A stretch of DNA of 64,000 bases, from NCBI GenBank assembly GCA_030068525.1, contig JASJOS010000007.1:310001-374000 (forward strand), in the 5' to 3' direction. The translations under genes were made by a program, and so were the position numbers. Below the pieces are notes generated by a model. It worked only from the letters and a program-made list of their open reading frames with translations, did not search any database and was not told the DNA's origin. Shown piece after piece: positions 1 to 64,000 of the stretch. Each line of letters opens with the position of its first letter. Within the stretch, counting starts at the first letter, position 1. The DNA comes from Xanthocytophaga flava (GTDB taxonomy: Bacteria; Bacteroidota; Bacteroidia; Cytophagales; 172606-1).

Positions 1-228
1 ATTACTTACTCTTTGAGACTCCAGATCATCAGAGATACCTTGGGTCCGATATTGATAATCTAACTGGAGACGGACTTTTCTGCTGATAGACCCAGAAATA
101 TTGGTTTCACTCCAAAACATCTGGTTTATGTTGTAGTGAGCAGATTGTGCCTGGCTAGATATATTATGAAAACTTAATATAAATCCTTGCAGGAGAAGAA
201 GCTTAACAAATACGTAATAGCAACGCAT
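1..228 (-). CDS. DUF2490-like outer-membrane protein, 5' end only (runs off the window)
   Basis: An open frame runs from an ATG at 228 to the window edge, giving 76 codons. It begins with a signal peptide: a hydrophobic stretch KLLLLQGFILSF followed by a cleavage-like site SSQAQS. The mature part has a Trp-Ser-Glu start and alternating residues (SRKVRLQLDYQYRTQ) typical of the first beta-strands of DUF2490-type beta-barrel proteins. Those proteins are predicted outer-membrane barrels of unknown function. A TAnnTTTG promoter element lies 46 bases upstream at 274-281. Family assignment rests on one strand pattern, so it is tentative. That this is a real exported protein is well supported. Confidence 0.6.
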   Translation of the reverse strand, partial: MRCYYVFVKLLLLQGFILSFHNISSQAQSAHYNINQMFWSETNISGSISRKVRLQLDYQYRTQGISDDLESQRVSN

Positions 229-273
229 GTAGTTTAATTAGAGCAGAAATGTTTCAATGGAGGTTTTATTCTA

Positions 274-281
274 CAAAACTA
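274..281 (-). promoter_or_regulatory. Promoter -7 element for the DUF2490-like gene
   Basis: Reads TAGTTTTG on the minus strand, matching the Bacteroidota -7 consensus TAnnTTTG, 46 bases before the ATG at 228. No well-spaced -33 TTG was found. Confidence 0.35.
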
Positions 282-328
282 AACTTCAAATATTACCTGG
301 TAATAACTGCAATGTTTTGTTAATGTTA

Positions 329-354
329 ATTTATAAGTACATGTACTTATAAAT
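329..354. promoter_or_regulatory. Perfect 26-bp palindrome, candidate operator
   Basis: Half site ATTTATAAGTACA is followed directly by its exact reverse complement with no spacer, centred at 341.5. It lies between two divergent genes and is not followed by a T-tract, so a dimeric repressor site is more likely than a terminator. The binding protein is unknown. Confidence 0.4.
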
Positions 355-685
355 CCTACCACTCTGTTAACAATAAATTAATATTAAGCCCGCAAAAACT
401 TAAAATAAACAAAAACATAATATTAAATAACCAAAATTACTCTCAATATGAATCAAATGTTACTGCAAAATTACTGTAATACCACCATATAAATTCCTAT
501 CTAAAGCAGACTATTATTATACAAAGGATTGCACTTGCTAGTAAGATGTTGTAGATAAGTATTTAGAGAGGTAACTTTTGACCATTTAATTTCCTTACTC
601 TACCTGTCTATGTAATATTGGAAAGCAAATACTATTGGAAATCTGGCAGAATATATACTCTTTGCTAGCTATTAACACACATTGT

Positions 686-1444
686 ATGTTCTGGAAGAAG
701 AAACAAGAACTTAGTTGTCCGGTTACACCAGAAGATAAAGAGTGGATCGAAAACAATCTGGATTGGCTCGATCGCAACCTGGTTGAACTGGCACACTTTC
801 CGACTATTTTGCCAACAAAGGATTTCTTTGACTGGAAATTTACAGGCAAGCAAGACGATGCCTTCTACGTGTTGGCACGTATAGGGGAGTTATGCAGCAT
901 AAATATATCGCACATTCAGCTGGACTTTATCAACGATCAGCTGGATTTTGGTAATGGATTGCTTACAGCTATTGAGAAAGGCGAAAAAGGGATAGGAGGA
1001 CTGTATTTTGGAGATGAAGATGGGGAAGCCATCACCATAGAAAAGAAGCAACTTGATAACCCAGCTTCTTTAATTGCTGTTATGGCTCATGAGCTTAGTC
1101 ACCATGTACTGATAGGCTTACACGATATTGGGTATTCAGACGAAAAAGAGAATGAGTATCTGACAGATTTAACTGCTGTAGCCTATGGCTTTGGAATATT
1201 TCTTAGTGATAATGCAACAATTTACCAAGTAAGCTCTTCCAGTTGGCGAATTGGTAAACAAGGTTATCTACCTCCTCAAGTTATTGCTTATGCCATGGCA
1301 GTTATTCAGTATTTTAAAGGAGAAATCAAAACGAATCCTGTCTGGATAGACCATCTGGATAAGAAAACAAAAAAATATTTTCTCCAAAGTCTGGATTATG
1401 TGCGTGTACACCCTCCGACACCTACTGGTCATTTAAACTGGTAA
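686..1444 (+). CDS. Zincin-like protein with HExxH motif, unknown function
   Basis: This 252-residue protein is probably soluble. Residues 135-140 are HELSHH, the HExxH zinc-binding signature of metallopeptidases. They sit in a helix preceded by ASLIAVMA and are followed by a conserved-looking ENEYLTDLTAVAYGFG stretch (about 155-170) that could supply the third ligand (Glu or Asp). No signal peptide was seen. The frame is open upstream to a TTG at 635, but the ATG at 686 is preferred because the upstream residues look non-native. It stands alone between a divergent gene and an oxidoreductase. Activity as a peptidase is inference from the motif; the family name is not recognised. Confidence 0.7.
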   Translation: MFWKKKQELSCPVTPEDKEWIENNLDWLDRNLVELAHFPTILPTKDFFDWKFTGKQDDAFYVLARIGELCSINISHIQLDFINDQLDFGNGLLTAIEKGEKGIGGLYFGDEDGEAITIEKKQLDNPASLIAVMAHELSHHVLIGLHDIGYSDEKENEYLTDLTAVAYGFGIFLSDNATIYQVSSSSWRIGKQGYLPPQVIAYAMAVIQYFKGEIKTNPVWIDHLDKKTKKYFLQSLDYVRVHPPTPTGHLNW

Positions 1445-1572
1445 AAGACTTCTCAGTAACTGCTGTATGAGTCAATGTAGGTGATCAAGTATTTCACTCA
1501 GGTTGTCATTCTTTTTTGTGCATTCTTTTCTTTCTGGCTTTCTTATGCTGTATTACAGTTGTAAGCTAACGT

Positions 1573-3708
1573 ATGAAGAAAAAGAATCAGTTAAACCGGA
1601 GAGATTTTCTGAAAGTAAGTACCCTGGCAGGTGGAGGACTACTAATATCCATATTATTGCCTCCCACAATTAAAAACTATACATCACCTTCTGCATTTTC
1701 TCCGCATGCTTTCCTCCGTATTGATGAAGATAACTCTATACATATCATTTTATCCAAGGTAGAAATGGGGCAAGGTATATGGACTACCTTACCTATGCTT
1801 ATTGCGGAAGAACTGGATTGCGATTGGAAAAACATACAGATTACTCACAGCCCACCTGGTAAAAAAGAAGATTTTCAACTGCCTCCTGTTGAACAAAGCA
1901 CAGGAGGTTCTAGCTCAACTACTTCCGAATTTGACCGATACAGACAAGCGGGAGCTACAGCTCGCATTATGCTTATACAGGCAGCAGCCCAAAAATGGGG
2001 AGTACAACCTGCATCCTGTAAAACAGAAAATGGATATGTTATTTCAGGAACAAAACGGGTTAGCTATGGTCAGTTAACAGTAGAGGCATCCAAGTTACCT
2101 ATTCCATCATCTGTTCAGTTGCGTCCTCCCAATGAATGGAAGTATATTGGCAAACCTCAAAAACGGCTGGATGCTCCTATCAAAGTAAACGGGCAGGCGA
2201 AATTCGGCATGGATATGCAATTTCCTAACCTGCTCACAGCAGTGGTAGCTCATGCACCCGCTTTTGGAGGTAAAGTCAAGTCCTTTAATGCAGATATGGC
2301 AAAAGCTATGCAGGGAGTACATGGAGTATTCCAGATACCTACAGGCATTGCAGTCCTTGCTACTAATTACTGGACAGCCCAAAAAGCAAAAGAAACTCTC
2401 AAGATTGAGTGGGATCTTGGCCCCAATGAAGAAATTTCTAGTTCTCGCCTTGTAGACAGCTATAGAAAACTAGCAAAAACCAAGGGGAAAGTGGTTGTTC
2501 AGAAGGAGAGTAAAACTATATTTCCAAAAGCAAAGCATGTTATTGATGTAGACTATGTATTTCCGTATCTGTCCCATTCTCCTATGGAGCCACTAAATTG
2601 CACAGTGCAGATACAAGACAATCTCTGTGAAGTATGGACAGGCACTCAATCACCTTTGTTACATCAGCAGGAAATCGCCACATTTTTAAAGCTTTCCCCT
2701 GAACAGGTTTTGTTTCAAACACCTTTTCTTGGAGGCAGTTTTGGTAGGCGAGGTTCTTTTCAGGGTGACTGGGTCATGGAAGCAGTACAGATCGCTCAAG
2801 TAAGTGGTCAATTTATCAAACTGGTCTGGTCACGGGAAGATGACATTCAAGGTGGTTACTACAGACCTATGTATTTACATAAGGTACATATTGAAGCAGA
2901 CGAGGTGGGGAACCCTCTCACCTGGAACCACAGCATCGTGGGTCAATCTCTATTTGTCAATACACCTCTGGAATCATGGATTGCTCCTAAAGGTATTGAT
3001 TACAGTTCAGTAGATGGCGTAAACGGTTCTCCCTATCTGGAAATAACCCCCAATCATTCCATTGAATTACATACAACCCAACTAGGTGTACCTGTGCTTC
3101 CCTGGCGTTCAGTTGGCAACACCCATACGGCTTTTGTTATGGAAACTCTGATTGACCAACTGGCAGCACGTACCTCAAAGGACCCTGTTGTGTATAGACA
3201 CATGTTACTAAAAAATTATCCTCGTCACCTAAATGCCCTTAACCTGGCTGCTGAAAAAGTAGGATGGCATACCTCACCACCTAAAGGTGTTTTTCGGGGT
3301 GTAGCACTACATGCAGCTATGGGGAGTTGTGTTTGCCAGATAGTGGAACTATCAATACAAGATCACCAAATCAGGATACATCGGGTTGTATGTGCCATTG
3401 ACTGTGGATTGGCAGTGAATCCGGACGGAGTATGTGCCCAAATGGAGAGTGGTATCATTTATGGCCTCACGGCTGCATTATATGGTGAGATAACACTTGA
3501 AAAAGGGAGAGTAAAACAAAGTAATTTCCACGACTACCCAATACTCCGAATGAGTGAAACACCCAAGATTGAGGTGTATATTGCCAACAGCACAGAAACG
3601 ATGGGGGGAGTTGGAGAACCTGGAGTACCACCTATTGCACCTGCGCTTGCCAATGCGATATTTGCAGCAACAGGTAAGCACATTCATACCCTGCCCATAC
3701 GATTATAA
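1573..3708 (+). CDS. Molybdopterin-binding subunit of a xanthine dehydrogenase/isoquinoline oxidoreductase-family enzyme
   Basis: This 711-residue protein matches the large (beta) subunit of IorB-type enzymes, which hydroxylate heterocycles or oxidise aldehydes at a molybdenum centre. The N-terminus is a Tat signal with twin arginine at residues 9-10 (NRRDFLKVSTLAGGG), implying folded export to the periplasm. Cofactor-region motifs include GGSFGRRG and the late GGVGEPGVPPIAPA, where Glu is the expected catalytic base. In known members this subunit works with a 2Fe-2S subunit of about 150 residues and often a cytochrome. Neither is adjacent here, so the electron acceptor is unknown. MoaE and MoeB for the cofactor lie about 30 kb away. 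Substrate cannot be told from sequence. Confidence 0.88.
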   Translation: MKKKNQLNRRDFLKVSTLAGGGLLISILLPPTIKNYTSPSAFSPHAFLRIDEDNSIHIILSKVEMGQGIWTTLPMLIAEELDCDWKNIQITHSPPGKKEDFQLPPVEQSTGGSSSTTSEFDRYRQAGATARIMLIQAAAQKWGVQPASCKTENGYVISGTKRVSYGQLTVEASKLPIPSSVQLRPPNEWKYIGKPQKRLDAPIKVNGQAKFGMDMQFPNLLTAVVAHAPAFGGKVKSFNADMAKAMQGVHGVFQIPTGIAVLATNYWTAQKAKETLKIEWDLGPNEEISSSRLVDSYRKLAKTKGKVVVQKESKTIFPKAKHVIDVDYVFPYLSHSPMEPLNCTVQIQDNLCEVWTGTQSPLLHQQEIATFLKLSPEQVLFQTPFLGGSFGRRGSFQGDWVMEAVQIAQVSGQFIKLVWSREDDIQGGYYRPMYLHKVHIEADEVGNPLTWNHSIVGQSLFVNTPLESWIAPKGIDYSSVDGVNGSPYLEITPNHSIELHTTQLGVPVLPWRSVGNTHTAFVMETLIDQLAARTSKDPVVYRHMLLKNYPRHLNALNLAAEKVGWHTSPPKGVFRGVALHAAMGSCVCQIVELSIQDHQIRIHRVVCAIDCGLAVNPDGVCAQMESGIIYGLTAALYGEITLEKGRVKQSNFHDYPILRMSETPKIEVYIANSTETMGGVGEPGVPPIAPALANAIFAATGKHIHTLPIRL

Positions 3709-3832
3709 GTCTGGTAAGTTGTTAAATGAACAAGTTTATTGATTTGGTAATCAACTATTTGCTTTGTAAGTGGTATTCTTGTTTCTTTAATACACAATCT
3801 TATCTATCCAAGACTGCTAACTACAAAACCTG

Positions 3833-5164
3833 ATGATGCATTCGTTACCGTATCTCACTGTATTACTCATTGTGGGAATCGGTTTGATTGTCTTACTTAC
3901 AACACGCTACAAAGTACCTGCTTTTTTTTCCTTATTCCTGGCATGTCTGGTTGTTGGACTAGGAGCCAATATGTCCTTAGATGAAACTATTACAGTAATC
4001 AAGGATGGATTTGGGAATATATTAAAATCGTTGGGATTAATTATCGTGCTGGGTACTACACTGGGATTAGTATTGGAACATACAGGTAGTACTACAGTGA
4101 TGGCGACCTTCCTTTTACAAAAGATGGGCAATCGCTTTGCATCCTTGGCTATGAGTATTACAGGCTTCATTGTAGGCTTGCCTATATTCTGTGACTCTGG
4201 TTATATTGTATTGAGTGGACTCAATCATTCCATGGCTAAACGTGCCGGAGTTCCAATCTCAGTATTATCTGTTTCTTTAGCTACTGGTTTGTATTCTGTT
4301 CACTGTCTGATACCTCCTCATCCAGGTAGTGCTGCCGCCGCTGCTACTCTTGGAGCTGACTTTGGTAAATTGCTATTGATAGGCATTCCGGTAGCTATTC
4401 CAGCTATGATTGTTGGTAATATATGGGCTATTTATTCAGGTAAACGATCAGTTTCTCTCACAGAAGAGCCCCTAAATAATGTAAAGGAAAAACCTACCAA
4501 TCAACCTTCTCTTTTTGTAGCCTGTCTCCCTGTTTTTATCCCTATACTTCTAATTGGTGTCAGGCCATTTTTAAGCACACAACTCTTAGCATCCTCTAGC
4601 TGGCTAAGGGCTCTTTCTTATTCAGGCAATCCAGTCATTGCATTACTACTCGGAATAATGCTTGCATTTGCAGCTAAACGAAACTGGCTGAAGAGTGAAC
4701 TGGCTGAACTATTACATAAAGCAACTGAGAAAGCAGGAGAGATATTGGTGATCATTGGAATGGGAGGGGCTTTTGGTGCCATTTTAACAGCTACGAAAAT
4801 AGGAGAATACTTTAGCGAATCGATAGTATTAGGTAACATAGGATTACTTTTTCCTTTTTTGCTTACTGCCCTTTTAAAGACAGCTCAGGGTTCATCTACA
4901 GTTGCCATTATTACAGCAGCTTCTATTGTTTTGCCATTATTACCTGCACTACACCTTTCCAGCGAAACAGACCGAGTACTTTGTGTACTTGCTATGGGGA
5001 GTGGGTCTATGATGATTTCTCATGCTAATGATGCATACTTCTGGGTAATTGCAAAATTCTCTGGCTTGGATATGCGTACTATGTTACGAAGTTATTCCGT
5101 TGCAACTATCCTTATGGGTATCACTACGTTTCTGACGGTTTACCTGCTTTCCAAAGTATTATAA
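3833..5164 (+). CDS. Gluconate:H+ symporter, GntP family
   Basis: A 443-residue integral membrane protein with about 12 hydrophobic segments, the usual GntP length. Recognisable family stretches are GLPIFCDSGYIVLSGL near residue 120 and LIPPHPGSAAAAATLGAD near 165. The late segment TAQGSSTVAIITAASIVLPL is also typical. The family imports gluconate or related sugar acids with protons across the inner membrane. Two tandem ATGs occur at 3833 and 3836, and either could start it. An FGGY gluconokinase at 40237-41715 would supply the next step, although the genes are far apart. The exact sugar acid is inference. Confidence 0.9.
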   Translation: MMHSLPYLTVLLIVGIGLIVLLTTRYKVPAFFSLFLACLVVGLGANMSLDETITVIKDGFGNILKSLGLIIVLGTTLGLVLEHTGSTTVMATFLLQKMGNRFASLAMSITGFIVGLPIFCDSGYIVLSGLNHSMAKRAGVPISVLSVSLATGLYSVHCLIPPHPGSAAAAATLGADFGKLLLIGIPVAIPAMIVGNIWAIYSGKRSVSLTEEPLNNVKEKPTNQPSLFVACLPVFIPILLIGVRPFLSTQLLASSSWLRALSYSGNPVIALLLGIMLAFAAKRNWLKSELAELLHKATEKAGEILVIIGMGGAFGAILTATKIGEYFSESIVLGNIGLLFPFLLTALLKTAQGSSTVAIITAASIVLPLLPALHLSSETDRVLCVLAMGSGSMMISHANDAYFWVIAKFSGLDMRTMLRSYSVATILMGITTFLTVYLLSKVL

Positions 5165-5190
5165 CTTTTACGTTTGAATTTTTGTACTTG

Positions 5191-5214
5191 TGGTAGAACA
5201 ATTGGTAGAACAAT
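5191..5214. repeat. Tandem duplication of a 12-bp unit
   Basis: TGGTAGAACAAT occurs twice head to tail, 44 bases before the NAD(P)H-binding protein gene. It could be a small operator or a slippage product. Confidence 0.35.
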
Positions 5215-5257
5215 TATTGTGGCAACATATAATTTGAACTATTAAATAACTAGAAAC

Positions 5258-5896
5258 ATGAAAGCACTGATTATCGGCGCCACAGGGGCGACAGGAAAAG
5301 ATCTTGTCAATATCCTTATGCAAGATACTGCCTATACAGAAGTAGTAGTATTTGTACGTCGTCCCATCGGAATAACAAATCCTAAATTATCCGAGATCCT
5401 CACTGATTTTGATAAACTGGAAGAAGTAGCTGGTTCTATTCAGGGAGATGTGTGGTTTTCTTGCCTGGGAACTACACTGAAAGATGCAGGTTCCAAAGAA
5501 AAACAATGGCATATTGATTATACGATTCCTGCAACATTTGCTGAACTAGCGAAAAAGAACGGCATCCCTAAAGCTGTTTTACTTTCTGCCTACGGTGCCT
5601 CTCCATCCAGTAACGTATTTTATTCTAAAATGAAAGGAGAACTGGAAGAGAAGATTGCCAGCCTTGCCTTTGAGCAGTACATTATTTTTAAACCCGGGAT
5701 GCTACTACGTAAAAACACAGACCGGCCAAGTGAACGTATTATAGCGAATGTTTTACACTTTGTGAACAAGGTAGGAATGATTCGGAAATTTCGTCCATTA
5801 TCCACCTCTGTGCTGGCAGAGAAACTGGCAAAAGCGCCCAAAGTTCTCCCTCCAGGAAAACACATTATAGAACTGAATAAGATCTTTGAATTTTGA
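5258..5896 (+). CDS. NAD(P)H-binding Rossmann protein (atypical SDR)
   Basis: This 212-residue protein starts with a beta-alpha-beta nucleotide fold, MKALIIGATGATGKDLV, carrying the GxTGxxG motif of atypical short-chain reductases. The segment DVWFSCLGTTLKDAGSKE and AVLLSAYGASPSS follows the pattern of YwnB/HTATIP2-like proteins. These bind NADP and act as redox sensors or reductases of unknown substrate. The length is normal for the group and no membrane segment is seen. It is probably a single-gene transcript. A specific reaction cannot be assigned. Confidence 0.8.
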   Translation: MKALIIGATGATGKDLVNILMQDTAYTEVVVFVRRPIGITNPKLSEILTDFDKLEEVAGSIQGDVWFSCLGTTLKDAGSKEKQWHIDYTIPATFAELAKKNGIPKAVLLSAYGASPSSNVFYSKMKGELEEKIASLAFEQYIIFKPGMLLRKNTDRPSERIIANVLHFVNKVGMIRKFRPLSTSVLAEKLAKAPKVLPPGKHIIELNKIFEF

Positions 5897-6442
5897 CAAT
5901 TCCTCTCAATTGCTCATTTAGTTTGAATCTACATCTTGAACAATACTTTATCTGACTATTTTGACCAGATCAATAAAAATACACCTAGCATAAGGCATTT
6001 GTTCAATTTTTGTTATTTTGGTCCGGCATATTCTATGCCTCTGGTAAAAGTGCTTATTCTCATGACGAAACCTGACAACCGGTAGTATACTTCATTCAGG
6101 CTGATTTTTAGCATTCCATATAAGAGAATAAGTAAATAGTCTAATAAATTTACGAAATACCGTAAACCATTTTTTCGGTCTTCTAAGACAATTTGCTGAT
6201 AGTCAAGCAATTGTAATTATGGTCTGGATTTAGCTATTCTATTGGATAGTAAGAGGGTGTACTATAAATATGCGATGTATTCAGGTTGTATCTGTAACAA
6301 CAAGTGACGCCGTTGCCAGTCATAATGGTATCAGACTAGTCTCTTTTATAATACTTATTTTCTAAGACGTGTTTACTTCACTATGAATCAAGTACCCTTA
6401 TCAAATATATTTTTTTCTTAACCATTTAACCAATTCATTACA
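5897..6442. other. Intergenic region without a convincing gene
   Basis: A 546-base AT-rich gap between two plus-strand genes. A 65-codon minus-strand frame (6013-6210) lacks recognisable features and is not called. No terminator hairpin with a T-tract was seen. Confidence 0.5.
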
Positions 6443-7264
6443 ATGAGTACACTAAAATTAAAAGACGGAACAGAATTGTATTACAAAGACTGGGGTACTG
6501 GTCAACCTATCGTTTTTCACCACGGCTGGCCATTGTCAAGTGATGACTGGGATGCACAAATGTTCTTCTTCTTCAAGCAAGGTTTCCGGGTAATTGCACA
6601 TGATAGAAGAGGTCACGGACGTTCTACTCAAACTACAGCCGGACATGAGATGGACACATATGCTTCAGATGTAGCGCAGCTGGTAGAAGCGTTGGATTTG
6701 AAAAACGCGATACACGTAGGTCATTCAACTGGTGGAGGAGAAGTAATTCGCTATGTGAATAAATATGGCAAAGGTCGGGTTGCCAAAGCTGTCTTAGTGA
6801 GCGCGGTAACACCTAGTATGGTAAAAAGTCCTCAAAATCCGGATGGTGTTCCGATGAATGTTTTTGATGATATTCGTCTGCAGACTGCTACCAACAGACA
6901 ACAATTTTTCAGAGATCTAACGTTACCATTCTATGGATATAACCGGGAAGGAGCAGTAGAAAAAGACGGCATTCGCTTAAACTGGTGGAGACAAGGTATG
7001 TCAGGCAGTATCCTGGCTCATTATGAATGTGTAAAAGCTTTCTCTGAGACTGACTTCACAGAAGATCTTAAAAATGTAGATGTTCCTGTTTTGGTATTGC
7101 ATGGAGAAGATGACCAGATTGTTCCTTACCAAACCACTGCTTTACTAGCTGCCAAGTTGCTGAAACATGGTAAACTAATCACTTATCCAGGTTTCCCTCA
7201 TGGAATGCCTACAACAGAAGCAGCAACTATAAATGCTGATATTCTGAACTTTATCAAGTCATAA
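6443..7264 (+). CDS. Alpha/beta hydrolase, non-heme chloroperoxidase-like
   Basis: This 273-residue protein has the complete alpha/beta-hydrolase layout. The oxyanion segment is FHHGWPLSSDDW near residue 25. The nucleophile elbow is GHSTGGGE with Ser95. The acid lies in HGEDDQIVP (Asp223 or Asp224), and the catalytic His is His253 in PGFPHGMP. The sequence pattern around HDRRGHGRS and GHSTGGGEV is that of cofactor-free haloperoxidases/perhydrolases, which are mostly esterases in vivo. There is no signal peptide, so it is cytoplasmic. The natural substrate is unknown. Confidence 0.88.
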   Translation: MSTLKLKDGTELYYKDWGTGQPIVFHHGWPLSSDDWDAQMFFFFKQGFRVIAHDRRGHGRSTQTTAGHEMDTYASDVAQLVEALDLKNAIHVGHSTGGGEVIRYVNKYGKGRVAKAVLVSAVTPSMVKSPQNPDGVPMNVFDDIRLQTATNRQQFFRDLTLPFYGYNREGAVEKDGIRLNWWRQGMSGSILAHYECVKAFSETDFTEDLKNVDVPVLVLHGEDDQIVPYQTTALLAAKLLKHGKLITYPGFPHGMPTTEAATINADILNFIKS

Positions 7265-7507
7265 GTAGGAATAGAATAGTTGCTGCATATATTGGATAGC
7301 TGATATGTGCAGTAACTTACATAATCATATTTATAAAGCAACATACAACTGGATTTGAGTTTTCTCCATATTTCCTCTTCCTCTTTCATATCCCAACACT
7401 GAGGCAAAAAGCCTCCTGACAGCATAAAAAATAGGGCAATTTAAAAATTGATTGATTTTTAGAAATACCTGCTTGATTTTTCATAACGGTTGGGGTCGTT
7501 CTCATAC

Positions 7508-7515
7508 TACTTTTG
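7508..7515 (+). promoter_or_regulatory. Promoter -7 element of the NTF2-like gene
   Basis: TACTTTTG matches TAnnTTTG, 39 bases before the ATG at 7555. A TTG at 7490-7492 is a possible -33 element, but the 15-base spacer is short. Confidence 0.45.
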
Positions 7516-7554
7516 TATCACAAATAACAACAAAACATACAAAAAGTAACTATC

Positions 7555-8007
7555 ATGAAAACGAAAGAACAAATCAGAACTCTTGCACAACAAGCTTTTA
7601 AAAATCACCTGGAATACCTGTCTTCAGGAAGAATTACTGAATGGGTAGACTTATTTACCAATGATGGTATATTAGAATTTCCTTATGGTCCAGCCGATTT
7701 TCCCAAACATGTAGAAGGAAAGCAAGCCTTATATGAGTATATGCAGAACTTCCCTGAACATTTTAAGGTACAGTTCGAGAACCTGCATTTTCATGGAACT
7801 GAAGATCCTACACTTGTCATTGCAGAGTTTACCAGTAGTGGTCATGCCATTTCTACAGGCAAGCCTTACAATCAGAAATATATTTCAGTGGTGACAACCA
7901 ATGAGGATGGAGAAATCGTCAAATATGTAGACTTCTGGAATCCTATGGTAGCACTTGAAGCTATCAATGCCCCACTCGCAAGTTTTGTTGAAGGCAGTCA
8001 TGCATAA
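7555..8007 (+). CDS. NTF2-like/SnoaL-like protein
   Basis: A 150-residue protein with the cone-shaped NTF2 fold pattern. An N-terminal helix pair (LAQQAFKNHLEYLSSGRITEWVDLF) is followed by the sequence NDGILEFPYGP. Later come the strands FHGTEDPTLVIAEFTSSG, YISVVTTNEDGEIVKYVDFWNP. This superfamily includes ketosteroid isomerases, polyketide cyclases and many ligand-binding proteins. The AraC regulator starting 101 bases downstream may control it. A specific function cannot be assigned. Confidence 0.82.
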   Translation: MKTKEQIRTLAQQAFKNHLEYLSSGRITEWVDLFTNDGILEFPYGPADFPKHVEGKQALYEYMQNFPEHFKVQFENLHFHGTEDPTLVIAEFTSSGHAISTGKPYNQKYISVVTTNEDGEIVKYVDFWNPMVALEAINAPLASFVEGSHA

Positions 8008-8024
8008 TGTCTGTTTTATGCAAA

Positions 8025-8057
8025 CTGGGTGAAGGTGAATCTATAACCTCCACCCAG
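8025..8057 (+). terminator. Hairpin after the NTF2-like gene
   Basis: CTGGGTG at 8025-8031 pairs with CACCCAG at 8051-8057, with extra pairing AGGT/ACCT inside. There is no clear T-tract, so termination is possible but unproven. Confidence 0.4.
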
Positions 8058-8059
8058 TA

Positions 8060-8067
8060 TATCTTTG
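8060..8067 (+). promoter_or_regulatory. Promoter -7 element of the AraC gene at 8109
   Basis: TATCTTTG, a match to TAnnTTTG, lies 41 bases before the ATG at 8109 and directly after the hairpin. No good -33 box was found. Confidence 0.45.
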
Positions 8068-8108
8068 CCTAACCAAATACAATATCGCACAACCTCGCAT
8101 TCCCTCAC

Positions 8109-9071
8109 ATGAAATATTTGCGTAATTTTGTCCTTCTGAAAAGAATCTTTTCAAATCAAAATCTGAAGGACAAATTGGCTAAACCAGAAACAATAGAAGA
8201 ATATTATGCAAATCGTCCATTTTTGTCTGCTGCTGAGGTAGACAGGAATGCCGCCCACTTTAATATCTTTCGTATAGGTGATCCGGATATTGAAGACATA
8301 CAAGTTCCTTTTGGCCGTAAGGATTATTTCAAGATCTGCATTATTACAGGAAACAGCCGTATACACTATGCAGATAAGACCTTCGAAGTACGTGAACATG
8401 GGCTATTATTTGCCAATCCACAAATCCCTTATAACTGGGAACCTCTTACGCCAAACCAACAAGGATTTAGTTGTATTTTTAATGAAGCTTTTTTTGAACG
8501 CTTTGGCAGAATAAAGGAATATCCGGTTTTCAAACCAGGAGGATTTCCTGTATATGAACTGACCACAGAAGAACTTTCAACTATTAAGGCCATTTTTGAG
8601 CAAATACTAAATGAGAAAAATGGTCAGTTTGAATTTAAGGACGATGCTATCAGAACACTGATACTCCAATTGATTCATAGTGCCATTAAAATGCGTCCGG
8701 CAATCAATACTATTCCAGAAAAGGTAACGGCCGCCAGCAGAATTACCTCATTGTTTTTAGAACTCCTTGAACGGCAGTTTCCTCTCGAAAGTACATCTTC
8801 AGAAATACAACTCCGTTCGGCATCTGACTTTGCGAATCAGATGGCAGTGCATGTCAACCATCTAAATAAATCTGTAAAGGAAGTTACCGCAAAAACTACC
8901 TCTGAGATCATTATGCAGCGATTGTTGCAGGAAGCCAAAATCATGTTGAAGCATACATCCTGGCCTATATCAGATATTGCTTATGCACTTGGCTTTGAAG
9001 GTCCTACTCATTTCAGTACGTTCATTAAGCGACAATTACAATTGTCACCTTCTCAGTACCGCAATACATAA
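8109..9071 (+). CDS. AraC-family transcriptional regulator
   Basis: This 320-residue protein has an N-terminal cupin-like sensor (about 40-150, with GNSRIHYADKTFEVREHGLL) and a C-terminal double helix-turn-helix (about 225-320). The second HTH contains the hallmark stretch SDIAYALGFEGPTHFSTFIK followed by SPSQYR. It lies just downstream of the NTF2-like gene on the same strand and could regulate it or the hydrolase before it. The ligand is unknown. Three other AraC regulators lie in this window, but this one is clearly divergent from them. Confidence 0.9.
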   Translation: MKYLRNFVLLKRIFSNQNLKDKLAKPETIEEYYANRPFLSAAEVDRNAAHFNIFRIGDPDIEDIQVPFGRKDYFKICIITGNSRIHYADKTFEVREHGLLFANPQIPYNWEPLTPNQQGFSCIFNEAFFERFGRIKEYPVFKPGGFPVYELTTEELSTIKAIFEQILNEKNGQFEFKDDAIRTLILQLIHSAIKMRPAINTIPEKVTAASRITSLFLELLERQFPLESTSSEIQLRSASDFANQMAVHVNHLNKSVKEVTAKTTSEIIMQRLLQEAKIMLKHTSWPISDIAYALGFEGPTHFSTFIKRQLQLSPSQYRNT

Positions 9072-9305
9072 TTTGGCTTTAGCAAAAAATCTTCTTGTCT
9101 CTTCTTAGTATACATTGGCTAAACTTTGCCATGCATTAAAAGCAAGGTAGTTTAGCTGTATTACTATCACTCTACCACGTACATGCGAAAGGGGGTATTT
9201 TTCCCGTATCCGCAGGGCATTTTCCCCGTTTCTAGCCTAAGTAGTAGAAATCATCCACATCAAGCAGTATTTTTCCGAAATAGTTTAGTATCAAAGCTTT
9301 TCCCT

Positions 9306-9719
9306 ATGAAAACTGCCCCACTACTTGGAGTTATCGGATCTCTATTACTCTTCGTGAGTACCTTTATGCCTATTCTTAAAGTTCCCCTTTATGGCAGTAT
9401 TAATTACTTTCAGAATGGTTTAGGTTATGGAGTAGTTATAGCAGCGATTGCTATGACTGCGTTGGTTCTGGCTATACTAAAAGAGAATTTGTTTCAGAGT
9501 GCAACGGCACTATCAGCTACCATAGTAATAGGATATACCTATGTAAATTTCCAGTATGCTATAGATGACTTACGAAGTGAAATGCAAGTAAAGTTAGTGA
9601 GTCATCCTCTTCCTAGCTTGGCAGATAGTATGATTGATGGAATTAAGATTGAGTATGGTTTTGGTGTAATGATGATTGGTGTAATCTTATTATTTGTTGC
9701 AGGATTGGTTAGAGACTGA
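9306..9719 (+). CDS. Small integral membrane protein, unknown
   Basis: A 137-residue protein with about four hydrophobic segments: LLGVIGSLLLFVSTFMPIL, GVVIAAIAMTALVLAIL, ATALSATIVIGYTYV and GFGVMMIGVILLFVAGLV. An in-frame ATG at 9183 would add 41 residues rich in Ser, Pro and Arg that do not look native, so the ATG at 9306 is preferred. It resembles short tetraspan proteins common in Bacteroidota, but no family is recognised. Confidence 0.6.
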   Translation: MKTAPLLGVIGSLLLFVSTFMPILKVPLYGSINYFQNGLGYGVVIAAIAMTALVLAILKENLFQSATALSATIVIGYTYVNFQYAIDDLRSEMQVKLVSHPLPSLADSMIDGIKIEYGFGVMMIGVILLFVAGLVRD

Positions 9720-9759
9720 TATAATCATCTTGTCTGTTAATCTCCGAAAAGTTGATTCT

Positions 9760-10011
9760 CTACTTTGCAAACCTTTGAGAGATGACATTTTCTACTCGTA
9801 CCTGATAGACTTTGTTGAAATCAAGTAAAAACTGATTTTTATATTTATCACTTATATCAAACTTAATCTGATATCCATAATCGTCTAAGTCCAATAATTC
9901 AATATAAACGTCTAATTTCTTACTAAAAAACTCAATAAACTGAGTAATATTAGTAAAACCTAGTTTCCTTAGGTCATCCAGTACTATCCTTTTCTTTAAA
10001 TAACTCTCCAT
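9760..10011 (-). CDS. Small unknown protein
   Basis: An 83-residue acidic/basic mixed protein (MESYLKKRIVLDDLRKLGF at the start) with predicted alpha-beta content and no membrane segment. The frame extends upstream to a TTG at 10056, but the ATG at 10011 is chosen because the extra residues are Cys- and Ile-rich. It diverges from the lipoprotein gene at 10089. Not recognised. Existence is supported only by frame length and protein-like composition. Confidence 0.45.
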   Translation of the reverse strand: MESYLKKRIVLDDLRKLGFTNITQFIEFFSKKLDVYIELLDLDDYGYQIKFDISDKYKNQFLLDFNKVYQVRVENVISQRFAK

Positions 10012-10088
10012 AGGAATAAAGGTAAATATTCTATATAATAAATTACAGACAGCCAATAAAGCTTTTGAGGGAACTCATTTATAAAATT

Positions 10089-10700
10089 ATGTTTAATAAA
10101 GTATGCATGGTAGTTAACTGTCTACTAATCTTCACCTGTTGTAACTATGTTTCTGGCAGGTATTCTCATAAGCATGTAGATACTATTAGACTAGAGTTTA
10201 AGCAGATACTGGCAGGAGAAGTAATTAAATCTGATACAAGTAGATATAACCCTATGTTGATCTGCCAAAAAAGTGGTTCACAGGTAAAGCTCACCTATTA
10301 CTGGAAGCCTCCGGTTATAGATAGTAGTACAATGACATATTTTACTTTTGATCTTAGGAATGACTCCTTGCAGTTTATTGATCAAATAGTAAGTTTTGAG
10401 AACAACGAGCCAGAATATACTAGCTATTCATTAGTAGACATTTATGAAGACAAGGTATATAAGTCTGTTAAGGTATATAAATATGAAAGACCTCATTCTT
10501 CAACAAACAATGGGCAGGCGTACGTTTTCTCTAAAGATTATGGCCTAATAGCTATTGCTGATTATTTCTGGGGGCATGGCTTGGTATTTACTTACTGGAA
10601 TGGTAAACCTTTACCTAAAAAGTATAGTAGGCTTATTCAAAACAATATTGCAAAGATGTTTATGAAACGATTAGAAATTGACAAAGCAAAGAAACACTAA
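10089..10700 (+). CDS. Unknown secreted protein, probable lipoprotein
   Basis: A 203-residue protein with an N-terminal hydrophobic stretch and cysteines (VVNCLLIFTCCNYVSG), consistent with a lipoprotein signal. The mature part is rich in Tyr, Ser and Asp with alternating strands (KLTYYWKPPVIDSS, YSLVDIYEDKVYKSV). No domain is recognised. A TTG at 10065 lies in frame, but the ATG at 10089 gives a normal signal. It converges on the AraC gene at 10731. Confidence 0.6.
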   Translation: MFNKVCMVVNCLLIFTCCNYVSGRYSHKHVDTIRLEFKQILAGEVIKSDTSRYNPMLICQKSGSQVKLTYYWKPPVIDSSTMTYFTFDLRNDSLQFIDQIVSFENNEPEYTSYSLVDIYEDKVYKSVKVYKYERPHSSTNNGQAYVFSKDYGLIAIADYFWGHGLVFTYWNGKPLPKKYSRLIQNNIAKMFMKRLEIDKAKKH

Positions 10701-10712
10701 AGCACCCAAAAC

Positions 10713-10731
10713 AAAGGAGATTGACTCCTTT
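10713..10731. terminator. Short hairpin between convergent genes
   Basis: AAAGGAG (10713-10719) pairs with CTCCTTT (10725-10731) around a five-base loop. On the minus strand it is followed by GTTTTGGG, a weak T-tract. Confidence 0.45.
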
Positions 10732-11642
10732 CAATTCATACTCCTAAACTCTATAGGTGTTTTGCCAGTTTTTTGCTTGAAGAGTTTATTGAAATACTGA
10801 GGATAATCAAATCCCAGTGCATAGGCTATCTCACCAACAGATTTATTAGTACTTAGCAGACTGTTTTTGGCTTCCTCAATCAGATAAAAATGTATGTGGT
10901 CCTGAGTGTTTTTTCCTGTTTCTTTTTTCAATAGATCACTCAGATAACCTGGAGATAAATTTACCTGATCTGCCAGGTATTTTACTGTCGGCAAACCCTT
11001 TTCACTTATGCTATTACCCTTAAAGTATTCACTCAAAATCTTTTCGATTTGAACAACTACAATATTATTGGAGTTTCTTCGAGTTATAAACTGTCTTCCA
11101 TAAAACCGGGAACAATAATTTAAGAGTAATTCAATTGTGGACACAATGATGGCCTGGCTATGGACATCAATATTTTCCTGTAATTCAGATTCAATTTTTA
11201 CTACACAATCATATAAAGTCTGTTTTTCCTTTTCGGACAGATGAAGGGACTCTGATATTTCGTAAGAGAAAAAGCTATAATCCTTCATCTTGTCATTCAA
11301 AGAAGTAGCCCGAATTAAATCAGGATGAAAATATAATCCCCAACCCATCATAGTTGCAGATACTTCAATATCATCATCCATTTCTATGACTTGGTTAGGA
11401 GCCATACAAATCAGATTGCCCTCTTGAAAATCAACAGTTTTACGTCCATACTTTATATTATTTTTGCTATAATTTTTGAACATAACCGCATAAAAATCAG
11501 ATGAAATTTTCTTCTTATCATGTACATGTTCAGGTAAGTTACTGAGATCTACAACAGCTATCAAAGGATGCTTGAGAGTCTGATTTAACTCGAATAATTT
11601 GAGTAAATCAGAAATGGTTTGTAAATGGAAAAACTGATTCAT
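10731..11642 (-). CDS. AraC-family transcriptional regulator
   Basis: This 303-residue protein has a variable sensor half and a C-terminal HTH pair containing VKYLADQVNLSPGYLSDLLK and VGEIAYALGFDYPQYFNKLF, ending in TPIEFRSMN. It starts 157 bases downstream of the SDR gene on the same strand, so the two may be co-transcribed, and the regulator could control the SDR. The N-terminal half resembles cupin-less AraC sensors of Bacteroidota. Effector unknown. Confidence 0.9.
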   Translation of the reverse strand: MNQFFHLQTISDLLKLFELNQTLKHPLIAVVDLSNLPEHVHDKKKISSDFYAVMFKNYSKNNIKYGRKTVDFQEGNLICMAPNQVIEMDDDIEVSATMMGWGLYFHPDLIRATSLNDKMKDYSFFSYEISESLHLSEKEKQTLYDCVVKIESELQENIDVHSQAIIVSTIELLLNYCSRFYGRQFITRRNSNNIVVVQIEKILSEYFKGNSISEKGLPTVKYLADQVNLSPGYLSDLLKKETGKNTQDHIHFYLIEEAKNSLLSTNKSVGEIAYALGFDYPQYFNKLFKQKTGKTPIEFRSMN

Positions 11643-11799
11643 AAAGTATCGGTACTGATTGTAGATAGATGATATAAATATATTCTCTTTTTTGGTAAAA
11701 GTCAGACTACCACAATTTTCAAAGAACCTCTTAGTATAAAATGTAGGGACAGGAGCTATGGATATCTTACTATGTGGCTCCTTTCCCTACATGTAAAAA

Positions 11800-12615
11800 T
11801 CAAAATCCAAATTGGGTTTTCACAGCTTCTCTAAAGGCTTTATCATCTAATTGGCTCCTGTTTGAGATCATCACTTTAGCATCCTCTCCAGCTGTGTATC
11901 GCAACTGATCAGTTCCATCTGTAGCCGCTTCATAAATTACATTGGCGACCACACTGGCCGATGAAGGGTTTTGAAATAAAATTGCCATTCCTGCCAATGT
12001 TTTTTCAACTAAAGGTTGATATTCGGTAAGGCTTGCCTCATTGCTAAAGTCAAACGAACGCCCTGAAAAATCAGTAGCAATAGCACCTGGCTCAACGATT
12101 TTTACTTTCCCACCAAACTCTTCAACTTCATAACTCAATGATTCAGATATACCTTCTACAGCAAACTTGGTTCCATGATACAAAGCACCAAACGGGAAGC
12201 TCATTTTACCACCAATAGACGAGATATTAATGATGACACCACTTTTGTTTTGGCGAAAATGGGGGAGAAGTGCCTTTGTCACATCTAACAGCCCAATTAC
12301 ATTGGTGTTAAACTGACGAATGATTCTTTCCCTTGAAAAAGACTCCAGAGGACCGTATGCACCATAACCTGCATTGTTTAACAATACATCTATTTTGCCA
12401 AATTTTCGGACGCCCTCATTGACTGCATTTTCGATAGAATGTATATCCAGCACATCCAGTTTAGTAACCAATATATTGTCTAACGTTGTCAGTTCTGTTT
12501 CGTTTTCAGGAGTACGCAATGTAGCGATCACATTCCATCCTTTTGACTGAAATAGTTTTGCAGTTTCTTTTCCAATACCACTGCTTGCACCCGTAATTAA
12601 GATTGTCTTTTTCAT
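11800..12615 (-). CDS. Short-chain dehydrogenase/reductase (classical SDR)
   Basis: This 271-residue protein carries the SDR signatures. The nucleotide-binding motif is TGASSGIG at residues 8-15, followed by NNAG at 80-83. The catalytic residues are Ser133, Tyr146 and Lys150 in YHGTK. An Arg at residue 34 (ATLRTPENE) after the second strand favours NADP(H). The length is somewhat longer than the 250-residue norm, as in retinol dehydrogenase-like SDRs. It is divergent from an AraC gene (12833) and upstream of another, a typical arrangement for regulated detoxification reductases. Substrate unknown. Confidence 0.9.
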   Translation of the reverse strand: MKKTILITGASSGIGKETAKLFQSKGWNVIATLRTPENETELTTLDNILVTKLDVLDIHSIENAVNEGVRKFGKIDVLLNNAGYGAYGPLESFSRERIIRQFNTNVIGLLDVTKALLPHFRQNKSGVIINISSIGGKMSFPFGALYHGTKFAVEGISESLSYEVEEFGGKVKIVEPGAIATDFSGRSFDFSNEASLTEYQPLVEKTLAGMAILFQNPSSASVVANVIYEAATDGTDQLRYTAGEDAKVMISNRSQLDDKAFREAVKTQFGF

Positions 12616-12832
12616 TTTTTTGAGGTTTTAATTATGATGTAAAGGTCTTGTAAAAAGGGTAGTGGGATATAATACTAATTCAGGGTAGTTGTATTCTTTT
12701 TGCGGATTGTGCCCATTTGGAAGGACAGTTACTTGTTGTAATCGCCTATAGGAGAATTTTCAGGCTGCATTTATTAGTTTGCCAAACCTTATTCATTCAT
12801 TAAAAACTATCTTTACCCAGTAACTTCAGAAG

Positions 12833-13699
12833 ATGACAACTAAAAAAATAAAATCCATTCCAGTAAACTCTATGGGAACCGACTTCGGTGAAGGGGTTGC
12901 TATTGAGAAGATATCTTTCCAGGATTTTGGTACTATAGAAATTGAAAAAGCAACTCAGTCACACCGTGAGGATAGTCATTCGTTTTTCTTGCTTGAAGAA
13001 GGATCTGTTTCCATTGAAATCGATTTTCAAGAGTATACCATTAAATCTCCATCTATTATCTACATGCATCCAAACCAGGTACATCGTATACTGGCATTTG
13101 ACAATGTAACCGTTAGCAGTTGGTCAATCAGTAATGAAAATCTGAATCCTGTGTACCTAACATTGCTGGAAGACATCACCCCTACAAAACCATTGCTATT
13201 AGAGAAAGAAACGTTTTCAGTTATTTCTGAGGCTGTAGCACTTAGCATAAAATTCACTGAACAGAAAAGAGATAAACTCTATCACTCATTATTGAAAGAT
13301 AGTTGCAATGTATTAGTGGCATTGGTTGCGTCACATTATGTAGAGCACACTACATCAACAGACAAACTTTCACGGTTTGATAGTGTCACCAAAGCATTTA
13401 AGAAGCTATTGGAACGTAATTATACCATAACCAAACGTCCGGCTTCTTATGCTGAAGAACTAAATATATCAACACCCTACCTAAACGAATGTGTCAGGAA
13501 TACAACAGGACATTCTGTTTCACATCACATCCAGCAACGGGTAGTACTAGAAGCAAAGCGCTTGCTTTTTCATTCGGATAAATCAGTAAAAGAAATTGCC
13601 ACAGAATTAGGCTATGACGACTACCCTTATTTTTCACGGCTATTTACTAAGGTTACCGGGATGACAGCGCTGGCTTTCCGAAACAAAAACCTCGATTAG
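12833..13699 (+). CDS. AraC-family transcriptional regulator
   Basis: This 288-residue regulator has an N-terminal cupin sensor (FFLLEEGSVSIEIDFQEYTI, then YMHPNQVHRIL) and a C-terminal DNA-binding domain with SVKEIATELGYDDYPYFSRL and TALAFRNK. It closely resembles the regulator at 41894-42751 in the HTH region. It is divergent from the SDR gene and lies 81 bases upstream of the FAD monooxygenase start, so it could control either or both. Confidence 0.9.
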   Translation: MTTKKIKSIPVNSMGTDFGEGVAIEKISFQDFGTIEIEKATQSHREDSHSFFLLEEGSVSIEIDFQEYTIKSPSIIYMHPNQVHRILAFDNVTVSSWSISNENLNPVYLTLLEDITPTKPLLLEKETFSVISEAVALSIKFTEQKRDKLYHSLLKDSCNVLVALVASHYVEHTTSTDKLSRFDSVTKAFKKLLERNYTITKRPASYAEELNISTPYLNECVRNTTGHSVSHHIQQRVVLEAKRLLFHSDKSVKEIATELGYDDYPYFSRLFTKVTGMTALAFRNKNLD

Positions 13700-13780
13700 T
13701 CCAATAGCTGCTCTGTATTGCCATTTCTTATCCCTGCGATACAATGTTCCTTTGCATTGTCAACTAAAATCATACAGACA

Positions 13781-14893
13781 ATGAACTCATCAAAAGAAAA
13801 AAAGGTACTAGTTTCAGGTGCAAGTATAGCCGGACTTTCTACTGCGTATTGGCTAAACAAACTGGGTTACAAAGTAACCGTAGTTGAAATTGCCAATGAA
13901 CCCCGAATGGGAGGTACAGCCGTTGATTTTCGGGGAAAGACAGTTGATCTTGTGAAACGTATGGGGCTTTTCGAGCAGTTACAATCACATGCATTGAATC
14001 TGGAACGGATAGAATTTAAGAATGCAGAGGATGTAACTGAGAACTCACTTTTGCTGAAAAATGAAAAACATCTTAGTAATGAAATCGAAATTGAACGAAC
14101 CCAGTTAGTGCGTATTTTACTAGATAGTGTACAAAATGATGTTGAGTTTATTTTTAACAACAGCGTTACTTCATTAACCGAAACAGAAGATGATATAAAA
14201 GTCACTTTTAAAAGTGGATCACAACAAGCATTTGATTTAGTAATTGGCTGTGATGGCACCCATTCGGGTATACGAAAAATCTGGTTTGGTGACGAAAGAG
14301 AATATACACATTTTCTGGAAGCCTACTTCTCTATATCAATCGTGAACAAATCGCTAATTACTCCAAACACCATGCAATTTTATAATGTGCCGGGTAAGGC
14401 GTATATGCTGAATGCCTACAAGGATAAAACGGATATCGTTTTTTGCTTCCTTTCAGAAAAAGAGATTCCCTATGACTATCGTAATACAGAGCAACAACGA
14501 CAAATAATTCTGCAACAATTTACAGGGCAAGGCTGGAGAACAGCAGAATTGTTGGAAGAGATAGCAAATTCAACGAATTTCTATTTTGACAAATTTTGTC
14601 AGATCAAAATGCCATCATGGACAAAAGGTAGAGTAGCACTGGTGGGTGATGCAGCCTATTGTGCTTCGCCTGCTGCAGGCATGGGAGGCTCACTCGCAGT
14701 GGAAGGAGCTACAGCACTGGCCGATGCATTACAAAAACACAACGGAAATTTTGCATTAGCCTTTCAGGACTATAACAAAAATTTACGTCCGTTTATTGAA
14801 GAAGTCCAGGCAGAAGCAGAATTTAATGTTAGAGAAAACTTTATTCCAAGAACAGAAGAAGCGATTCGAAAAAGAAACAGAGATGGCTTTTAA
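13781..14893 (+). CDS. FAD-dependent aromatic-type monooxygenase (TetX-like superfamily)
   Basis: This 370-residue protein has an N-terminal FAD-binding fold, VLVSGASIAGLSTAYWLNKL, with GxSxxG in place of the usual GxGxxG. A mid-protein segment DLVIGCDGTHSGIRK (the DG motif) follows. The late VALVGDAAYCASPAAGMGG carries the GD motif that contacts the flavin ribityl chain. This arrangement defines class A flavoprotein hydroxylases, which include TetX and rifampicin monooxygenases as well as many catabolic enzymes. An in-frame TTG at 13718 would extend it by 21 residues. The ATG at 13781 is preferred. Regulation by the adjacent AraC protein is likely. Drug inactivation is only a possibility. 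Confidence 0.87.
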   Translation: MNSSKEKKVLVSGASIAGLSTAYWLNKLGYKVTVVEIANEPRMGGTAVDFRGKTVDLVKRMGLFEQLQSHALNLERIEFKNAEDVTENSLLLKNEKHLSNEIEIERTQLVRILLDSVQNDVEFIFNNSVTSLTETEDDIKVTFKSGSQQAFDLVIGCDGTHSGIRKIWFGDEREYTHFLEAYFSISIVNKSLITPNTMQFYNVPGKAYMLNAYKDKTDIVFCFLSEKEIPYDYRNTEQQRQIILQQFTGQGWRTAELLEEIANSTNFYFDKFCQIKMPSWTKGRVALVGDAAYCASPAAGMGGSLAVEGATALADALQKHNGNFALAFQDYNKNLRPFIEEVQAEAEFNVRENFIPRTEEAIRKRNRDGF

Positions 14894-14986
14894 CAGACTT
14901 TCATTGCATACCAATTTAAGAACAAGCAAACAGATGCAATCAAAACATAGTATTATACCTTTGTTATGTGTCATGAGCGAAGCTAA

Positions 14987-15013
14987 AAGAGTCTGATTTA
15001 ATATCAGACTCTT
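14987..15013. terminator. Terminator hairpin after the FAD monooxygenase
   Basis: An 11-bp perfect stem, AAGAGTCTGAT (14987-14997) with ATCAGACTCTT (15003-15013), has a five-base loop and lies between convergent genes. T-rich sequence (gccttttcactttt) follows on the plus strand. Confidence 0.6.
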
Positions 15014-15019
15014 GCCTTT

Positions 15020-15214
15020 TCACTTTTCTTCTTTTTCAAAAAGAGCTACATATAGGTCAAACACCCACTGATCATTTATCTTCATTGGTTGTGGAACTCC
15101 GTCTGCACCTACGTTATGTTTTATTTCTTTCCATCCTTCATCAATCAACTCTTGATACATCCTGACGAATTCATTTCTATCCTTAGTTTCGATACTAGAA
15201 ACTTTTTTAGACAT
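15020..15214 (-). CDS. Small unknown protein
   Basis: A 64-residue charged protein starting MSKKVSSIETKDRNEFVRMY, with a predicted helix (FVRMYQELIDEGWKEIKH) and a C-terminal strand/helix (QWVFDLYVALFEKEEK). No membrane segment or family is recognised. It lies downstream of the 2OG-oxygenase-like pair on the same strand, 77 bases after it, and could be the last gene of that transcript. Called on composition and position only. Confidence 0.45.
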   Translation of the reverse strand: MSKKVSSIETKDRNEFVRMYQELIDEGWKEIKHNVGADGVPQPMKINDQWVFDLYVALFEKEEK

Positions 15215-15291
15215 CTTGGCTTTAAAATTTGAATATGATGGAAAAAACTGACCTAATATTATTAAATAGTAAGAAGACAGGACAGATTTTG

Positions 15292-16089
15292 TTAACTATT
15301 CATTGGAACTATCCTGTCAGCTAAACTCAGCGTGTATGTTAGGTTGGGATAAACAAAATCTAAGCTTCGGTTCTCTTGTCCTCTTAACTTGAAAAATTCA
15401 GATTCTTGCTCCTGATTGGCTAACTCTAGTAAATCACCCGTAACAAAATAGGGTAAATTGTCATTGAATTGAATATAGGTCTTTGACGTTCGGAATGTAA
15501 TCCCTAGCCATTTAATATCTGGTACAATTGGTTTTCCGTTTGGTGTTGGCTTTAGTATAATCTTATGTTGAAACTTAGTGTTAGTCTCCGAAGAAAACAA
15601 CACCACTGAATTATGATTCAATTCAATTTCAGATTCTTCGTTTGTTATTTTGTCTTTGATCAGAAGCCTTCGTATGTTTTGCTCTGATAATTGGTCTGGT
15701 TGAGCATAACAGGAAAAAACGCCGATATAGGAGCCAGTAGCTAAATCCAGACATTGGTCTGAATGATAGTTCATTTTAGCATAACTACAATCATATACTT
15801 CTATCAATGCGTTGTTAAACTGCTGTGGAGGTATAGAATGTAAACTATCCTTTGTAATGGTATGGTTGATTGCCTCCACTACACTATGGTGAATAGCAGA
15901 AAAATTATGTGCAGGTATTGTGTATTTGGTAGTAGTTCTCACTATGGGTATACCCTTCGCTTCCACACGCACCAGGTGGTTACCCATTCTGCCTTTCGCT
16001 ACAGATTCAAATTCAATAGAATGAAATAAATCCTCGAACAGGTTTCCGGCTAGAGGAAGTTCTATCTTATAAAATCCAGAATCAATCAT
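15292..16089 (-). CDS. Putative 2-oxoglutarate/Fe(II)-dependent oxygenase (second of a tandem pair)
   Basis: This 265-residue protein is not recognised as a named family, but it shows the facial-triad pattern of 2OG-Fe(II) dioxygenases. His109 and Asp111 lie in MNYHSDQCLDL. The distal His175 lies in KFQHKIIL. Arg200 and Ser202 (GITFRTSK) stand where such enzymes bind the 2OG carboxylate. Strands around them (YIGVFSCY, NSVVLFSS) fit a double-stranded beta-helix. It begins 17 bases after the stop of a longer protein with the same pattern (16107-17339), so the pair probably forms an operon. No signal peptide or membrane segment is seen. Substrate unknown. The enzymatic call is inference from motif order. 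Confidence 0.6.
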   Translation of the reverse strand: MIDSGFYKIELPLAGNLFEDLFHSIEFESVAKGRMGNHLVRVEAKGIPIVRTTTKYTIPAHNFSAIHHSVVEAINHTITKDSLHSIPPQQFNNALIEVYDCSYAKMNYHSDQCLDLATGSYIGVFSCYAQPDQLSEQNIRRLLIKDKITNEESEIELNHNSVVLFSSETNTKFQHKIILKPTPNGKPIVPDIKWLGITFRTSKTYIQFNDNLPYFVTGDLLELANQEQESEFFKLRGQENRSLDFVYPNLTYTLSLADRIVPMNS

Positions 16090-16106
16090 TGTCCCTCTAT
16101 CTGACG

Positions 16107-17339
16107 TTAATAAATAGGTTTTTCATAGTCCCCGGAGTTCATGCTGAAATGAATCTTCCCATATTCAATTAGTTTCTCTGATACATTCTCCTCATAATAC
16201 GAATCCTTCAGATTCTGTTGTAATTCCGGGGTCATTTCCTCCAGCTTAATCAGGCCTATATTTTCCTTTATATATACCTGGTCATTCATATACAAAGCCT
16301 CTGCATTGGAACACCGAACTACATACCCCATACGCGTCGGTATTTGATCAACACCTAAAGTAGAGGGTCTGATCTCGTGGGTATATAATCTATTTGTGGA
16401 AAGTGGAATGATAAACACAGAGTTTGGATATAACGTAACACTGAATTCTTTTTCCAGTGTATCATCCGTGACTGAGCTTTTTAATTTGAAGTGAAGCCTT
16501 GTTAATGCACTTGTCTGTTTGTAACACAAATCATATCTGTCTGTAGCTGAACGTTTCAGGTGTTCACTGGTAAGGTTATCATAGAAAGTGCAGAAGGCAA
16601 TAAGTCCGTCTTTCGGCATATCCTTGGTTTTATCAGAATGCGCTTTAATTTTTGATTTAACCTCCTTTTCAGTATCAACTGTTTTCTTCTTATTTTCATA
16701 AATCTGTACTAACACATGGTTCAGTTCAGTTTCCTGCTCAAAAACATACCTGACAGAATCATTTAACAGATTGATGATTTTATGGTCAGTAGTACGGAAG
16801 TTATCAGTAGGCCCGGTCAAATTACTGGAACATCTTAAAAGTCGGTAATGCAGGATGGCATTTCCCTCTTCACTTTCTTCTTTTGTGATTTTGGTCAAAT
16901 AAATTCCTTTTCGTAGAGCCTTAGATTGCTTATTTGACTCGGTTAATTCCTGAAACACATGTTCCGATTTGATCTTACTAAAATAATCATCGTCTGCAAA
17001 CAGGTTTCTAAAATAAACACCCGCATTACTAACGATGATGGGAACCTCGCCAAGTGTTATGATCCGGACATTTTCATTTGTGTGATTTTCGTAATGAACA
17101 GATAGTTCTTTGATAATATATAGAGGGTTCTTCTTTTCGGTAAGCTTTTGTATATCACCGCATACATAAAGGCGTATATCGTTTCTTTCGACCAGATCGT
17201 CCGAAAGGTTGTTTACCACTTTTCCACAAAAGGTCTTGATCAAAGACTGAAGCTCAGAATTTGTATCCTGATCATTCTGTAAAACAAAAAGGATATTTTT
17301 GTCTTTGGAAATTTTATTTTCGATTTGCGAGGCATCCAT
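16107..17339 (-). CDS. Putative 2-oxoglutarate/Fe(II)-dependent oxygenase with an extra N-terminal domain (first of a tandem pair)
   Basis: A 410-residue protein. Residues about 160-350 parallel the downstream protein. His234 and Asp236 are in IKAHSDKTKDMP, matching YHSDQCLDL there. His321 is in LYTHEIRP, and Arg342 and Ser344 in GYVVRCSNAEA. The aligned strands are LIAFCTFY and NSVFIIPL. The preceding segment ELNHVLVQIYENK matches FNNALIEVYD in the partner. The first 150 residues (KNILFVLQNDQDTNSELQSLI, VRIITLGEVPIIVSNAGVYFRNL) have no counterpart and are unrecognised; they look alpha/beta. The two genes are 17 bases apart. A paralogous, possibly heteromeric or sequential enzyme pair is inferred. 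Confidence 0.55.
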   Translation of the reverse strand: MDASQIENKISKDKNILFVLQNDQDTNSELQSLIKTFCGKVVNNLSDDLVERNDIRLYVCGDIQKLTEKKNPLYIIKELSVHYENHTNENVRIITLGEVPIIVSNAGVYFRNLFADDDYFSKIKSEHVFQELTESNKQSKALRKGIYLTKITKEESEEGNAILHYRLLRCSSNLTGPTDNFRTTDHKIINLLNDSVRYVFEQETELNHVLVQIYENKKKTVDTEKEVKSKIKAHSDKTKDMPKDGLIAFCTFYDNLTSEHLKRSATDRYDLCYKQTSALTRLHFKLKSSVTDDTLEKEFSVTLYPNSVFIIPLSTNRLYTHEIRPSTLGVDQIPTRMGYVVRCSNAEALYMNDQVYIKENIGLIKLEEMTPELQQNLKDSYYEENVSEKLIEYGKIHFSMNSGDYEKPIY

Positions 17340-17538
17340 TTTTGGTAAAGTTTATATGTCTTTAAAAGTGAGGTTCGCACTTTTGTTTGAAGGGATTAGT
17401 TTCATTCCTAAAAAGACATTTTAGTGCTTAGTAGCAAAGCAAATAAAAAGAAGTGAAATTTAGTAATGAATCCTGTGCATGACATTACATGATACATAGC
17501 ATAGATCCAATAAACACAAACCATATGACAAGGATTAA

Positions 17539-17873
17539 TCAGTTAACCATCACATAAAGAAATCCGATAGCTATTACACCAGCAAATGCCATAATAATCC
17601 CCATCAACAGATTGGCATATCCTTTTTCTGGTAATCATTGGTTTTAAATGCCATTACTACTCCTCTGACTGTAAAAAATAAACCAACACATGCGGCAGGA
17701 ATCAAACTCATCAAAGAGATTGCAAAAAAGAACATCTTTGTTAAACCAAAGGTATTAGCATCAATCAGATATAGGACAAATAAAACTACAGGTGCCACGT
17801 AACTATACATTGCCCATTGATACTGTTTGGTTATTCTCTGTCTTGCAATCTGACTGCTCTTTACCTGATCCAT
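17539..17873 (-). pseudogene. Small multi-span membrane protein with an apparent single-base frameshift
   Basis: From the ATG at 17873 the frame encodes 89 residues with two hydrophobic segments (SYVAPVVLFVLYLI, FFFAISLMSLIPAACVGLFF). It ends abruptly with a stop at 17604-17606. The next frame continues at once with a convincing third segment, GYANLLMGIIMAFAGVIA, then IGFLYVMVN and a stop at 17539-17541. The change of frame falls at a run of five T (17623-17627 on the plus strand). A sixth base there would restore Gln-Lys-Lys-Gly and a protein of about 111 residues. This may be a true mutation, an assembly error in a homopolymer, or programmed slippage. Family unknown. Confidence 0.6.
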
Positions 17874-18010
17874 TGTTGGTTATCTACGCTTATACTTGAT
17901 TTCAATATCCTGAATGTTGAAGCTATGTATATAATGTACTCTTCACTTACTGAAAATGAATAGTCCATCTGCGTTTATATGCACCCTAAAAGTACATGTT
18001 TGGGCACAAA

Positions 18011-18050
18011 AAAACAGGAGATAAACATATATGCTTATCTCCTGTTTTTT
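18011..18050 (-). terminator. Terminator of tRNA-Ser
   Basis: A 14-bp stem, AAAACAGGAGATAA (18011-18024) with TTATCTCCTGTTTT (18035-18048), has a T-rich tail in both directions. It lies downstream of the minus-strand tRNA gene. Confidence 0.75.
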
Positions 18051-18081
18051 ATGTCTTGTAACAAACTGGTATCAGTAGTTA

Positions 18082-18170
<89 letters not shown>

Positions 18171-18356
18171 ACCACAAAAGTACAAACACAATCCATTTCC
18201 GGCAAACTTTTCTAAAAAAAAATAATCTCACTACATACATGCAACTGGTAATGAGATTATTATAACGAAAAATTTTTTATTATTTACATACTACAACAGG
18301 AAAAGTAACCATTTTACTATTGCAATACTTGCTTATATATGATCAAAAAAAGTGAA

Positions 18357-19319
18357 TTATGTACTCTGCGTCTTGCGTTCTCTCCGTTTTATTTTAGCAT
18401 GAATATCTCGTTGCACTTCGTCTATACAAGCATTGATCTCAAAGCCCAGTAGAATAATGAATGACAGCAGGAAGAACCATAACATCAAACCAATAAGTGT
18501 TCCGATAGAACCATAGAGACGGTTGTACGAAGCAAAATTGCTGATATAATAGGAGAAGAAGTGCGTGACCAGAATACACAAAACAGCCGCTGTAACGGAG
18601 CCAGTAGAAAAGAAACGCCAGCGTTTGTGAATGGCAGGTCCCCAATAATAAATAATAGAAATAGCCACAAAGAACAGCGCAAACGTAACTCCATATTGCA
18701 AGCCGGAAATAAGAAACAGGGATACATCGTCATTGAGCAGTCCCCAGGCATCATGATTGACCAACCATTTTAATACTACGTTCCCAATAATAACTACCAC
18801 CACAGCCATGACCAATGCAAATACCAGAAGTCCCGTTAGCCCCGTAGCAATCAAACGTGTTTTTAAGAAACTTCGCCGGTCAATAGTTCTATAGGCTCTG
18901 TTAAAGGCACCCATCAGAGACATCATACCATTGGTTGCAGCGTAAAAAGCCAGCACAAAACCCAAAGACAGCAATCCGCTGCGTGGACGGCTCACAATAT
19001 CAATAATAGTGGCAGAAAGCTCTTTGTATACACTGGCAGGTAGCACCTGTCCCATCAATTCCAGGATCTGCGTATCCAGATGTTCTACAGGAATGTAAGG
19101 TATGAGTGTAAACAAAAAGATAATAGATGGGAAAACGGATAAGGTAAAGCTGAATGCAACGGCATTTGCACTAGGCCCTAAATCGTCCTTGTCAATCTCT
19201 TCTATCAGCTTTTTCAGTACTAACCAGAGAGGAGTTTGTCCATCCCGCAAATGAATCCGTGACAACTTCTGCTTTATTGGGACAAGCTTCCGAAATAAAC
19301 GTCTTTTATACTTATTCAC
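18357..19319 (-). CDS. YihY/BrkB-family inner-membrane protein
   Basis: A 320-residue protein with a cytoplasmic N-terminus rich in Lys and Arg and six hydrophobic segments between about residues 55 and 305. Family features are ANAVAFSFTLSVFPSIIFLF near residue 52 and the later GSIGTLIGLMLWFFLLSFII followed by GFEINACIDE. The family is widespread, once misnamed ribonuclease BN, and its transport or structural role is unclear. The start is GTG at 19319; no in-frame ATG fits. It lies downstream of the thioesterase gene on the same strand. Confidence 0.9.
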   Translation of the reverse strand: MNKYKRRLFRKLVPIKQKLSRIHLRDGQTPLWLVLKKLIEEIDKDDLGPSANAVAFSFTLSVFPSIIFLFTLIPYIPVEHLDTQILELMGQVLPASVYKELSATIIDIVSRPRSGLLSLGFVLAFYAATNGMMSLMGAFNRAYRTIDRRSFLKTRLIATGLTGLLVFALVMAVVVVIIGNVVLKWLVNHDAWGLLNDDVSLFLISGLQYGVTFALFFVAISIIYYWGPAIHKRWRFFSTGSVTAAVLCILVTHFFSYYISNFASYNRLYGSIGTLIGLMLWFFLLSFIILLGFEINACIDEVQRDIHAKIKRRERKTQST

Positions 19320-19486
19320 CTTTTTACAACAACTACCAGATGTAAAACAACAATTATAGATTCTCTATCTTTGACCTCACCTAACTCCCATACTATTTTA
19401 TATTGATCCGATCTTAAAAATAGCAGGTTTTCCCAATAAAAGGGAGACAATGTGAGGTATTCGTATAAATTACATAGAAATGTTTA

Positions 19487-19891
19487 CTAAAGATAGGGTC
19501 TCAACTTTTGTACCAGATCTGCAGGAGCTTTGGTGATTTTATTTGAGTGTTTGTCTATAAACACCAGTGTAGTTTCTCCGGTATTTAGTAAGGTCCCTTC
19601 TTCATTGCAAATCTCATAACTGAATAACATCCGTACAGTGGGCATTGTTTTGATCAGTACTTTTACTGTTAATAAATCATCATACTTGGCAGGTTGATGG
19701 TAACGGGAACTATGTTCATATACTGGCAGCATTACACCTGAATCTTCCAGCTTTTTATAACTAAATCCCAGGCTACGCAGCGATTCTACCCGTCCTATTT
19801 CATAATAACGGGCATAGTTGCCATAGTAAACATATCCCATCTGGTCAGTATCTGCATAGCAAACGCGTATTCTTTCTTCGTGTATATACAT
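19487..19891 (-). CDS. Acyl-CoA thioesterase, YbgC/hotdog family
   Basis: A 134-residue single hotdog domain. The signature VCYADTDQMGYVYYGNYARY (residues 10-29) contains the catalytic Asp and the conserved Gly-Asn-Tyr that 4-hydroxybenzoyl-CoA and YbgC thioesterases share. It hydrolyses acyl-CoA thioesters in the cytoplasm; the preferred chain is unknown. In proteobacteria ybgC sits with tol-pal genes. Here the downstream neighbour is the YihY-type protein. An inverted repeat CCTGTCTG/CAGACAGG (19910-19933) lies in the leader. Confidence 0.88.
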   Translation of the reverse strand: MYIHEERIRVCYADTDQMGYVYYGNYARYYEIGRVESLRSLGFSYKKLEDSGVMLPVYEHSSRYHQPAKYDDLLTVKVLIKTMPTVRMLFSYEICNEEGTLLNTGETTLVFIDKHSNKITKAPADLVQKLRPYL

Positions 19892-20083
19892 AGTTTTGGG
19901 TTAATATGTCCTGTCTGTAATTGTTCAGACAGGTTTATATAATGAGTGGGCAAACTAAAAGGTTTTCCAAAGAAAAAGCAAAAGAGAGGAATGTAGCAGA
20001 GAAGAGATGCTGATCCATTTTTTGATAGTACAAATAGTTATACACAGCAAACCATTTGACCTGGACAATATGCATAAAAACTT

Positions 20084-20154
20084 GTACAGTGAATTCCGCT
20101 CAAAAAGAATTCTTGTAGTGAATTCAATGCATCGGCAAATTTGTAGTGAACTCT
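20084..20154. repeat. Cluster of short degenerate repeats
   Basis: AGTGAATTC occurs at the start of the cluster and again preceded by TTGT; a third copy reads TTGTAGTGAACTC. A related GAATTC also occurs between them. The units are not gene-associated and resemble another cluster at 34720-34915. Confidence 0.35.
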
Positions 20155-20351
20155 AGGCAGATTATTTTTGATCAGAAGAGTAACAATTATTTTCTCATCT
20201 TACTACATGCATAGAAGAAACTGTAAATCTCATCTGAGCATAATTCAGTTTAACGCCTCGTTCAGCAAAAATCAACAAAGAAAAAACTATAGAAAATTCT
20301 ATTCATGTTATAAAAAAGAAAAAGCCAGAATACATGATGGACAATAAAATT

Positions 20352-20549
20352 CTATATTTTCCTTCTTTTATCTAAAAATGATATTACTATCCTTAGTTTT
20401 TTTATTACATTAGCATTTAGAGTTAGTTCATAGGCAGGAATTGGATACAATCGCTTGGTGATTGCTTTTTTCATTGACAGCACATCATTTGACAACAAGT
20501 CCTCTGGTTCAAATTTACCAAAACGGATCAGGGTTTGCTTAAGGTATGA
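20352..20549 (-). pseudogene. Possible decayed coding remnant
   Basis: A 65-codon stop-free frame has protein-like composition (LIRFGKFEPEDLLSND, then MKKAITKRLYPIPAYELTLN) but lacks a suitable ATG at its beginning and starts right after a stop. No family is recognised. It may be a relic of a longer gene or chance. Confidence 0.2.
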
Positions 20550-20887
20550 TCAGATAACACGCTTTGAATGGACTTGTTTCCCATTTAAAAGATTTTTGTT
20601 TTTGCCCTTTTTCGTTTTTTGATTAAGATATAGACTCATCCTGGGACGAGATACGTGTAATTTATAGTAGAGCTGCAAACACAAAAATTTGCAAAGTAGA
20701 GAATTAACTTTCAAAATAACTAATGAAGAAAAGTTAATAATACGCTAACGTCGGGCTCATATCTCCCTTGTCTATAACTCGTTTCTTTGCACGTTATTGC
20801 AGTTTTTGCTCCAATCTGTTTTATCCTCTTTGGCTGTAAAGCTGCACCTTATTGTCAAACCATTTTATCTTTCTTAACCATAGTAGT

Positions 20888-23800
20888 ATGCCTACAATTA
20901 CTCACGTTTTCAAATTCCGGCTGCAACATATGATCTGTCTATGGCTGTTCGGAATTATTGTCTGCTGCAGCATGCCTGTTGCATTTGCCCAAAGCCAAAA
21001 GACCGTAACGGGTACCGTATTAGATGCATCCAAAGAACCCTTACCAGGAGTAGCCGTTACCATCAAGGGAAAAACCACTGGTACAGTGACCGATAATTTC
21101 GGAAAGTACAGTATTGTGGTTGGCGGGCCTGATGACGTATTATTATTTTCTCTGATTGGAATGATGCCCGAATCAGTAGTAGTGGGTAATCAGACACAGG
21201 TTAATATGACTATGACACAGGATGTACGTACCCTGAACGAAATAGTAGTGGTAGGGTATGGTACACAAAAAAAATCCGACGTAACCGGTGCCATCAGTTC
21301 TGTAAAAGGTGAAGACTTTAACCGTGGGGTTGTTACCAATCCAGGCCAACTTTTGCAGGGAAAAATTTCAGGTGTTAATATAACAAATTCTAGTGGTGAG
21401 CCTGGTGCTGCCCAAAATGTCATCATTCGCGGTATCGGTAGTTTGCGTTCCGGAACACAGCCACTATATGTAGTCGATGGCTTTTTGATTGACAACGCCT
21501 CTCAGGGCTTTGATACCAACCCGCTAAACTTTCTTAACCCCAATGACATCGAAAGCATGGACGTGCTGAAGGATGCCAGTGCTACTGCCGTATACGGAGC
21601 CAGAGCAGCCAATGGGGTTGTGGTTATTACTACAAAAAAAGGCAAAGCCGGAAAAACAGAAATGAGCTTTTCAGCCTCAACAGCATGGTCTTCATTGTCC
21701 AGAAAAATAGGGGTGTTCAGTGCCGATGAGTTTCGTAAACAAGTAGTGGCTAATAAGGGTAATCTGATCGACGGCAAGGGAAATACCGATTGGCAAGACG
21801 AATTGACTCAAACCGGCCTGTCCAAACAAATCGATTTGTCTATCGGTGGCGGGTCTAGTGATAAGTTCTCCTACTATGCATCCGCAGGTTATCAGGATCA
21901 GGAGGGGATTCTGAAGAAGAGCAATCTGAAACGGTATTCCGGCAAGTTGAATATGAATCAGAAGGCAATCAATGGCAAGCTGAATATAGACTATAACCTG
22001 ACAGCGTCTCGTACTGAAAATTTACGTCCAAGTATCACCTCCACCATCACGGATATGATTAGTTTGAATCCTACGATTCCAGCTTATACCGATGGTCAAC
22101 CTACTTTGTTGCCTACGAATGCCTTAAACCCATTAAAACGGTACGACATTTACAGTGATAAGGCCATTAACAACCGTATTCTGGCTAGCATTTCACCTTC
22201 TGTAGAAATCGTGAAAGGTCTGGTATATAAGTTGAACCTTGGCGTTGATTATTCCGGTACTACTCGTGACCAGCAGTACAAACCGTTTCCATCGGTTGTG
22301 AATGAGTCTAATGTAGCAAACGGATCATTATCCACCACTATCAGCGCAAATACGAATAAGCTTGTAGAAAATACACTCAACTACAACTGGCGTAAAGACA
22401 ATCATAACCTTATCTTATTGGCGGGGCACTCCTATCAAAGCTTCTTGGAAGAAATCAGAACATTTACGTACAATGGATTTGTCAATAATAACATCGACCC
22501 ACAATACCAGGATCAAACCAGTACAACGGGATTTCCTACAACAGTAAATGCATCAGCTACGAAAAACGAGCTACAGTCATTCTTTGGAAGAGTAAACTAT
22601 ACATTCAAAGACAAATATCTGTTTACGGCAACCCTGCGTGCTGATGGATCTTCCAAGTTTGGTGCCAATAACAAGTATGGCTATTTCCCTTCGGTTGCCG
22701 CAGGATGGAATATCAGCAACGAAGCCTTTATGACCAACTCGTTTTTCAGTAATCTGAAATTACGGGCAAGCTGGGGACAAACAGGTAATCAGGAGATTCC
22801 TTCCAAGATTACAAAAACCAGCTACTCAGAAGATCGGTTGATAACAGGAGATAAAAGTTATAATACGTATCCCATTGACCCTACTACTACTACCATTAAC
22901 GGTTATCCATACGGAGTGGCATATACACGTATAGCAAACCCAAATCTGAAATGGGAGGTATCTACCCAAATCAATGTGGGTATCGATTTCGCTTTCCTAG
23001 ATAATCGCCTGACAGGTACATTAGATTATTTTAACAAACAATCTTCAAACATCCTTCTGGAAGTGACCCCAATCGATCCGGTGCAGCCTACCTCTTTCTA
23101 CTGGACTAACATCCTGGGTATGAAGATCCAGAACAACGGTCTTGAGTTTGCGCTGGATTACAATGGTAAAATCAATAACGATTTCTCGTATAACATCGGT
23201 GGTAACGTTACCTACATTCAAAATAAGGTAAAAAAATCGCCTTATTCTGTGTTAACAACTGGCGCAGCTCAAGGTTCGGGACAAACCGGTGCCACCATTA
23301 ATGGCTATATTACCAATGAGCCAATAGGTGCATTCTATATGTATGAGTTTGAAGGAATTGGCGAAGATGGCCGCAATAAGTTTAAAGATAACAATGGTGA
23401 TGGTGCAATATTAGACAATGACCGCCGTGTGGTAGGTAGTGCGATCCCTAAATTCATCTATGCTTATCACATAAACCTTAGATACAAAGGCTTTGACCTG
23501 GGTATCAACTTTAATGGTGTAGCCGGAAACAAAGTCTACAATCACACGGCTATGAGTCTGTTTACCAAAGCACAATTGACCACGTCTAACAACACAACAG
23601 ATTTTGCCACTAAGTATCCTAATGAAGTTACGTCAAACGCTAACACCGTATCTACCCGTTACCTAGAGAATGGTTCTTTCCTGAGACTAAACAATGCAAC
23701 ACTAGGCTATTCACTGGCTCCTGAAAAGATCGGATTGGCCAATGTTGTTCGTAACATCCGTCTGGCAGTAACTGGTCAAAACCTGTTTGTAGCCACTAAA

Positions 23801-23926
23801 TATTCCGGATTTGATCCTGAAATCAACACAGGGTCAACGATAGGCGGAGTGCAAACTTTTGGTATAGACTATTTTACCTATCCTAAAGCAAGAACATTCC
23901 TGATCAGCCTTAATGCAACTTTCTAG
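20888..23926 (+). CDS. SusC/RagA-family TonB-dependent outer-membrane transporter
   Basis: A 1012-residue protein. A signal peptide ends near AFAQ (residue 35). A carboxypeptidase-regulatory-like domain follows (VTGTVLDASKEPLPGVAVTI), then a TonB-box/plug region (IVVVGYGTQKKSDVTGAISS) and the typical DASATAVYGARAANGVVVIT. The rest is a long beta-barrel ending in an aromatic C-terminus (LISLNATF). It imports a nutrient across the outer membrane with its SusD partner, which starts 45 bases downstream. The frame is open to a TTG at 20852, but the ATG at 20888 is chosen. No STN domain is seen, so anti-sigma regulation through this protein is unlikely. Substrate unknown. Confidence 0.95.
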   Translation: MPTITHVFKFRLQHMICLWLFGIIVCCSMPVAFAQSQKTVTGTVLDASKEPLPGVAVTIKGKTTGTVTDNFGKYSIVVGGPDDVLLFSLIGMMPESVVVGNQTQVNMTMTQDVRTLNEIVVVGYGTQKKSDVTGAISSVKGEDFNRGVVTNPGQLLQGKISGVNITNSSGEPGAAQNVIIRGIGSLRSGTQPLYVVDGFLIDNASQGFDTNPLNFLNPNDIESMDVLKDASATAVYGARAANGVVVITTKKGKAGKTEMSFSASTAWSSLSRKIGVFSADEFRKQVVANKGNLIDGKGNTDWQDELTQTGLSKQIDLSIGGGSSDKFSYYASAGYQDQEGILKKSNLKRYSGKLNMNQKAINGKLNIDYNLTASRTENLRPSITSTITDMISLNPTIPAYTDGQPTLLPTNALNPLKRYDIYSDKAINNRILASISPSVEIVKGLVYKLNLGVDYSGTTRDQQYKPFPSVVNESNVANGSLSTTISANTNKLVENTLNYNWRKDNHNLILLAGHSYQSFLEEIRTFTYNGFVNNNIDPQYQDQTSTTGFPTTVNASATKNELQSFFGRVNYTFKDKYLFTATLRADGSSKFGANNKYGYFPSVAAGWNISNEAFMTNSFFSNLKLRASWGQTGNQEIPSKITKTSYSEDRLITGDKSYNTYPIDPTTTTINGYPYGVAYTRIANPNLKWEVSTQINVGIDFAFLDNRLTGTLDYFNKQSSNILLEVTPIDPVQPTSFYWTNILGMKIQNNGLEFALDYNGKINNDFSYNIGGNVTYIQNKVKKSPYSVLTTGAAQGSGQTGATINGYITNEPIGAFYMYEFEGIGEDGRNKFKDNNGDGAILDNDRRVVGSAIPKFIYAYHINLRYKGFDLGINFNGVAGNKVYNHTAMSLFTKAQLTTSNNTTDFATKYPNEVTSNANTVSTRYLENGSFLRLNNATLGYSLAPEKIGLANVVRNIRLAVTGQNLFVATKYSGFDPEINTGSTIGGVQTFGIDYFTYPKARTFLISLNATF

Positions 23927-23971
23927 GCAACAAACAAACCATTCTCTTACTATCATTAAAAAACAAATCAA

Positions 23972-25717
23972 ATGAAAAATATAGAATTGAATAGAATACT
24001 GCTGGTGGCTGTATTTTTACTCACATTTTTTGGTTGTACCTCTTTAGATGAAGAAATTCTGGATGAGTCTCTAACCGGCTCCGGTCAGGCAGAAGTTGTC
24101 AGTGGGTCGATAGCACCTGCGTATGGTATGCTCCGTCAGGTATGGCTACATACCAATAACTTTGGACTACAGGAAATAGCTTCTGATGAGGCTATCCTGC
24201 CAAATCGTGGGGGTAAAGATTGGTATGATGGAGGCAAGTACATTGCGGTTCATCAACATTTAATGACTCCCAGCAATGCGTTGGTAGGAGATACCTGGAC
24301 CCAAATCACCCTATGCCTGTTCAGAACGGTAATTGCTCAGGAAAAACTAAAGGTAGAAGCTGACAAGGGAAATACGGCAGCAGCAGGCGCACTGAATGAA
24401 ATGATTGCCATGAATGCCTATCTTAACATGATGGCACTTGACAACTGGGGTCTTATTTTCAAAAAAGAACGTTCAGATGCTATGTCCGAAATTCTAAGAG
24501 GACAAGCAGCCATTGACTACCTCGAAAGCCAACTTCTATCAGTTGTAGATGTGATTGGCACTAACAACGGGCCAGGTAGGTTTACTAAAGATGCCGTGCG
24601 TGCATTGCTAGCTCGACTCTACTTAAATGCTGCTGTTTATCGTGATCCCTATGGCACGCCTAACTTTAAGAAGGAGGATATGGACAAAGTGATCCAGTAT
24701 ACAAGCAGTATTATTTCAGGTGCTCACACTTTATCTCCTGAATACTTTGCGCTGTTTAACGATAATAACAACAGCAACTCCGAACTGATCTTTTCACTTG
24801 ATCAAAAAGGCTTACTCCAGACCGAACATCAGCGTTGGGCGTATTGGTCCATCTCCGGTGACCAGGTTCCAAGACCAGAATTCCCTAATACCCGAGGTAC
24901 CGATGCCGCAGCAGCTACCCCTGACTTTATTCAGACTTGGGCTGATGCGTATGGCAGTATAGAGCAAGCGGAAGCGGATGCTCGCTTTTATCAGAAGAAT
25001 ACGATTGTGCCAGAGAATCTGAAAGATCTTACCGGAGTAAATCCAACAAATGACGCTGACCATTACTATTGTGTGAAAGCTACCAACTTTGAAATTGACA
25101 GAGGATTTATTCGTGGTATTATTTGGGGTCCCAGAAAGGATGCGAAAGGCAATATTCTAACTTGTTCCGATGGAACGGTGAGAATATATCCTGTTATTAA
25201 CAAGAGAACAAGTGGGGCAAACCTCAGTTATGTTAATCATACGCTTCAGGTGGATTTTACCACAGAGGGAAGTTTGCATAATACGGGTTACCGGTTTTCG
25301 AAATACCAGTTTAGTCATACAGCTAATGATTGTTGTTCCTATAGCAGTGTTGATCTGGTTTTGGTCCGTCTGGGAGAAATTTATCTGATGCGTGCCGAAG
25401 CCAAGCTGAGAAATGGCGACAATGCCGGAGCACTGGAAGATATCAATACGTTACGTACTTCCAGAAATGCCCGCCCTGCACAAACTCCGAAAGCATTGAC
25501 ATCTATTGACCTAGATATATTGTTCCGTGAAAGCGGATTTGAACTGTACTGGGAAGGACTGAGAAGAAACTATCAGATACGGTTTGGCAAATACGAAGGA
25601 ACCTGGACAGGTAAGGATGACAAAGATGTGCACAAAAGATTGTTCCCAATCCCTCAGAAAGCAATCGATGGTGCCTCCAATTTAGAAGGATATATGGTAC
25701 AAAATCAGGGATATTAA
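23972..25717 (+). CDS. SusD/RagB-family nutrient-binding outer-membrane lipoprotein
   Basis: A 581-residue protein with a lipoprotein signal (LLTFFGCTSLDEE; Cys is the lipid site). Family features include NAYLNMMALDNWG, AVRALLARLYLNAAVY and the late LVRLGEIYLMRAEAKLRNGD, a TPR-like helix pair. The C-terminal RESGFELYWEGLRRNYQIRF is the usual SusD ending. It caps the SusC barrel and captures ligand at the cell surface. It is co-transcribed with the SusC gene and followed by a strong terminator. No glycosidase is next to the pair; the convergent neighbour is a PHP-type hydrolase. Confidence 0.95.
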   Translation: MKNIELNRILLVAVFLLTFFGCTSLDEEILDESLTGSGQAEVVSGSIAPAYGMLRQVWLHTNNFGLQEIASDEAILPNRGGKDWYDGGKYIAVHQHLMTPSNALVGDTWTQITLCLFRTVIAQEKLKVEADKGNTAAAGALNEMIAMNAYLNMMALDNWGLIFKKERSDAMSEILRGQAAIDYLESQLLSVVDVIGTNNGPGRFTKDAVRALLARLYLNAAVYRDPYGTPNFKKEDMDKVIQYTSSIISGAHTLSPEYFALFNDNNNSNSELIFSLDQKGLLQTEHQRWAYWSISGDQVPRPEFPNTRGTDAAAATPDFIQTWADAYGSIEQAEADARFYQKNTIVPENLKDLTGVNPTNDADHYYCVKATNFEIDRGFIRGIIWGPRKDAKGNILTCSDGTVRIYPVINKRTSGANLSYVNHTLQVDFTTEGSLHNTGYRFSKYQFSHTANDCCSYSSVDLVLVRLGEIYLMRAEAKLRNGDNAGALEDINTLRTSRNARPAQTPKALTSIDLDILFRESGFELYWEGLRRNYQIRFGKYEGTWTGKDDKDVHKRLFPIPQKAIDGASNLEGYMVQNQGY

Positions 25718-25737
25718 TCCAAAATAGACTCAAAAAA

Positions 25738-25779
25738 GAAACCGGCAAGAAACTCTGTTTCTTGCCGGTTTCTTTTTTT
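25738..25779 (+). terminator. Strong terminator of the susC-susD operon
   Basis: A perfect 16-bp stem, GAAACCGGCAAGAAAC (25738-25753) with GTTTCTTGCCGGTTTC (25757-25772), has a three-base loop and seven T residues. Confidence 0.92.
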
Positions 25780-25858
25780 ATAAGACCACAAATAGATTAC
25801 AAATAAGGCAGCCTATTGGATAAGAAGCAGAGAGCTATACTCAAAGCAAGGAAAGTAC

Positions 25859-27082
25859 TCAAAAATTAGGGTCAAAGTTAAAGCATATGGGATTGGATAG
25901 AGCGACCATGTTTTCACTCAGAACCATTGATCCAGGAACCTGTGGATAGGCCGTTTGGGGACCTTCTATTGTAACACGATAATAACTCCGTTTGCCAGTA
26001 ATGGGTGTGTCGGTAAACTCAACTACAGGAAGTTTTCCTGTAGCCTGAAAAGTAGCAAACGAGCCTCCATTTTTTACAATAGTTACTGTGTATGTTGCTT
26101 CCGGAAGTGCGTTGCCACTTAGTTGTACCTGAAAGTGGACTACCTTGCCTGTTGATTTGGCATTGTCTCCCATCATCATATCCATCTTTCCGTCTTCATT
26201 CAGGTCGGCATAAAACTCAACACGAGGTGCGTAGGGGTTGGCACTTACCGAAACCCGTCCATTGGTGAGTGCATCTATTACGCCTTGTAATGTACGGGTC
26301 TTGGCAAATACCCAGGTAGTTGGTGTTCCTACATAATTAGCCGTAGCCTGCACACTGTTTTTGGTAGCCTTTTCCGGCGAATCAGGCACCCCATGATGAG
26401 CATCACTTCCACCTCTTCCGGTTAGTTTGCGACCTGAGGAAAGCATATCGTCCCAGATCATGATAGCATTCGCATTTTTAGGCCATACAGCCGAATTCCA
26501 AACTTCAATCGATTCGATCATATCATAGGAGTACCCAAAATGATCTTTTCCGCTTGGGTGGTTAGCTGAGAGGTGAATGCCCAGTTTTTTCTTTACTCCG
26601 GCTATTACTACATCCCTCTGATCCCGAACGTCGTATAGCTGTTGGTGGTCATACGGTTTAGCAGAAAAGGTATTGCCATGACCTCGGGTAGTGGTCCACT
26701 CTGCTCCATGTAGCAACAATAAAGAATCTGTTTTAAACTCCGGATCTACCCAGGTATGATGGGCAACATCTCCATTGACATGGTTATCATGATCCGTAAT
26801 ACCTATATAATCCATACCAACTGATTTAGAGAAGGCAACAATTTTTGAGATGGGATTATTAGACGACTCGGTACTATGTCGGGAGTGGAGGTGGAGATCC
26901 CCTTTTAGCCACATACCTTCTGTCAGGCTGGCAATGGGTGGTAGTTTGCCAATTTCTTTCTTTTCCCATGAATTCACATGGCCGGATTGTGCCATTACGG
27001 AAGAACTAAGGCTACAGGCCATTGTCAGCAACACTCCTGTGCAAGCAAAACTTTTATGCAGAGCCATTTCCAGAAGACTCAT
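25859..27082 (-). CDS. Secreted PHP-domain metallohydrolase, CehA/McbA type
   Basis: A 407-residue exported protein with signal peptide (GVLLTMACSLSSSVMAQ). The PHP metal site is clear: His64 and His66 in KGDLHLHSRHS, and Asp97-His98 in GITDHDNH. Further ligands are likely in the HGAEWTT and GGSDAHHG segments. CehA and McbA are metal-dependent hydrolases of this group acting on carbamates and amides; many relatives in Bacteroidota have unknown phosphoesterase-like roles. The C-terminal 120 residues form a beta-rich accessory region. The frame extends to a GTG at 27103, but the ATG at 27082 fits the signal. It converges on the SusC/SusD operon. Confidence 0.85.
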   Translation of the reverse strand: MSLLEMALHKSFACTGVLLTMACSLSSSVMAQSGHVNSWEKKEIGKLPPIASLTEGMWLKGDLHLHSRHSTESSNNPISKIVAFSKSVGMDYIGITDHDNHVNGDVAHHTWVDPEFKTDSLLLLHGAEWTTTRGHGNTFSAKPYDHQQLYDVRDQRDVVIAGVKKKLGIHLSANHPSGKDHFGYSYDMIESIEVWNSAVWPKNANAIMIWDDMLSSGRKLTGRGGSDAHHGVPDSPEKATKNSVQATANYVGTPTTWVFAKTRTLQGVIDALTNGRVSVSANPYAPRVEFYADLNEDGKMDMMMGDNAKSTGKVVHFQVQLSGNALPEATYTVTIVKNGGSFATFQATGKLPVVEFTDTPITGKRSYYRVTIEGPQTAYPQVPGSMVLSENMVALSNPICFNFDPNF

Positions 27083-27141
27083 TCTGTTGGTTGTTTTAAA
27101 CACTTTACTATGGTTTATAGGGTTTGACTATTAATTGACAG

Positions 27142-27149
27142 CAAAGGTA
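27142..27149 (-). promoter_or_regulatory. Promoter -7 element of the PHP hydrolase gene
   Basis: TACCTTTG on the minus strand matches TAnnTTTG. It lies 60 bases before the ATG at 27082. A TTG at 27165-27167 is a possible -33 element, at a 15-base spacing. Confidence 0.5.
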
Positions 27150-27219
27150 TAGACAGATAGGAGGCAATGTTGTTACGCTTTTGTTAAAAGACCGTTGCGT
27201 ATAATTTATGATTTTATGA

Positions 27220-27227
27220 TAGCTTTG
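27220..27227 (+). promoter_or_regulatory. Promoter -7 element of the ogt-like gene
   Basis: TAGCTTTG matches TAnnTTTG, with a TTG at 27195-27197 (22-base spacer). It lies 60 bases before the ATG at 27287. Confidence 0.45.
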
Positions 27228-27286
27228 AATAATAAGCTATATTTTGCTTCATACAGGTAGCACATACCTATTCAAAAACAGATTGA

Positions 27287-27796
27287 ATGTATTATCACAA
27301 AAAAATAACCTCTCCGGTAGGTGAATTGACGTTAGTAGCTACTGATCAAAGTCTTATGGCTGTACTTTGGGAGAATGATGACCCTACCCGAATACAGCTG
27401 GAAGAGAGTACAGAACAGGAAGATCATGTTCTCCTGGTTGAGGCAGGCAACCAATTAGCTGAATACTTTGGGAGAAAAAGAACAGGTTTTGAACTCCCTC
27501 TGGAATTTACAGGAACAGAATTTCAGAAAAAGGTATGGCAGGCACTTCTGACTATTCCCTTTGGTGAAACCCGAACGTATGGTCAGATTGCTCAGCAAAT
27601 CGGAGATCCCAATGCGGTACGTGCAGTGGGTGGAGCAGCCAATAAAAATCCTATTTCTATTATTGCACCCTGTCATCGGGTTATGGGTGCTTCAGGTAAA
27701 TTAACCGGATTTGCAGGAGGACTCAAGACTAAGTCGTATCTGTTACAACTTGAGTATACAAAACGCAATCCGACTCTCTGGCAGAGTTGGGAGTGA
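27287..27796 (+). CDS. ogt: Methylated-DNA--protein-cysteine S-methyltransferase
   Basis: A 169-residue DNA-repair protein that transfers O6-alkyl groups from guanine to its own cysteine. The active site is Cys129 in IIAPCHRVMG. The HTH recognition region is TRTYGQIAQQIGDPNAVRAV, with the arginine finger in NAVRAVGGA. Asn119 and the downstream GFAGGLKTK are also conserved. It is a single-domain Ogt type, without an Ada regulatory half. Its plus-strand transcript converges on the permease gene at 27866. Confidence 0.93.
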   Translation: MYYHKKITSPVGELTLVATDQSLMAVLWENDDPTRIQLEESTEQEDHVLLVEAGNQLAEYFGRKRTGFELPLEFTGTEFQKKVWQALLTIPFGETRTYGQIAQQIGDPNAVRAVGGAANKNPISIIAPCHRVMGASGKLTGFAGGLKTKSYLLQLEYTKRNPTLWQSWE

Positions 27797-27865
27797 GCAG
27801 TACAGTCCCAACAAAAATACCCGACCTTGCGGACGGGCATTTTCTGAAATAGTTTATAGTTTTAC

Positions 27866-30403
27866 TTATACTTCCGCTCTTAGTACCTCAAGCGGAGGGC
27901 GGGATAATACTTCACGACTATTGAAAATACCTATAAGTACTGTCAGGATGGCAACTGACAACGCAACGATAGCTAACGGCATATACACAGGTACGAAAGG
28001 TGTTTCAAATACAAACTTTGCCAACGCCCATGTACTTGCCGTCGACATAATAATTCCTGCCAGAGCGGCTAACAGACCTAAAAACAGATATTCTATGGAA
28101 GTGATCAACAAAATCTGCTTACGATTTGCACCGATTGTGCGCAGCAATACACTCTCCTGAATACGCTGGTATTTACTGATAATAACAGAACTTGCCAATA
28201 CCAGCAAACCCGTCAGAATACTGAACAAGGCCATAAAGCGAATAACAAACGAAATTTTAGCCAGAATTTCGTCCAGCGTTTTTAATATAAGTCCCAGATC
28301 AATCGCTGATACATTTGGATATTGAGTCACCAGTTCCTGCTGGAATCTGGCAGCGATGTGTGTATCAGGAGTACGAGTCACCAATACATTAAACTGTGGG
28401 GCTTGTTCCAGTACACCGCTTGGAAATACAACCAGAAAGTTAGTCTGCACTCTATTCCAGTCTACTTCGCGTGTACTGCCAACCCTTGTTCGCATAATAG
28501 CCCCTTGTACATTGAATGTCAGTTCATCACCCAACTTTAACTTTAATCGTTTGGCAAAAGGCTCTTCCAGAGATACAAATATGGTATCAGTGGGAGAAGC
28601 TACTTTTTGTAATTTTCCGGAAGCTATTTTTTCGGAACCAATCACGGTGTCTCTGTACGTAACCCGGTACTCCCGGTTCAAAGCCCATTCAGGGATATTG
28701 GCACTTGTATCTTTCTGAATCGATTCAATGGATTTACCCTTGATTTCGGCCAGTCTCATGGTTACTACAGGTACCTGCTGAATAACGGGAAAGTTATATT
28801 TCTTTACCAATGCATTGACTCCTGCCTTTTGTCCGGGCTGAATGTCAAACAAAACCATATTCGGCTGGTTACCACTGCCTGTAAAAGACACCTGATTAAG
28901 CAATTGTGTCTGTGTCAGATTTAAGGTAGCAATCAGAAAGGTTCCCAATCCAATGGATGTAATCAGTACCAGCGTCTGATTATGGGGCCGGTACAGATTG
29001 GCAAGCCCTTGTCTCCAGGCATAGCTCCAGGATGTAGGAAAGAACTTTCGTACAGCCCACATCAGGCTGTATCCAACCAGGGACAGAATAGTAAATGCCA
29101 GAAACATTCCCCCTGTAAAGCTAACAGCTAATATTAAGTTATGGCTTTGCAGATAGGAAAATGTAGCCACAAATAAAAGAATAGAAAGATACAAAAGCCA
29201 TCTCCAGGGATCACGCGACGAGGTATCCCCTTCATAAGAAGAACGTAAGGTGCGTAAAGGAGATATTCTCCGAATAATCAGTAAGGGCAGTAAGGCAAAT
29301 AATACTGCCATCAGCAATCCAATGCCTATACCTTGGATAATAGCACTCCATGATAAACTCAGACTTACACTCACAGGCAAGAAATCGCCAAATACAGTAG
29401 GCAATACAAACTGGATAGCAGACCCCAGTGCAGCACCTGCAATAGCCCCAAGAAGCCCCATTACGGATGTTTGAATCAGGAATATCAGGAACGTCTGCCA
29501 ACCTTTTGCTCCCAGACAACGCAATACGGCAACAGAAGCAATTTTTTCTTTGATATATAAATGTACGGCACTGGCAACACCTACACAACCCAGCAGCAGT
29601 GCCACAAATCCCACCAGATTCAGAAACTGTGTGAGGTTGGCAAATGCTTTGCCTGTGCTTTCTTTTCTACCTTCAATCGTCTCAAAATTTATCCCGCTTT
29701 TGTTCAGATGATTTTCTTCTTTTTTCGCCCATTGTTCTGCCTGAGCAGGAGAAGTAAATTGATAGTAGAACCGGTAATTTACCCGACTACCTCGTTGCAG
29801 CAAATGAGTATCATCCAGAAAGGCATAGGGGATATATACAGTTGGCGTAACCGTGGTAGTTATGGCCGTTTGCCCAGGCATTTTATTGACACGCCCCTCA
29901 ATGTAAAAAGTCACATCACCAATCTTTACGGAATCGCCCGGTTGTACACCAAATTGTACCAACAGTGCATCGTCTACCAACGCATGACGGATTTTCTTCT
30001 CATTAGCAATCTGGATAGCCTTTGAAGCTGAAGCAGGCACAGTTTCGATGGTACCATAATACGGAAACTCTCCTGACATGGCTTTTACTTGTACCAAACG
30101 GGTTCCATTATTATGAGGAAACAATACCATGGAAGCAAAACCCACTTCCTCAGAACGTTTACGTCCAAGTTTCTGAAATACATTGCGGGTCGAATCAGGC
30201 AGGGGCTTGTTAGAAGACAGAGACAAATCTGCTCCAAGCAATTCTTTCGCCTGATCGTCAATACTCTGTGACAGGTTATCAGAGAATGATTGGATGGCTA
30301 CCAATGCTGCTATTCCCAGCACAATCGCAGACATAAATAATAGTAATCTTCGGCGGCTCTTTCGGCTATCGCGCCATGCCATCTGAACTAACCAGCGAAA
30401 CAT
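27866..30403 (-). CDS. FtsX-type ABC transporter permease (YbbP-like), duplicated architecture
   Basis: An 845-residue membrane protein. An N-terminal anchor (LLLFMSAIVLGIAALVAIQSF) is followed by a large periplasmic MacB-like region, then three membrane segments with FtsX features (FVALLLGCVGVASAVHLYI, IASVAVLRCLGAKGWQTF). After a linker, a second set follows with the same pattern (VLLRTIGANRKQILLITSIE). This double layout is that of YbbP-type permeases, which work with a YbbA ATPase in lipoprotein or lysophospholipid processing. No ATPase gene is adjacent. The ATG at 30403 is preferred to a TTG at 30415. Confidence 0.9.
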   Translation of the reverse strand: MFRWLVQMAWRDSRKSRRRLLLFMSAIVLGIAALVAIQSFSDNLSQSIDDQAKELLGADLSLSSNKPLPDSTRNVFQKLGRKRSEEVGFASMVLFPHNNGTRLVQVKAMSGEFPYYGTIETVPASASKAIQIANEKKIRHALVDDALLVQFGVQPGDSVKIGDVTFYIEGRVNKMPGQTAITTTVTPTVYIPYAFLDDTHLLQRGSRVNYRFYYQFTSPAQAEQWAKKEENHLNKSGINFETIEGRKESTGKAFANLTQFLNLVGFVALLLGCVGVASAVHLYIKEKIASVAVLRCLGAKGWQTFLIFLIQTSVMGLLGAIAGAALGSAIQFVLPTVFGDFLPVSVSLSLSWSAIIQGIGIGLLMAVLFALLPLLIIRRISPLRTLRSSYEGDTSSRDPWRWLLYLSILLFVATFSYLQSHNLILAVSFTGGMFLAFTILSLVGYSLMWAVRKFFPTSWSYAWRQGLANLYRPHNQTLVLITSIGLGTFLIATLNLTQTQLLNQVSFTGSGNQPNMVLFDIQPGQKAGVNALVKKYNFPVIQQVPVVTMRLAEIKGKSIESIQKDTSANIPEWALNREYRVTYRDTVIGSEKIASGKLQKVASPTDTIFVSLEEPFAKRLKLKLGDELTFNVQGAIMRTRVGSTREVDWNRVQTNFLVVFPSGVLEQAPQFNVLVTRTPDTHIAARFQQELVTQYPNVSAIDLGLILKTLDEILAKISFVIRFMALFSILTGLLVLASSVIISKYQRIQESVLLRTIGANRKQILLITSIEYLFLGLLAALAGIIMSTASTWALAKFVFETPFVPVYMPLAIVALSVAILTVLIGIFNSREVLSRPPLEVLRAEV

Positions 30404-30466
30404 GAAGTATGACAATTAGGATGATAAGTATACAAACAAAGTGTGAATAAGAACGTTAACAAAACC

Positions 30467-30500
30467 AAAACCCGCAAAGTTTGAATACATTGCGGGTTTT
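30467..30500 (-). terminator. Terminator of the PP2C-LysM gene
   Basis: AAAACCCGCAA (30467-30477) pairs with TTGCGGGTTTT (30490-30500). On the minus strand the stem is followed by TTTTGGTTTT. Confidence 0.7.
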
Positions 30501-30526
30501 GGGATAAAGACGGATGAATGGTTGTT

Positions 30527-32152
30527 TTATTGTTTTTCCGGTAATGGGATAACAAGTTTCTCGCCTCTTTCTGTCCGATCTGCAGTCTTTTTATTAGCTG
30601 CCATAATCAGACTTTTAGAGACCCCATACTTTTTAGACACCACACTTAAAATATCTCCTGCTCCTACCACATGTTCTGCCTTCACTTTTACTTTTAGCTT
30701 GGTTACATCTGACTTAATATCCTTGTCAACATCCTTGATCTGAGGGTTAAGGGATTTTAGTGTTTCATATTTCAGATTGTAACGGTTGGCAATGCCGCGG
30801 AATGTCTCACCTGCTTTAACAGTATGTGTGATAGTGGCCCCCCCGGCAGGTATACTGACTGTAGTTTTCGGAGTTTCCTCTGCTTTTGGTTTTTCGGCAT
30901 TAGTCTTTGGTTCTTCCTTTTTAGGCTCCTCTTTCTTAGGCTCTTCCTTCTTTATAGGAGTGGAGACAGGCTTGGGTTCTGCTGTAACATCAGGTATTTC
31001 TTTTTCCTCCGTTCCTTCCTCTTCAGTAGCCTCTGTGTCTGTGTTTGTTGCCCCTGTTTCTGTATTGGCTTGTACGGTATTGAGTTCCGAACTCTCAACA
31101 GGATCACTGGATATGTATTTCCAACCAGCAATAAACAGACCTATAGTAATAGCCGCCAGGCCACACAATAAAATTAAAGCAAGGTCAGGTCTTGAGGATG
31201 TTTTTTTCACAGGTTCTTCTGATATTGTTTGATTGGGATTAGGCTTTGTCTCTGTACTCTCTGTTTGATAAGAGGCAGTTTCTTTTGCGTAGGTGTTCTG
31301 TCTCGGAGTCTCATAACTCTCTGAGATTTCGCTTTTTGTAGGAGTCGGTGTTGAAGGAAAATCAAAAACGTTCAGAGGAGGTGTAATGAGAGGTTCCGTA
31401 ACCACAGGTTCAGCCTGTGCCTGGAATCCAATTACCTGTACTGTTATATTATCAGCTCCGCTGGCATTGTTGGCCATCTCCACCAGTTGCTTGGCTTTGT
31501 GGTCTACAGATACACTCTGTGAAAGTACTTGACTTATGCCATCGTCCGTTATGATTCCGGATAAGCCATCACTACACAACATAAATATATCGCCCGGATT
31601 AGGCTGTACCAACTGACCAATCTCTACATCAATATCCTGATCAATGCCCAAAGCTTGTGTCAGTTCATGACGACGAGGATGTGAAAGAACTTCTAATAAA
31701 GTAATTTCTCCACGATCTACCAGTTGTTGTACATAGGTATGGTCTTTGGTAAGGCGTAATAATCGTCCATGTGTAAAGCGATACAATCTGCTATCGCCAA
31801 TATGTGCGTAGTAGACTACCCCATCACGTACCAACATAACCACACAGGTAGTGCCCATTCCTTCAAGTTCAGGACTCTGTTGGGATGCGGCAAATACTTT
31901 GCTATTGGCATACATAAATGCCTGCCGCAAAGCTTCTATAGGATTTTCATACCGTTGATGATCAAAAAATACACGAATGCTTTCAGATGCCATCCGAGCC
32001 GCAGTTGCACCACCCAGGTGACCTCCCATTCCATCGCAAATCACGAAGACCTCTCCATTAACTGTCCTGTAATGCCCATAATAGTCTTCATTTGTCTGAC
32101 GAACTTTCCCTATGTCGGTATAGCTGCTTGCTTCAAATTCCGGTTGTGTCAT
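30527..32152 (-). CDS. PP2C-type serine/threonine phosphatase fused by a membrane segment to two LysM domains
   Basis: A 541-residue protein. Residues 1-245 are a complete PP2C domain of Stp1/PrpC type. Metal ligands lie in ICDGMGGH (Asp40, Gly41), HIGDSRLY (Asp120), CSDGLSG (Asp195) and GADNITV (Asp234). A Pro/Ser/Thr-rich linker leads to one transmembrane helix (about 323-346). An acidic-then-Lys/Glu/Pro stretch with a KKEEP repeat (401-416) follows. Two LysM modules (about 442-490 and 493-536) close the protein. By the inside-positive layout the phosphatase is cytoplasmic and the LysM part periplasmic, where it could bind peptidoglycan. No Hanks kinase gene is nearby. The fusion is unusual. 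Confidence 0.88.
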   Translation of the reverse strand: MTQPEFEASSYTDIGKVRQTNEDYYGHYRTVNGEVFVICDGMGGHLGGATAARMASESIRVFFDHQRYENPIEALRQAFMYANSKVFAASQQSPELEGMGTTCVVMLVRDGVVYYAHIGDSRLYRFTHGRLLRLTKDHTYVQQLVDRGEITLLEVLSHPRRHELTQALGIDQDIDVEIGQLVQPNPGDIFMLCSDGLSGIITDDGISQVLSQSVSVDHKAKQLVEMANNASGADNITVQVIGFQAQAEPVVTEPLITPPLNVFDFPSTPTPTKSEISESYETPRQNTYAKETASYQTESTETKPNPNQTISEEPVKKTSSRPDLALILLCGLAAITIGLFIAGWKYISSDPVESSELNTVQANTETGATNTDTEATEEEGTEEKEIPDVTAEPKPVSTPIKKEEPKKEEPKKEEPKTNAEKPKAEETPKTTVSIPAGGATITHTVKAGETFRGIANRYNLKYETLKSLNPQIKDVDKDIKSDVTKLKVKVKAEHVVGAGDILSVVSKKYGVSKSLIMAANKKTADRTERGEKLVIPLPEKQ

Positions 32153-32279
32153 AAGATCAATAGGCTGTGAATGATTTGTTGTATCTGAATATATTGTTTG
32201 TTTATACTAAGGAAAATCGCTTTTTCAACTTTTGGACTATATCATAAACCACTGAATATGACATCTCTTCAGCATACAT

Positions 32280-32918
32280 TCATATCAGTTTTGAGATAAA
32301 TGCATTGATTTGTGTCACCTGCCGGATAATCATCAGATGTCCACCCGCATGTATCGGAATGGTGTTTCTGGTATATTTATACGGCAAAATGCGATCTTTG
32401 TCGCCGTGAATATGCACTAAATTTTCTATTTTTTGAATACTCTGCCATGTCAAAATCTGCCGTATAGCCCATTTCAGGAATATAGGATCTGTATTTCTGA
32501 GGATATCATTCAGTAAATCTATCTCCTGTTTGCTTCTAACTCCAAAGCTATAATAGGTCAATAGAGTAGGAGTGAGAAGCCATCGGGCTGGTATCCAGCG
32601 ATCCAGTTGCAACATACCTATCCAACGATAGTATATTGGCAATTCGTGCTTATTTTTTACACTCGATATCAGAATGACTCTTCTTGGCTTCAGAATCTTT
32701 GCTACTTCTGTAACAACAATCCCGCCAAAAGAAACGCCAATCAGGATGAGATTGTCTTTCTGCTGAATTTGCTCATGTATTAGTCTTTGTGCATATAACT
32801 CCAACGTCTCTGAAGGAAACGGCAACACCCACTCAATTGTTTTTGTTGGGTAATCCTTCAAATCAAGAAATTGAAACACGCGATGATCTGCCCCTAATCC
32901 ACTGAACAAATAAATCAT
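32280..32918 (-). CDS. Small alpha/beta hydrolase
   Basis: A 212-residue protein with nucleophile Ser63 in ILIGVSFGGIVVTE. The acid lies in HIHGDKDRILPYK and the catalytic His in the late HAGGHLMI. The cap region is short. It has no signal peptide. It begins 30 bases after the moaE stop, on the same strand, so it is probably the last gene of the moeB-moaE unit, although a cofactor role is not evident. Substrate unknown. Confidence 0.78.
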   Translation of the reverse strand: MIYLFSGLGADHRVFQFLDLKDYPTKTIEWVLPFPSETLELYAQRLIHEQIQQKDNLILIGVSFGGIVVTEVAKILKPRRVILISSVKNKHELPIYYRWIGMLQLDRWIPARWLLTPTLLTYYSFGVRSKQEIDLLNDILRNTDPIFLKWAIRQILTWQSIQKIENLVHIHGDKDRILPYKYTRNTIPIHAGGHLMIIRQVTQINAFISKLI

Positions 32919-32948
32919 GCCAGATGCAAAATCATATATTCTGAAAGA

Positions 32949-33389
32949 TTATACCCACCGATACGATTGGTCACTGTAAAACTCCTGTTTCCATACAGGC
33001 AGTTCTGCTTTGAGACGATCTACAATATGTTCCAGTGCTTCAAAAGACTGTTTCCGGTGGCGACACGAGACAAATACAAACAATGACACTTCGCCTGCTT
33101 TTACTTCTCCCAGGCTATGGTAGATATGCAGACAGGTCATGTCATTGTACTGAGCAAAAAAATCTTCCCGCATGGCAGCCATGATTTGCTCAGCCATGGG
33201 CTGATAGGCGCTATAGTGGATAGAAGTAACCTCAGAACCATCTTTTGCATCTGCCCGTACTTGCCCTAAAAAAATAGCATGTGCTCCAATATTCGTTTTT
33301 GTACTATGCTTGGCAATAGAGTCAGCAACAAAATCAGGCTGAATAGGTCCATCTATGAATAATTTCTTTATCTTCTTTACTACTTCCAT
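32949..33389 (-). CDS. moaE: Molybdopterin synthase catalytic subunit
   Basis: A 146-residue protein of MoaE length. Signature stretches are HAIFLGQVRADAKDGSEVTS, SLGEVKAGEVSLFVFVSCRH and RKQSFEALEHIVDRLKAELP with the following VWKQEF lysine. MoaE forms a heterotetramer with MoaD and inserts two sulfurs into precursor Z. MoaD, which MoeB activates, is not in the window. It lies 72 bases downstream of moeB in the same direction. Confidence 0.93.
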   Translation of the reverse strand: MEVVKKIKKLFIDGPIQPDFVADSIAKHSTKTNIGAHAIFLGQVRADAKDGSEVTSIHYSAYQPMAEQIMAAMREDFFAQYNDMTCLHIYHSLGEVKAGEVSLFVFVSCRHRKQSFEALEHIVDRLKAELPVWKQEFYSDQSYRWV

Positions 33390-33427
33390 TTTTAATCAGG
33401 TATAAGTGAGTACTCTACTCGCAGGTA

Positions 33428-33435
33428 CAAAGGTA
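33428..33435 (-). promoter_or_regulatory. Promoter-like -7 element before moaE
   Basis: TACCTTTG on the minus strand lies 38 bases before the moaE ATG and within the moeB-moaE gap, so moaE may have its own start site in addition to read-through. Confidence 0.4.
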
Positions 33436-33461
33436 AAGCGTCCTACTGATATCTTTTTTGC

Positions 33462-34538
33462 TTATTTTTGAAGTTGTTTAGACGACAAACCATTTAGCCC
33501 ACCCTCCAGGTTTTCGACATTTATCAGTCCATATTGCTGGGTCAGCATCTGTACTGCCAGGTTACTCATCCGCCCTGACTGACAGAATACAACCAATAGT
33601 TTATCCTGAGGTAAATCATCAACATACCCTGCCAGCTGACTCAAAGGAATGTGCAAAGTCTTCTCTTTTGGAAAAATTGCATTGTCTAAATCTTGTTCGC
33701 GGACATCTATAAATTGCACCTCCGGATTCTGAAGAAATTCTTTCACTATATCAGAAACAGGAACTCTAAGACTATTTTCTTTTAAAGATACCGGTTTCGC
33801 TTCCTGAAGATTACTTGTAATAATAGGCTGACGACGTTTTATCTTAATGGTTCGATGGATGTTGTGCAGTGTATTGATCATTAGCAACTTCCCTGACAGT
33901 AGTTCGCCTATACCTGTAATGAGCTTAATCACTTCCAGTGCCTGATACATACCAATCACCCCAGGCAATACACCCAATACTCCTATATCGGCACAGTTAG
34001 GTGGTTCAGCATCATCTTCGTCAAACAGGCAACGATAGGTAGGCCCATTTTCGTAATTAAATACAGCTACCTGCCCTTCAAAGCGATGGATAGACCCATA
34101 GACAAATGGTTTATTGGCTTGCACACAGGCATCATTGATTATATAACGGGCTTTAAGGTTATCTGTACAGTCTACTACTATATCATAATGCAGAAGCAGT
34201 GTCTGAGCATTGTCTTCAGTGAATTTTTCAGGATAGGTTTTGATAGCGATAGTAGGATTCATAGAAAGTAAAACCTCTTTTGCTACTTCTACCTTTTTAC
34301 GTCCTACCGAATCCGTTGTATACAATATCTGACGTTGTAAATTGGATAGAGAGACAACGTCTGCATCTATAATACCAATAGTGCCTACACCCGCAGCTGC
34401 CACATACTGTAATACGGGACAACCTAGTCCGCCAGCCCCTACAACAAGCACTCGTGCCTGCAACAACTTTTCCTGTCCTTCTATTCCGATTTCTGGCAAC
34501 AGCAGATGTTTCTGGTATCGCTCATAGTCCATATTCAT
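33462..34538 (-). CDS. MoeB/ThiF-family adenylyltransferase with C-terminal rhodanese domain
   Basis: A 358-residue protein. Residues 1-245 form an E1-like Rossmann domain: VLVVGAGGLGCPVLQYVAAAG (ATP binding), DADVVSLSNLQRQILYT, and VDCTDNLKARYIIND. A rhodanese domain follows (about 265-355) with the active cysteine in VVFCQSGRMSN. This matches MoeZ/MOCS3-type proteins that adenylate and thiocarboxylate MoaD or ThiS. The usual zinc-binding cysteine pairs are incomplete: TYRC replaces CYRC and the later CPxC pair is absent. The next gene is moaE, supporting the molybdopterin assignment. Confidence 0.88.
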   Translation of the reverse strand: MNMDYERYQKHLLLPEIGIEGQEKLLQARVLVVGAGGLGCPVLQYVAAAGVGTIGIIDADVVSLSNLQRQILYTTDSVGRKKVEVAKEVLLSMNPTIAIKTYPEKFTEDNAQTLLLHYDIVVDCTDNLKARYIINDACVQANKPFVYGSIHRFEGQVAVFNYENGPTYRCLFDEDDAEPPNCADIGVLGVLPGVIGMYQALEVIKLITGIGELLSGKLLMINTLHNIHRTIKIKRRQPIITSNLQEAKPVSLKENSLRVPVSDIVKEFLQNPEVQFIDVREQDLDNAIFPKEKTLHIPLSQLAGYVDDLPQDKLLVVFCQSGRMSNLAVQMLTQQYGLINVENLEGGLNGLSSKQLQK

Positions 34539-34719
34539 AGCGATTATTGGATTAATACCTAAAAATACAAATTTCTATACGATCTTCTGATTCTGACAAC
34601 AGAAAATACATAGAAGTAGTTTAAGCTGGTTAATAGGTTAGAGGATTACTTGTTTTTATGAATCTTTATAAGCTATATGTAACCAGTTGTAACAGTTTTG
34701 GAGAAGCTATCTGCCTTGC

Positions 34720-34915
34720 GCATAGTTCACGGCACGACTCATGCCTGGCTCAGGATGAGTTATACCTCCTGTAAAGAGCATTTTGATCAGAACTCACGGC
34801 AATTTCCTGTTTGTGCATAACTCTGATCATTTTTCATTTTGACTGGAATTCCGATCATTTTTTTGTTTGCGCATAACTCACCGCAAAAATAAAATCTGAT
34901 CGGAATTAACCGCAA
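34720..34915. repeat. Cluster of degenerate ~15-18 bp repeats
   Basis: Four related units occur: GCATAGTTCACGGCA (34720), GATCAGAACTCACGGCAA (34785), GCATAACTCACCGCAA (about 34871) and GATCGGAATTAACCGCAA (34898). Two further partial units share TTTGYGCATAACTC. The spacing is irregular, so this is not CRISPR-like. Confidence 0.55.
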
Positions 34916-35019
34916 AGTTTTTCTTGCTGTGAATAAAACGCAAGAGTATGGCTTTCTCTCAATATAGTACACTTTGCCTGAAGTGGTAAATAACTTGGGA
35001 TGGATTAGCTTATAAAACA

Positions 35020-35048
35020 CGAAAGCCTGTTTCATAGACAGGCTTTCG
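35020..35048 (-). terminator. Terminator of the lipoprotein gene
   Basis: CGAAAGCCTGT (35020-35030) pairs with ACAGGCTTTCG (35038-35048). The minus strand continues TGTTTTATAA. Confidence 0.65.
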
Positions 35049-35071
35049 TACAAGAAGGAAATAATGTGAAG

Positions 35072-35569
35072 TTAGTTGATTCTAATTAACTGGCTTTTCA
35101 TTTCACCAGGAAGTTCATCTACGGATAATATACGCAAAGATGGACTCTCTTGCTTTATACTGGAAGTAACTTGTGGTAATACACCTTCCACCTTCTTCTG
35201 ATTAATTCGATACATAGCGCCTGTAGCAGGATCAATAATCAAAAATCCCAGGGCGCCTCCAATAACAATATTGCCAAAGTACCATCCATTGACGTCGCTT
35301 TCCAGAGTAACTACTCGAGGCTCATATCCTTCTTTGGTAAACTTGATAGAATAGATAGCTCTCTTAAAATATCCACCGCTACTCTTTAACATAACAGTTG
35401 CAGGTGTTGTACCTACCGCAACTTCTAATCCTTTGCGATTAGTAATAGTAAAAGATGCCTGATCTGGCGCACTTGCAATCTGTACAGGATATTTTGTACG
35501 ACTTACAATACTGGCGCATCCTGAAGCCAGCAACATACATGCAAATGCAGGTAATAAAATTCTTTTCAT
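35072..35569 (-). CDS. PEGA-like lipoprotein, unknown function
   Basis: A 165-residue protein with a clear lipoprotein signal, LLPAFACMLLASGCAS (Cys18 is the lipid site). Residues about 30-100 resemble a PEGA-type beta-sandwich: YPVQIASAPDQASFTITNRK, TTPATVMLKSSGGYF, IKFTKEGYEPRVVTLES. A hydrophobic stretch (NIVIGGALGFLIIDPATGAM) follows, typical of similar short Bacteroidota lipoproteins. It likely sits in the periplasm or outer membrane. Function unknown. Confidence 0.78.
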   Translation of the reverse strand: MKRILLPAFACMLLASGCASIVSRTKYPVQIASAPDQASFTITNRKGLEVAVGTTPATVMLKSSGGYFKRAIYSIKFTKEGYEPRVVTLESDVNGWYFGNIVIGGALGFLIIDPATGAMYRINQKKVEGVLPQVTSSIKQESPSLRILSVDELPGEMKSQLIRIN

Positions 35570-35613
35570 AGAAGTGTAGATAAAGTATAGATGTTAGGAC
35601 GGTAGTTTACGCA

Positions 35614-35621
35614 CAAAAGTA
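35614..35621 (-). promoter_or_regulatory. Promoter -7 element of the lipoprotein gene
   Basis: TACTTTTG on the minus strand, 45 bases before the ATG at 35569, matches TAnnTTTG. No -33 TTG at normal distance was found. Confidence 0.4.
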
Positions 35622-35891
35622 ACGGATCATCTCTATATATTTTTTACATTTCATCAATCAATCTTACTTTATCTTGGCAAAAACAATCTAACAAATCACT
35701 TTGCAAACATTAAAAAGACTCAATATAATCACCTAACAATGAATAATTAATAAAAAAGCCGTTCAAATAAACCGCTGCAGTTTCAGCATATTTCATACAT
35801 GCTTGTTTACAAAAGGACATTATTGATAACTGTCTCTATTGTAATAGATTAACCTTTATAGAGAAGTAAGCTGGTAAAGAATCCATAACAT
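35622..35891. other. Intergenic region, nothing else seen
   Basis: AT-rich sequence between the lipoprotein promoter and the htpG terminator. No coding frame, hairpin or repeat of note was seen. Confidence 0.5.
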
Positions 35892-35924
35892 AAAAAAATC
35901 CTGACAACCTTAGTCATCAGGATT
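35892..35924 (-). terminator. Terminator of htpG
   Basis: AATCCTGA (35897-35904) pairs with TCAGGATT (35917-35924). On the minus strand it is followed by seven T residues. Confidence 0.75.
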
Positions 35925-35948
35925 AGAGTTATTGAGTATCGAAAAACC

Positions 35949-37769
35949 TTACTTTGTCAGATCCAGTGTACGTTGGATGAAGGATGTAAGATGGCTACCA
36001 GATAACAGGTTTTGTGAAAGCAAAGCCAGGTCATACACATGACGAATCAGTTGTCCACGTTTGGCTTCATCAGCTTTCAGAATTTCCTGAGTCAGGTTAT
36101 GGTTTTCGTTGATCGTAACCTGATAGGTAGTAGGGAAGCTGCCAAACATTGGGTTGCCTCCTGTCTTAGCCATATCCTGCATACGACGCATAAATTCTGG
36201 CAGTGTGATTGTTACAGGAAGCTCATCTGTTGGAAGTGGGGATACACTGATGCTCAAGTTTTTGTCATTCAGTGTTTGCTCAAACCATTCTTTCAGATTT
36301 TTCTTTTCCTCATCATTCAGGATACCACTGATTGTTTCTTCTTTGTTGATGAGTTTGTCTATTGTATCAGAATCGACACGTTTCAGGCTTACCTTCTCAA
36401 ACTTAGACTCAAGAGTATTGATAAAGTGGCTATCCAGAATACCGTTCAGTTGCAATACATCGTAACCCCGCTTTTTCGCCGACTGAATAAATGTATCTTG
36501 TTTTCCTGGATCCGTTGTATACAACATTACTACAGAACCTTCTTTATCTGTTTGAACAGGTTCTACTTTTTGACGGTACTCTTCAATAGTAGCATACTGA
36601 TTATCTGTATTTTTTACCAGAACAAAATCTTTTGCTTTCTCATAGAATTTATCATCAGCCACCATACCATATTTGATAAACAAACCAATGTCATCAAATT
36701 TCTCTTCAAATCCTTTACGGTCAGCTTTGAACAACTCTGATAACTTATCAGCTACTTTTTTGGTGATGTGGGTATTGATTTTCTTTACGTTGCTGTCTGC
36801 CTGAAGATAACTACGCGAAACGTTTAACGGAATATCCGGAGAGTCAATTACTCCATGCAACAACATTAAAAATTCTGGTACAATATCCTTTACTTCATCG
36901 GTGATAAATACCTGGCGTGAATACAACTGGATTTTTTCACGATGCAGTGACAAATCATTTTTCAGTTTTGGAAAGTAGAGAACTCCTGTCAGATTAAATG
37001 GATAGTCAACATTGAGGTGAATCCAGAATAATGGATCTTCGCTGAAAGGATAAAGCTCTTTGTAGAAAGCTAGATAATCTTCATCTTTCAGATCATTGGG
37101 AGATTTTGCCCAGATAGGAGCGGTATTGTTAATTACCTTGCCATCAAATTCAATGGCTACAGGCATAAAACGGCTATATTTCTTTAGAATATTCTCCAGA
37201 CGAAATTTATCCAGAAACTCTTTGGAATCTTCAGCTACATGAAGAATAATATCTGTTCCTCTTTCTGTTCTTTCGCCTTTGGTAATTTCAAACTCTGTGT
37301 TTCCTTCACTTGCCCAACGAGCCGCCTGTGCGCCTTCGCGAAAAGAAAGTGTTTGAATTTCTACCCTCTCAGCTACCATAAAGGCAGAATAAAAGCCTAA
37401 ACCAAAGTTACCAATGATCTGATTGCCTTCACCTGCATCTTTGTATTTCTCTAAAAACTCCTTTGCTCCGGAAAAGGCGATCTGGTTAATATATTTTTTA
37501 ATCTCATCTGCAGTCATTCCAATCCCATTGTCACTTACTGTAATGGTTTTGGCAGCCTCATCAAAAGATACTTTTACTTTTAATTCACCCAGTTCACCAC
37601 TGTATTCACCTAGAGAAGATAGTCTTTTTAGTTTCTGAACAGCATCAATAGCGTTTGAAACCAACTCACGCAGGAAAATTTCGTGGTCAGAATAAAGAAA
37701 TTTCTTAATGATCGGAAAAATATTCTCGGTATGAATCGAGATCGTACCTTTTTCTTCTGTCACTGTCAT
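35949..37769 (-). CDS. htpG: Molecular chaperone HtpG (Hsp90)
   Basis: A 606-residue ATP-dependent chaperone. The N-terminal GHKL ATPase domain has LRELVSNAIDAVQKL, TVSDNGIGMT and GNFGLGFYSAFMVAERV. The middle domain includes the LYFPKLKNDL and NVSRSYLQ stretches, and the C-terminal dimerisation domain closes the protein. It acts in the cytoplasm on client folding. The frame extends 23 codons upstream to 37838, but the ATG at 37769 (MTVTEEKGTISIHTEN) matches the family start. Confidence 0.96.
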   Translation of the reverse strand: MTVTEEKGTISIHTENIFPIIKKFLYSDHEIFLRELVSNAIDAVQKLKRLSSLGEYSGELGELKVKVSFDEAAKTITVSDNGIGMTADEIKKYINQIAFSGAKEFLEKYKDAGEGNQIIGNFGLGFYSAFMVAERVEIQTLSFREGAQAARWASEGNTEFEITKGERTERGTDIILHVAEDSKEFLDKFRLENILKKYSRFMPVAIEFDGKVINNTAPIWAKSPNDLKDEDYLAFYKELYPFSEDPLFWIHLNVDYPFNLTGVLYFPKLKNDLSLHREKIQLYSRQVFITDEVKDIVPEFLMLLHGVIDSPDIPLNVSRSYLQADSNVKKINTHITKKVADKLSELFKADRKGFEEKFDDIGLFIKYGMVADDKFYEKAKDFVLVKNTDNQYATIEEYRQKVEPVQTDKEGSVVMLYTTDPGKQDTFIQSAKKRGYDVLQLNGILDSHFINTLESKFEKVSLKRVDSDTIDKLINKEETISGILNDEEKKNLKEWFEQTLNDKNLSISVSPLPTDELPVTITLPEFMRRMQDMAKTGGNPMFGSFPTTYQVTINENHNLTQEILKADEAKRGQLIRHVYDLALLSQNLLSGSHLTSFIQRTLDLTK

Positions 37770-37927
37770 ATGTATAAATGATTTAATGGTTAATGGCGAA
37801 TGATTGGTCCTGTAATAAGAACTTGCTTTTAGAGACAAGCCATACTTATCCGTAAGTCACAGGACAATTTTTTTGCCAGTTACCAGAATCTGACAGAGTG
37901 ACAGAAATTAGGGAGAAAAGAAGTAGC

Positions 37928-38347
37928 TTAACTGATAATTTTACTGATATCGTTTTGTGTAAGGGGTTTTACTAAATAGCCTTTAACAAATGGATAATCT
38001 TTGACTCTGGCTCTATCCTGATTAGAGTCGGAAGAGGAAAGGATGAATATATTCAAAGCGAGTGTTGACAAATCAGTCTGTTTGGCAAAAGCAGACAGCC
38101 ATTCCCATCCAGTCATGTAAGGCATATTCAGATCAAGCAATACAATTCCAGGTTGTTGAGTATTTTCCAGAATTGTTGTTAATGCATCTCTGGGATCTAT
38201 GAAATTCACAATCTCTGCATCTGGAAGCTGACTCTTAATAAAACGATTGTGAATAAGATGAAACAGATCATCGTCATCTACTAAGTAAAAGAGAATACCA
38301 TTTTTAGAAAAAGTAGTTTCCTGACTGGAAGTAGATACGGAGTTCAT
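37928..38347 (-). CDS. Stand-alone response-regulator receiver domain
   Basis: A 139-residue single REC domain. Acidic residues are in FYLVDDDDLFHLIH, the phospho-acceptor Asp is in GIVLLDLNMPYMTGWEW, the Ser is in IFILSSSDSN and the Lys is in YLVKPLT. No DNA-binding or enzymatic output follows. It lies 234 bases downstream of the histidine kinase on the same strand and is probably its partner. In Bacteroidota such rcp-like receivers often relay phosphoryl groups. An in-frame upstream extension to 38398 is less likely than the ATG at 38347. Confidence 0.87.
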   Translation of the reverse strand: MNSVSTSSQETTFSKNGILFYLVDDDDLFHLIHNRFIKSQLPDAEIVNFIDPRDALTTILENTQQPGIVLLDLNMPYMTGWEWLSAFAKQTDLSTLALNIFILSSSDSNQDRARVKDYPFVKGYLVKPLTQNDISKIIS

Positions 38348-38581
38348 TAACAAATAGGGTGGAAAGAGAAATAACGGAATAGCAGTTAATAGGCACAAAA
38401 ATAGAAGAAATCATGTTTATATGTGCATCCCCATACAAATATATGATTAATTAATATTATCAGATTTTACCTATTCCAACAAAAACAGATATATAGATAA
38501 AAATTACATACATCCACTAATTAACTATATATTAGACTTTTGGGATCTTATATATATCTATTTTTCACTACCTTCAGGGCT

Positions 38582-39886
38582 TCATCCGACTGGCTGCATG
38601 GATGGAATTTCTACAGTAAACTCAGTAAATTCCCCTATCTGCGAAACTACATTAATATGTCCACTCATTTTCTGTATAGATTCTTTGGCTATATATAAAC
38701 CAAGACCTGATCCAGGTTTCACATGAGGCATCTGGTTCCCTGCACGATAAAACATTTCAAAGATGCGTGTCTGATCCTCTACAGCAATACCCACTCCATT
38801 ATCTCTTACCTTTAGTAGAGCCCGTTTGTCATCTACCTGACACGCTATATGCATTTCTTTGGGACTCTGGTATGGGTTCTGATAGCGAAAGGCATTGGAT
38901 ATCAAATTATTTAAGACTATTCTAAAACGGTATCGATCTGTAAAAAAATCTGTTGACTGTTGAATATTGGTACGAATTTCTACACCTGCATGCAGATATT
39001 GATATTGCCGGATAGACTCTTCAATCTCTTTTTCAAATTCAATCGGATCTCTTCTAATCTCATAACGTGCATTACGTGAATATTTCAGGATGTCCCCCAT
39101 AAGTAAGTCCAGACGCATTAAATTCTGAACCATAATGTCATTGTACTTCTGTATTTCGTCCACATCCTGCTCTTCTCGAATAAGATTTCCCAAACCAATA
39201 GCTGAAGCTAGTGGTGCACGGAGTTCATGGCTAATACTATAAACAAACCGATCCAGTTCCTGATTGATTTTTACCAGTTCTTCATTTTGTGTTCGCAACA
39301 TTTTTTCAGATGTACGAAGCTGGTAAGTGCTTTCTGTGTTATGCGAAATAATCAGATAGGCAAAAAACTGACAGAGAAAAACAACAAATCCGAAGTTAAA
39401 TATCGTATATAGATCCTGAACTTCTGCTGAAATCTGTGGGAGACGAGGAGGAATATCTCCAAAATTTATCCATAAGGCATGAATAGTAGGGTGCAGAATA
39501 TGCAGAATGAGTTGTGTGTTATTATTACAGTCAATTAAATAGGGTATTACAACTATCAGTGGCAGAAAATACAAATGGGCGCCGGTTGTTTTACCTTCCA
39601 TCCAACAGATAAGAAACAAAAACAAACTCGTTATAAAAGATAAAACATTGCCAGCAACAATAATCAAACCTTTCCGAGTCAGATAAAGTACTATCCCCAG
39701 AAAAAAAACAAAACTACATGGAGCAAAAAGAACAATCCAGACCTGATAGTAAATAGCAGGTAAAGAGGCAAGGATCAAAACGGCCAGGCAAAACCAGGCT
39801 ATGTTACCTAAAAACTCCTTTTCTCTTTCCTGTACAAACCTTGAAGGATTTTCCGATCCTAACGGCAGTTTAATATTAGAAAGCAT
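38582..39886 (-). CDS. Membrane sensor histidine kinase
   Basis: A 434-residue kinase. Six hydrophobic segments span residues about 28-185 and form the sensor. A short coiled linker leads to a HisKA dimerisation domain with the phospho-His in SISHELRAPLAS, and a HATPase domain with NLISNAFRYQ, VRDNGVGIA and GSGLGLYIAK. Ligand unknown. Together with the receiver downstream it forms a two-component pair that lacks a DNA-binding output. Confidence 0.93.
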   Translation of the reverse strand: MLSNIKLPLGSENPSRFVQEREKEFLGNIAWFCLAVLILASLPAIYYQVWIVLFAPCSFVFFLGIVLYLTRKGLIIVAGNVLSFITSLFLFLICWMEGKTTGAHLYFLPLIVVIPYLIDCNNNTQLILHILHPTIHALWINFGDIPPRLPQISAEVQDLYTIFNFGFVVFLCQFFAYLIISHNTESTYQLRTSEKMLRTQNEELVKINQELDRFVYSISHELRAPLASAIGLGNLIREEQDVDEIQKYNDIMVQNLMRLDLLMGDILKYSRNARYEIRRDPIEFEKEIEESIRQYQYLHAGVEIRTNIQQSTDFFTDRYRFRIVLNNLISNAFRYQNPYQSPKEMHIACQVDDKRALLKVRDNGVGIAVEDQTRIFEMFYRAGNQMPHVKPGSGLGLYIAKESIQKMSGHINVVSQIGEFTEFTVEIPSMQPVG

Positions 39887-40236
39887 TGATTAATTTTATA
39901 GAGAATACTCGCTCAGATTACACAAAAAAATAGGGCACTCTTACTTATACTAGATGCAAGTGAATGTGTTCTGTCTCTAACGAATGCGCCTGCTATAGGC
40001 AAAGCTCTGCGTTATCCGGAAAACAGGATAATAAATACAGCCGGGACATACAAAAATAGAAGTATAATAAGGAACCCTAAAATAAAACATTTTTGAAATA
40101 TTACTCACTCCTTACATTTGGAGATAATATTGTCTCTATGAACCTGGTAATGGATTCCAAACAAGCAAGCTAGCCTTTCTAAAATTCTATACAACTATAG
40201 AAAGGCTGGCAGTCATTATACTATATAACTTCTATA
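39887..40236. other. Intergenic region
   Basis: Contains only a weak hairpin, AGCCTTTCTA (40172-40181) with TAGAAAGGCT (40198-40207), just downstream of the FGGY kinase gene. It has no T-tract, so termination there is doubtful. Confidence 0.45.
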
Positions 40237-41715
40237 TTAGGAAAAAAATTGAGGAGATAGGGTGTTGTATAATTTACAATACTGATCAAATACTTGCTGA
40301 TATATCTGATGGTTAGAAGAGTTAGGTTCAAATACTTGAGATGACTTATCTGCAGGTACTAAGCGCCATGATTTAAGTGTTTTTAACGCATAACGTCCTA
40401 CTAATACCGCTCCATAACCAGAGCTCTCGACTGTATCTGTTATAGCAATTGGTTTGCCATATACATCAGCCAGCAACTGTACCCATTCTTTGGAGCGGGC
40501 AAAACCACCACCTACATATAGTGTATTTATTTCAGGAAACTGATCAAGCAAGGCTCTCCCCGTATGATAGATAGCCAGCGCAATACCCTCGAAGGCGGCT
40601 CTGATAAAGTGGGCCTGTGTATGCTGAATGGTAATACCAAAATAGACACCTTTTGCATGAGCATTGTATACAGGTGCCCGCTCCCCCAATAAATAGGGAA
40701 GAAAAAGCAATCCATCTGAGCCGGCAGGAACAGACAAGGCTTTGGTAATAAGTGTTGTAAAGTCACCTTCTTCAATATCAGGAAAAAGATTTTTGTGCAG
40801 CCATTCGGCAATTATACCTCCATTGTTCATCCCTCCACCTGCTATAAATAATTCAGGAGTAAGTACATAACAGAAAGTTTGCATCTTACTGTCTGTCCAG
40901 GGTTTCGGAATACCAATTCTTACAGCACCACTAGTGCCTACAGTTATGGAAACCTGATCGGGTGTCAGAGCACCAGTGCCTACATTTGCCAGACAACCAT
41001 CACTGGCCCCAATGACAAACGGAGTTCGATCAGGAATTGTCAGTTTTTCAGCCCATTCAGATGAACAATGCTCTATATGAAAAATATCTACCAGAGTTGA
41101 AAGCTTTTCAACCGGCAATTGAATTTTCTGTAAGGCCTGTTTATTCCAGTCAAGCGTATGGATATCAAATAATCCTGAAGCAGAGGCAAGAGAATGATCA
41201 ATAACATATTTTCCAACCAAACGAAAGAAAACATATTCTTTAATACCAATAAACTTATAAGTCTGTTTAAAAAGATCCGGATTGTGCTCACGTAACCACA
41301 AAAGCTTACATAAGGGAGACATTGCATGAATCGGAGTGCCTGTTGCCTGATAGATCTCCATACCTTCTGGTGCTGCTTTTAATCTATCCGCCACAGCTCC
41401 TGCCCGGTTGTCAGCCCAAATGATAAGTTCTGTCAAAGGTTTTCCCTGAACATCTACAGCCATAAGGCTGTGCATAGCCGCACTAAAGCTTACTCCTTCT
41501 AACGTTCCCTGAGTCCTAGCTTCGTTCTGTACCTGCTGGATTGTTTCTATTACTGCTTTCAGGATCTCATCAGGATCTTGTTCGCTTTGTTCAGGCTCCG
41601 GGTGGGAAATAGGATACCCTATATTATGGTGAGAAATGATGTGTCCTTCTGATGAAAATGCAATGGCTTTTGTACTGGTTGTACCAATATCCACTCCAAT
41701 AAAATACGACGACAT
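40237..41715 (-). CDS. FGGY-family carbohydrate kinase, probable gluconokinase
   Basis: A 492-residue protein. The first ATPase subdomain begins GVDIGTTSTKAIAFSSEG, and LIIWADNRAGAVAD marks the sugar-binding region. The second subdomain contains TVGTSGAVRIGIPKPW, AGGGMNNGGIIAEWLH and the late LYVGGGFARSKEW. The N-terminal pattern HHNIGYPISHPEPEQSEQDP is that of gluconokinases rather than xylulokinases or glycerol kinases. It would convert gluconate to 6-phosphogluconate in the cytoplasm. It is divergent from an AraC regulator that may control it; GntP lies elsewhere. Confidence 0.85.
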   Translation of the reverse strand: MSSYFIGVDIGTTSTKAIAFSSEGHIISHHNIGYPISHPEPEQSEQDPDEILKAVIETIQQVQNEARTQGTLEGVSFSAAMHSLMAVDVQGKPLTELIIWADNRAGAVADRLKAAPEGMEIYQATGTPIHAMSPLCKLLWLREHNPDLFKQTYKFIGIKEYVFFRLVGKYVIDHSLASASGLFDIHTLDWNKQALQKIQLPVEKLSTLVDIFHIEHCSSEWAEKLTIPDRTPFVIGASDGCLANVGTGALTPDQVSITVGTSGAVRIGIPKPWTDSKMQTFCYVLTPELFIAGGGMNNGGIIAEWLHKNLFPDIEEGDFTTLITKALSVPAGSDGLLFLPYLLGERAPVYNAHAKGVYFGITIQHTQAHFIRAAFEGIALAIYHTGRALLDQFPEINTLYVGGGFARSKEWVQLLADVYGKPIAITDTVESSGYGAVLVGRYALKTLKSWRLVPADKSSQVFEPNSSNHQIYQQVFDQYCKLYNTLSPQFFS

Positions 41716-41738
41716 AGAAAACAGAATAGGTTAAAGTA

Positions 41739-41746
41739 CAAACATA
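41739..41746 (-). promoter_or_regulatory. Promoter of the FGGY kinase gene
   Basis: TATGTTTG on the minus strand, with a TTG at 41765-41767 (18-base spacer), lies 24 bases before the ATG. It fits the Bacteroidota promoter well. Confidence 0.5.
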
Positions 41747-41893
41747 CACATATCCTGTAGCTGACAAAATATCTCTATAAAAAAGACCATATAATACGAA
41801 CCCAGACAGTAAGTCTGTATGTTGCGTGTTATATCTGGAAGAATAGAAATATCAATTACTTAAGCTTTATATTAACCAGATTTCCAAAACTAC

Positions 41894-42751
41894 ATGAACA
41901 ATCAACTAAAAGAATTTGCCTTTAAACGGTTTGGTATTCTGGATTTAAGTGTGTCCGAAAGCCTTCCAGCAGATCGGGAAACGTTAATGACTTTCATCCG
42001 AATTCTTTTTCTGAAAGCTGGCACGCAAATTACAATTGACTTTAAAGACTATTCTCTACAACAAGATGCACTGTTTTTTGTCAATCCGGGCCAATGGATT
42101 CAGCTGGAAGAAGGTCTACAAACAGGCACAGTACTCTATTATAACAGGGACTTTTATTGTGTAGAAATTCACGATCAGGAAGTATCCTGTGATGGAATTT
42201 TGTTTCGTAATGTATATGAAATCCCTGTTGTTTATCTGACTCAGGAACAATCTGCATCCATACAGGATATACTTAATGAGATTACTGCTGAACTGCAAAA
42301 CGAAGAATCTAATATGGAAGAGATGCTTCGAATATTACTCAAACAGATTATCATTAAATCGACACGTATCTGGAAGCAGGAACATGAACTGGTCAATGAA
42401 GAGTCACACCAGGAAGTAGATTTTATCCGAAAGTTTAGCCAACTGGTAGAAAGCAATTATACCCGTCTGCATGCTGTAGCAGATTATGCCGAATTGCTAC
42501 AAATGACTCCTAAAAACCTGAACAAACGGATTACAAAATACAGCGATGTTTCTCCCAATGACCTAATCAAGAACCGTATTCTACTGGAAGCCAAACGGTT
42601 ACTAGCACACACAGATCTAAGTGTCAAAGAAATCGGATACAAACTCGGCTATGATGATCCGGCTTACTTTGTACGTTTCTTTACTCAGCAAACCGAATTT
42701 TCACCACAACACTTTCGTAAACAATACCAACAGTCAGAGCCTTTTGCCTAA
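41894..42751 (+). CDS. AraC-family transcriptional regulator
   Basis: A 285-residue regulator. The sensor part has a cupin pattern (ITIDFKDYSLQQDALFFVNP). The C-terminal HTH is LSVKEIGYKLGYDDPAYFVR with SPQHFRKQ. It is divergent from the FGGY kinase gene, with 178 bases between, and is the likely regulator of gluconate use. The HTH resembles the one at 12833-13699. A terminator overlaps its stop codon. Confidence 0.9.
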   Translation: MNNQLKEFAFKRFGILDLSVSESLPADRETLMTFIRILFLKAGTQITIDFKDYSLQQDALFFVNPGQWIQLEEGLQTGTVLYYNRDFYCVEIHDQEVSCDGILFRNVYEIPVVYLTQEQSASIQDILNEITAELQNEESNMEEMLRILLKQIIIKSTRIWKQEHELVNEESHQEVDFIRKFSQLVESNYTRLHAVADYAELLQMTPKNLNKRITKYSDVSPNDLIKNRILLEAKRLLAHTDLSVKEIGYKLGYDDPAYFVRFFTQQTEFSPQHFRKQYQQSEPFA

Positions 42752-42770
42752 GCAAAGGCTCTTCTTTTTT
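42735..42770 (+). terminator. Terminator of the AraC gene
   Basis: AGAGCCTTTTGC pairs with GCAAAGGCTCT (one bulged T) around the stop codon, followed by TCTTTTTT. Confidence 0.7.
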
Positions 42771-42809
42771 ATAGGGGGAAAAAGTACAACGAAAGGAGTT
42801 CTTTGTGCA

Positions 42810-42840
42810 TTGAAGAGCCTTACAGCTTGCTATATCTTTG
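42810..42840 (+). promoter_or_regulatory. Well-formed Bacteroidota promoter
   Basis: A TTG at 42810-42812, a 20-base spacer and TATCTTTG at 42833-42840 form a near-perfect -33/-7 promoter. It lies 41 bases before the small peptide gene and drives the OsmC gene as well. Confidence 0.65.
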
Positions 42841-42881
42841 TATCATCAAATTAATCACAAACAAAGAAACAGGAGCACAAC

Positions 42882-42992
42882 ATGAAAATCCTTAAAAACA
42901 TCGCCAATCGTCTGCTTGAGACAATTTTAGCAAATCGTAGTGTAGTAGCACCTGTGAGAGTAATAGCTCACAATAAGCGCAGACCTTTCTAA
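42882..42992 (+). CDS. Candidate 36-residue basic peptide
   Basis: The frame ATG to TAA encodes MKILKNIANRLLETILANRS followed by VVAPVRVIAHNKRRPF. It has 36 residues, an amphipathic N-terminal helix and a Lys/Arg-rich tail. It is preceded by a strong promoter and by AGGAG 7 bases before the ATG, a Shine-Dalgarno match that is rare among the genes here. It lies 82 bases before the OsmC gene and may be a leader peptide or an independent small protein. No homologue is recognised. Confidence 0.45.
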   Translation: MKILKNIANRLLETILANRSVVAPVRVIAHNKRRPF

Positions 42993-43074
42993 GCAATCGC
43001 TTCAATTCTAACTCACTCAATACATACATTTTAATTAAATCATACAAAACCAACTCTCTATACTCATAACTCAT

Positions 43075-43485
43075 ATGAAACGCACAGCAACCGCACTCTG
43101 GAATGGTACTATTAAAGAAGGAAAAGGCCATTTAACTACTCAAAGCACCGTCTTAAATCAAACTCAGTACTCATTTAACTCCCGCTTTGCAGATGGTGTC
43201 GGCACTAATCCTGAAGAATTAATGGCAGCAGCTCATGCAGGATGTTTTACCATGAAGCTAAGCCTTGACTTGACAACAGCCGGTTTTACTCCTGAATCAC
43301 TCGAAACGCAATCTGCGATTACACTTGACAATGGAGTGATTACCCGTTCTGACCTTACATTGAAAGCTCGTATTCCAGGTATAACAGAAGAACAATTTCG
43401 GGAAATCGCAGCAGGAGCAAAGGCTACTTGTCCAGTAAGTAAGGCGTATAATATGGAAATTACATTAAACGCATCTCTGGTCTAA
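43075..43485 (+). CDS. OsmC-family peroxiredoxin
   Basis: A 136-residue protein that reduces organic hydroperoxides with two cysteines. These are in AAHAGCFTMKLSL and KATCPVSKAYN. The preceding GTNPEELMAAAHAG is the OsmC signature, and the N-terminus RTATALWNGTIKEGKG is also typical. It is followed 67 bases later by a thioredoxin gene, which fits an oxidative-stress unit, since a thiol reductant is needed to recycle the enzyme. Confidence 0.93.
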   Translation: MKRTATALWNGTIKEGKGHLTTQSTVLNQTQYSFNSRFADGVGTNPEELMAAAHAGCFTMKLSLDLTTAGFTPESLETQSAITLDNGVITRSDLTLKARIPGITEEQFREIAAGAKATCPVSKAYNMEITLNASLV

Positions 43486-43552
43486 AAATCAGACTCATGC
43501 TACACAAATACGGGATGTTTTCATCCTGATACACAACTAAAACAATACAACT

Positions 43553-43873
43553 ATGTCTCAAATATTCACAGACGCTAATTTTCAGAAAGAAGTTCTGGAA
43601 AGCGATCAATTAACCGTTATCGATTTTAATGCTGACTGGTGTGGTCCTTGTCGCTCTCTGAGTCCTGTTATAGATGCTTTGTCTAAAGATTATGAAGGCA
43701 AAGTAAACATTGGTAAGGTAAATGTGGATCAGAACCCTGCTTTGAGCGCAGAATATGGAATACGTTCCATACCCGCCGTTTTATTTATAAAAGGAGGCAA
43801 AGTAGTAGACAGACAGTTGGGAGCTGTTCCTAAAACAGTACTGGATCAGAAAATACAACTGCATCTATCTTAA
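43553..43873 (+). CDS. trxA: Thioredoxin
   Basis: A 106-residue thioredoxin fold with active site WCGPC (in FNADWCGPCRSL) and the cis-proline loop SIPAVLFIKGG. It lacks a signal peptide, so it reduces disulfides in the cytoplasm. It lies just after the OsmC gene and is probably co-transcribed, ending at a strong terminator. Confidence 0.95.
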   Translation: MSQIFTDANFQKEVLESDQLTVIDFNADWCGPCRSLSPVIDALSKDYEGKVNIGKVNVDQNPALSAEYGIRSIPAVLFIKGGKVVDRQLGAVPKTVLDQKIQLHLS

Positions 43874-43936
43874 CCCTGCCATTTTTTCAGATAGATAAGA
43901 AGGTTGAAATTTAGGCGTTACAACCACCTCTATGTT

Positions 43937-43968
43937 AAAATCTCCGGTTGATCAACCGGAGATTTTTT
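43937..43968 (+). terminator. Strong terminator of the osmC-trxA unit
   Basis: A 14-bp perfect palindrome, AAATCTCCGGTTGA followed by its complement (43938-43965), ends in a six-T run. Confidence 0.88.
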
Positions 43969-44238
43969 GTGATAGGCAGAAGCCACTTTCCTATTGCCTT
44001 CCTGATTTTAATTTTTTTTTCAGTTTAATGATCTGTTATAAACTTATTTAGCCCTTAAGGGACATTCATATTGATTAAGAGCATAAGTTTTAAGATTTTA
44101 TTTTCAGTTTTGAGGTTAGTCTACAAAAATTGTCTCTAACTTATAAGAAGTATTCATGAGAGATTCACTTTAACAGAAAGTTGATTCTTCAGTAGAACTC
44201 AGACTTTGGCCCTAAACCTTATTCAAAATTTTGTTAGT
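43969..44238. other. Intergenic region, nothing seen
   Basis: AT-rich leader before the lipoprotein gene. No hairpin, repeat or clear TAnnTTTG element was identified. Confidence 0.45.
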
Positions 44239-45066
44239 ATGAAATTCATGCTTATTTCGTACATAATTATAGCATTCTTAACGGCTTGTGGTAGTTCTTT
44301 CAAAGAAACACCAGTAGAGAAATATCGACCAAGTAGGAGAGAATATAAAAGCAAACTATTTGTCAAAGACAGAGCAATCATGAATGCTCAAGATTTCCTA
44401 AGAGGAGACAGTATATTGATTTCTCGCCTAAAAGAATATACTACAACCTCTTTTGTGGAAATTAATTCTTCAAGCTTTTATTTAAAGATTTTTAAGCACC
44501 CACAGATAAACAAGCCTATTGCTGTTCTTATAGATTTTGATCATGACATTATGGGATTTTACATAAGTCACCATAAAAAATGGCACAGTATGAATATTTA
44601 TGAGAGTAGCTTTGGCAAGACATTTTCAGTATTTACCCGATTATCTGATTTTAACTTTGATAAGTATACAGACTTAGCTTTACATACGTCTTCATCGAAT
44701 GGTTGCTCAAGTGCACATTTTGCCTTTTATTTCTATGATCCAAAGCAGCATATGTTTATCAATGATACTACATTCAAAAAATCAGTAAGAGGAAATCCTA
44801 TTGCTGATAAAAAGCATTTGATAATCAGATCCAGAGAAGCATCTTGTGCCTGTGGATGTTACACTATTTATGAACACAAATGGACCGATAATAAGCTAAG
44901 GTTAGTGAGAACATTGAATAAAGATCCATATGCAGATACTTTATTTATTACAAACTATTCAACTACAGGCCAAATATTATCCAAATCAGAAGAATATATG
45001 TCTTACGCCAAGTCCCAAAAATTGATTTCCGATTTTGATAATTATAAGAAATATGATGTGAGATAG
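44239..45066 (+). CDS. Unknown lipoprotein
   Basis: A 275-residue protein with lipoprotein signal MKFMLISYIIIAFLTACGSS (Cys at residue 17). The mature part shows FDHDIMGFYISHHKKWHSMN, a DFNFDKYTDLALHTSSSNG stretch reminiscent of integrin-like FG-GAP or VCBS calcium loops, and a Cys-rich REASCACGCYTIYEH. No family is recognised. A TTG at 44206 is in frame, but the ATG at 44239 gives a clean signal. It converges on the epimerase gene at 45080. Confidence 0.65.
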   Translation: MKFMLISYIIIAFLTACGSSFKETPVEKYRPSRREYKSKLFVKDRAIMNAQDFLRGDSILISRLKEYTTTSFVEINSSSFYLKIFKHPQINKPIAVLIDFDHDIMGFYISHHKKWHSMNIYESSFGKTFSVFTRLSDFNFDKYTDLALHTSSSNGCSSAHFAFYFYDPKQHMFINDTTFKKSVRGNPIADKKHLIIRSREASCACGCYTIYEHKWTDNKLRLVRTLNKDPYADTLFITNYSTTGQILSKSEEYMSYAKSQKLISDFDNYKKYDVR

Positions 45067-45079
45067 GTTCTAGATCTTT

Positions 45080-45904
45080 TCAAGATCCATAAGGAAATGC
45101 AACCGGATCAGGAAACTGAAAGGTATATTTCAGGTCATGGACCAACTTATCGTTACTGATGACCTTATGCGCAGGCAACGTAGAATCATCATAGACAGGA
45201 GAGAGGAATCCCAGATCTTTTACATTCTGACCATATACAAGTCTGCGAACAGGATGTAAAGGTGCTACAACATTATAAGTTACACCCCATTTTTTCTGTT
45301 TAATTACCTCACAAATAACTTCTACGACATCATCTCTGTATATAAAGTTAACAGGTACATTACCAGTTGTAATTGTTTTGCCTGCCACATATTTTCCAGG
45401 AATACGACCATATCCCATTAAGCCGCCACAACGAAGTATGGTTGTAGCAGGAGAAATATTCCTCAACAAGTGTTCAGCTTGTACCATTGTATTACTTTCT
45501 ATTACTTCTGTTTCCTCAGTAGCAACCTGATTATTATCAGGATATACAGAAGTAGAACTTATGTATATGATTTGAGGTAGGGGTATTGATATGGATTCGG
45601 CTAAAGATCGAATTTGTTGTACATGAAATTCATCACCATGAATAACAGTACGTGGCGGAATATCAATAATCAGAATATCTGCCTGTAAAAACTCATATAA
45701 CTCACGCTGATGTACTTCTGCAACACTGGGTTGAAGATTAATTAAGAAAGGTTGTATCCCTGATTCAGCCAGAACACCTAACTTTTCAGTAGTAGTAGTA
45801 CTTCCTTTTACCAGATACCCTTTTTCGAGTAGTTTTTTTGCTAAAGGTAAACCCAACCAGCCACAACCCAGAATAGAGATAGTGCTAATAGTAGTATCAG
45901 TCAT
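45080..45904 (-). CDS. NAD(P)-binding epimerase-like protein (YeeZ type)
   Basis: A 274-residue Rossmann protein starting SILGCGWLGLPLAKKLLEKG, with the GxGxxG motif shaped like 6-phosphogluconate/SDR-type folds. The middle segment IIYISSTSVYPDNNQVATEE carries the SDR Ser and Tyr. VNFIYRDDVVEVICEVI matches the epimerase binding region. The proteobacterial YeeZ group has no assigned reaction. It begins 9 bases after the bestrophin gene ends on the same strand, so the two are probably co-transcribed. Confidence 0.8.
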   Translation of the reverse strand: MTDTTISTISILGCGWLGLPLAKKLLEKGYLVKGSTTTTEKLGVLAESGIQPFLINLQPSVAEVHQRELYEFLQADILIIDIPPRTVIHGDEFHVQQIRSLAESISIPLPQIIYISSTSVYPDNNQVATEETEVIESNTMVQAEHLLRNISPATTILRCGGLMGYGRIPGKYVAGKTITTGNVPVNFIYRDDVVEVICEVIKQKKWGVTYNVVAPLHPVRRLVYGQNVKDLGFLSPVYDDSTLPAHKVISNDKLVHDLKYTFQFPDPVAFPYGS

Positions 45905-45913
45905 ATTTGTGTT

Positions 45914-46792
45914 TTATAATATTTCGCCGATGTGTTTTTTAATGTTGCTGGCTATTTTGAAAGTTGGTAAGTCATTGGCGTCTCCACCAAATGGATCTTC
46001 AATTTCCTCAGCAATCAATTCTATACTAGCCAGTACATAGAAAACAAAAATAACAACCGGAATTACCCAATATCCTAATGAAAAGACAAACCCAAAAGGC
46101 ATAGTCATCACATAAAAGAAGATAAATTTTTTGATGAATATACTATAGGAAAAGGGGATAGGCGTATTCTTGATTCGTTCACAAGCACCACATACGTCAG
46201 TAAAAGAAAGCAGTTCACCATTTAATACAATTAGCTGAGCCTCTTTGATTTTGTTTTCTTCATACAATTTGTTTGCCCGTCCGAATAATAAGGTAGCAAC
46301 TTGATTAGGCAAATGTTTACTTTTATCCAAATCCTTCAAGTCCGGATGTTCCTGCTCATCCAAAGCCAATCTTGTTGCTTCTGACTGTAAGTGTGCGGCT
46401 AGCGTAGAGGCATACAATGCAATAACACGTTTAAAAAAATGACGATTGGATGCATCTTCTGGTGGCAATATTGCGGCTAACTTAATAGCCAGATTTCGGC
46501 TGTTATTTACTAAACTACCCCATAATCTACGTCCTTCCCACCAACGGTCATAAGCAGTATTTGTCCGAAAAACCAGTAGCATGGAAATCACGAAGCCTAA
46601 TAAGCTATGTATTACTGTCAGATTACGAAGATGGTTATTCTCTGATAGCTTCCAATATTCCAGTTCCATATAGGCTACTGCCCATGAATAGATACCAAGT
46701 GCTGCCATAAGAGGTGCCAACTGGCGTAGTGTATCAGATTTGTGAAAACGAAAAATAAATGTAAACCACTCTTTGGGATTGTAAGAGATCAT
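45914..46792 (-). CDS. Bestrophin-family ion channel (YneE-like)
   Basis: A 292-residue membrane protein with two N-terminal and two later hydrophobic segments. The family fingerprint is LVFRTNTAYDRWWEGRRLWG followed by SLVNNSRNLA. The late segment ERIKNTPIPFSYSIFIKKFI and PFGFVFSLGYWVIPVVIF is the pore and neck region. IEDPFGGDANDLP is the conserved C-terminal acidic loop. Bacterial homologues form pentameric cation or anion channels in the inner membrane. The physiological role is unknown. Confidence 0.92.
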   Translation of the reverse strand: MISYNPKEWFTFIFRFHKSDTLRQLAPLMAALGIYSWAVAYMELEYWKLSENNHLRNLTVIHSLLGFVISMLLVFRTNTAYDRWWEGRRLWGSLVNNSRNLAIKLAAILPPEDASNRHFFKRVIALYASTLAAHLQSEATRLALDEQEHPDLKDLDKSKHLPNQVATLLFGRANKLYEENKIKEAQLIVLNGELLSFTDVCGACERIKNTPIPFSYSIFIKKFIFFYVMTMPFGFVFSLGYWVIPVVIFVFYVLASIELIAEEIEDPFGGDANDLPTFKIASNIKKHIGEIL

Positions 46793-46874
46793 TTGAGTTA
46801 TTAATTCATGTAAATAATTATACCGATCAAAAAAGCTAAAAAGTATTCAAATAAGGGTCTGGATAAATCTTCGA

Positions 46875-47852
46875 CTAGGATATTCCATTATATTTCTTGT
46901 GTAGTCTCATTGCCAGATCTTCAATATCCTGACGACGTGCCAGCTCTGCTATCCATGATTCAGGAATTTGCTCAAAGCCATACAACAAACCGGCAAGTCC
47001 ACCAGCAATAGCACCTGTAGTATCTGTATCACTTCCCAGATTCACGGCTTTCAATACTGTTTCACTATATGAATTACTGTTTAGCAAACACCAGAAACTA
47101 GCTTCCAAGCTACTTAGCACATATCCAGAGGAAGAAATTTCATTCTCACTATATTCATAAATCGGTTTTATCTCATAGTCACCTACTGGGTTCATTAGAA
47201 TACGGTGAAATTTATTTATCTCCTCCTGGCTACATACGACCTGAGTCATTAAGAAGTCGTTCACCAGCTTTTTAGTTATCTCAAAGGCTTCGAACTTTTC
47301 CTTTGCATCTATAACCTGACGAGCATATTCCAGATAAATAAAACAGGCAATAATAGAACGGATATGTGCATGTGTTACAGAAGATACTTCTTTGGTGTAT
47401 TGATAGCGTTTCTCAATAGACATATCTTTGATATGTAGTAACAAGGGCAGAATACGCATCAGTGACCCATTGCCATTGCTTCTCTCATCTGATCTGCCAG
47501 CATGAAGAGGATTTACTCCTCTTATCAGATCACTTATGGCATCAGAAGTAGCAAAACCAATATCAAACACATTTCCATGAGGAGTCCAATAGTCCATTTC
47601 CCGCCAGTTAATAAACCGACGTCCCAGATCGTTAAGATCATACCCTTTACATAAACTTTCTGCCAGGCAAAAGGTAAGCGAACTATCATCCGACCAAGTT
47701 CCAGGTGGCTGGTGATGACTCCCGTAGCCAATCATAGTAGTAACCGGATTGCTCTGTAATTCCATTCTCTCTTTAAATTCTACGGGCACTCCCAAGGCAT
47801 CTCCTACAGCAACTCCAAATAAAATCTCTCTGGCAAAATTTCGTTGTGACAT
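46875..47852 (-). CDS. ADP-ribosylglycohydrolase-family protein
   Basis: A 325-residue all-alpha enzyme. The N-terminal FGVAVGDALGVPVEF and the metal ligands in GTWSDDSSLTFCLAESL are followed by the second metal cluster in NLGSDTDTTGAIAGGLAGL. This family removes ADP-ribose from proteins or small molecules. No ADP-ribosyltransferase gene is adjacent, so it is not obviously half of a toxin-antitoxin or DraG/DraT pair. The ATG at 47852 is preferred over an upstream in-frame start at 47897, which lies inside a terminator hairpin. Confidence 0.9.
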   Translation of the reverse strand: MSQRNFAREILFGVAVGDALGVPVEFKERMELQSNPVTTMIGYGSHHQPPGTWSDDSSLTFCLAESLCKGYDLNDLGRRFINWREMDYWTPHGNVFDIGFATSDAISDLIRGVNPLHAGRSDERSNGNGSLMRILPLLLHIKDMSIEKRYQYTKEVSSVTHAHIRSIIACFIYLEYARQVIDAKEKFEAFEITKKLVNDFLMTQVVCSQEEINKFHRILMNPVGDYEIKPIYEYSENEISSSGYVLSSLEASFWCLLNSNSYSETVLKAVNLGSDTDTTGAIAGGLAGLLYGFEQIPESWIAELARRQDIEDLAMRLHKKYNGIS

Positions 47853-47864
47853 AAGTAGTGTTAA

Positions 47865-47894
47865 ATAAAAAAGCATCCTGTTGTCAGGATGCTT
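47865..47894 (-). terminator. Terminator of the GAF-domain gene
   Basis: AAGCATCCTG (47871-47880) pairs with CAGGATGCTT (47885-47894). On the minus strand it is followed by six T residues. Confidence 0.82.
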
Positions 47895-47950
47895 CAAAAA
47901 TAGCAGGATTTACAATTAAAATTTACTAAAGCTGGATTTCTATTCAAGTA

Positions 47951-49567
47951 TCAGGCTATTGTCATTTTTTTAAGTTCATCATTTTCCATTTTCAACTGCT
48001 CGACCTGCTGCATGTATTCATGGCGCTTGCGTTCCATTTCTTCCTGAGTAGCCATCATCTCTTCCATATTCTGACGCATCTCCTCTTCCTGTGCCCGCAT
48101 CAATTCTGTCATATGCTGAGTCTCAACCAATAATCTACTGGTCTTCTCGGAGATTTTTGCAGAAGCAAATGTAACTGCCATGCTCTCGCCCAATTTTTCT
48201 ACGAAGGCAATTTCATGAGGTTGAAATGTCTTGAAAGAAGCGAGTTCGATTACACCCTGAATCTTATCATCATATTTAAGTGGTACAATCAGTAAGTTAT
48301 TAGGTCGGGCATCACCTAAACCTGATGATATTTTTATGTAATCCTGAGGAATCTGTGTCAGATAAATAGTATCAGCTTCCTGCCAGGCTTGTCCAGCCAG
48401 CCCTTCACCAGGTGCAATTTCTTTGTTCAGGTATTTCTTTCTATTATAAGCATAGACAGCTCTCAGTTGTAATACAGGTTTAGCCGGATTCTCATCCTGT
48501 AAGATAAATAAAGCTCCCTGATTGGCATTTAGATATTTAATAAGCTCAGCCAAAACACGATCTGAAATTTTAGTCAGATCAGACTCTTTTCTAAGAATCT
48601 CGCCCAGATAACTTAGACCTTCGTTTATCCAGTTACGTTTCTGATCTTCCTCTTTTACCTGTTGCATTTGCTCTTTCATTTGCAACAATTCACCAGCCAG
48701 TGTGGTAGTGTTTTTCTCCCGTATGGCCTCAGTCATTCCTTCCCAGGTCACACTATAATTTCCATTAGCTATATTCTTTACAAAATCAGATGCTCTGCGA
48801 ATATTCTGAATGGAGTTATCCAGAATATCTTTTACACTTATTTCTTCTGTAGCTTGTTCAGTCTGTGTTCGGGAATGGAAGAAATAATTCTGGTTATAGT
48901 TTTCCAGTTCCAGCAATAACATCCTTCTTTCTTTGCTCTCTTTTCTCAACCGATAGATAATGAAGTATACAGTAGGCAATGTGATAATCAACAATATGAT
49001 TTGTATCAAAATATTCTGATACATGGCCGTCTGATAGTTTTGCTGCGCTTTGTACTTTATTTGGTCCTGAAAGGCAAAAACCGGTTTCTCAAATGCAGCA
49101 TATTTTACCCATACATCATATCCTTTGTCTTGTTTGAGCATCTTGGTAAAAGCGGCCATACTATCCTTTTCAGCTAGTGCCACCATTTCGCCCATAAACT
49201 GTATGTATTTATCTACTTCATGCTTGACTATCTGAAGAGAATCCAGTTTATCATAATGTTGTTCTTTTAGTAGAGAATCTATCTTGCGGAATAGGGGTTC
49301 ATGTTTTACCAAAGCTGACTTATATGGTGATAATAAATTGGTATCCTTAGTCAAAGCATACCCACGAACACCCAGATCTAAGGTGTGTACTGTTCCATTG
49401 AGTATGCCTTGTGTAGCCAGCTTAACCTCTTCAGTATGTTTTTCAAGTTGTGAATTTTGTTCAATGACTTTATTGTTACGGATTGTAATCCAAATGTTTA
49501 CTAATATTAGTAATACTATAGCAGCAAAAGATACGATAAGCCAGTTATTTTTTATGATCTTCCTCAT
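47951..49567 (-). CDS. Membrane signalling protein with CHASE3-like sensor and GAF domain
   Basis: A 538-residue protein with two membrane segments (WLIVSFAAIVLLILVNIWI near the start; NILIQIILLIITLPTVYFII near 190). Between them lies a helical CHASE3-like periplasmic domain (VHTLDLGVRGYALTKD). A HAMP-like region (about 255-330, with VKDILDNSIQNIRRASDFV) precedes a GAF domain (about 340-485, with GEGLAGQAWQEAD and NLLIVPLKYDDKIQGVIELA). A long coiled coil (EEEMRQNMEEMMATQEEMER) ends the protein. There is no kinase, cyclase or methyl-accepting output. The ATG at 49567 is chosen over 49624. Confidence 0.85.
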   Translation of the reverse strand: MRKIIKNNWLIVSFAAIVLLILVNIWITIRNNKVIEQNSQLEKHTEEVKLATQGILNGTVHTLDLGVRGYALTKDTNLLSPYKSALVKHEPLFRKIDSLLKEQHYDKLDSLQIVKHEVDKYIQFMGEMVALAEKDSMAAFTKMLKQDKGYDVWVKYAAFEKPVFAFQDQIKYKAQQNYQTAMYQNILIQIILLIITLPTVYFIIYRLRKESKERRMLLLELENYNQNYFFHSRTQTEQATEEISVKDILDNSIQNIRRASDFVKNIANGNYSVTWEGMTEAIREKNTTTLAGELLQMKEQMQQVKEEDQKRNWINEGLSYLGEILRKESDLTKISDRVLAELIKYLNANQGALFILQDENPAKPVLQLRAVYAYNRKKYLNKEIAPGEGLAGQAWQEADTIYLTQIPQDYIKISSGLGDARPNNLLIVPLKYDDKIQGVIELASFKTFQPHEIAFVEKLGESMAVTFASAKISEKTSRLLVETQHMTELMRAQEEEMRQNMEEMMATQEEMERKRHEYMQQVEQLKMENDELKKMTIA

Positions 49568-50014
49568 AGAGAAAATGGTTACATAGTTGACTTTAAATTC
49601 TTTATTGTTGCAGCAGTTTAGCAAACCAGATTAAATAATCCGAAATCTGTACTCTTAATACAACTACACAAAAAAGATGTGAAAAGGAGGGAGTAGTTAC
49701 CGTATTACTACAGATGTAAGATTTTGTAGTATTTCAGAAAAAGTAGACTAAATTTTACGATTTTAATGTTCACAGCAAAGTTTTTCTATAAAAATCAAAT
49801 ATGAAATTATAAAGAGACGATGCGTTTTTTCTCACTCAAAACACCTATACAACAACAAGTCACACACTGATTATAAATCCTTTACAAATAAATACAAAAA
49901 GTAGCCCTAGAAAATAAAGATAAATAAACAGTCGAAAAAGCAGATCCTGTACATTCTTATTCTTTCTGCTGAAATCTTGTAGGATTCTATCTATATTTTG
50001 TAATTCCTTTCATA
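49568..50014. other. Intergenic region, AT-rich
   Basis: About 450 bases between two minus-strand genes. No gene, repeat or convincing promoter was identified. The far end contains the pruA terminator. Confidence 0.45.
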
Positions 50015-50066
50015 AAAAAAGCACCTCTCCTAATAGGTTTTATAACCCTAGGAGAGGTGCTTTTTT
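50015..50066 (-). terminator. Terminator of pruA
   Basis: An 18-base stem arm, AAAAAAGCACCTCTCCTA (50015-50032), pairs with its complement at 50049-50066. It has a T-tract on both strands. Confidence 0.85.
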
Positions 50067-50080
50067 ATAGAATACCTATC

Positions 50081-51712
50081 TTATTCTTCAGATAGGAAAG
50101 GATAACGATAGTCTGTAGGGGATACAAATGTTTCCTTAATAGTGCGTGTTGATACCCAACGCAGCAAGTTCAACAACGAACCAGCTTTGTCATTGGTACC
50201 AGAAGCTCTTCCTCCTCCAAATGGTTGTTGCCCCACAACCGCACCTGTTGGCTTATCATTAATATAGAAGTTACCAGCTGAATGCTTCAATTTTGCACTT
50301 GCAAACTCAATTGCATATCTATCCTGTGCAAATACAGCACCAGTTAATGCATATGGAGACGTTTGGTCAACTAGTTCTAATGTTTGTTCAAAATTATCGG
50401 CATTGTACACATATACTGTTAGTACAGGGCCGAAAATCTCTTCGCACATGGTTAGTGATTGAGGATTCTTTGTTTCCAGTACAGTAGGTTCAACAAAGTA
50501 TCCTTTTGATTTATCATATCCACCTCCTGCTACAACTGTCACAGCAGGATCTTCTTTTGCTCGGTCAATATAGGATGCAATCTTATTGAAAGCCCGTTCA
50601 TCAATTACAGCATTTATAAAGTTGCGAAAATCTTCTACACCACCCATACGGAAAGTCTTCAGATCTTCGATCATATAATTTTTTACTTCTTCCCATAATG
50701 TATGTGGAATATAGGCACGAGAAGCAGCCGAGCATTTTTGTCCTTGGTATTCAAATGCACCACGAAGTAAGCCTATAGCAACCGCTTTAGGATTAGCTGA
50801 AGCATGGGCAATCACAAAATCTTTTCCACCTGTCTCTCCAACAATACGGGGATAAGATTTGTAGAGATGAATATTTTCTCCAATAGTCTTCCAGATATTC
50901 TGAAACACTTTGGTACTACCTGTAAAATGAATTCCGGCAAAATCAGGATGTTTAAAAATGATATCACCCGCAACAGGACCATCTACATAAATCAGATTGA
51001 TTACACCATCAGGTACACCCGCTTCCTGAAATACTTCCATCAACACTTGTGCAGAATAAACCTGAGTATAGGCAGGTTTCCATACAACTGTATTACCCAT
51101 CAACGCTGCTGAAGCAGGAAGATTACCAGCAATAGCAGTGAAGTTGAATGGTGTCAGTGCAAATACAAACCCTTCCAATGGTCGGTACTCAACACGATTC
51201 CATACTCCAGGTGATGAGATAGGCTGTTGTTGATAAATTTCCCCCATATATGCCACATTGAATCGAAGAAAGTCTATAATCTCACATGCTGAGTCAATTT
51301 CTGCCTGGAATACATTTTTTGACTGACCTAACATGGTAGCGGCATTCAGCTTTGCACGATAAGGTCCTGCAATCAGATCTGCAGCTTTCAGGAATATGGC
51401 AGCCCGGTGTTCCCAGCTCATTTGCTCCCATTGTGGCTTTGCATTTAGTGCAGCCTGAATAGCCTGTTCTACATGCCCAGCATCGCCTTCATGAAAATAC
51501 CCAAGAATATGCTGATGATCATGTGGTGGTGAAAGAGGAATTCGTTGCTGTGTATATACCTTCTCTCCACCAATATACATTGGGATTTCTATTTGTTGGG
51601 AACGGGCATCGGCAATAGCCTTTTTCAGAGTTACTTTTTCTGGTGAGCCAGGTGTATAAGATAAAATAGGTTCGTTTTTAGGAACAGGAATGTGGAAGAA
51701 TCCGCTTGTCAT
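50081..51712 (-). CDS. pruA: L-glutamate gamma-semialdehyde dehydrogenase
   Basis: A 543-residue aldehyde dehydrogenase of the P5CDH type that oxidises glutamate semialdehyde to glutamate in proline degradation. Features are FALTPFNFTAIAGNLPASAA (NAD binding), the catalytic Glu in IVGETGGKDFV and the catalytic Cys in EYQGQKCSAASRAY. The C-terminal PFGGGRASGTNDKAG is diagnostic of P5CDH. The length matches the mono-functional enzyme rather than the PutA fusion. No proline dehydrogenase gene is in the window. Confidence 0.95.
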   Translation of the reverse strand: MTSGFFHIPVPKNEPILSYTPGSPEKVTLKKAIADARSQQIEIPMYIGGEKVYTQQRIPLSPPHDHQHILGYFHEGDAGHVEQAIQAALNAKPQWEQMSWEHRAAIFLKAADLIAGPYRAKLNAATMLGQSKNVFQAEIDSACEIIDFLRFNVAYMGEIYQQQPISSPGVWNRVEYRPLEGFVFALTPFNFTAIAGNLPASAALMGNTVVWKPAYTQVYSAQVLMEVFQEAGVPDGVINLIYVDGPVAGDIIFKHPDFAGIHFTGSTKVFQNIWKTIGENIHLYKSYPRIVGETGGKDFVIAHASANPKAVAIGLLRGAFEYQGQKCSAASRAYIPHTLWEEVKNYMIEDLKTFRMGGVEDFRNFINAVIDERAFNKIASYIDRAKEDPAVTVVAGGGYDKSKGYFVEPTVLETKNPQSLTMCEEIFGPVLTVYVYNADNFEQTLELVDQTSPYALTGAVFAQDRYAIEFASAKLKHSAGNFYINDKPTGAVVGQQPFGGGRASGTNDKAGSLLNLLRWVSTRTIKETFVSPTDYRYPFLSEE

Positions 51713-52136
51713 ACTAGTTAATAAATGTTTGCTGATGTAAGAGAATAGACGAAAATTTTATAAACACATAGAATACGTTACTGCTTTAGATTGAAAAAGT
51801 TAAATTTTACATAAAATAATTAACAAATTCTTCATACGATTTTCATGAAAACTTCGTTAAAAGAAAATAGCTTTAAATGATAGTATTTAACTTTTACAGG
51901 GGCTGATCTCCATTATTTTATGAAAATTAGTAAGCCTTATCCAAAGAATTTACGTATATAAACCAACGAATAGGGTGAATAATATGTTCGCGAAGTTACG
52001 TAAATGCTTACGTCCGGGCAAAAAAACATATTAATTATGCCTATATCATATATTGTACAGATTAAGTAAAAAAATACACTGGATTATAGTACATATAAAG
52101 AAGTACCTTAGGTGCTTCGTTCAACCAGCCATTTTT
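51713..52136. other. Divergent intergenic region
   Basis: Lies between pruA (minus) and the TerB-like gene (plus). It contains a short inverted repeat ACGTAA/TTACGT at 51998-52013, and otherwise AT-rich sequence without a gene. Confidence 0.45.
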
Positions 52137-52688
52137 ATGAATACGCTTTCTTTAACAGAACTACATGAGGAGTACCAGGAGGTTCGCAAGATAAAGCTCA
52201 GCAATGAGCAATTTACTGCATTTATAACCTATTATCCAGCCCTATTGGTTGCGAAAACAGATGGTGAGGTAGATGAAAAAGAATGGTCTTTATTACAAGG
52301 GCTCGCCAATCATATTGTTGCTGAAACTCTGCCATCCAATGCAGACAAAGAAGAAGTTAAGGATTATAAAGAGTTATTTTTCAATGAATTCAAATATCTG
52401 ATTGACAATCTGGATATATGGGATCGGAAGTTTATGAAAACATTGCAGAAACTTCTGAATCAACGTCCTGAATTAATTGAGACTGTTTCAGGTACCTTGT
52501 ATGCACTGGCGGATGTATCAAAGGGTGTTTGTGAAAAAGAAAATACGATGATTGAATACCTGAGAAGCGAGCTAAAAATAAAGGACTTAGGAAAGAATAT
52601 CTGTGTTACACCACAAACTTCTCAATCAAAAGCTACACGTAATCCATCCTGGCTTGCCTTTCTGTCTTATTTTTCATTAGGTATTTAA
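52137..52688 (+). CDS. TerB-like protein, unknown function
   Basis: A 183-residue all-helical soluble protein. The stretch FITYYPALLVAKTDGEVDEK followed by EWSLLQGLANHIV resembles the TerB/DjlA-type helix pair with an acidic metal-binding loop, seen in tellurite-resistance and related stress proteins. The second half (DIWDRKFMKTLQKLL, VSKGVCEKENTMIEYL) repeats the pattern loosely. The ATG at 52137 is chosen; an in-frame TTG at 52053 would add a membrane-like stretch. A role in tellurite resistance is not implied. Confidence 0.65.
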   Translation: MNTLSLTELHEEYQEVRKIKLSNEQFTAFITYYPALLVAKTDGEVDEKEWSLLQGLANHIVAETLPSNADKEEVKDYKELFFNEFKYLIDNLDIWDRKFMKTLQKLLNQRPELIETVSGTLYALADVSKGVCEKENTMIEYLRSELKIKDLGKNICVTPQTSQSKATRNPSWLAFLSYFSLGI

Positions 52689-52701
52689 ACAACTTTATAT
52701 A

Positions 52702-52746
52702 AAAACAGAAAAGGGTGAAAGTAGAACTTTCACCCTTTTCTGTTTT
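52702..52746. terminator. Bidirectional terminator between convergent genes
   Basis: A 21-bp stem, starting AAAACAGAAAAGGGTGAAAG at 52702, pairs with the segment at 52726-52746 around a three-base loop. It has T-rich tails both ways. Confidence 0.9.
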
Positions 52747-53254
52747 AACTCAGATACACGCCCAACTGGTCTGAATCTTCCAGATTTACATCAATGTGTT
52801 CCTGAAGAGTAGTGGATAGGGCATACCCAACAAAATCAGCAGCAATCGGAAACAAGGTATGGCTTCGGTTAACAATAACAGCCACCCGAATTTTTTTTAC
52901 AGAAATTTGCAAAAATGGTTTTAAGCTATGAGCTAATGTACGTCCGGTATTAAGCACATCATCTAATAAGACAATACTTTTATCCTTCAGAAAACTTTCT
53001 TCACAATCCAGTTGTATTTCACTTTGTACAGGCGAAAGCTTTTCAAGATCAATTCTCACCAGGTGTACAGCCAAAGGTGAAATAGACTTTAACTGTTCCT
53101 GAAGTAACTGAGCGAAGCGGAATCCCTTATCATAAATTCCAGCAAGAATCACCTCTTGCTCGTTGGCATTATCTTCATAAATCTCATATGCAATCCGCTT
53201 GATTTTCTGTAGAACCTGTTTTCTATCGAGAATTAATGTAGGAGCAACTGTCAT
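52745..53254 (-). CDS. Phosphoribosyltransferase-domain protein (PyrR-like)
   Basis: A 169-residue type I phosphoribosyltransferase fold. The PRPP loop is KSIVLLDDVLNTGRTLAHSL and an early glycine-containing stretch ILAGIYDKGFRFAQLLQ serves as the pyrophosphate loop. The pattern resembles PyrR, which regulates pyrimidine genes and has weak uracil phosphoribosyltransferase activity. There is no pyr gene nearby, and regulation by attenuation is unproven, so the name stays general. Confidence 0.85.
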   Translation of the reverse strand: MTVAPTLILDRKQVLQKIKRIAYEIYEDNANEQEVILAGIYDKGFRFAQLLQEQLKSISPLAVHLVRIDLEKLSPVQSEIQLDCEESFLKDKSIVLLDDVLNTGRTLAHSLKPFLQISVKKIRVAVIVNRSHTLFPIAADFVGYALSTTLQEHIDVNLEDSDQLGVYLS

Positions 53255-53337
53255 TATACTTAAGAAATAAAATGGTTAGAGTTAATTTTTGGCCCTATAT
53301 CTCATTTTCGATCTAACTCCAGGCCGTTGCATCAAAA

Positions 53338-54285
53338 TTAGTCAAAACTCACATATGGTATGATCTTTTGTAGAGTTGTTTGATCTAAAATTTTAATCTT
53401 TTCCAGATCTGTTACTGAATGATAGGCACCATGTTGTTGTCTATAAGCAACAATTATTTTCGCAAGTTTTGGCGATATATAAGGATGAGCATCTATCTCC
53501 TCTACAGAAGCTGTATTAATTCGGAGTGTCTTAACAGGTATACGTTCTGAAAGATAAGCATATCTGAGCAATTCATGCACAACTAAAGAATCCAGGCCAT
53601 ATACTTCATGTACTTGTTCTAATGCTCGAAACCCTCCTAAAGCATCCCGGTATTTGATAATACGTTTTGATAAGGCAGGCCCTATACCTTTAATCGCCAT
53701 TAACTGATTTGTATCTGCCATATTAAGATCAAACCTGGCAATAGTTGTTTCTTTCTTTATTGGATATCGATCTGTTTTGTAATCATTTTTCTTTTCGGGA
53801 AAGTGTTCAGCCATTTTTCTATCCATACTTTCAGGCAACTGAATATATGGATAAAGCTTCTCATAAAGAACAGGAGGGAAGTCATAGATTTTTTTCAGAT
53901 CACTCTTAATATGAAAAACACCTCCCTTATTTTTATATTTTGAGATTCGGATAGCCAGAAATTCAGGAACACCCAATTGTTGCCATTGTGTAACAGAAAT
54001 TGTATTTGGGTTAAAGTTAAAAAGCTTCTGAGCAATAACTATTTCTTTTTGTTTGGTATTTGCTTTCTGAAAAGCAGGCTGGGTCGTTGTATCTAATAAG
54101 GCAACCAAACTATCTAACTGTCTTTTATCCGTAACAGGATCATATGTAGGAGTAGGCCATAGAACGGGAACCAGAAACATGGCAAGAATGGCCAGCAACA
54201 TTAATCCAGACAAAATCAAAAAACCATTTGTTTCTTTTCGTGTAAAACCTAGAAACTGTTGTAGTCTTACGTATTGTTTTCTCAT
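53338..54285 (-). CDS. Membrane-anchored helix-hairpin-helix protein (ComEA-like)
   Basis: A 315-residue protein. One N-terminal membrane segment (GFLILSGLMLLAILAMFLVP) is followed by three HhH modules: FNPNTISVTQWQQLGVPEFL, NMADTNQLMAIKGIGPALSK and NTASVEEIDAHPYISPKLAK, each ending in a GGF/GAY-like turn. Such modules bind DNA non-specifically, and in ComEA they receive DNA during competence. Here three rather than two copies occur. The start ATG at 54285 is chosen. Function in DNA uptake is inference. Confidence 0.85.
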   Translation of the reverse strand: MRKQYVRLQQFLGFTRKETNGFLILSGLMLLAILAMFLVPVLWPTPTYDPVTDKRQLDSLVALLDTTTQPAFQKANTKQKEIVIAQKLFNFNPNTISVTQWQQLGVPEFLAIRISKYKNKGGVFHIKSDLKKIYDFPPVLYEKLYPYIQLPESMDRKMAEHFPEKKNDYKTDRYPIKKETTIARFDLNMADTNQLMAIKGIGPALSKRIIKYRDALGGFRALEQVHEVYGLDSLVVHELLRYAYLSERIPVKTLRINTASVEEIDAHPYISPKLAKIIVAYRQQHGAYHSVTDLEKIKILDQTTLQKIIPYVSFD

Positions 54286-54398
54286 TACTATTACACACAA
54301 AAGAGCAGAATTAATATAAGATGCAAAGTAAACAATAAATGATATTGAGCTGTATATGTTCTTGTATATACTTTAAATGGCAGCAACAGTTAAAAATA

Positions 54399-54438
54399 GA
54401 AAGGCCCTGAGAAAATATATATCTTCTCAGGGCCTTTC
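54399..54438 (-). terminator. Terminator of the MORN-like repeat protein gene
   Basis: GAAAGGCCCTGAGAA (54399-54413) pairs with TTCTCAGGGCCTTTC (54424-54438). The minus strand continues TATTTTTAAC. Confidence 0.75.
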
Positions 54439-54462
54439 AGTTACTAAAGACATCTTCAATAA

Positions 54463-55392
54463 TCAGAACTTTTCGTCTGTCTCATTGTCTTCTTTATCTT
54501 TGGCTACTTTATCTGTATTTTTCTCATCATCTTCATCTGTCTTCTTACCATCCTTTGCAGCATCAAAAACCAGCTTTCCTTTATCATCCCATTCTTTTGA
54601 TATATAAGGCTCTGTGTTGTCAAATGCACGTCTGGGATAAACAGTCTCCTTCTTTCTCATCTGGCTATGTTTGCCAAACTGATAATATTCAATCCAGGAG
54701 CCAATTTGATAATTATGGTCATATTTTCCTCTGGCTTTTATCTGGCCACCTTCATAAAAAGCATAATACATCCCATGCTTCTCACCATAATGTACAGCCG
54801 TTATTTCTTTTATCTTTTTGCGATCTGAATCATAATATGTAATCTCCGCTTCTTTTGGCCATCCATTGTAGTACTTCACTTTATCTTTCAGGATATAATT
54901 TTCATCATAATTTTCCCAGCGTCCATGTTTGCCACCCATAAAATAATACCCTTCTGCAATAACCTTCCCATTACGAAGTTTTTTGTAAGGTCCGTGCAAT
55001 AACCGCATATCTTTTTTATCTACACCTAGCGTCTTCTGTAAGGCCCGCTTATGTGGATTAAACCAGACAATCTCCTGTACACTTTGTAAATAGGGATTAG
55101 CCTCTTTATGCTCCAGGATATAATAGAATATCTCTATTTCCGTCCCACCTGTTGAATAGGTTTTTATAAAGTTTTTTTTAACCTTGGTACCGTAAAACAT
55201 GTTTTTAGGCTGTTTGAGAGGCACTTTTTCATCTGGTTTTTTCTTTTTGGCAGCCTCCAGTTCTGCAATAAGTACCGCTTCAGGATCATCTTCCTGCATA
55301 AGACTATCCTCTGAGATCTCCTGAGCCATACTAATTGGTCCCAATACTAATCCAATCAGGAGTAACCCATATCTTATATAGGTAGGGAACAT
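54463..55392 (-). CDS. Secreted MORN-like repeat protein
   Basis: A 309-residue exported protein with signal peptide YGLLLIGLVLGPISMAQ. Residues about 120-240 hold four MORN-like units of the toxin_YwqK type: LHGPYKKLRNGKVIAEGYYF, KHGRWENYDENYILK, KHGMYYAFYEGGQIKARGKY and QIGSWIEYYQFGK. The first and last 60 residues are charged and low-complexity (EAKKKKPDEKVPLKQ; KKTDEDDEKN). Relatives are common in Bacteroidota; function unknown. In-frame ATGs also occur at 55428; the chosen one fits the signal. It is unlikely to be a toxin despite the domain name. Confidence 0.75.
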   Translation of the reverse strand: MFPTYIRYGLLLIGLVLGPISMAQEISEDSLMQEDDPEAVLIAELEAAKKKKPDEKVPLKQPKNMFYGTKVKKNFIKTYSTGGTEIEIFYYILEHKEANPYLQSVQEIVWFNPHKRALQKTLGVDKKDMRLLHGPYKKLRNGKVIAEGYYFMGGKHGRWENYDENYILKDKVKYYNGWPKEAEITYYDSDRKKIKEITAVHYGEKHGMYYAFYEGGQIKARGKYDHNYQIGSWIEYYQFGKHSQMRKKETVYPRRAFDNTEPYISKEWDDKGKLVFDAAKDGKKTDEDDEKNTDKVAKDKEDNETDEKF

Positions 55393-55759
55393 CTGAGGAA
55401 AGAAAGTAGAGTTATTTTTGAAAAACATAAGTTGATAATTCAGTATCTTTACTGGGAAACGCAAAAATATTGTTTTTATTTCGAGTCAGGCTCCCTGAGT
55501 TTAAATTGAAGTATAGTACATGTAATTTTTTAGGAACGTTCTACCTGTATTTTCTTGTTATACCCTTAACTTGCTGATCACCAATTTATCATAAAATCCT
55601 AAGTTGAGCTCAAAATAAGATTCTTTATTCTACAAATTTGCTAAAAATTTACTTTTTGTGCTTACATCTTATGTATGTTTAGTAATTAATAGGATAAAAA
55701 CATATATATGTAAGTTATTATAAAAAACTTCTGAAGCTAAAAAAGACTTTTATCTCTAA
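55393..55759. other. Divergent intergenic region, AT-rich
   Basis: Lies between the MORN-like protein gene and fcl. Only the fcl promoter at its end is recognisable. Confidence 0.5.
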
Positions 55760-55767
55760 TACATTTG
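55760..55767 (+). promoter_or_regulatory. Promoter -7 element of fcl
   Basis: TACATTTG matches TAnnTTTG and lies 29 bases before the TTG start codon of fcl. The very short leader supports that start. Confidence 0.5.
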
Positions 55768-55796
55768 CAATTTCTTATATACAAACACATACAGAA

Positions 55797-56729
55797 TTGG
55801 AAAAGAACGCTAAAATTTATGTTGCTGGTCACCGTGGTATGGTAGGTTCAGCTATTGTCAGAAAGCTAAAAGCTGAAGGCTATAACAATCTGGTTACTCG
55901 TGTATCTTCTGAGTTGGATTTGCGTAATCAAGCTGCAGTAAGCCAGTTTTTTGAAGATGAGAAACCTGATTATGTATTTCTGGCTGCTGCAAAAGTAGGA
56001 GGTATCCATGCCAATAACACCTATCGGGCTGATTTTATCTATGACAATATGATGATTCAAAACAACATCATTCATGAGTCTTACCGCAATGGTGTTAAGA
56101 AGCTTTTATTTTTGGGATCTTCTTGTATCTATCCTAAAATGGCACCTCAACCTTTAAGAGAAGACTATCTTTTAACAGGCGAACTAGAGCCAACTAATGA
56201 ACCTTATGCTATTGCTAAAATAGCAGGTATTAAGATGTGTGATGCTTATCGTAGTCAATATGGCTGTAATTTTATCTCTGTAATGCCTACCAACCTATAT
56301 GGTCCTAATGATAATTACGATCTGAATAACTCACACGTTTTACCAGCATTGATTCGTAAGTTTCATGAAGCAAAAATAAACGGTGCACCTTCTGTAGAAG
56401 TATGGGGGAGTGGCTCACCTCGCCGTGAATTCTTACATGCAGATGATCTTGCTGCAGCTTGTTTTTATTTAATGGAAACTTACAATGAACCAGGTCTGGT
56501 AAACATTGGAACAGGAGAAGATATTAGTATTAAGGAATTGGCAGAACTGGTTCAAAAAACTATAGGATATGAAGGCCAGATTGTATGGAATACTTCCAAG
56601 CCAGATGGAACACCCCGCAAACTAATGGATGTAAGCAAACTAGCAAGTTTCGGATGGAAATATAGCATTAGCTTGAAAGACGGTTTACGTAGTGTGTATC
56701 AGGAATATTCAGAAGCTGTAACAGCCTGA
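55797..56729 (+). CDS. fcl: GDP-L-fucose synthase
   Basis: A 310-residue extended SDR that converts GDP-4-keto-6-deoxymannose to GDP-L-fucose with NADPH. Features are [18 protein letters not shown] (cofactor), [20 protein letters not shown] with the catalytic Ser, and [19 protein letters not shown] with the Tyr-x3-Lys pair. The start is TTG at 55797, since no ATG precedes the conserved N-terminus. Gmd, which supplies the substrate, is not in the window. It precedes polysaccharide-export genes and may belong to that cluster. Confidence 0.94.
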
Positions 56730-56830
56730 TTTAATTCTGAACATATTTTAACTGGAGTTATTTCACATCAATTGCACACATACTAATTCTTATCTAAAGG
56801 GTAGTGTTGTGATTATTGGAATCAAATAAA

Positions 56831-56866
56831 AATCCGCAAGAACTTACACTCTTGCGGATTTTTTTA
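56831..56866 (+). terminator. Terminator of fcl
   Basis: AATCCGCAAG (56831-56840) pairs with CTTGCGGATT (56851-56860), followed by a run of T. Confidence 0.82.
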
Positions 56867-56876
56867 TTTCATACTT

Positions 56877-56884
56877 TATCTTTG
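56877..56884 (+). promoter_or_regulatory. Promoter -7 element of the PKD protein gene
   Basis: TATCTTTG, 21 bases before the ATG at 56906, matches TAnnTTTG. Confidence 0.45.
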
Positions 56885-56905
56885 TGTAAACTGTTGACTT
56901 ACAAT

Positions 56906-59900
56906 ATGAAGCTTTTTACTCTTAGCAAACCATGGCAGGTTTTTATTGTCTGGATTATATTTTTCTTTACGATTTCTGTTAGTGAAGCCCAATGTCCTCA
57001 ACCTGGCTTTACACTACCAGATACAGTTTGCATTGGAGAGAATATAACTATCAGTAACACATCAACAGGAGCAACCCGTTATGAATGGGATTTTTGCAGT
57101 GGAGATTTAAAAACAGTATCATCTGTTGATCCACTTGTTCAATTGCCAACCGCTTTAACACTTACAGATATTGAAATCGTTTCAGATAATAATAACTGGT
57201 ACGGCTTTGCAAGCAGTAGAGATAATGATAAAATTTTCCGTTTAGACTTTGGAACAAGTCTACATAATAAACCCGTTATTACAGATTTGGGTAATCCCAA
57301 CAATATACTGGCCAAACCTGAACAAATTAAATTTATTAAAGAAGGGGCTAATTGGTATGCACTAGTAACAAATCAAAATGACTTTGCCAGAGACTTTAGC
57401 ATTACTCGTTTAAATTTTGGCAATAGTCTCACCAATATACCCTCTGCACAACGTCTTTCATTTCTGGATGGATATCTTATGAGTCCAAGGGGGGTCGCTT
57501 TAGCTAAAGATGGAGAAAATGTAATAGGTCTAATCGCAAATGAGAAAGATAATTCTTTGTTAATTATCCGATTTGGATCTTCTATAACCAATACACCTTC
57601 TTCTTCTGATATTCTTGTTATTACTAATTTTCCGGAAACCTCTTCTGGCTTATCAGGTATTTCTGTCAGAAAAGATTGTGATCAATGGATTGGAGTAGCA
57701 ACATCCTATAATAAGTCAGTATATGTATTAAACTTTACAACAAGTTTATTTACCGAACCAACTATCACCTCTGTTAGTAGTGCATACAATTTCCCATTAG
57801 GCCCTACAAGGGTAAACCTACTATATGAAGAAGGACAATATTATGCATTTATGATATTGCTCAATGGAGATTTAGTCAAATATGCTTTTGGAAAAGACAT
57901 TAATAATCAACCTATTGCTACAAAAGCAGGAGGATTTGTAGGTGATGGATTTGGATTATGTTTCGTTAAAGCAAATTCTGAAAACTTCATTTATACTACT
58001 GATTTTCTTTCCAATACAGTTTATACGTTCGATTTTACAAATAATTGCTCTGCTTCTATTATAAATTCAACGCAAACTATACCAGGGTCTCTATCTTACA
58101 CAAGTGGAGGAACTAAATATATAACGCTGTCTGCTTACAATAGTAATGGACAAATAGTATCATATCTAGATTCTATATTCGTACGTCCTGTGGTCAATCC
58201 CATGTTTTCTGTTACAAATCTGTGTAATAATCAACCTACATTATTTACTGCCTCAGATATTTTAGATGGCAATAAAGCAACATCCTATTTATGGAATTTT
58301 GGTGATGGGCAAACTGCAACCGGAGCATCTGTTCAACATACATATACAACAGCCCAAAATTATAATGTTACCCTTACAATCAAAGATATTTGTAATCAAA
58401 CCAGTAGTAAAACAGAATCTGTAAAAATTTCCAGATCATCAACAGCAGACATAGAACTGCCAAACTCTAACTGTTCATATCAATCACTACAATTCAAAGA
58501 TGCCTCTACAATAGTTAATGATCCTATAGTAAAATGGGAGTGGACTTTTAGTGACAATACAACGTCTACTGAGCAAAATCCTGTGCATACATTCACTATG
58601 TCTGGCATTCAAACTGTATCATTAACTATCACAGGTCAGAGTGGCTGTAAGACAAGTGTAGCTAAAACTATAACATTAAAAGAAGGTGCCAATACAGCAT
58701 TTTCGTTCAGTCAGGCTTGTCTGGGTAATAAAACACAATTTATTGATGAAACTGCATTTAGTAATGGAACAAGTCTGGTGTCACGTATCTGGGATTTTGG
58801 AGATAATAGCACACCCTCTACTGAACAAAATCCATCACATACATATGCACAAACTGGTACGTATCTGGTAAAACTTACCATTGAGAACACCTCGGGATGT
58901 ATTATCACTCTAACAAAGTCTGTAAATATTCATTTATTACCCAAAGCTTCTTTCGCCACTGCTCTTGCCTGTGTAAAAGAAGAAACACAATTTACAGATG
59001 AGAGTATAGCCAATGATGGATCCATTGTGCAATGGGAGTGGAATTTTGGAGATTCTGGTAGTGATAAAAATGTATCATCAGAGTCTAACCCAACCCATGC
59101 CTTTACAACTTCTGGGACTTTTCAGGTAAAATTAAAAGTAACAAATTCTTTTGGTTGCAGTGATTCACTTACTAAGTCTATAACTGTAATTATATCTCCT
59201 GTCGCCAATTTTACATTTCAATCAAATTGTAATACTCGTGATGTTACATTTACCAATACATCTCAGCCCCCATCAGGAAGTAGTCTAACATCATGGTATT
59301 GGGATTTTGGAGATAACAGCACACCCTCTACTGAACAAAATCCATCACATACATATGCACAAACTGGTACGTATCTGGTAAAACTTACTGTCACTGCAGC
59401 ATCACGTTGCACAAATACATTAGTAAAAACAATAGCAGCAGGAGGTGTTGGATTAAGTATTACTCCAGATACTTCAATATGTGCAAACACATCTATACAA
59501 TTTAAAGCAAATGTTATTTCTTCTAATGATGCTGTTATTAGTTGGCAATGGGATTTTGGAACCCTAGGCAAATTCTCTATTGAACAACCAACCATTACTA
59601 TTCCTAACGCTATAACATCATTAGCTGTTAGTTTAACTGTAAATACATCTTCTGGATGTACAAGCACTATTTCTAAAAACATACCTGTTTTACCTTCTGC
59701 CAATGCTGCTTTTGCCTATTCTCAATCAACAATGGATCCATTGACGATAACGTTTGTAAACCAGTCTACTAATGCGAATCAATATATATGGGATTTTGGT
59801 GATAATACAACATCTACCGATAACAATCCTATTCATACTTTCTCCAATTCTGGTATTTATGAAGTAATCCTTACTAGCATCCACAACAATGGCTGTGAAT

Positions 59901-60220
59901 CTATTGCAACTCAAAAAATACCATTGAACATCTCTACTGTTAATGCATTAACAGTATTTCCAAATCCTATTACTAAAGATTACATATCTACTACCAAAAT
60001 AGGCTTCTCACTTCCAGAGAAACAAACTGTATACCTTGAAATGTATACTATTACAGGTAGCCTTATCCAGAAAGCAATTGTAACAAACACTCAAACAGAC
60101 TTTAACGCATTTACGTTAACAGATATCTTTCCAAACTTATCTATGGTAAGCAAAGGAATGTATTTACTTATATTACGTTATAGAGACACAGTGCAAGTGC
60201 AGAAATTTTCGGTTCAGTAG
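56906..60220 (+). CDS. Large secreted PKD-repeat protein with type IX sorting domain
   Basis: A 1104-residue protein. Signal peptide at 8-28. Residues about 80-385 form five or six repeats of the shape LDFGTSLHNKP / LNFGNSLTNIPS / IRFGSSITNTP, consistent with a beta-propeller. About seven PKD-like beta-sandwiches follow, each with a W-D/N-FGD core and HTF/HTY turn (for example YLWNFGDGQTATG and YIWDFGDNTTSTDN). The last 85 residues (LTVFPNPITKD to QKFSVQ) form a T9SS type A sorting domain that directs transport across the outer membrane and surface attachment. A terminator and promoter lie just before 56906, ruling out an earlier TTG start at 56816. Adhesion is inferred. Confidence 0.88.
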   Translation: MKLFTLSKPWQVFIVWIIFFFTISVSEAQCPQPGFTLPDTVCIGENITISNTSTGATRYEWDFCSGDLKTVSSVDPLVQLPTALTLTDIEIVSDNNNWYGFASSRDNDKIFRLDFGTSLHNKPVITDLGNPNNILAKPEQIKFIKEGANWYALVTNQNDFARDFSITRLNFGNSLTNIPSAQRLSFLDGYLMSPRGVALAKDGENVIGLIANEKDNSLLIIRFGSSITNTPSSSDILVITNFPETSSGLSGISVRKDCDQWIGVATSYNKSVYVLNFTTSLFTEPTITSVSSAYNFPLGPTRVNLLYEEGQYYAFMILLNGDLVKYAFGKDINNQPIATKAGGFVGDGFGLCFVKANSENFIYTTDFLSNTVYTFDFTNNCSASIINSTQTIPGSLSYTSGGTKYITLSAYNSNGQIVSYLDSIFVRPVVNPMFSVTNLCNNQPTLFTASDILDGNKATSYLWNFGDGQTATGASVQHTYTTAQNYNVTLTIKDICNQTSSKTESVKISRSSTADIELPNSNCSYQSLQFKDASTIVNDPIVKWEWTFSDNTTSTEQNPVHTFTMSGIQTVSLTITGQSGCKTSVAKTITLKEGANTAFSFSQACLGNKTQFIDETAFSNGTSLVSRIWDFGDNSTPSTEQNPSHTYAQTGTYLVKLTIENTSGCIITLTKSVNIHLLPKASFATALACVKEETQFTDESIANDGSIVQWEWNFGDSGSDKNVSSESNPTHAFTTSGTFQVKLKVTNSFGCSDSLTKSITVIISPVANFTFQSNCNTRDVTFTNTSQPPSGSSLTSWYWDFGDNSTPSTEQNPSHTYAQTGTYLVKLTVTAASRCTNTLVKTIAAGGVGLSITPDTSICANTSIQFKANVISSNDAVISWQWDFGTLGKFSIEQPTITIPNAITSLAVSLTVNTSSGCTSTISKNIPVLPSANAAFAYSQSTMDPLTITFVNQSTNANQYIWDFGDNTTSTDNNPIHTFSNSGIYEVILTSIHNNGCESIATQKIPLNISTVNALTVFPNPITKDYISTTKIGFSLPEKQTVYLEMYTITGSLIQKAIVTNTQTDFNAFTLTDIFPNLSMVSKGMYLLILRYRDTVQVQKFSVQ
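58790..58878 (+). repeat. Near-identical PKD-coding repeat, copy 1
   Basis: An 89-base segment encoding a PKD core is repeated at 59300-59388 with only one base difference. The other PKD modules are much more diverged. Confidence 0.9.
59300..59388 (+). repeat. Near-identical PKD-coding repeat, copy 2
   Basis: The second copy of the 89-base segment at 58790. The two lie 510 bases apart in the same reading frame. Confidence 0.9.
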
Positions 60221-60240
60221 GTGTTGCCAAAAGGATTTTG

Positions 60241-60248
60241 TAGTTTTG
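60241..60248 (+). promoter_or_regulatory. Possible promoter of the ABC exporter genes
   Basis: TAGTTTTG matches TAnnTTTG, 56 bases before the permease ATG. The nearest upstream TTG is only 14 bases away, so the promoter is uncertain. Confidence 0.3.
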
Positions 60249-60304
60249 AAGCTTGTTGTTTAATGATATTTCTTTTCTGAGTCAGGACTCAGTTTTTTTA
60301 TTAG

Positions 60305-61129
60305 ATGTCGAAACTTATTATTGACGCCAACAGAAGTAACTTTAGTATAAACTTCAAAGAACTATTTGCCTATAGAGATTTATTTTTCATTCTGGCTTAT
60401 AGAGATTTACGAGTACGTTATGCCCAAACATTTCTGGGCGTTTTATGGGCAGTTATTCAACCACTCTTTACTCTTATTATCTTTACAATAGTGTTTGGAA
60501 AAGCAATTGGTGTTTCAAAAGATATTCCTGATAATATCCCCTATACACTATATGCAGCATGTGGAATGAGTGCATGGACATATTTTGCATTTGTAATGAA
60601 TCAGGCCGGTAATTCCATAATTGGTGCTCAGGGAATGATTCAAAAAATCTACTTTCCCCGTTTAATTATTCCATTATCCAAAGCCATTGTTGGATTTGTG
60701 GATTTCGGTGTCAGTTTCTTATTCATTTTAGTACTCATGTTATGGCACGGAGTTATTCCGTCAGGAAATATACTATTTCTTCCCTTCTATATTTTCATGA
60801 CTATTCTTACAGCCTTAGCTGTAGGTATCTGGCTTAGTGCTCTTACTATTCGCTATCGTGATTTTCAACAAATTGTTCCTTTCATGGTTCAATTTGGGCT
60901 GTATGCTACTCCTATAGCTTATCCTACAACTTTATTTAATGAAGACTATCGATGGTTATTTTATTTGAATCCAATGACAGGAGTAGTTGAAGGTTTTCGC
61001 TGGTCATTACTGGGTACAGACCCTCCAAATCCGTATTCCTGGATTTCATTTGGACTAACTGTCGGATTATTTATATCTGCCTTATATTATTTTCGCCGTG
61101 TTGAAAGAGTTATGGCTGATATCGTTTAG
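60305..61129 (+). CDS. ABC-2 type polysaccharide export permease (Wzm-like)
   Basis: A 274-residue membrane protein with six hydrophobic segments. The N-terminal amphipathic run LAYRDLRVRYAQTFLGVLWA leads into the first membrane segment (VIQPLFTLIIFTIVFG), a pattern of O-antigen and teichoic-acid exporters. It forms a homodimeric channel with the ATPase that starts 48 bases downstream. The exported glycan is lipid-linked and assembled in the cytoplasm; its structure cannot be told here. Confidence 0.94.
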   Translation: MSKLIIDANRSNFSINFKELFAYRDLFFILAYRDLRVRYAQTFLGVLWAVIQPLFTLIIFTIVFGKAIGVSKDIPDNIPYTLYAACGMSAWTYFAFVMNQAGNSIIGAQGMIQKIYFPRLIIPLSKAIVGFVDFGVSFLFILVLMLWHGVIPSGNILFLPFYIFMTILTALAVGIWLSALTIRYRDFQQIVPFMVQFGLYATPIAYPTTLFNEDYRWLFYLNPMTGVVEGFRWSLLGTDPPNPYSWISFGLTVGLFISALYYFRRVERVMADIV

Positions 61130-61177
61130 AAAATGTATAAGTAAGAGAAAATTATAGAGAGTAAACATTAACTAGTA

Positions 61178-62410
61178 ATGTCCAACGTTGCAATAAAAGT
61201 AGAAAACCTCTCCAAACTATATCAGATTGGAACGCAAAAAAGTGGCTCACTTAGAGATAGTATTACAAATAAGTGGGATCAATTGAGAGGATCAAAAAAG
61301 GGATCAAAAACTCAGGATTTCTGGGCATTAGATGATCTCTCATTTGAAATAAGACAAGGTGAGGCTGTTGGAATTATAGGTAAAAATGGTGCAGGAAAAT
61401 CAACTTTGCTTAAAGTACTTTCCCGAATTACCGAACCAACCAAAGGCAGAATAGAAATTCATGGACGTGTAGCCTCTTTGCTTGAAGTAGGTACAGGTTT
61501 TCATCCTGAATTATCAGGAAGAGAAAACATCTATTTAAATGGCACAATTCTCGGAATGACCCGGAAAGAGATTAAAGACAAATTTGATGAAATTGTGGCA
61601 TTCTCTGGTGTGGAAAAATTCATAGATACTGCTGTTAAATATTATAGTAGTGGTATGTATGTTAGATTGGCCTTTGCAGTTGCAGCACATTTGGAACCAG
61701 AAATTTTAATCATTGATGAAGTTCTTGCTGTAGGGGACTTAGAATTTCAAAAAAAATGTCTTGGCAAAATGGAAGAAGTTGCAGGTCAAGGGCGTACAGT
61801 ATTATTTGTAAGTCATGATATGCAAGCGATCTCTGCTTTAACTTCCCGTTCTATATTTTTGCGTCAGGGAAAAGTTGATTTTATAGGACCAACACCGGAT
61901 GCTATCAATTATTATATAAATCAAACAAAAGCACAAGATCTAATATATATAGGCTCTCCATCACCAGTTGCGCCCAAAATAACAAAAGTAAGTATATCTA
62001 CTTCCTTACCTAATAATGTCCATACAAATGGAGAGTCGTTAATTATCGAAATAACGATAGATACTCCACATTCTTTGCAAGGAGCCTGTTTATCTTTTCA
62101 TGTAGTTGACTCAAAAGAGCGCAATTATGCCCATCTCTGGATTTTTGATTCAGATCAACCAATATGTCGTGAAGAAGGCACACATATATTAAAATGTGTT
62201 ATTCCTAACTGCCGTCTCTATATGGGACGGTATTTCTTGAAAGTATATTTTTCAGAACCTCCTGGAGGGCAGATATTTCAGGTTTTAGAAAATATCTGTC
62301 CATTTGAAGTAGTGATGTATGGCAAACATCGGGAATTTCAATGGTACCCGGAAGCTTGCGCATATATAGAAGATGGAACTTGGGAAGTCCAACATAAAGT
62401 CATTCCTTAA
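61178..62410 (+). CDS. Polysaccharide ABC exporter ATP-binding protein with C-terminal carbohydrate-binding domain (Wzt-like)
   Basis: A 410-residue protein. The ATPase has Walker A IIGKNGAGKSTLLK, the signature YYSSGMYVRLAFAVA and Walker B EILIIDEVLAVGDLEF. From about residue 270 a beta-sandwich domain follows (SVSPKITKVSIS-like start; GESLIIEITIDTPHSLQG), as in Wzt proteins that recognise the modified non-reducing end of the glycan. That suggests chain length control by a terminal cap. The methyltransferase genes downstream could install such a cap. Confidence 0.93.
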   Translation: MSNVAIKVENLSKLYQIGTQKSGSLRDSITNKWDQLRGSKKGSKTQDFWALDDLSFEIRQGEAVGIIGKNGAGKSTLLKVLSRITEPTKGRIEIHGRVASLLEVGTGFHPELSGRENIYLNGTILGMTRKEIKDKFDEIVAFSGVEKFIDTAVKYYSSGMYVRLAFAVAAHLEPEILIIDEVLAVGDLEFQKKCLGKMEEVAGQGRTVLFVSHDMQAISALTSRSIFLRQGKVDFIGPTPDAINYYINQTKAQDLIYIGSPSPVAPKITKVSISTSLPNNVHTNGESLIIEITIDTPHSLQGACLSFHVVDSKERNYAHLWIFDSDQPICREEGTHILKCVIPNCRLYMGRYFLKVYFSEPPGGQIFQVLENICPFEVVMYGKHREFQWYPEACAYIEDGTWEVQHKVIP

Positions 62411-62424
62411 TAAAGAATATATCT

Positions 62425-63147
62425 GTGAAAGATACTATAAAGAAAATACTTGCCTCGTTCGACATAGAACTCCGCAAGATTACCAATGAAGAGAACAATG
62501 CTAGTCAACTGTTTAAGAAGCATCAATTACTCTATCAAAAGTATAGAAACTATACTATGATTCCAGAAAAGGAGTTTTTAGATAATCTTGAATTGTGTTA
62601 TTCTTATCGAAACATACCTGGTGCCATTGTAGAATGTGGTGTATGGCGGGGAGGGATGATTGCAGCTATTGCAGAAACTGTTGGCAAAGATCGAACCTAT
62701 TACTTATTTGATAGCTTTGAAGGTTTGCCTGAAGTCAAAGAGATAGATGGTAAAGCTGCTCAGAAATGGCAAGCTAACAAAGAATCTCCTGGTTATTACG
62801 ATAATTGCAAAGCGGAAGAAGAATATGCAGAGAAAGCGATGACATTGGCTCAGGTAAATAAAAAACATCTTGTAAAAGGCTGGTTTTCCAATACACTCTC
62901 TACCTATCCAGCAGATGAAAAAATAGCAATTCTCCGTTTAGATGGAGACTGGTATGAATCAACAATGGATTGTTTGACAAACCTTTTTGATAAAGTTGTA
63001 CCCGGAGGTGTCATCTTAATTGATGATTACTATATGTGGGATGGATGTAGTCGTGCTGTACATGATTTCCTTTCTATGAGGAAAGCAACCGAGCGAATAC
63101 AAAAAAGTATTAATGGGGTTTGTTATATTCAAAAAAATTATGATTAG
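62425..63147 (+). CDS. TylF/MycF-type sugar O-methyltransferase
   Basis: A 240-residue S-adenosylmethionine-dependent enzyme. The SAM region is GAIVECGVWRGGMIAAIAET, with YYLFDSFEGLPEVKE after it. The metal-binding motif is AILRLDGDWYEST with VILIDDYYMWDGC. TylF and MycF methylate sugar hydroxyls of macrolides, and relatives occur in glycan clusters. The start is GTG at 62425. It follows the ATPase gene by 14 bases, so it belongs to the same operon. A glycan-cap role is inferred. Confidence 0.9.
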   Translation: MKDTIKKILASFDIELRKITNEENNASQLFKKHQLLYQKYRNYTMIPEKEFLDNLELCYSYRNIPGAIVECGVWRGGMIAAIAETVGKDRTYYLFDSFEGLPEVKEIDGKAAQKWQANKESPGYYDNCKAEEEYAEKAMTLAQVNKKHLVKGWFSNTLSTYPADEKIAILRLDGDWYESTMDCLTNLFDKVVPGGVILIDDYYMWDGCSRAVHDFLSMRKATERIQKSINGVCYIQKNYD

Positions 63148-64000
63148 TCCAATTACAGGAACAACAAATACAGTATTAGAAGAGAAAATTTCAACCCAAT
63201 CTATTATTGAAGGTTATAAAGCGGTTTTTAATATAGATGTCTCCCCTTACTTTAAAGGCTTCTCCATGCTTGAAGTCTATAAGTGCCAGGATACAGGTTA
63301 CCGGTATTATTATCCTTTTTCTTTTGCTGGTGATGGTACTTTTTATGACTATCTCCAAAAAATTCCTTGGTATTATCAAGATTGGAAATGGGAGTATCAA
63401 GCCGTATTAGATATACTTACAGAAAACAATTACAAGGTTTTAGAAATTGGATGTGGGAAAGGAGCCTTTATAAAACAATTACAACATAAGGGACACTCCT
63501 GCATAGGTCTGGAATTAAGCGCGGATGCAACGATACTCGGTCAAAAAGAAGGATTAGATATACGAAATCAGACTACTGAAGATTTCGCACTTACTAACAC
63601 AGACTCTTTTGATATTGTCTGTTCTTTCCAACTTCTGGAACACATTTCAAATGTAAATTCTTTAATTACTTCTTCCTTAAAAACACTAAAGAAAGGGGGT
63701 AAATTAATTATTGCTGTTCCTAATAATGATATTCTTTTCTTTTCATATACAAAGCAGTATATAAGTAACCTCAATCATCTTTATCAGCCTATTAAACTCT
63801 TAAATCTTCCTCCTCATCATATGGGATTGTGGACACCAAAGTCTATCTCCAGTTTAACAACCATATACAATCTGAAACTTGATACAATTCTAAAAGAACC
63901 TATTAATGAACATAGAAAATCACTTATTATTTCGATCTTAATTGAAAAGCTTGGTTTAGCAGGAAAATTCATAAATAAACTGGCCCAACATCAGAAAGAA
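63140..64000 (+). CDS. Class I SAM-dependent methyltransferase, incomplete at the window end
   Basis: Starts at an ATG overlapping the TylF-type gene's last 8 bases in another frame, and stays open for 287 codons to the edge. Residues about 100-210 carry the methyltransferase core: VLEIGCGKGAFIKQL (motif I), FDIVCSFQLLEHISN (motif II-like) and LKKGGKLIIAVPNND (motif III). The N-terminal 95 residues (EVYKCQDTGYRYYYP) resemble the degenerate rubredoxin-like head of sugar methyltransferases. It belongs to the glycan operon by overlap. Substrate unknown. Confidence 0.85.
   Translation, partial: MISPITGTTNTVLEEKISTQSIIEGYKAVFNIDVSPYFKGFSMLEVYKCQDTGYRYYYPFSFAGDGTFYDYLQKIPWYYQDWKWEYQAVLDILTENNYKVLEIGCGKGAFIKQLQHKGHSCIGLELSADATILGQKEGLDIRNQTTEDFALTNTDSFDIVCSFQLLEHISNVNSLITSSLKTLKKGGKLIIAVPNNDILFFSYTKQYISNLNHLYQPIKLLNLPPHHMGLWTPKSISSLTTIYNLKLDTILKEPINEHRKSLIISILIEKLGLAGKFINKLAQHQKE

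Follow-up and report, generated by a model that had tools for sequence, protein, structure and literature searches.

A co-retained pair of predicted AlkB-like proteins in Xanthocytophaga flava, asymmetric at the arginine position expected to coordinate 2-oxoglutarate

Within the 64,000-nucleotide stretch of Xanthocytophaga flava DNA analyzed here (the window), which belongs to a 9.49-Mb assembly of 63 contigs, two adjacent genes raise the question of what kind of proteins they encode and whether these act together. Gene A (positions 16107 to 17339, minus strand) encodes a protein of 410 amino acids with an N-terminal alpha/beta domain followed by a predicted AlkB-like oxygenase domain containing H234xD236, H321, and R336xxxxxR342xS344. 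Gene B (positions 15292 to 16089, minus strand) encodes a protein of 265 amino acids with an AlkB-like oxygenase domain containing H109xD111, H175, and W194xxxxxR200xS202. The two open reading frames are separated by 17 bases. This gap, the shared strand, and the common order of motifs had been reported in a preliminary description of the locus and were all borne out by the window sequence. The ten residues numbered there proved to be invariant in the family alignments, namely H234, D236, H321, R342, and S344 in 35/35 rows of A and H109, D111, H175, R200, and S202 in 34/34 rows of B (34 and 33 distinct rows, respectively, each set containing one duplicate). Among them are the predicted iron ligands of both families, i.e., the HxD motif and the distal histidine. 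The HxD motif had been read as His-Ser-Asp, of which the histidine and the aspartate hold throughout, but the serine is replaced by alanine in three actinobacterial A proteins and by cysteine in the B protein of locus L028. Since comparison with the sister species (G002) gave dN/dS ratios of 0.15 for A and 0.43 for B, both genes are apparently under constraint.

The two proteins had initially been described as unrecognized. This label was wrong for B, which scores 36.1 bits against the Pfam AlkB superfamily model PF13532 (gathering cut-off 31.2) and has an ALKBH2-like predicted fold, while A reaches only a sub-threshold 18.1 bits (E 0.0034). When 19 proteins of the A family were compared with PF13532, 13 matched at E values up to 5, the best being 1.4e-4. 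The window genome carries two more PF13532 genes, and the NCBIfam matches of A and B were weak and far under the cut-off. AlphaFold models of the single chains, each built from a 19-row alignment, had a pLDDT of 89 for B and of 69 for A, the loop bearing the HxD motif of A (residues 218 to 238) falling under 50. The best Foldseek matches of the B model were to human ALKBH2 (E 4e-10), and the model contains a double-stranded beta-helix. The A model also matched ALKBH2 (E 3e-5), with query TM-scores of about 0.3 and rmsd values of 7.7 to 11 in the six best matches. Because of these Pfam, AlphaFold, and Foldseek results, B is clearly and A is probably AlkB-like; the earlier reading of both as 2-oxoglutarate (2OG)/Fe(II) oxygenases is well supported for B and stands less firmly for A.

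Profile alignment of A with B (hhalign) gave an E value of 7e-9 over 253 columns, and of 8e-11 with more rows. Together with the PF13532 scores, these values place the motif resemblance of the two proteins above chance, and judged by their profiles A and B are homologous. Against an AlkB profile, B aligned at E 9.5e-11 and A weakly (E 3e-4, probability 42). A sequence search of solved structures with the A profile returned no match, and the B profile retrieved ALKBH3 and ALKBH2 at E 0.09 to 1.9 along with one unrelated potassium-uptake protein at 0.32. In a phylogenetic tree, A and B formed one group apart from 25 ordinary AlkBs of relatives with a support of 100, a value to be taken with caution because of the long branches.

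AlkB homologues have been characterized by an HxD motif, a further H, and RxxxxxR, with 2OG coordinated by the first of the two arginines (PMC544882). The A family shows R336xxxxxR342 in 35/35 rows; the assignment follows from the pattern and from the A-B alignment, the A-AlkB profile alignment ending before that stretch. In B, the stretch reads W194xxxxxR200 in 34/34 rows, and the B-AlkB profile alignment places Trp194 on the first arginine and Arg200 on the second. We term B AlkB-like rather than a member of the family because RxxxxxR is replaced by WxxxxxR. The Arg-x-Ser motifs that the preliminary description had paired thus need to be reassigned: Arg200 of B aligns with the second arginine of RxxxxxR, and the first arginine is present as R336 in A but is Trp194 in B. 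With the arginine assignment corrected and B already recognized by Pfam, that first reading was right in outline. All 26 ordinary AlkBs that could be read at this position carry the first arginine, 25 of them having been chosen by a pattern that demands it. These references derive from 28 open reading frames at 29 loci (one locus yielded none), of which 25 passed the arginine-requiring pattern, two were wrong frames, and one further frame (RVNLTYR) shows the arginine by eye.

This asymmetry bears on the possibility that both proteins are active on nucleic acid, each with its own lesion or one oxidizing after the other, with B binding 2OG through Arg200 of its RxS motif. HxD...H and RxS are invariant in all B rows, B outdoes A in Pfam score and model quality, and the RxS arginine of B might take over 2OG binding. 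However, an invariant tryptophan occupies the place where the 2OG-coordinating arginine belongs and where the mostly pattern-chosen ordinary AlkBs carry it, and we regard activity of both partners as rather doubtful.

AlkB enzymes are single-protein repair enzymes that ordinarily act on m1A and m3C lesions, and an acidic residue two positions past the HxD aspartate has a role in base contact. This residue is Asp or Glu in 24/25 ordinary AlkBs, Thr in 35/35 A proteins, and Ala (18), Asn (8), Cys (7), or Ser (1) in B. As the acidic residue is missing in both A and B, it is unlikely that the pair constitutes an ordinary m1A/m3C repair AlkB. The substrate residues differ from those of AlkB to an extent that makes a nucleic-acid substrate itself uncertain. 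Some other 2OG oxygenases modify proteins or small molecules, and ALKBH7, a non-nucleic-acid enzyme, was among the Foldseek matches of A. Both this match and the replaced acidic residue would agree with a pair whose target is a protein or a small molecule instead of nucleic acid, as would the biosynthetic role of the fungal TlxIJ enzyme (PMC12141560). On the other hand, no biosynthetic cluster was found around the pair, endonuclease V (EndoV) being the only Pfam family with more than two members among 83 neighbor proteins, and the structural matches of B are led by the DNA-repair enzyme ALKBH2. A protein or small-molecule substrate is therefore considered unlikely.

The distribution of the pair was surveyed in three genome samples, which overlap in the window genome (G000) and in G290. 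A was present in 5/98 relatives, in 3/395 genomes of the phylum, and in 4/299 genomes of one family, and also in 23 genome-contig loci and three plasmid-collection records; when G672 and the identical L028 are taken as one, the total comes to 35 distinct genomes or records. B lies directly after A in 33 of the 35, which strongly supports the view that the two genes stay together. In G064, both genes are kept on different contigs, each amid other genes. In G521 (L135:6320-8164), A occurs without B and a transposase-like open reading frame sits at the place of B directly after A; in this genome A might function by itself or be undergoing decay. G735, from the same genus, has kept both. Searches for both proteins covered the relatives and the family sample, where a strong B without A was found in 0/93 relatives and 0/295 family members, weaker B matches (E 2e-9 or worse) being assumed to be ordinary AlkBs. 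The pairwise distances within A and within B are correlated (r 0.93, 34 rows including one duplicate). The A tree and the B tree agree in joining the window and its sister species to Chryseobacterium and kin (support 97 and 93, respectively), G014 lies near this group, and G059 and G064 from the order of the window branch early; this placement of the window pair fits a joint transfer of A and B. Bacterial AlkB groups were reportedly treated by Van den Born et al. in 2009, and nothing on the A-B gene pair was found among the matches listed from the open-licence PMC literature.

Several loci show peculiarities of their own, the first two described here being counted among the 33 adjacent pairs. 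In Chryseobacterium sp. E1 (L038:8001-10013), the pair is present with interrupted frames, possibly owing to assembly quality. In a Nonomuraea locus (L041:8001-9793), the A match ends at residue 377, where B starts in another frame, and the frame of A continues. Just upstream of the pair in G059 (L046:5157-6792) are genes for an iron-dependent repressor and ZnuA-type metal uptake, as assigned by reading the open reading frames.

The patchy spread of the pair and the position of the window pair beside Chryseobacterium in both trees could also indicate an accessory defense or toxin-immunity module that moves between genomes. In Winogradskyella-type loci, the pair is located within arrays of small proteins that, by our reading of the sequences, are immunity-like. 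A PADLOC search of the 83 neighbors matched 20 families, with a maximum of two members (WYL, Cas3c, AbiEii, and others) and with single members for MzaA (E 2.7e-48), mad2, PDC-M40A, PDC-M08B, and TPR and CARF models. However, PADLOC gave no match for A or B, no PADLOC family occurred in more than two of the 83 neighbors, and many of the matching models are generic (WYL, CARF, winged-helix, TPR). Moreover, A was unmatched in phage records, no relative was confirmed when viral contigs were scanned with patterns for A and B, and 11 Chryseobacterium loci have the same genes on either side of the pair. A defense role is not favored and appears very improbable. A phage or viral origin was rejected on the phage-record and viral-contig results together with PHROGs, in which A, B, and the EndoV-like protein described below had no match.

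In 11 of the 35 genomes or records, the gene immediately 3' of B is EndoV-like and approximately 168 codons long. These 11 loci are from Cellulophaga, Mesonia (two loci), Winogradskyella, Formosa, G014, and G290, and seven of them are close kin with surroundings in common. The protein in L030 matches PF04493 at E 1e-12. With five members, EndoV is the commonest Pfam family among the 83 neighbor proteins, taken from 14 loci and the window, the next commonest having two. Like Endonuclease V, the EndoV-like sequences show D, RE, and DG stretches, presumably the catalytic residues, but at approximately 168 amino acids they are shorter than the matched EndoV chains in the PDB (217 to 253 amino acids).

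The association extends beyond direct linkage. Of the 18 A-bearing genomes tested, 17 have a close EndoV-like relative (E 4e-37 or better), including the window genome, where the gene is unlinked to the pair (G000:C33); in G064 the match is weak (E 2e-4). At a threshold of E 1e-20, the EndoV-like gene was found in 4/4 A-positive vs 13/295 A-negative genomes of the family sample (Fisher p 7e-6) and in 4/5 vs 8/93 genomes of the relatives sample (p 6e-4, or 4e-3 with the genus of the window counted once), these p values ignoring relatedness and genome size. The four A-positive genomes of the family sample measure 3.9 to 5.1 Mb. As the A-negative counts indicate, the EndoV-like gene often occurs without the pair, and the pair was present without an EndoV-like match in an 11.85-Mb Nonomuraea record and in two Embleya records, the latter being possibly partial genomes. 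An independent hint of a connection between AlkB and EndoV comes from the A-negative genome G055 (L140:4901-6091), in which the same small EndoV-like gene follows a single-domain AlkB-like gene after 6 bases. In eight Flavobacteriaceae loci (L136, L137, L144-L149), the EndoV-like gene occurs without the pair amid small proteins that we assume to resemble toxin-immunity families, and some of these loci have amidase- and holin-like genes adjacent. A polymorphic-toxin origin of the EndoV link, considered and set aside, weakens the linkage of the Winogradskyella type but not that in G014, G290, or Cellulophaga.

Apart from the oxygenase domain, A has an N-terminal part with no counterpart in B. 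It had been estimated at 150 residues; as the A-B alignment begins at A105 or A142, the A-only part exists but comprises about 105 to 140 residues, with the alpha/beta domain at about residues 1 to 105. The BRCT model PF00533 matched one of 19 A family members below cut-off (E 0.043), and an hhalign comparison of the N-terminal part with 25 BRCTs gave a score of 17.9, exceeding 100/100 shuffles (maximum 16.2; nominal P 0.012). The domain is possibly BRCT-like, a weak reading that, if real, would suit DNA repair. Both A and B have, at the same place, a C-terminal tail of about 60 residues with no equivalent in the AlkB references. Similarity between the tails alone (P 0.011; score 15.9 vs 16.0 for the best of 100 column shuffles) is suggestive of homology.

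How could such a pair function? A and B probably work together, because they are nearly always found together and because B seemingly lacks the cofactor-binding arginine. The preliminary description knew of no two-component system of this kind, but two-component 2OG oxygenases have been described: in the fungal heterodimer TlxIJ, TlxJ is supported by TlxI, the partner without the alphaKG-binding arginine (PMC12141560). TlxI/TlxJ resembles A-B in consisting of two related proteins of 2OG oxygenase fold, one of which (here B, according to the profile alignment) is without the 2OG arginine; it differs in being fungal and in serving meroterpenoid biosynthesis, and its complex is solved (PMC12141560), whereas that of A-B is only proposed. 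We regard TlxIJ as the closest mechanistic precedent and, by analogy, A would most likely be catalytic and B auxiliary.

With respect to the AlkB superfamily (E. coli AlkB, ALKBH2/3), the predicted fold (clear in B, weaker in A), HxD...H, RxxxxxR in A, and the Pfam score of B are common features. In contrast to AlkB, A-B is a two-gene unit with Trp for the first arginine of B, with neither protein having the acidic residue, with C-terminal tails in both, and with an N-terminal domain in A. The arginine asymmetry, the lack of the acidic residue in both partners, and the association with an EndoV-like gene are new here. The data show homology, motif asymmetry, co-retention, and the EndoV association; complex formation, the catalytic roles, the direction of action, and a nucleic-acid substrate are our inference. 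A and B may be a duplicated AlkB-superfamily pair working as one unit, in which A would be the catalytic Fe(II)/2OG oxygenase and B, having kept the iron-ligand residues and lost the 2OG-coordinating arginine, would mainly have an auxiliary part in a heteromer, be it structural, regulatory, or in presenting the substrate. The likeliest target would be a DNA or RNA base carrying a modification or damage other than m1A/m3C, and the small EndoV-like nuclease may share this nucleic acid as its substrate. We tentatively prefer this functional pair, with EndoV possibly alongside, while holding it somewhat short of an even chance. If it is true, the AlkB superfamily makes two-subunit oxygenases in bacteria too, asymmetric at the 2OG site, and the EndoV association offers a concrete guess at the pathway. 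A more specific version, in which an obligate heteromeric AlkB-type enzyme, composed of a 2OG-blind paralogue and a catalytic partner (which a BRCT-like domain may direct), feeds the small EndoV in an undescribed oxidize-then-cut route for a damaged or modified base, carried as a bacterial mobile module, seems distinctly unlikely.

The sequence around the genes was also inspected. The leader of A (positions 17340 to 17490, minus strand; a stretch of about 150 bases) contains an 8-base inverted repeat (ATGTCTTT/AAAGACAT) with arms at 17412-17419 and 17356-17363. A riboswitch or structured leader was rejected, as the sole Rfam match was to a tRNA lying 0.7 kb upstream and the leader RNA fold was of no significance (z -1.13). 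A promoter and terminator scan of the sequence showed no excess. The leader is nearly identical in the sister species, the sequence beyond it and past B having diverged. Finally, genes for an AraC-like regulator and an FAD monooxygenase (positions 12833 to 14893) converge on the A-B pair, maybe by coincidence, and the FAD monooxygenase shares approximately 22% identity with an FAD monooxygenase encoded 3' of the pair in Chryseobacterium (L016).
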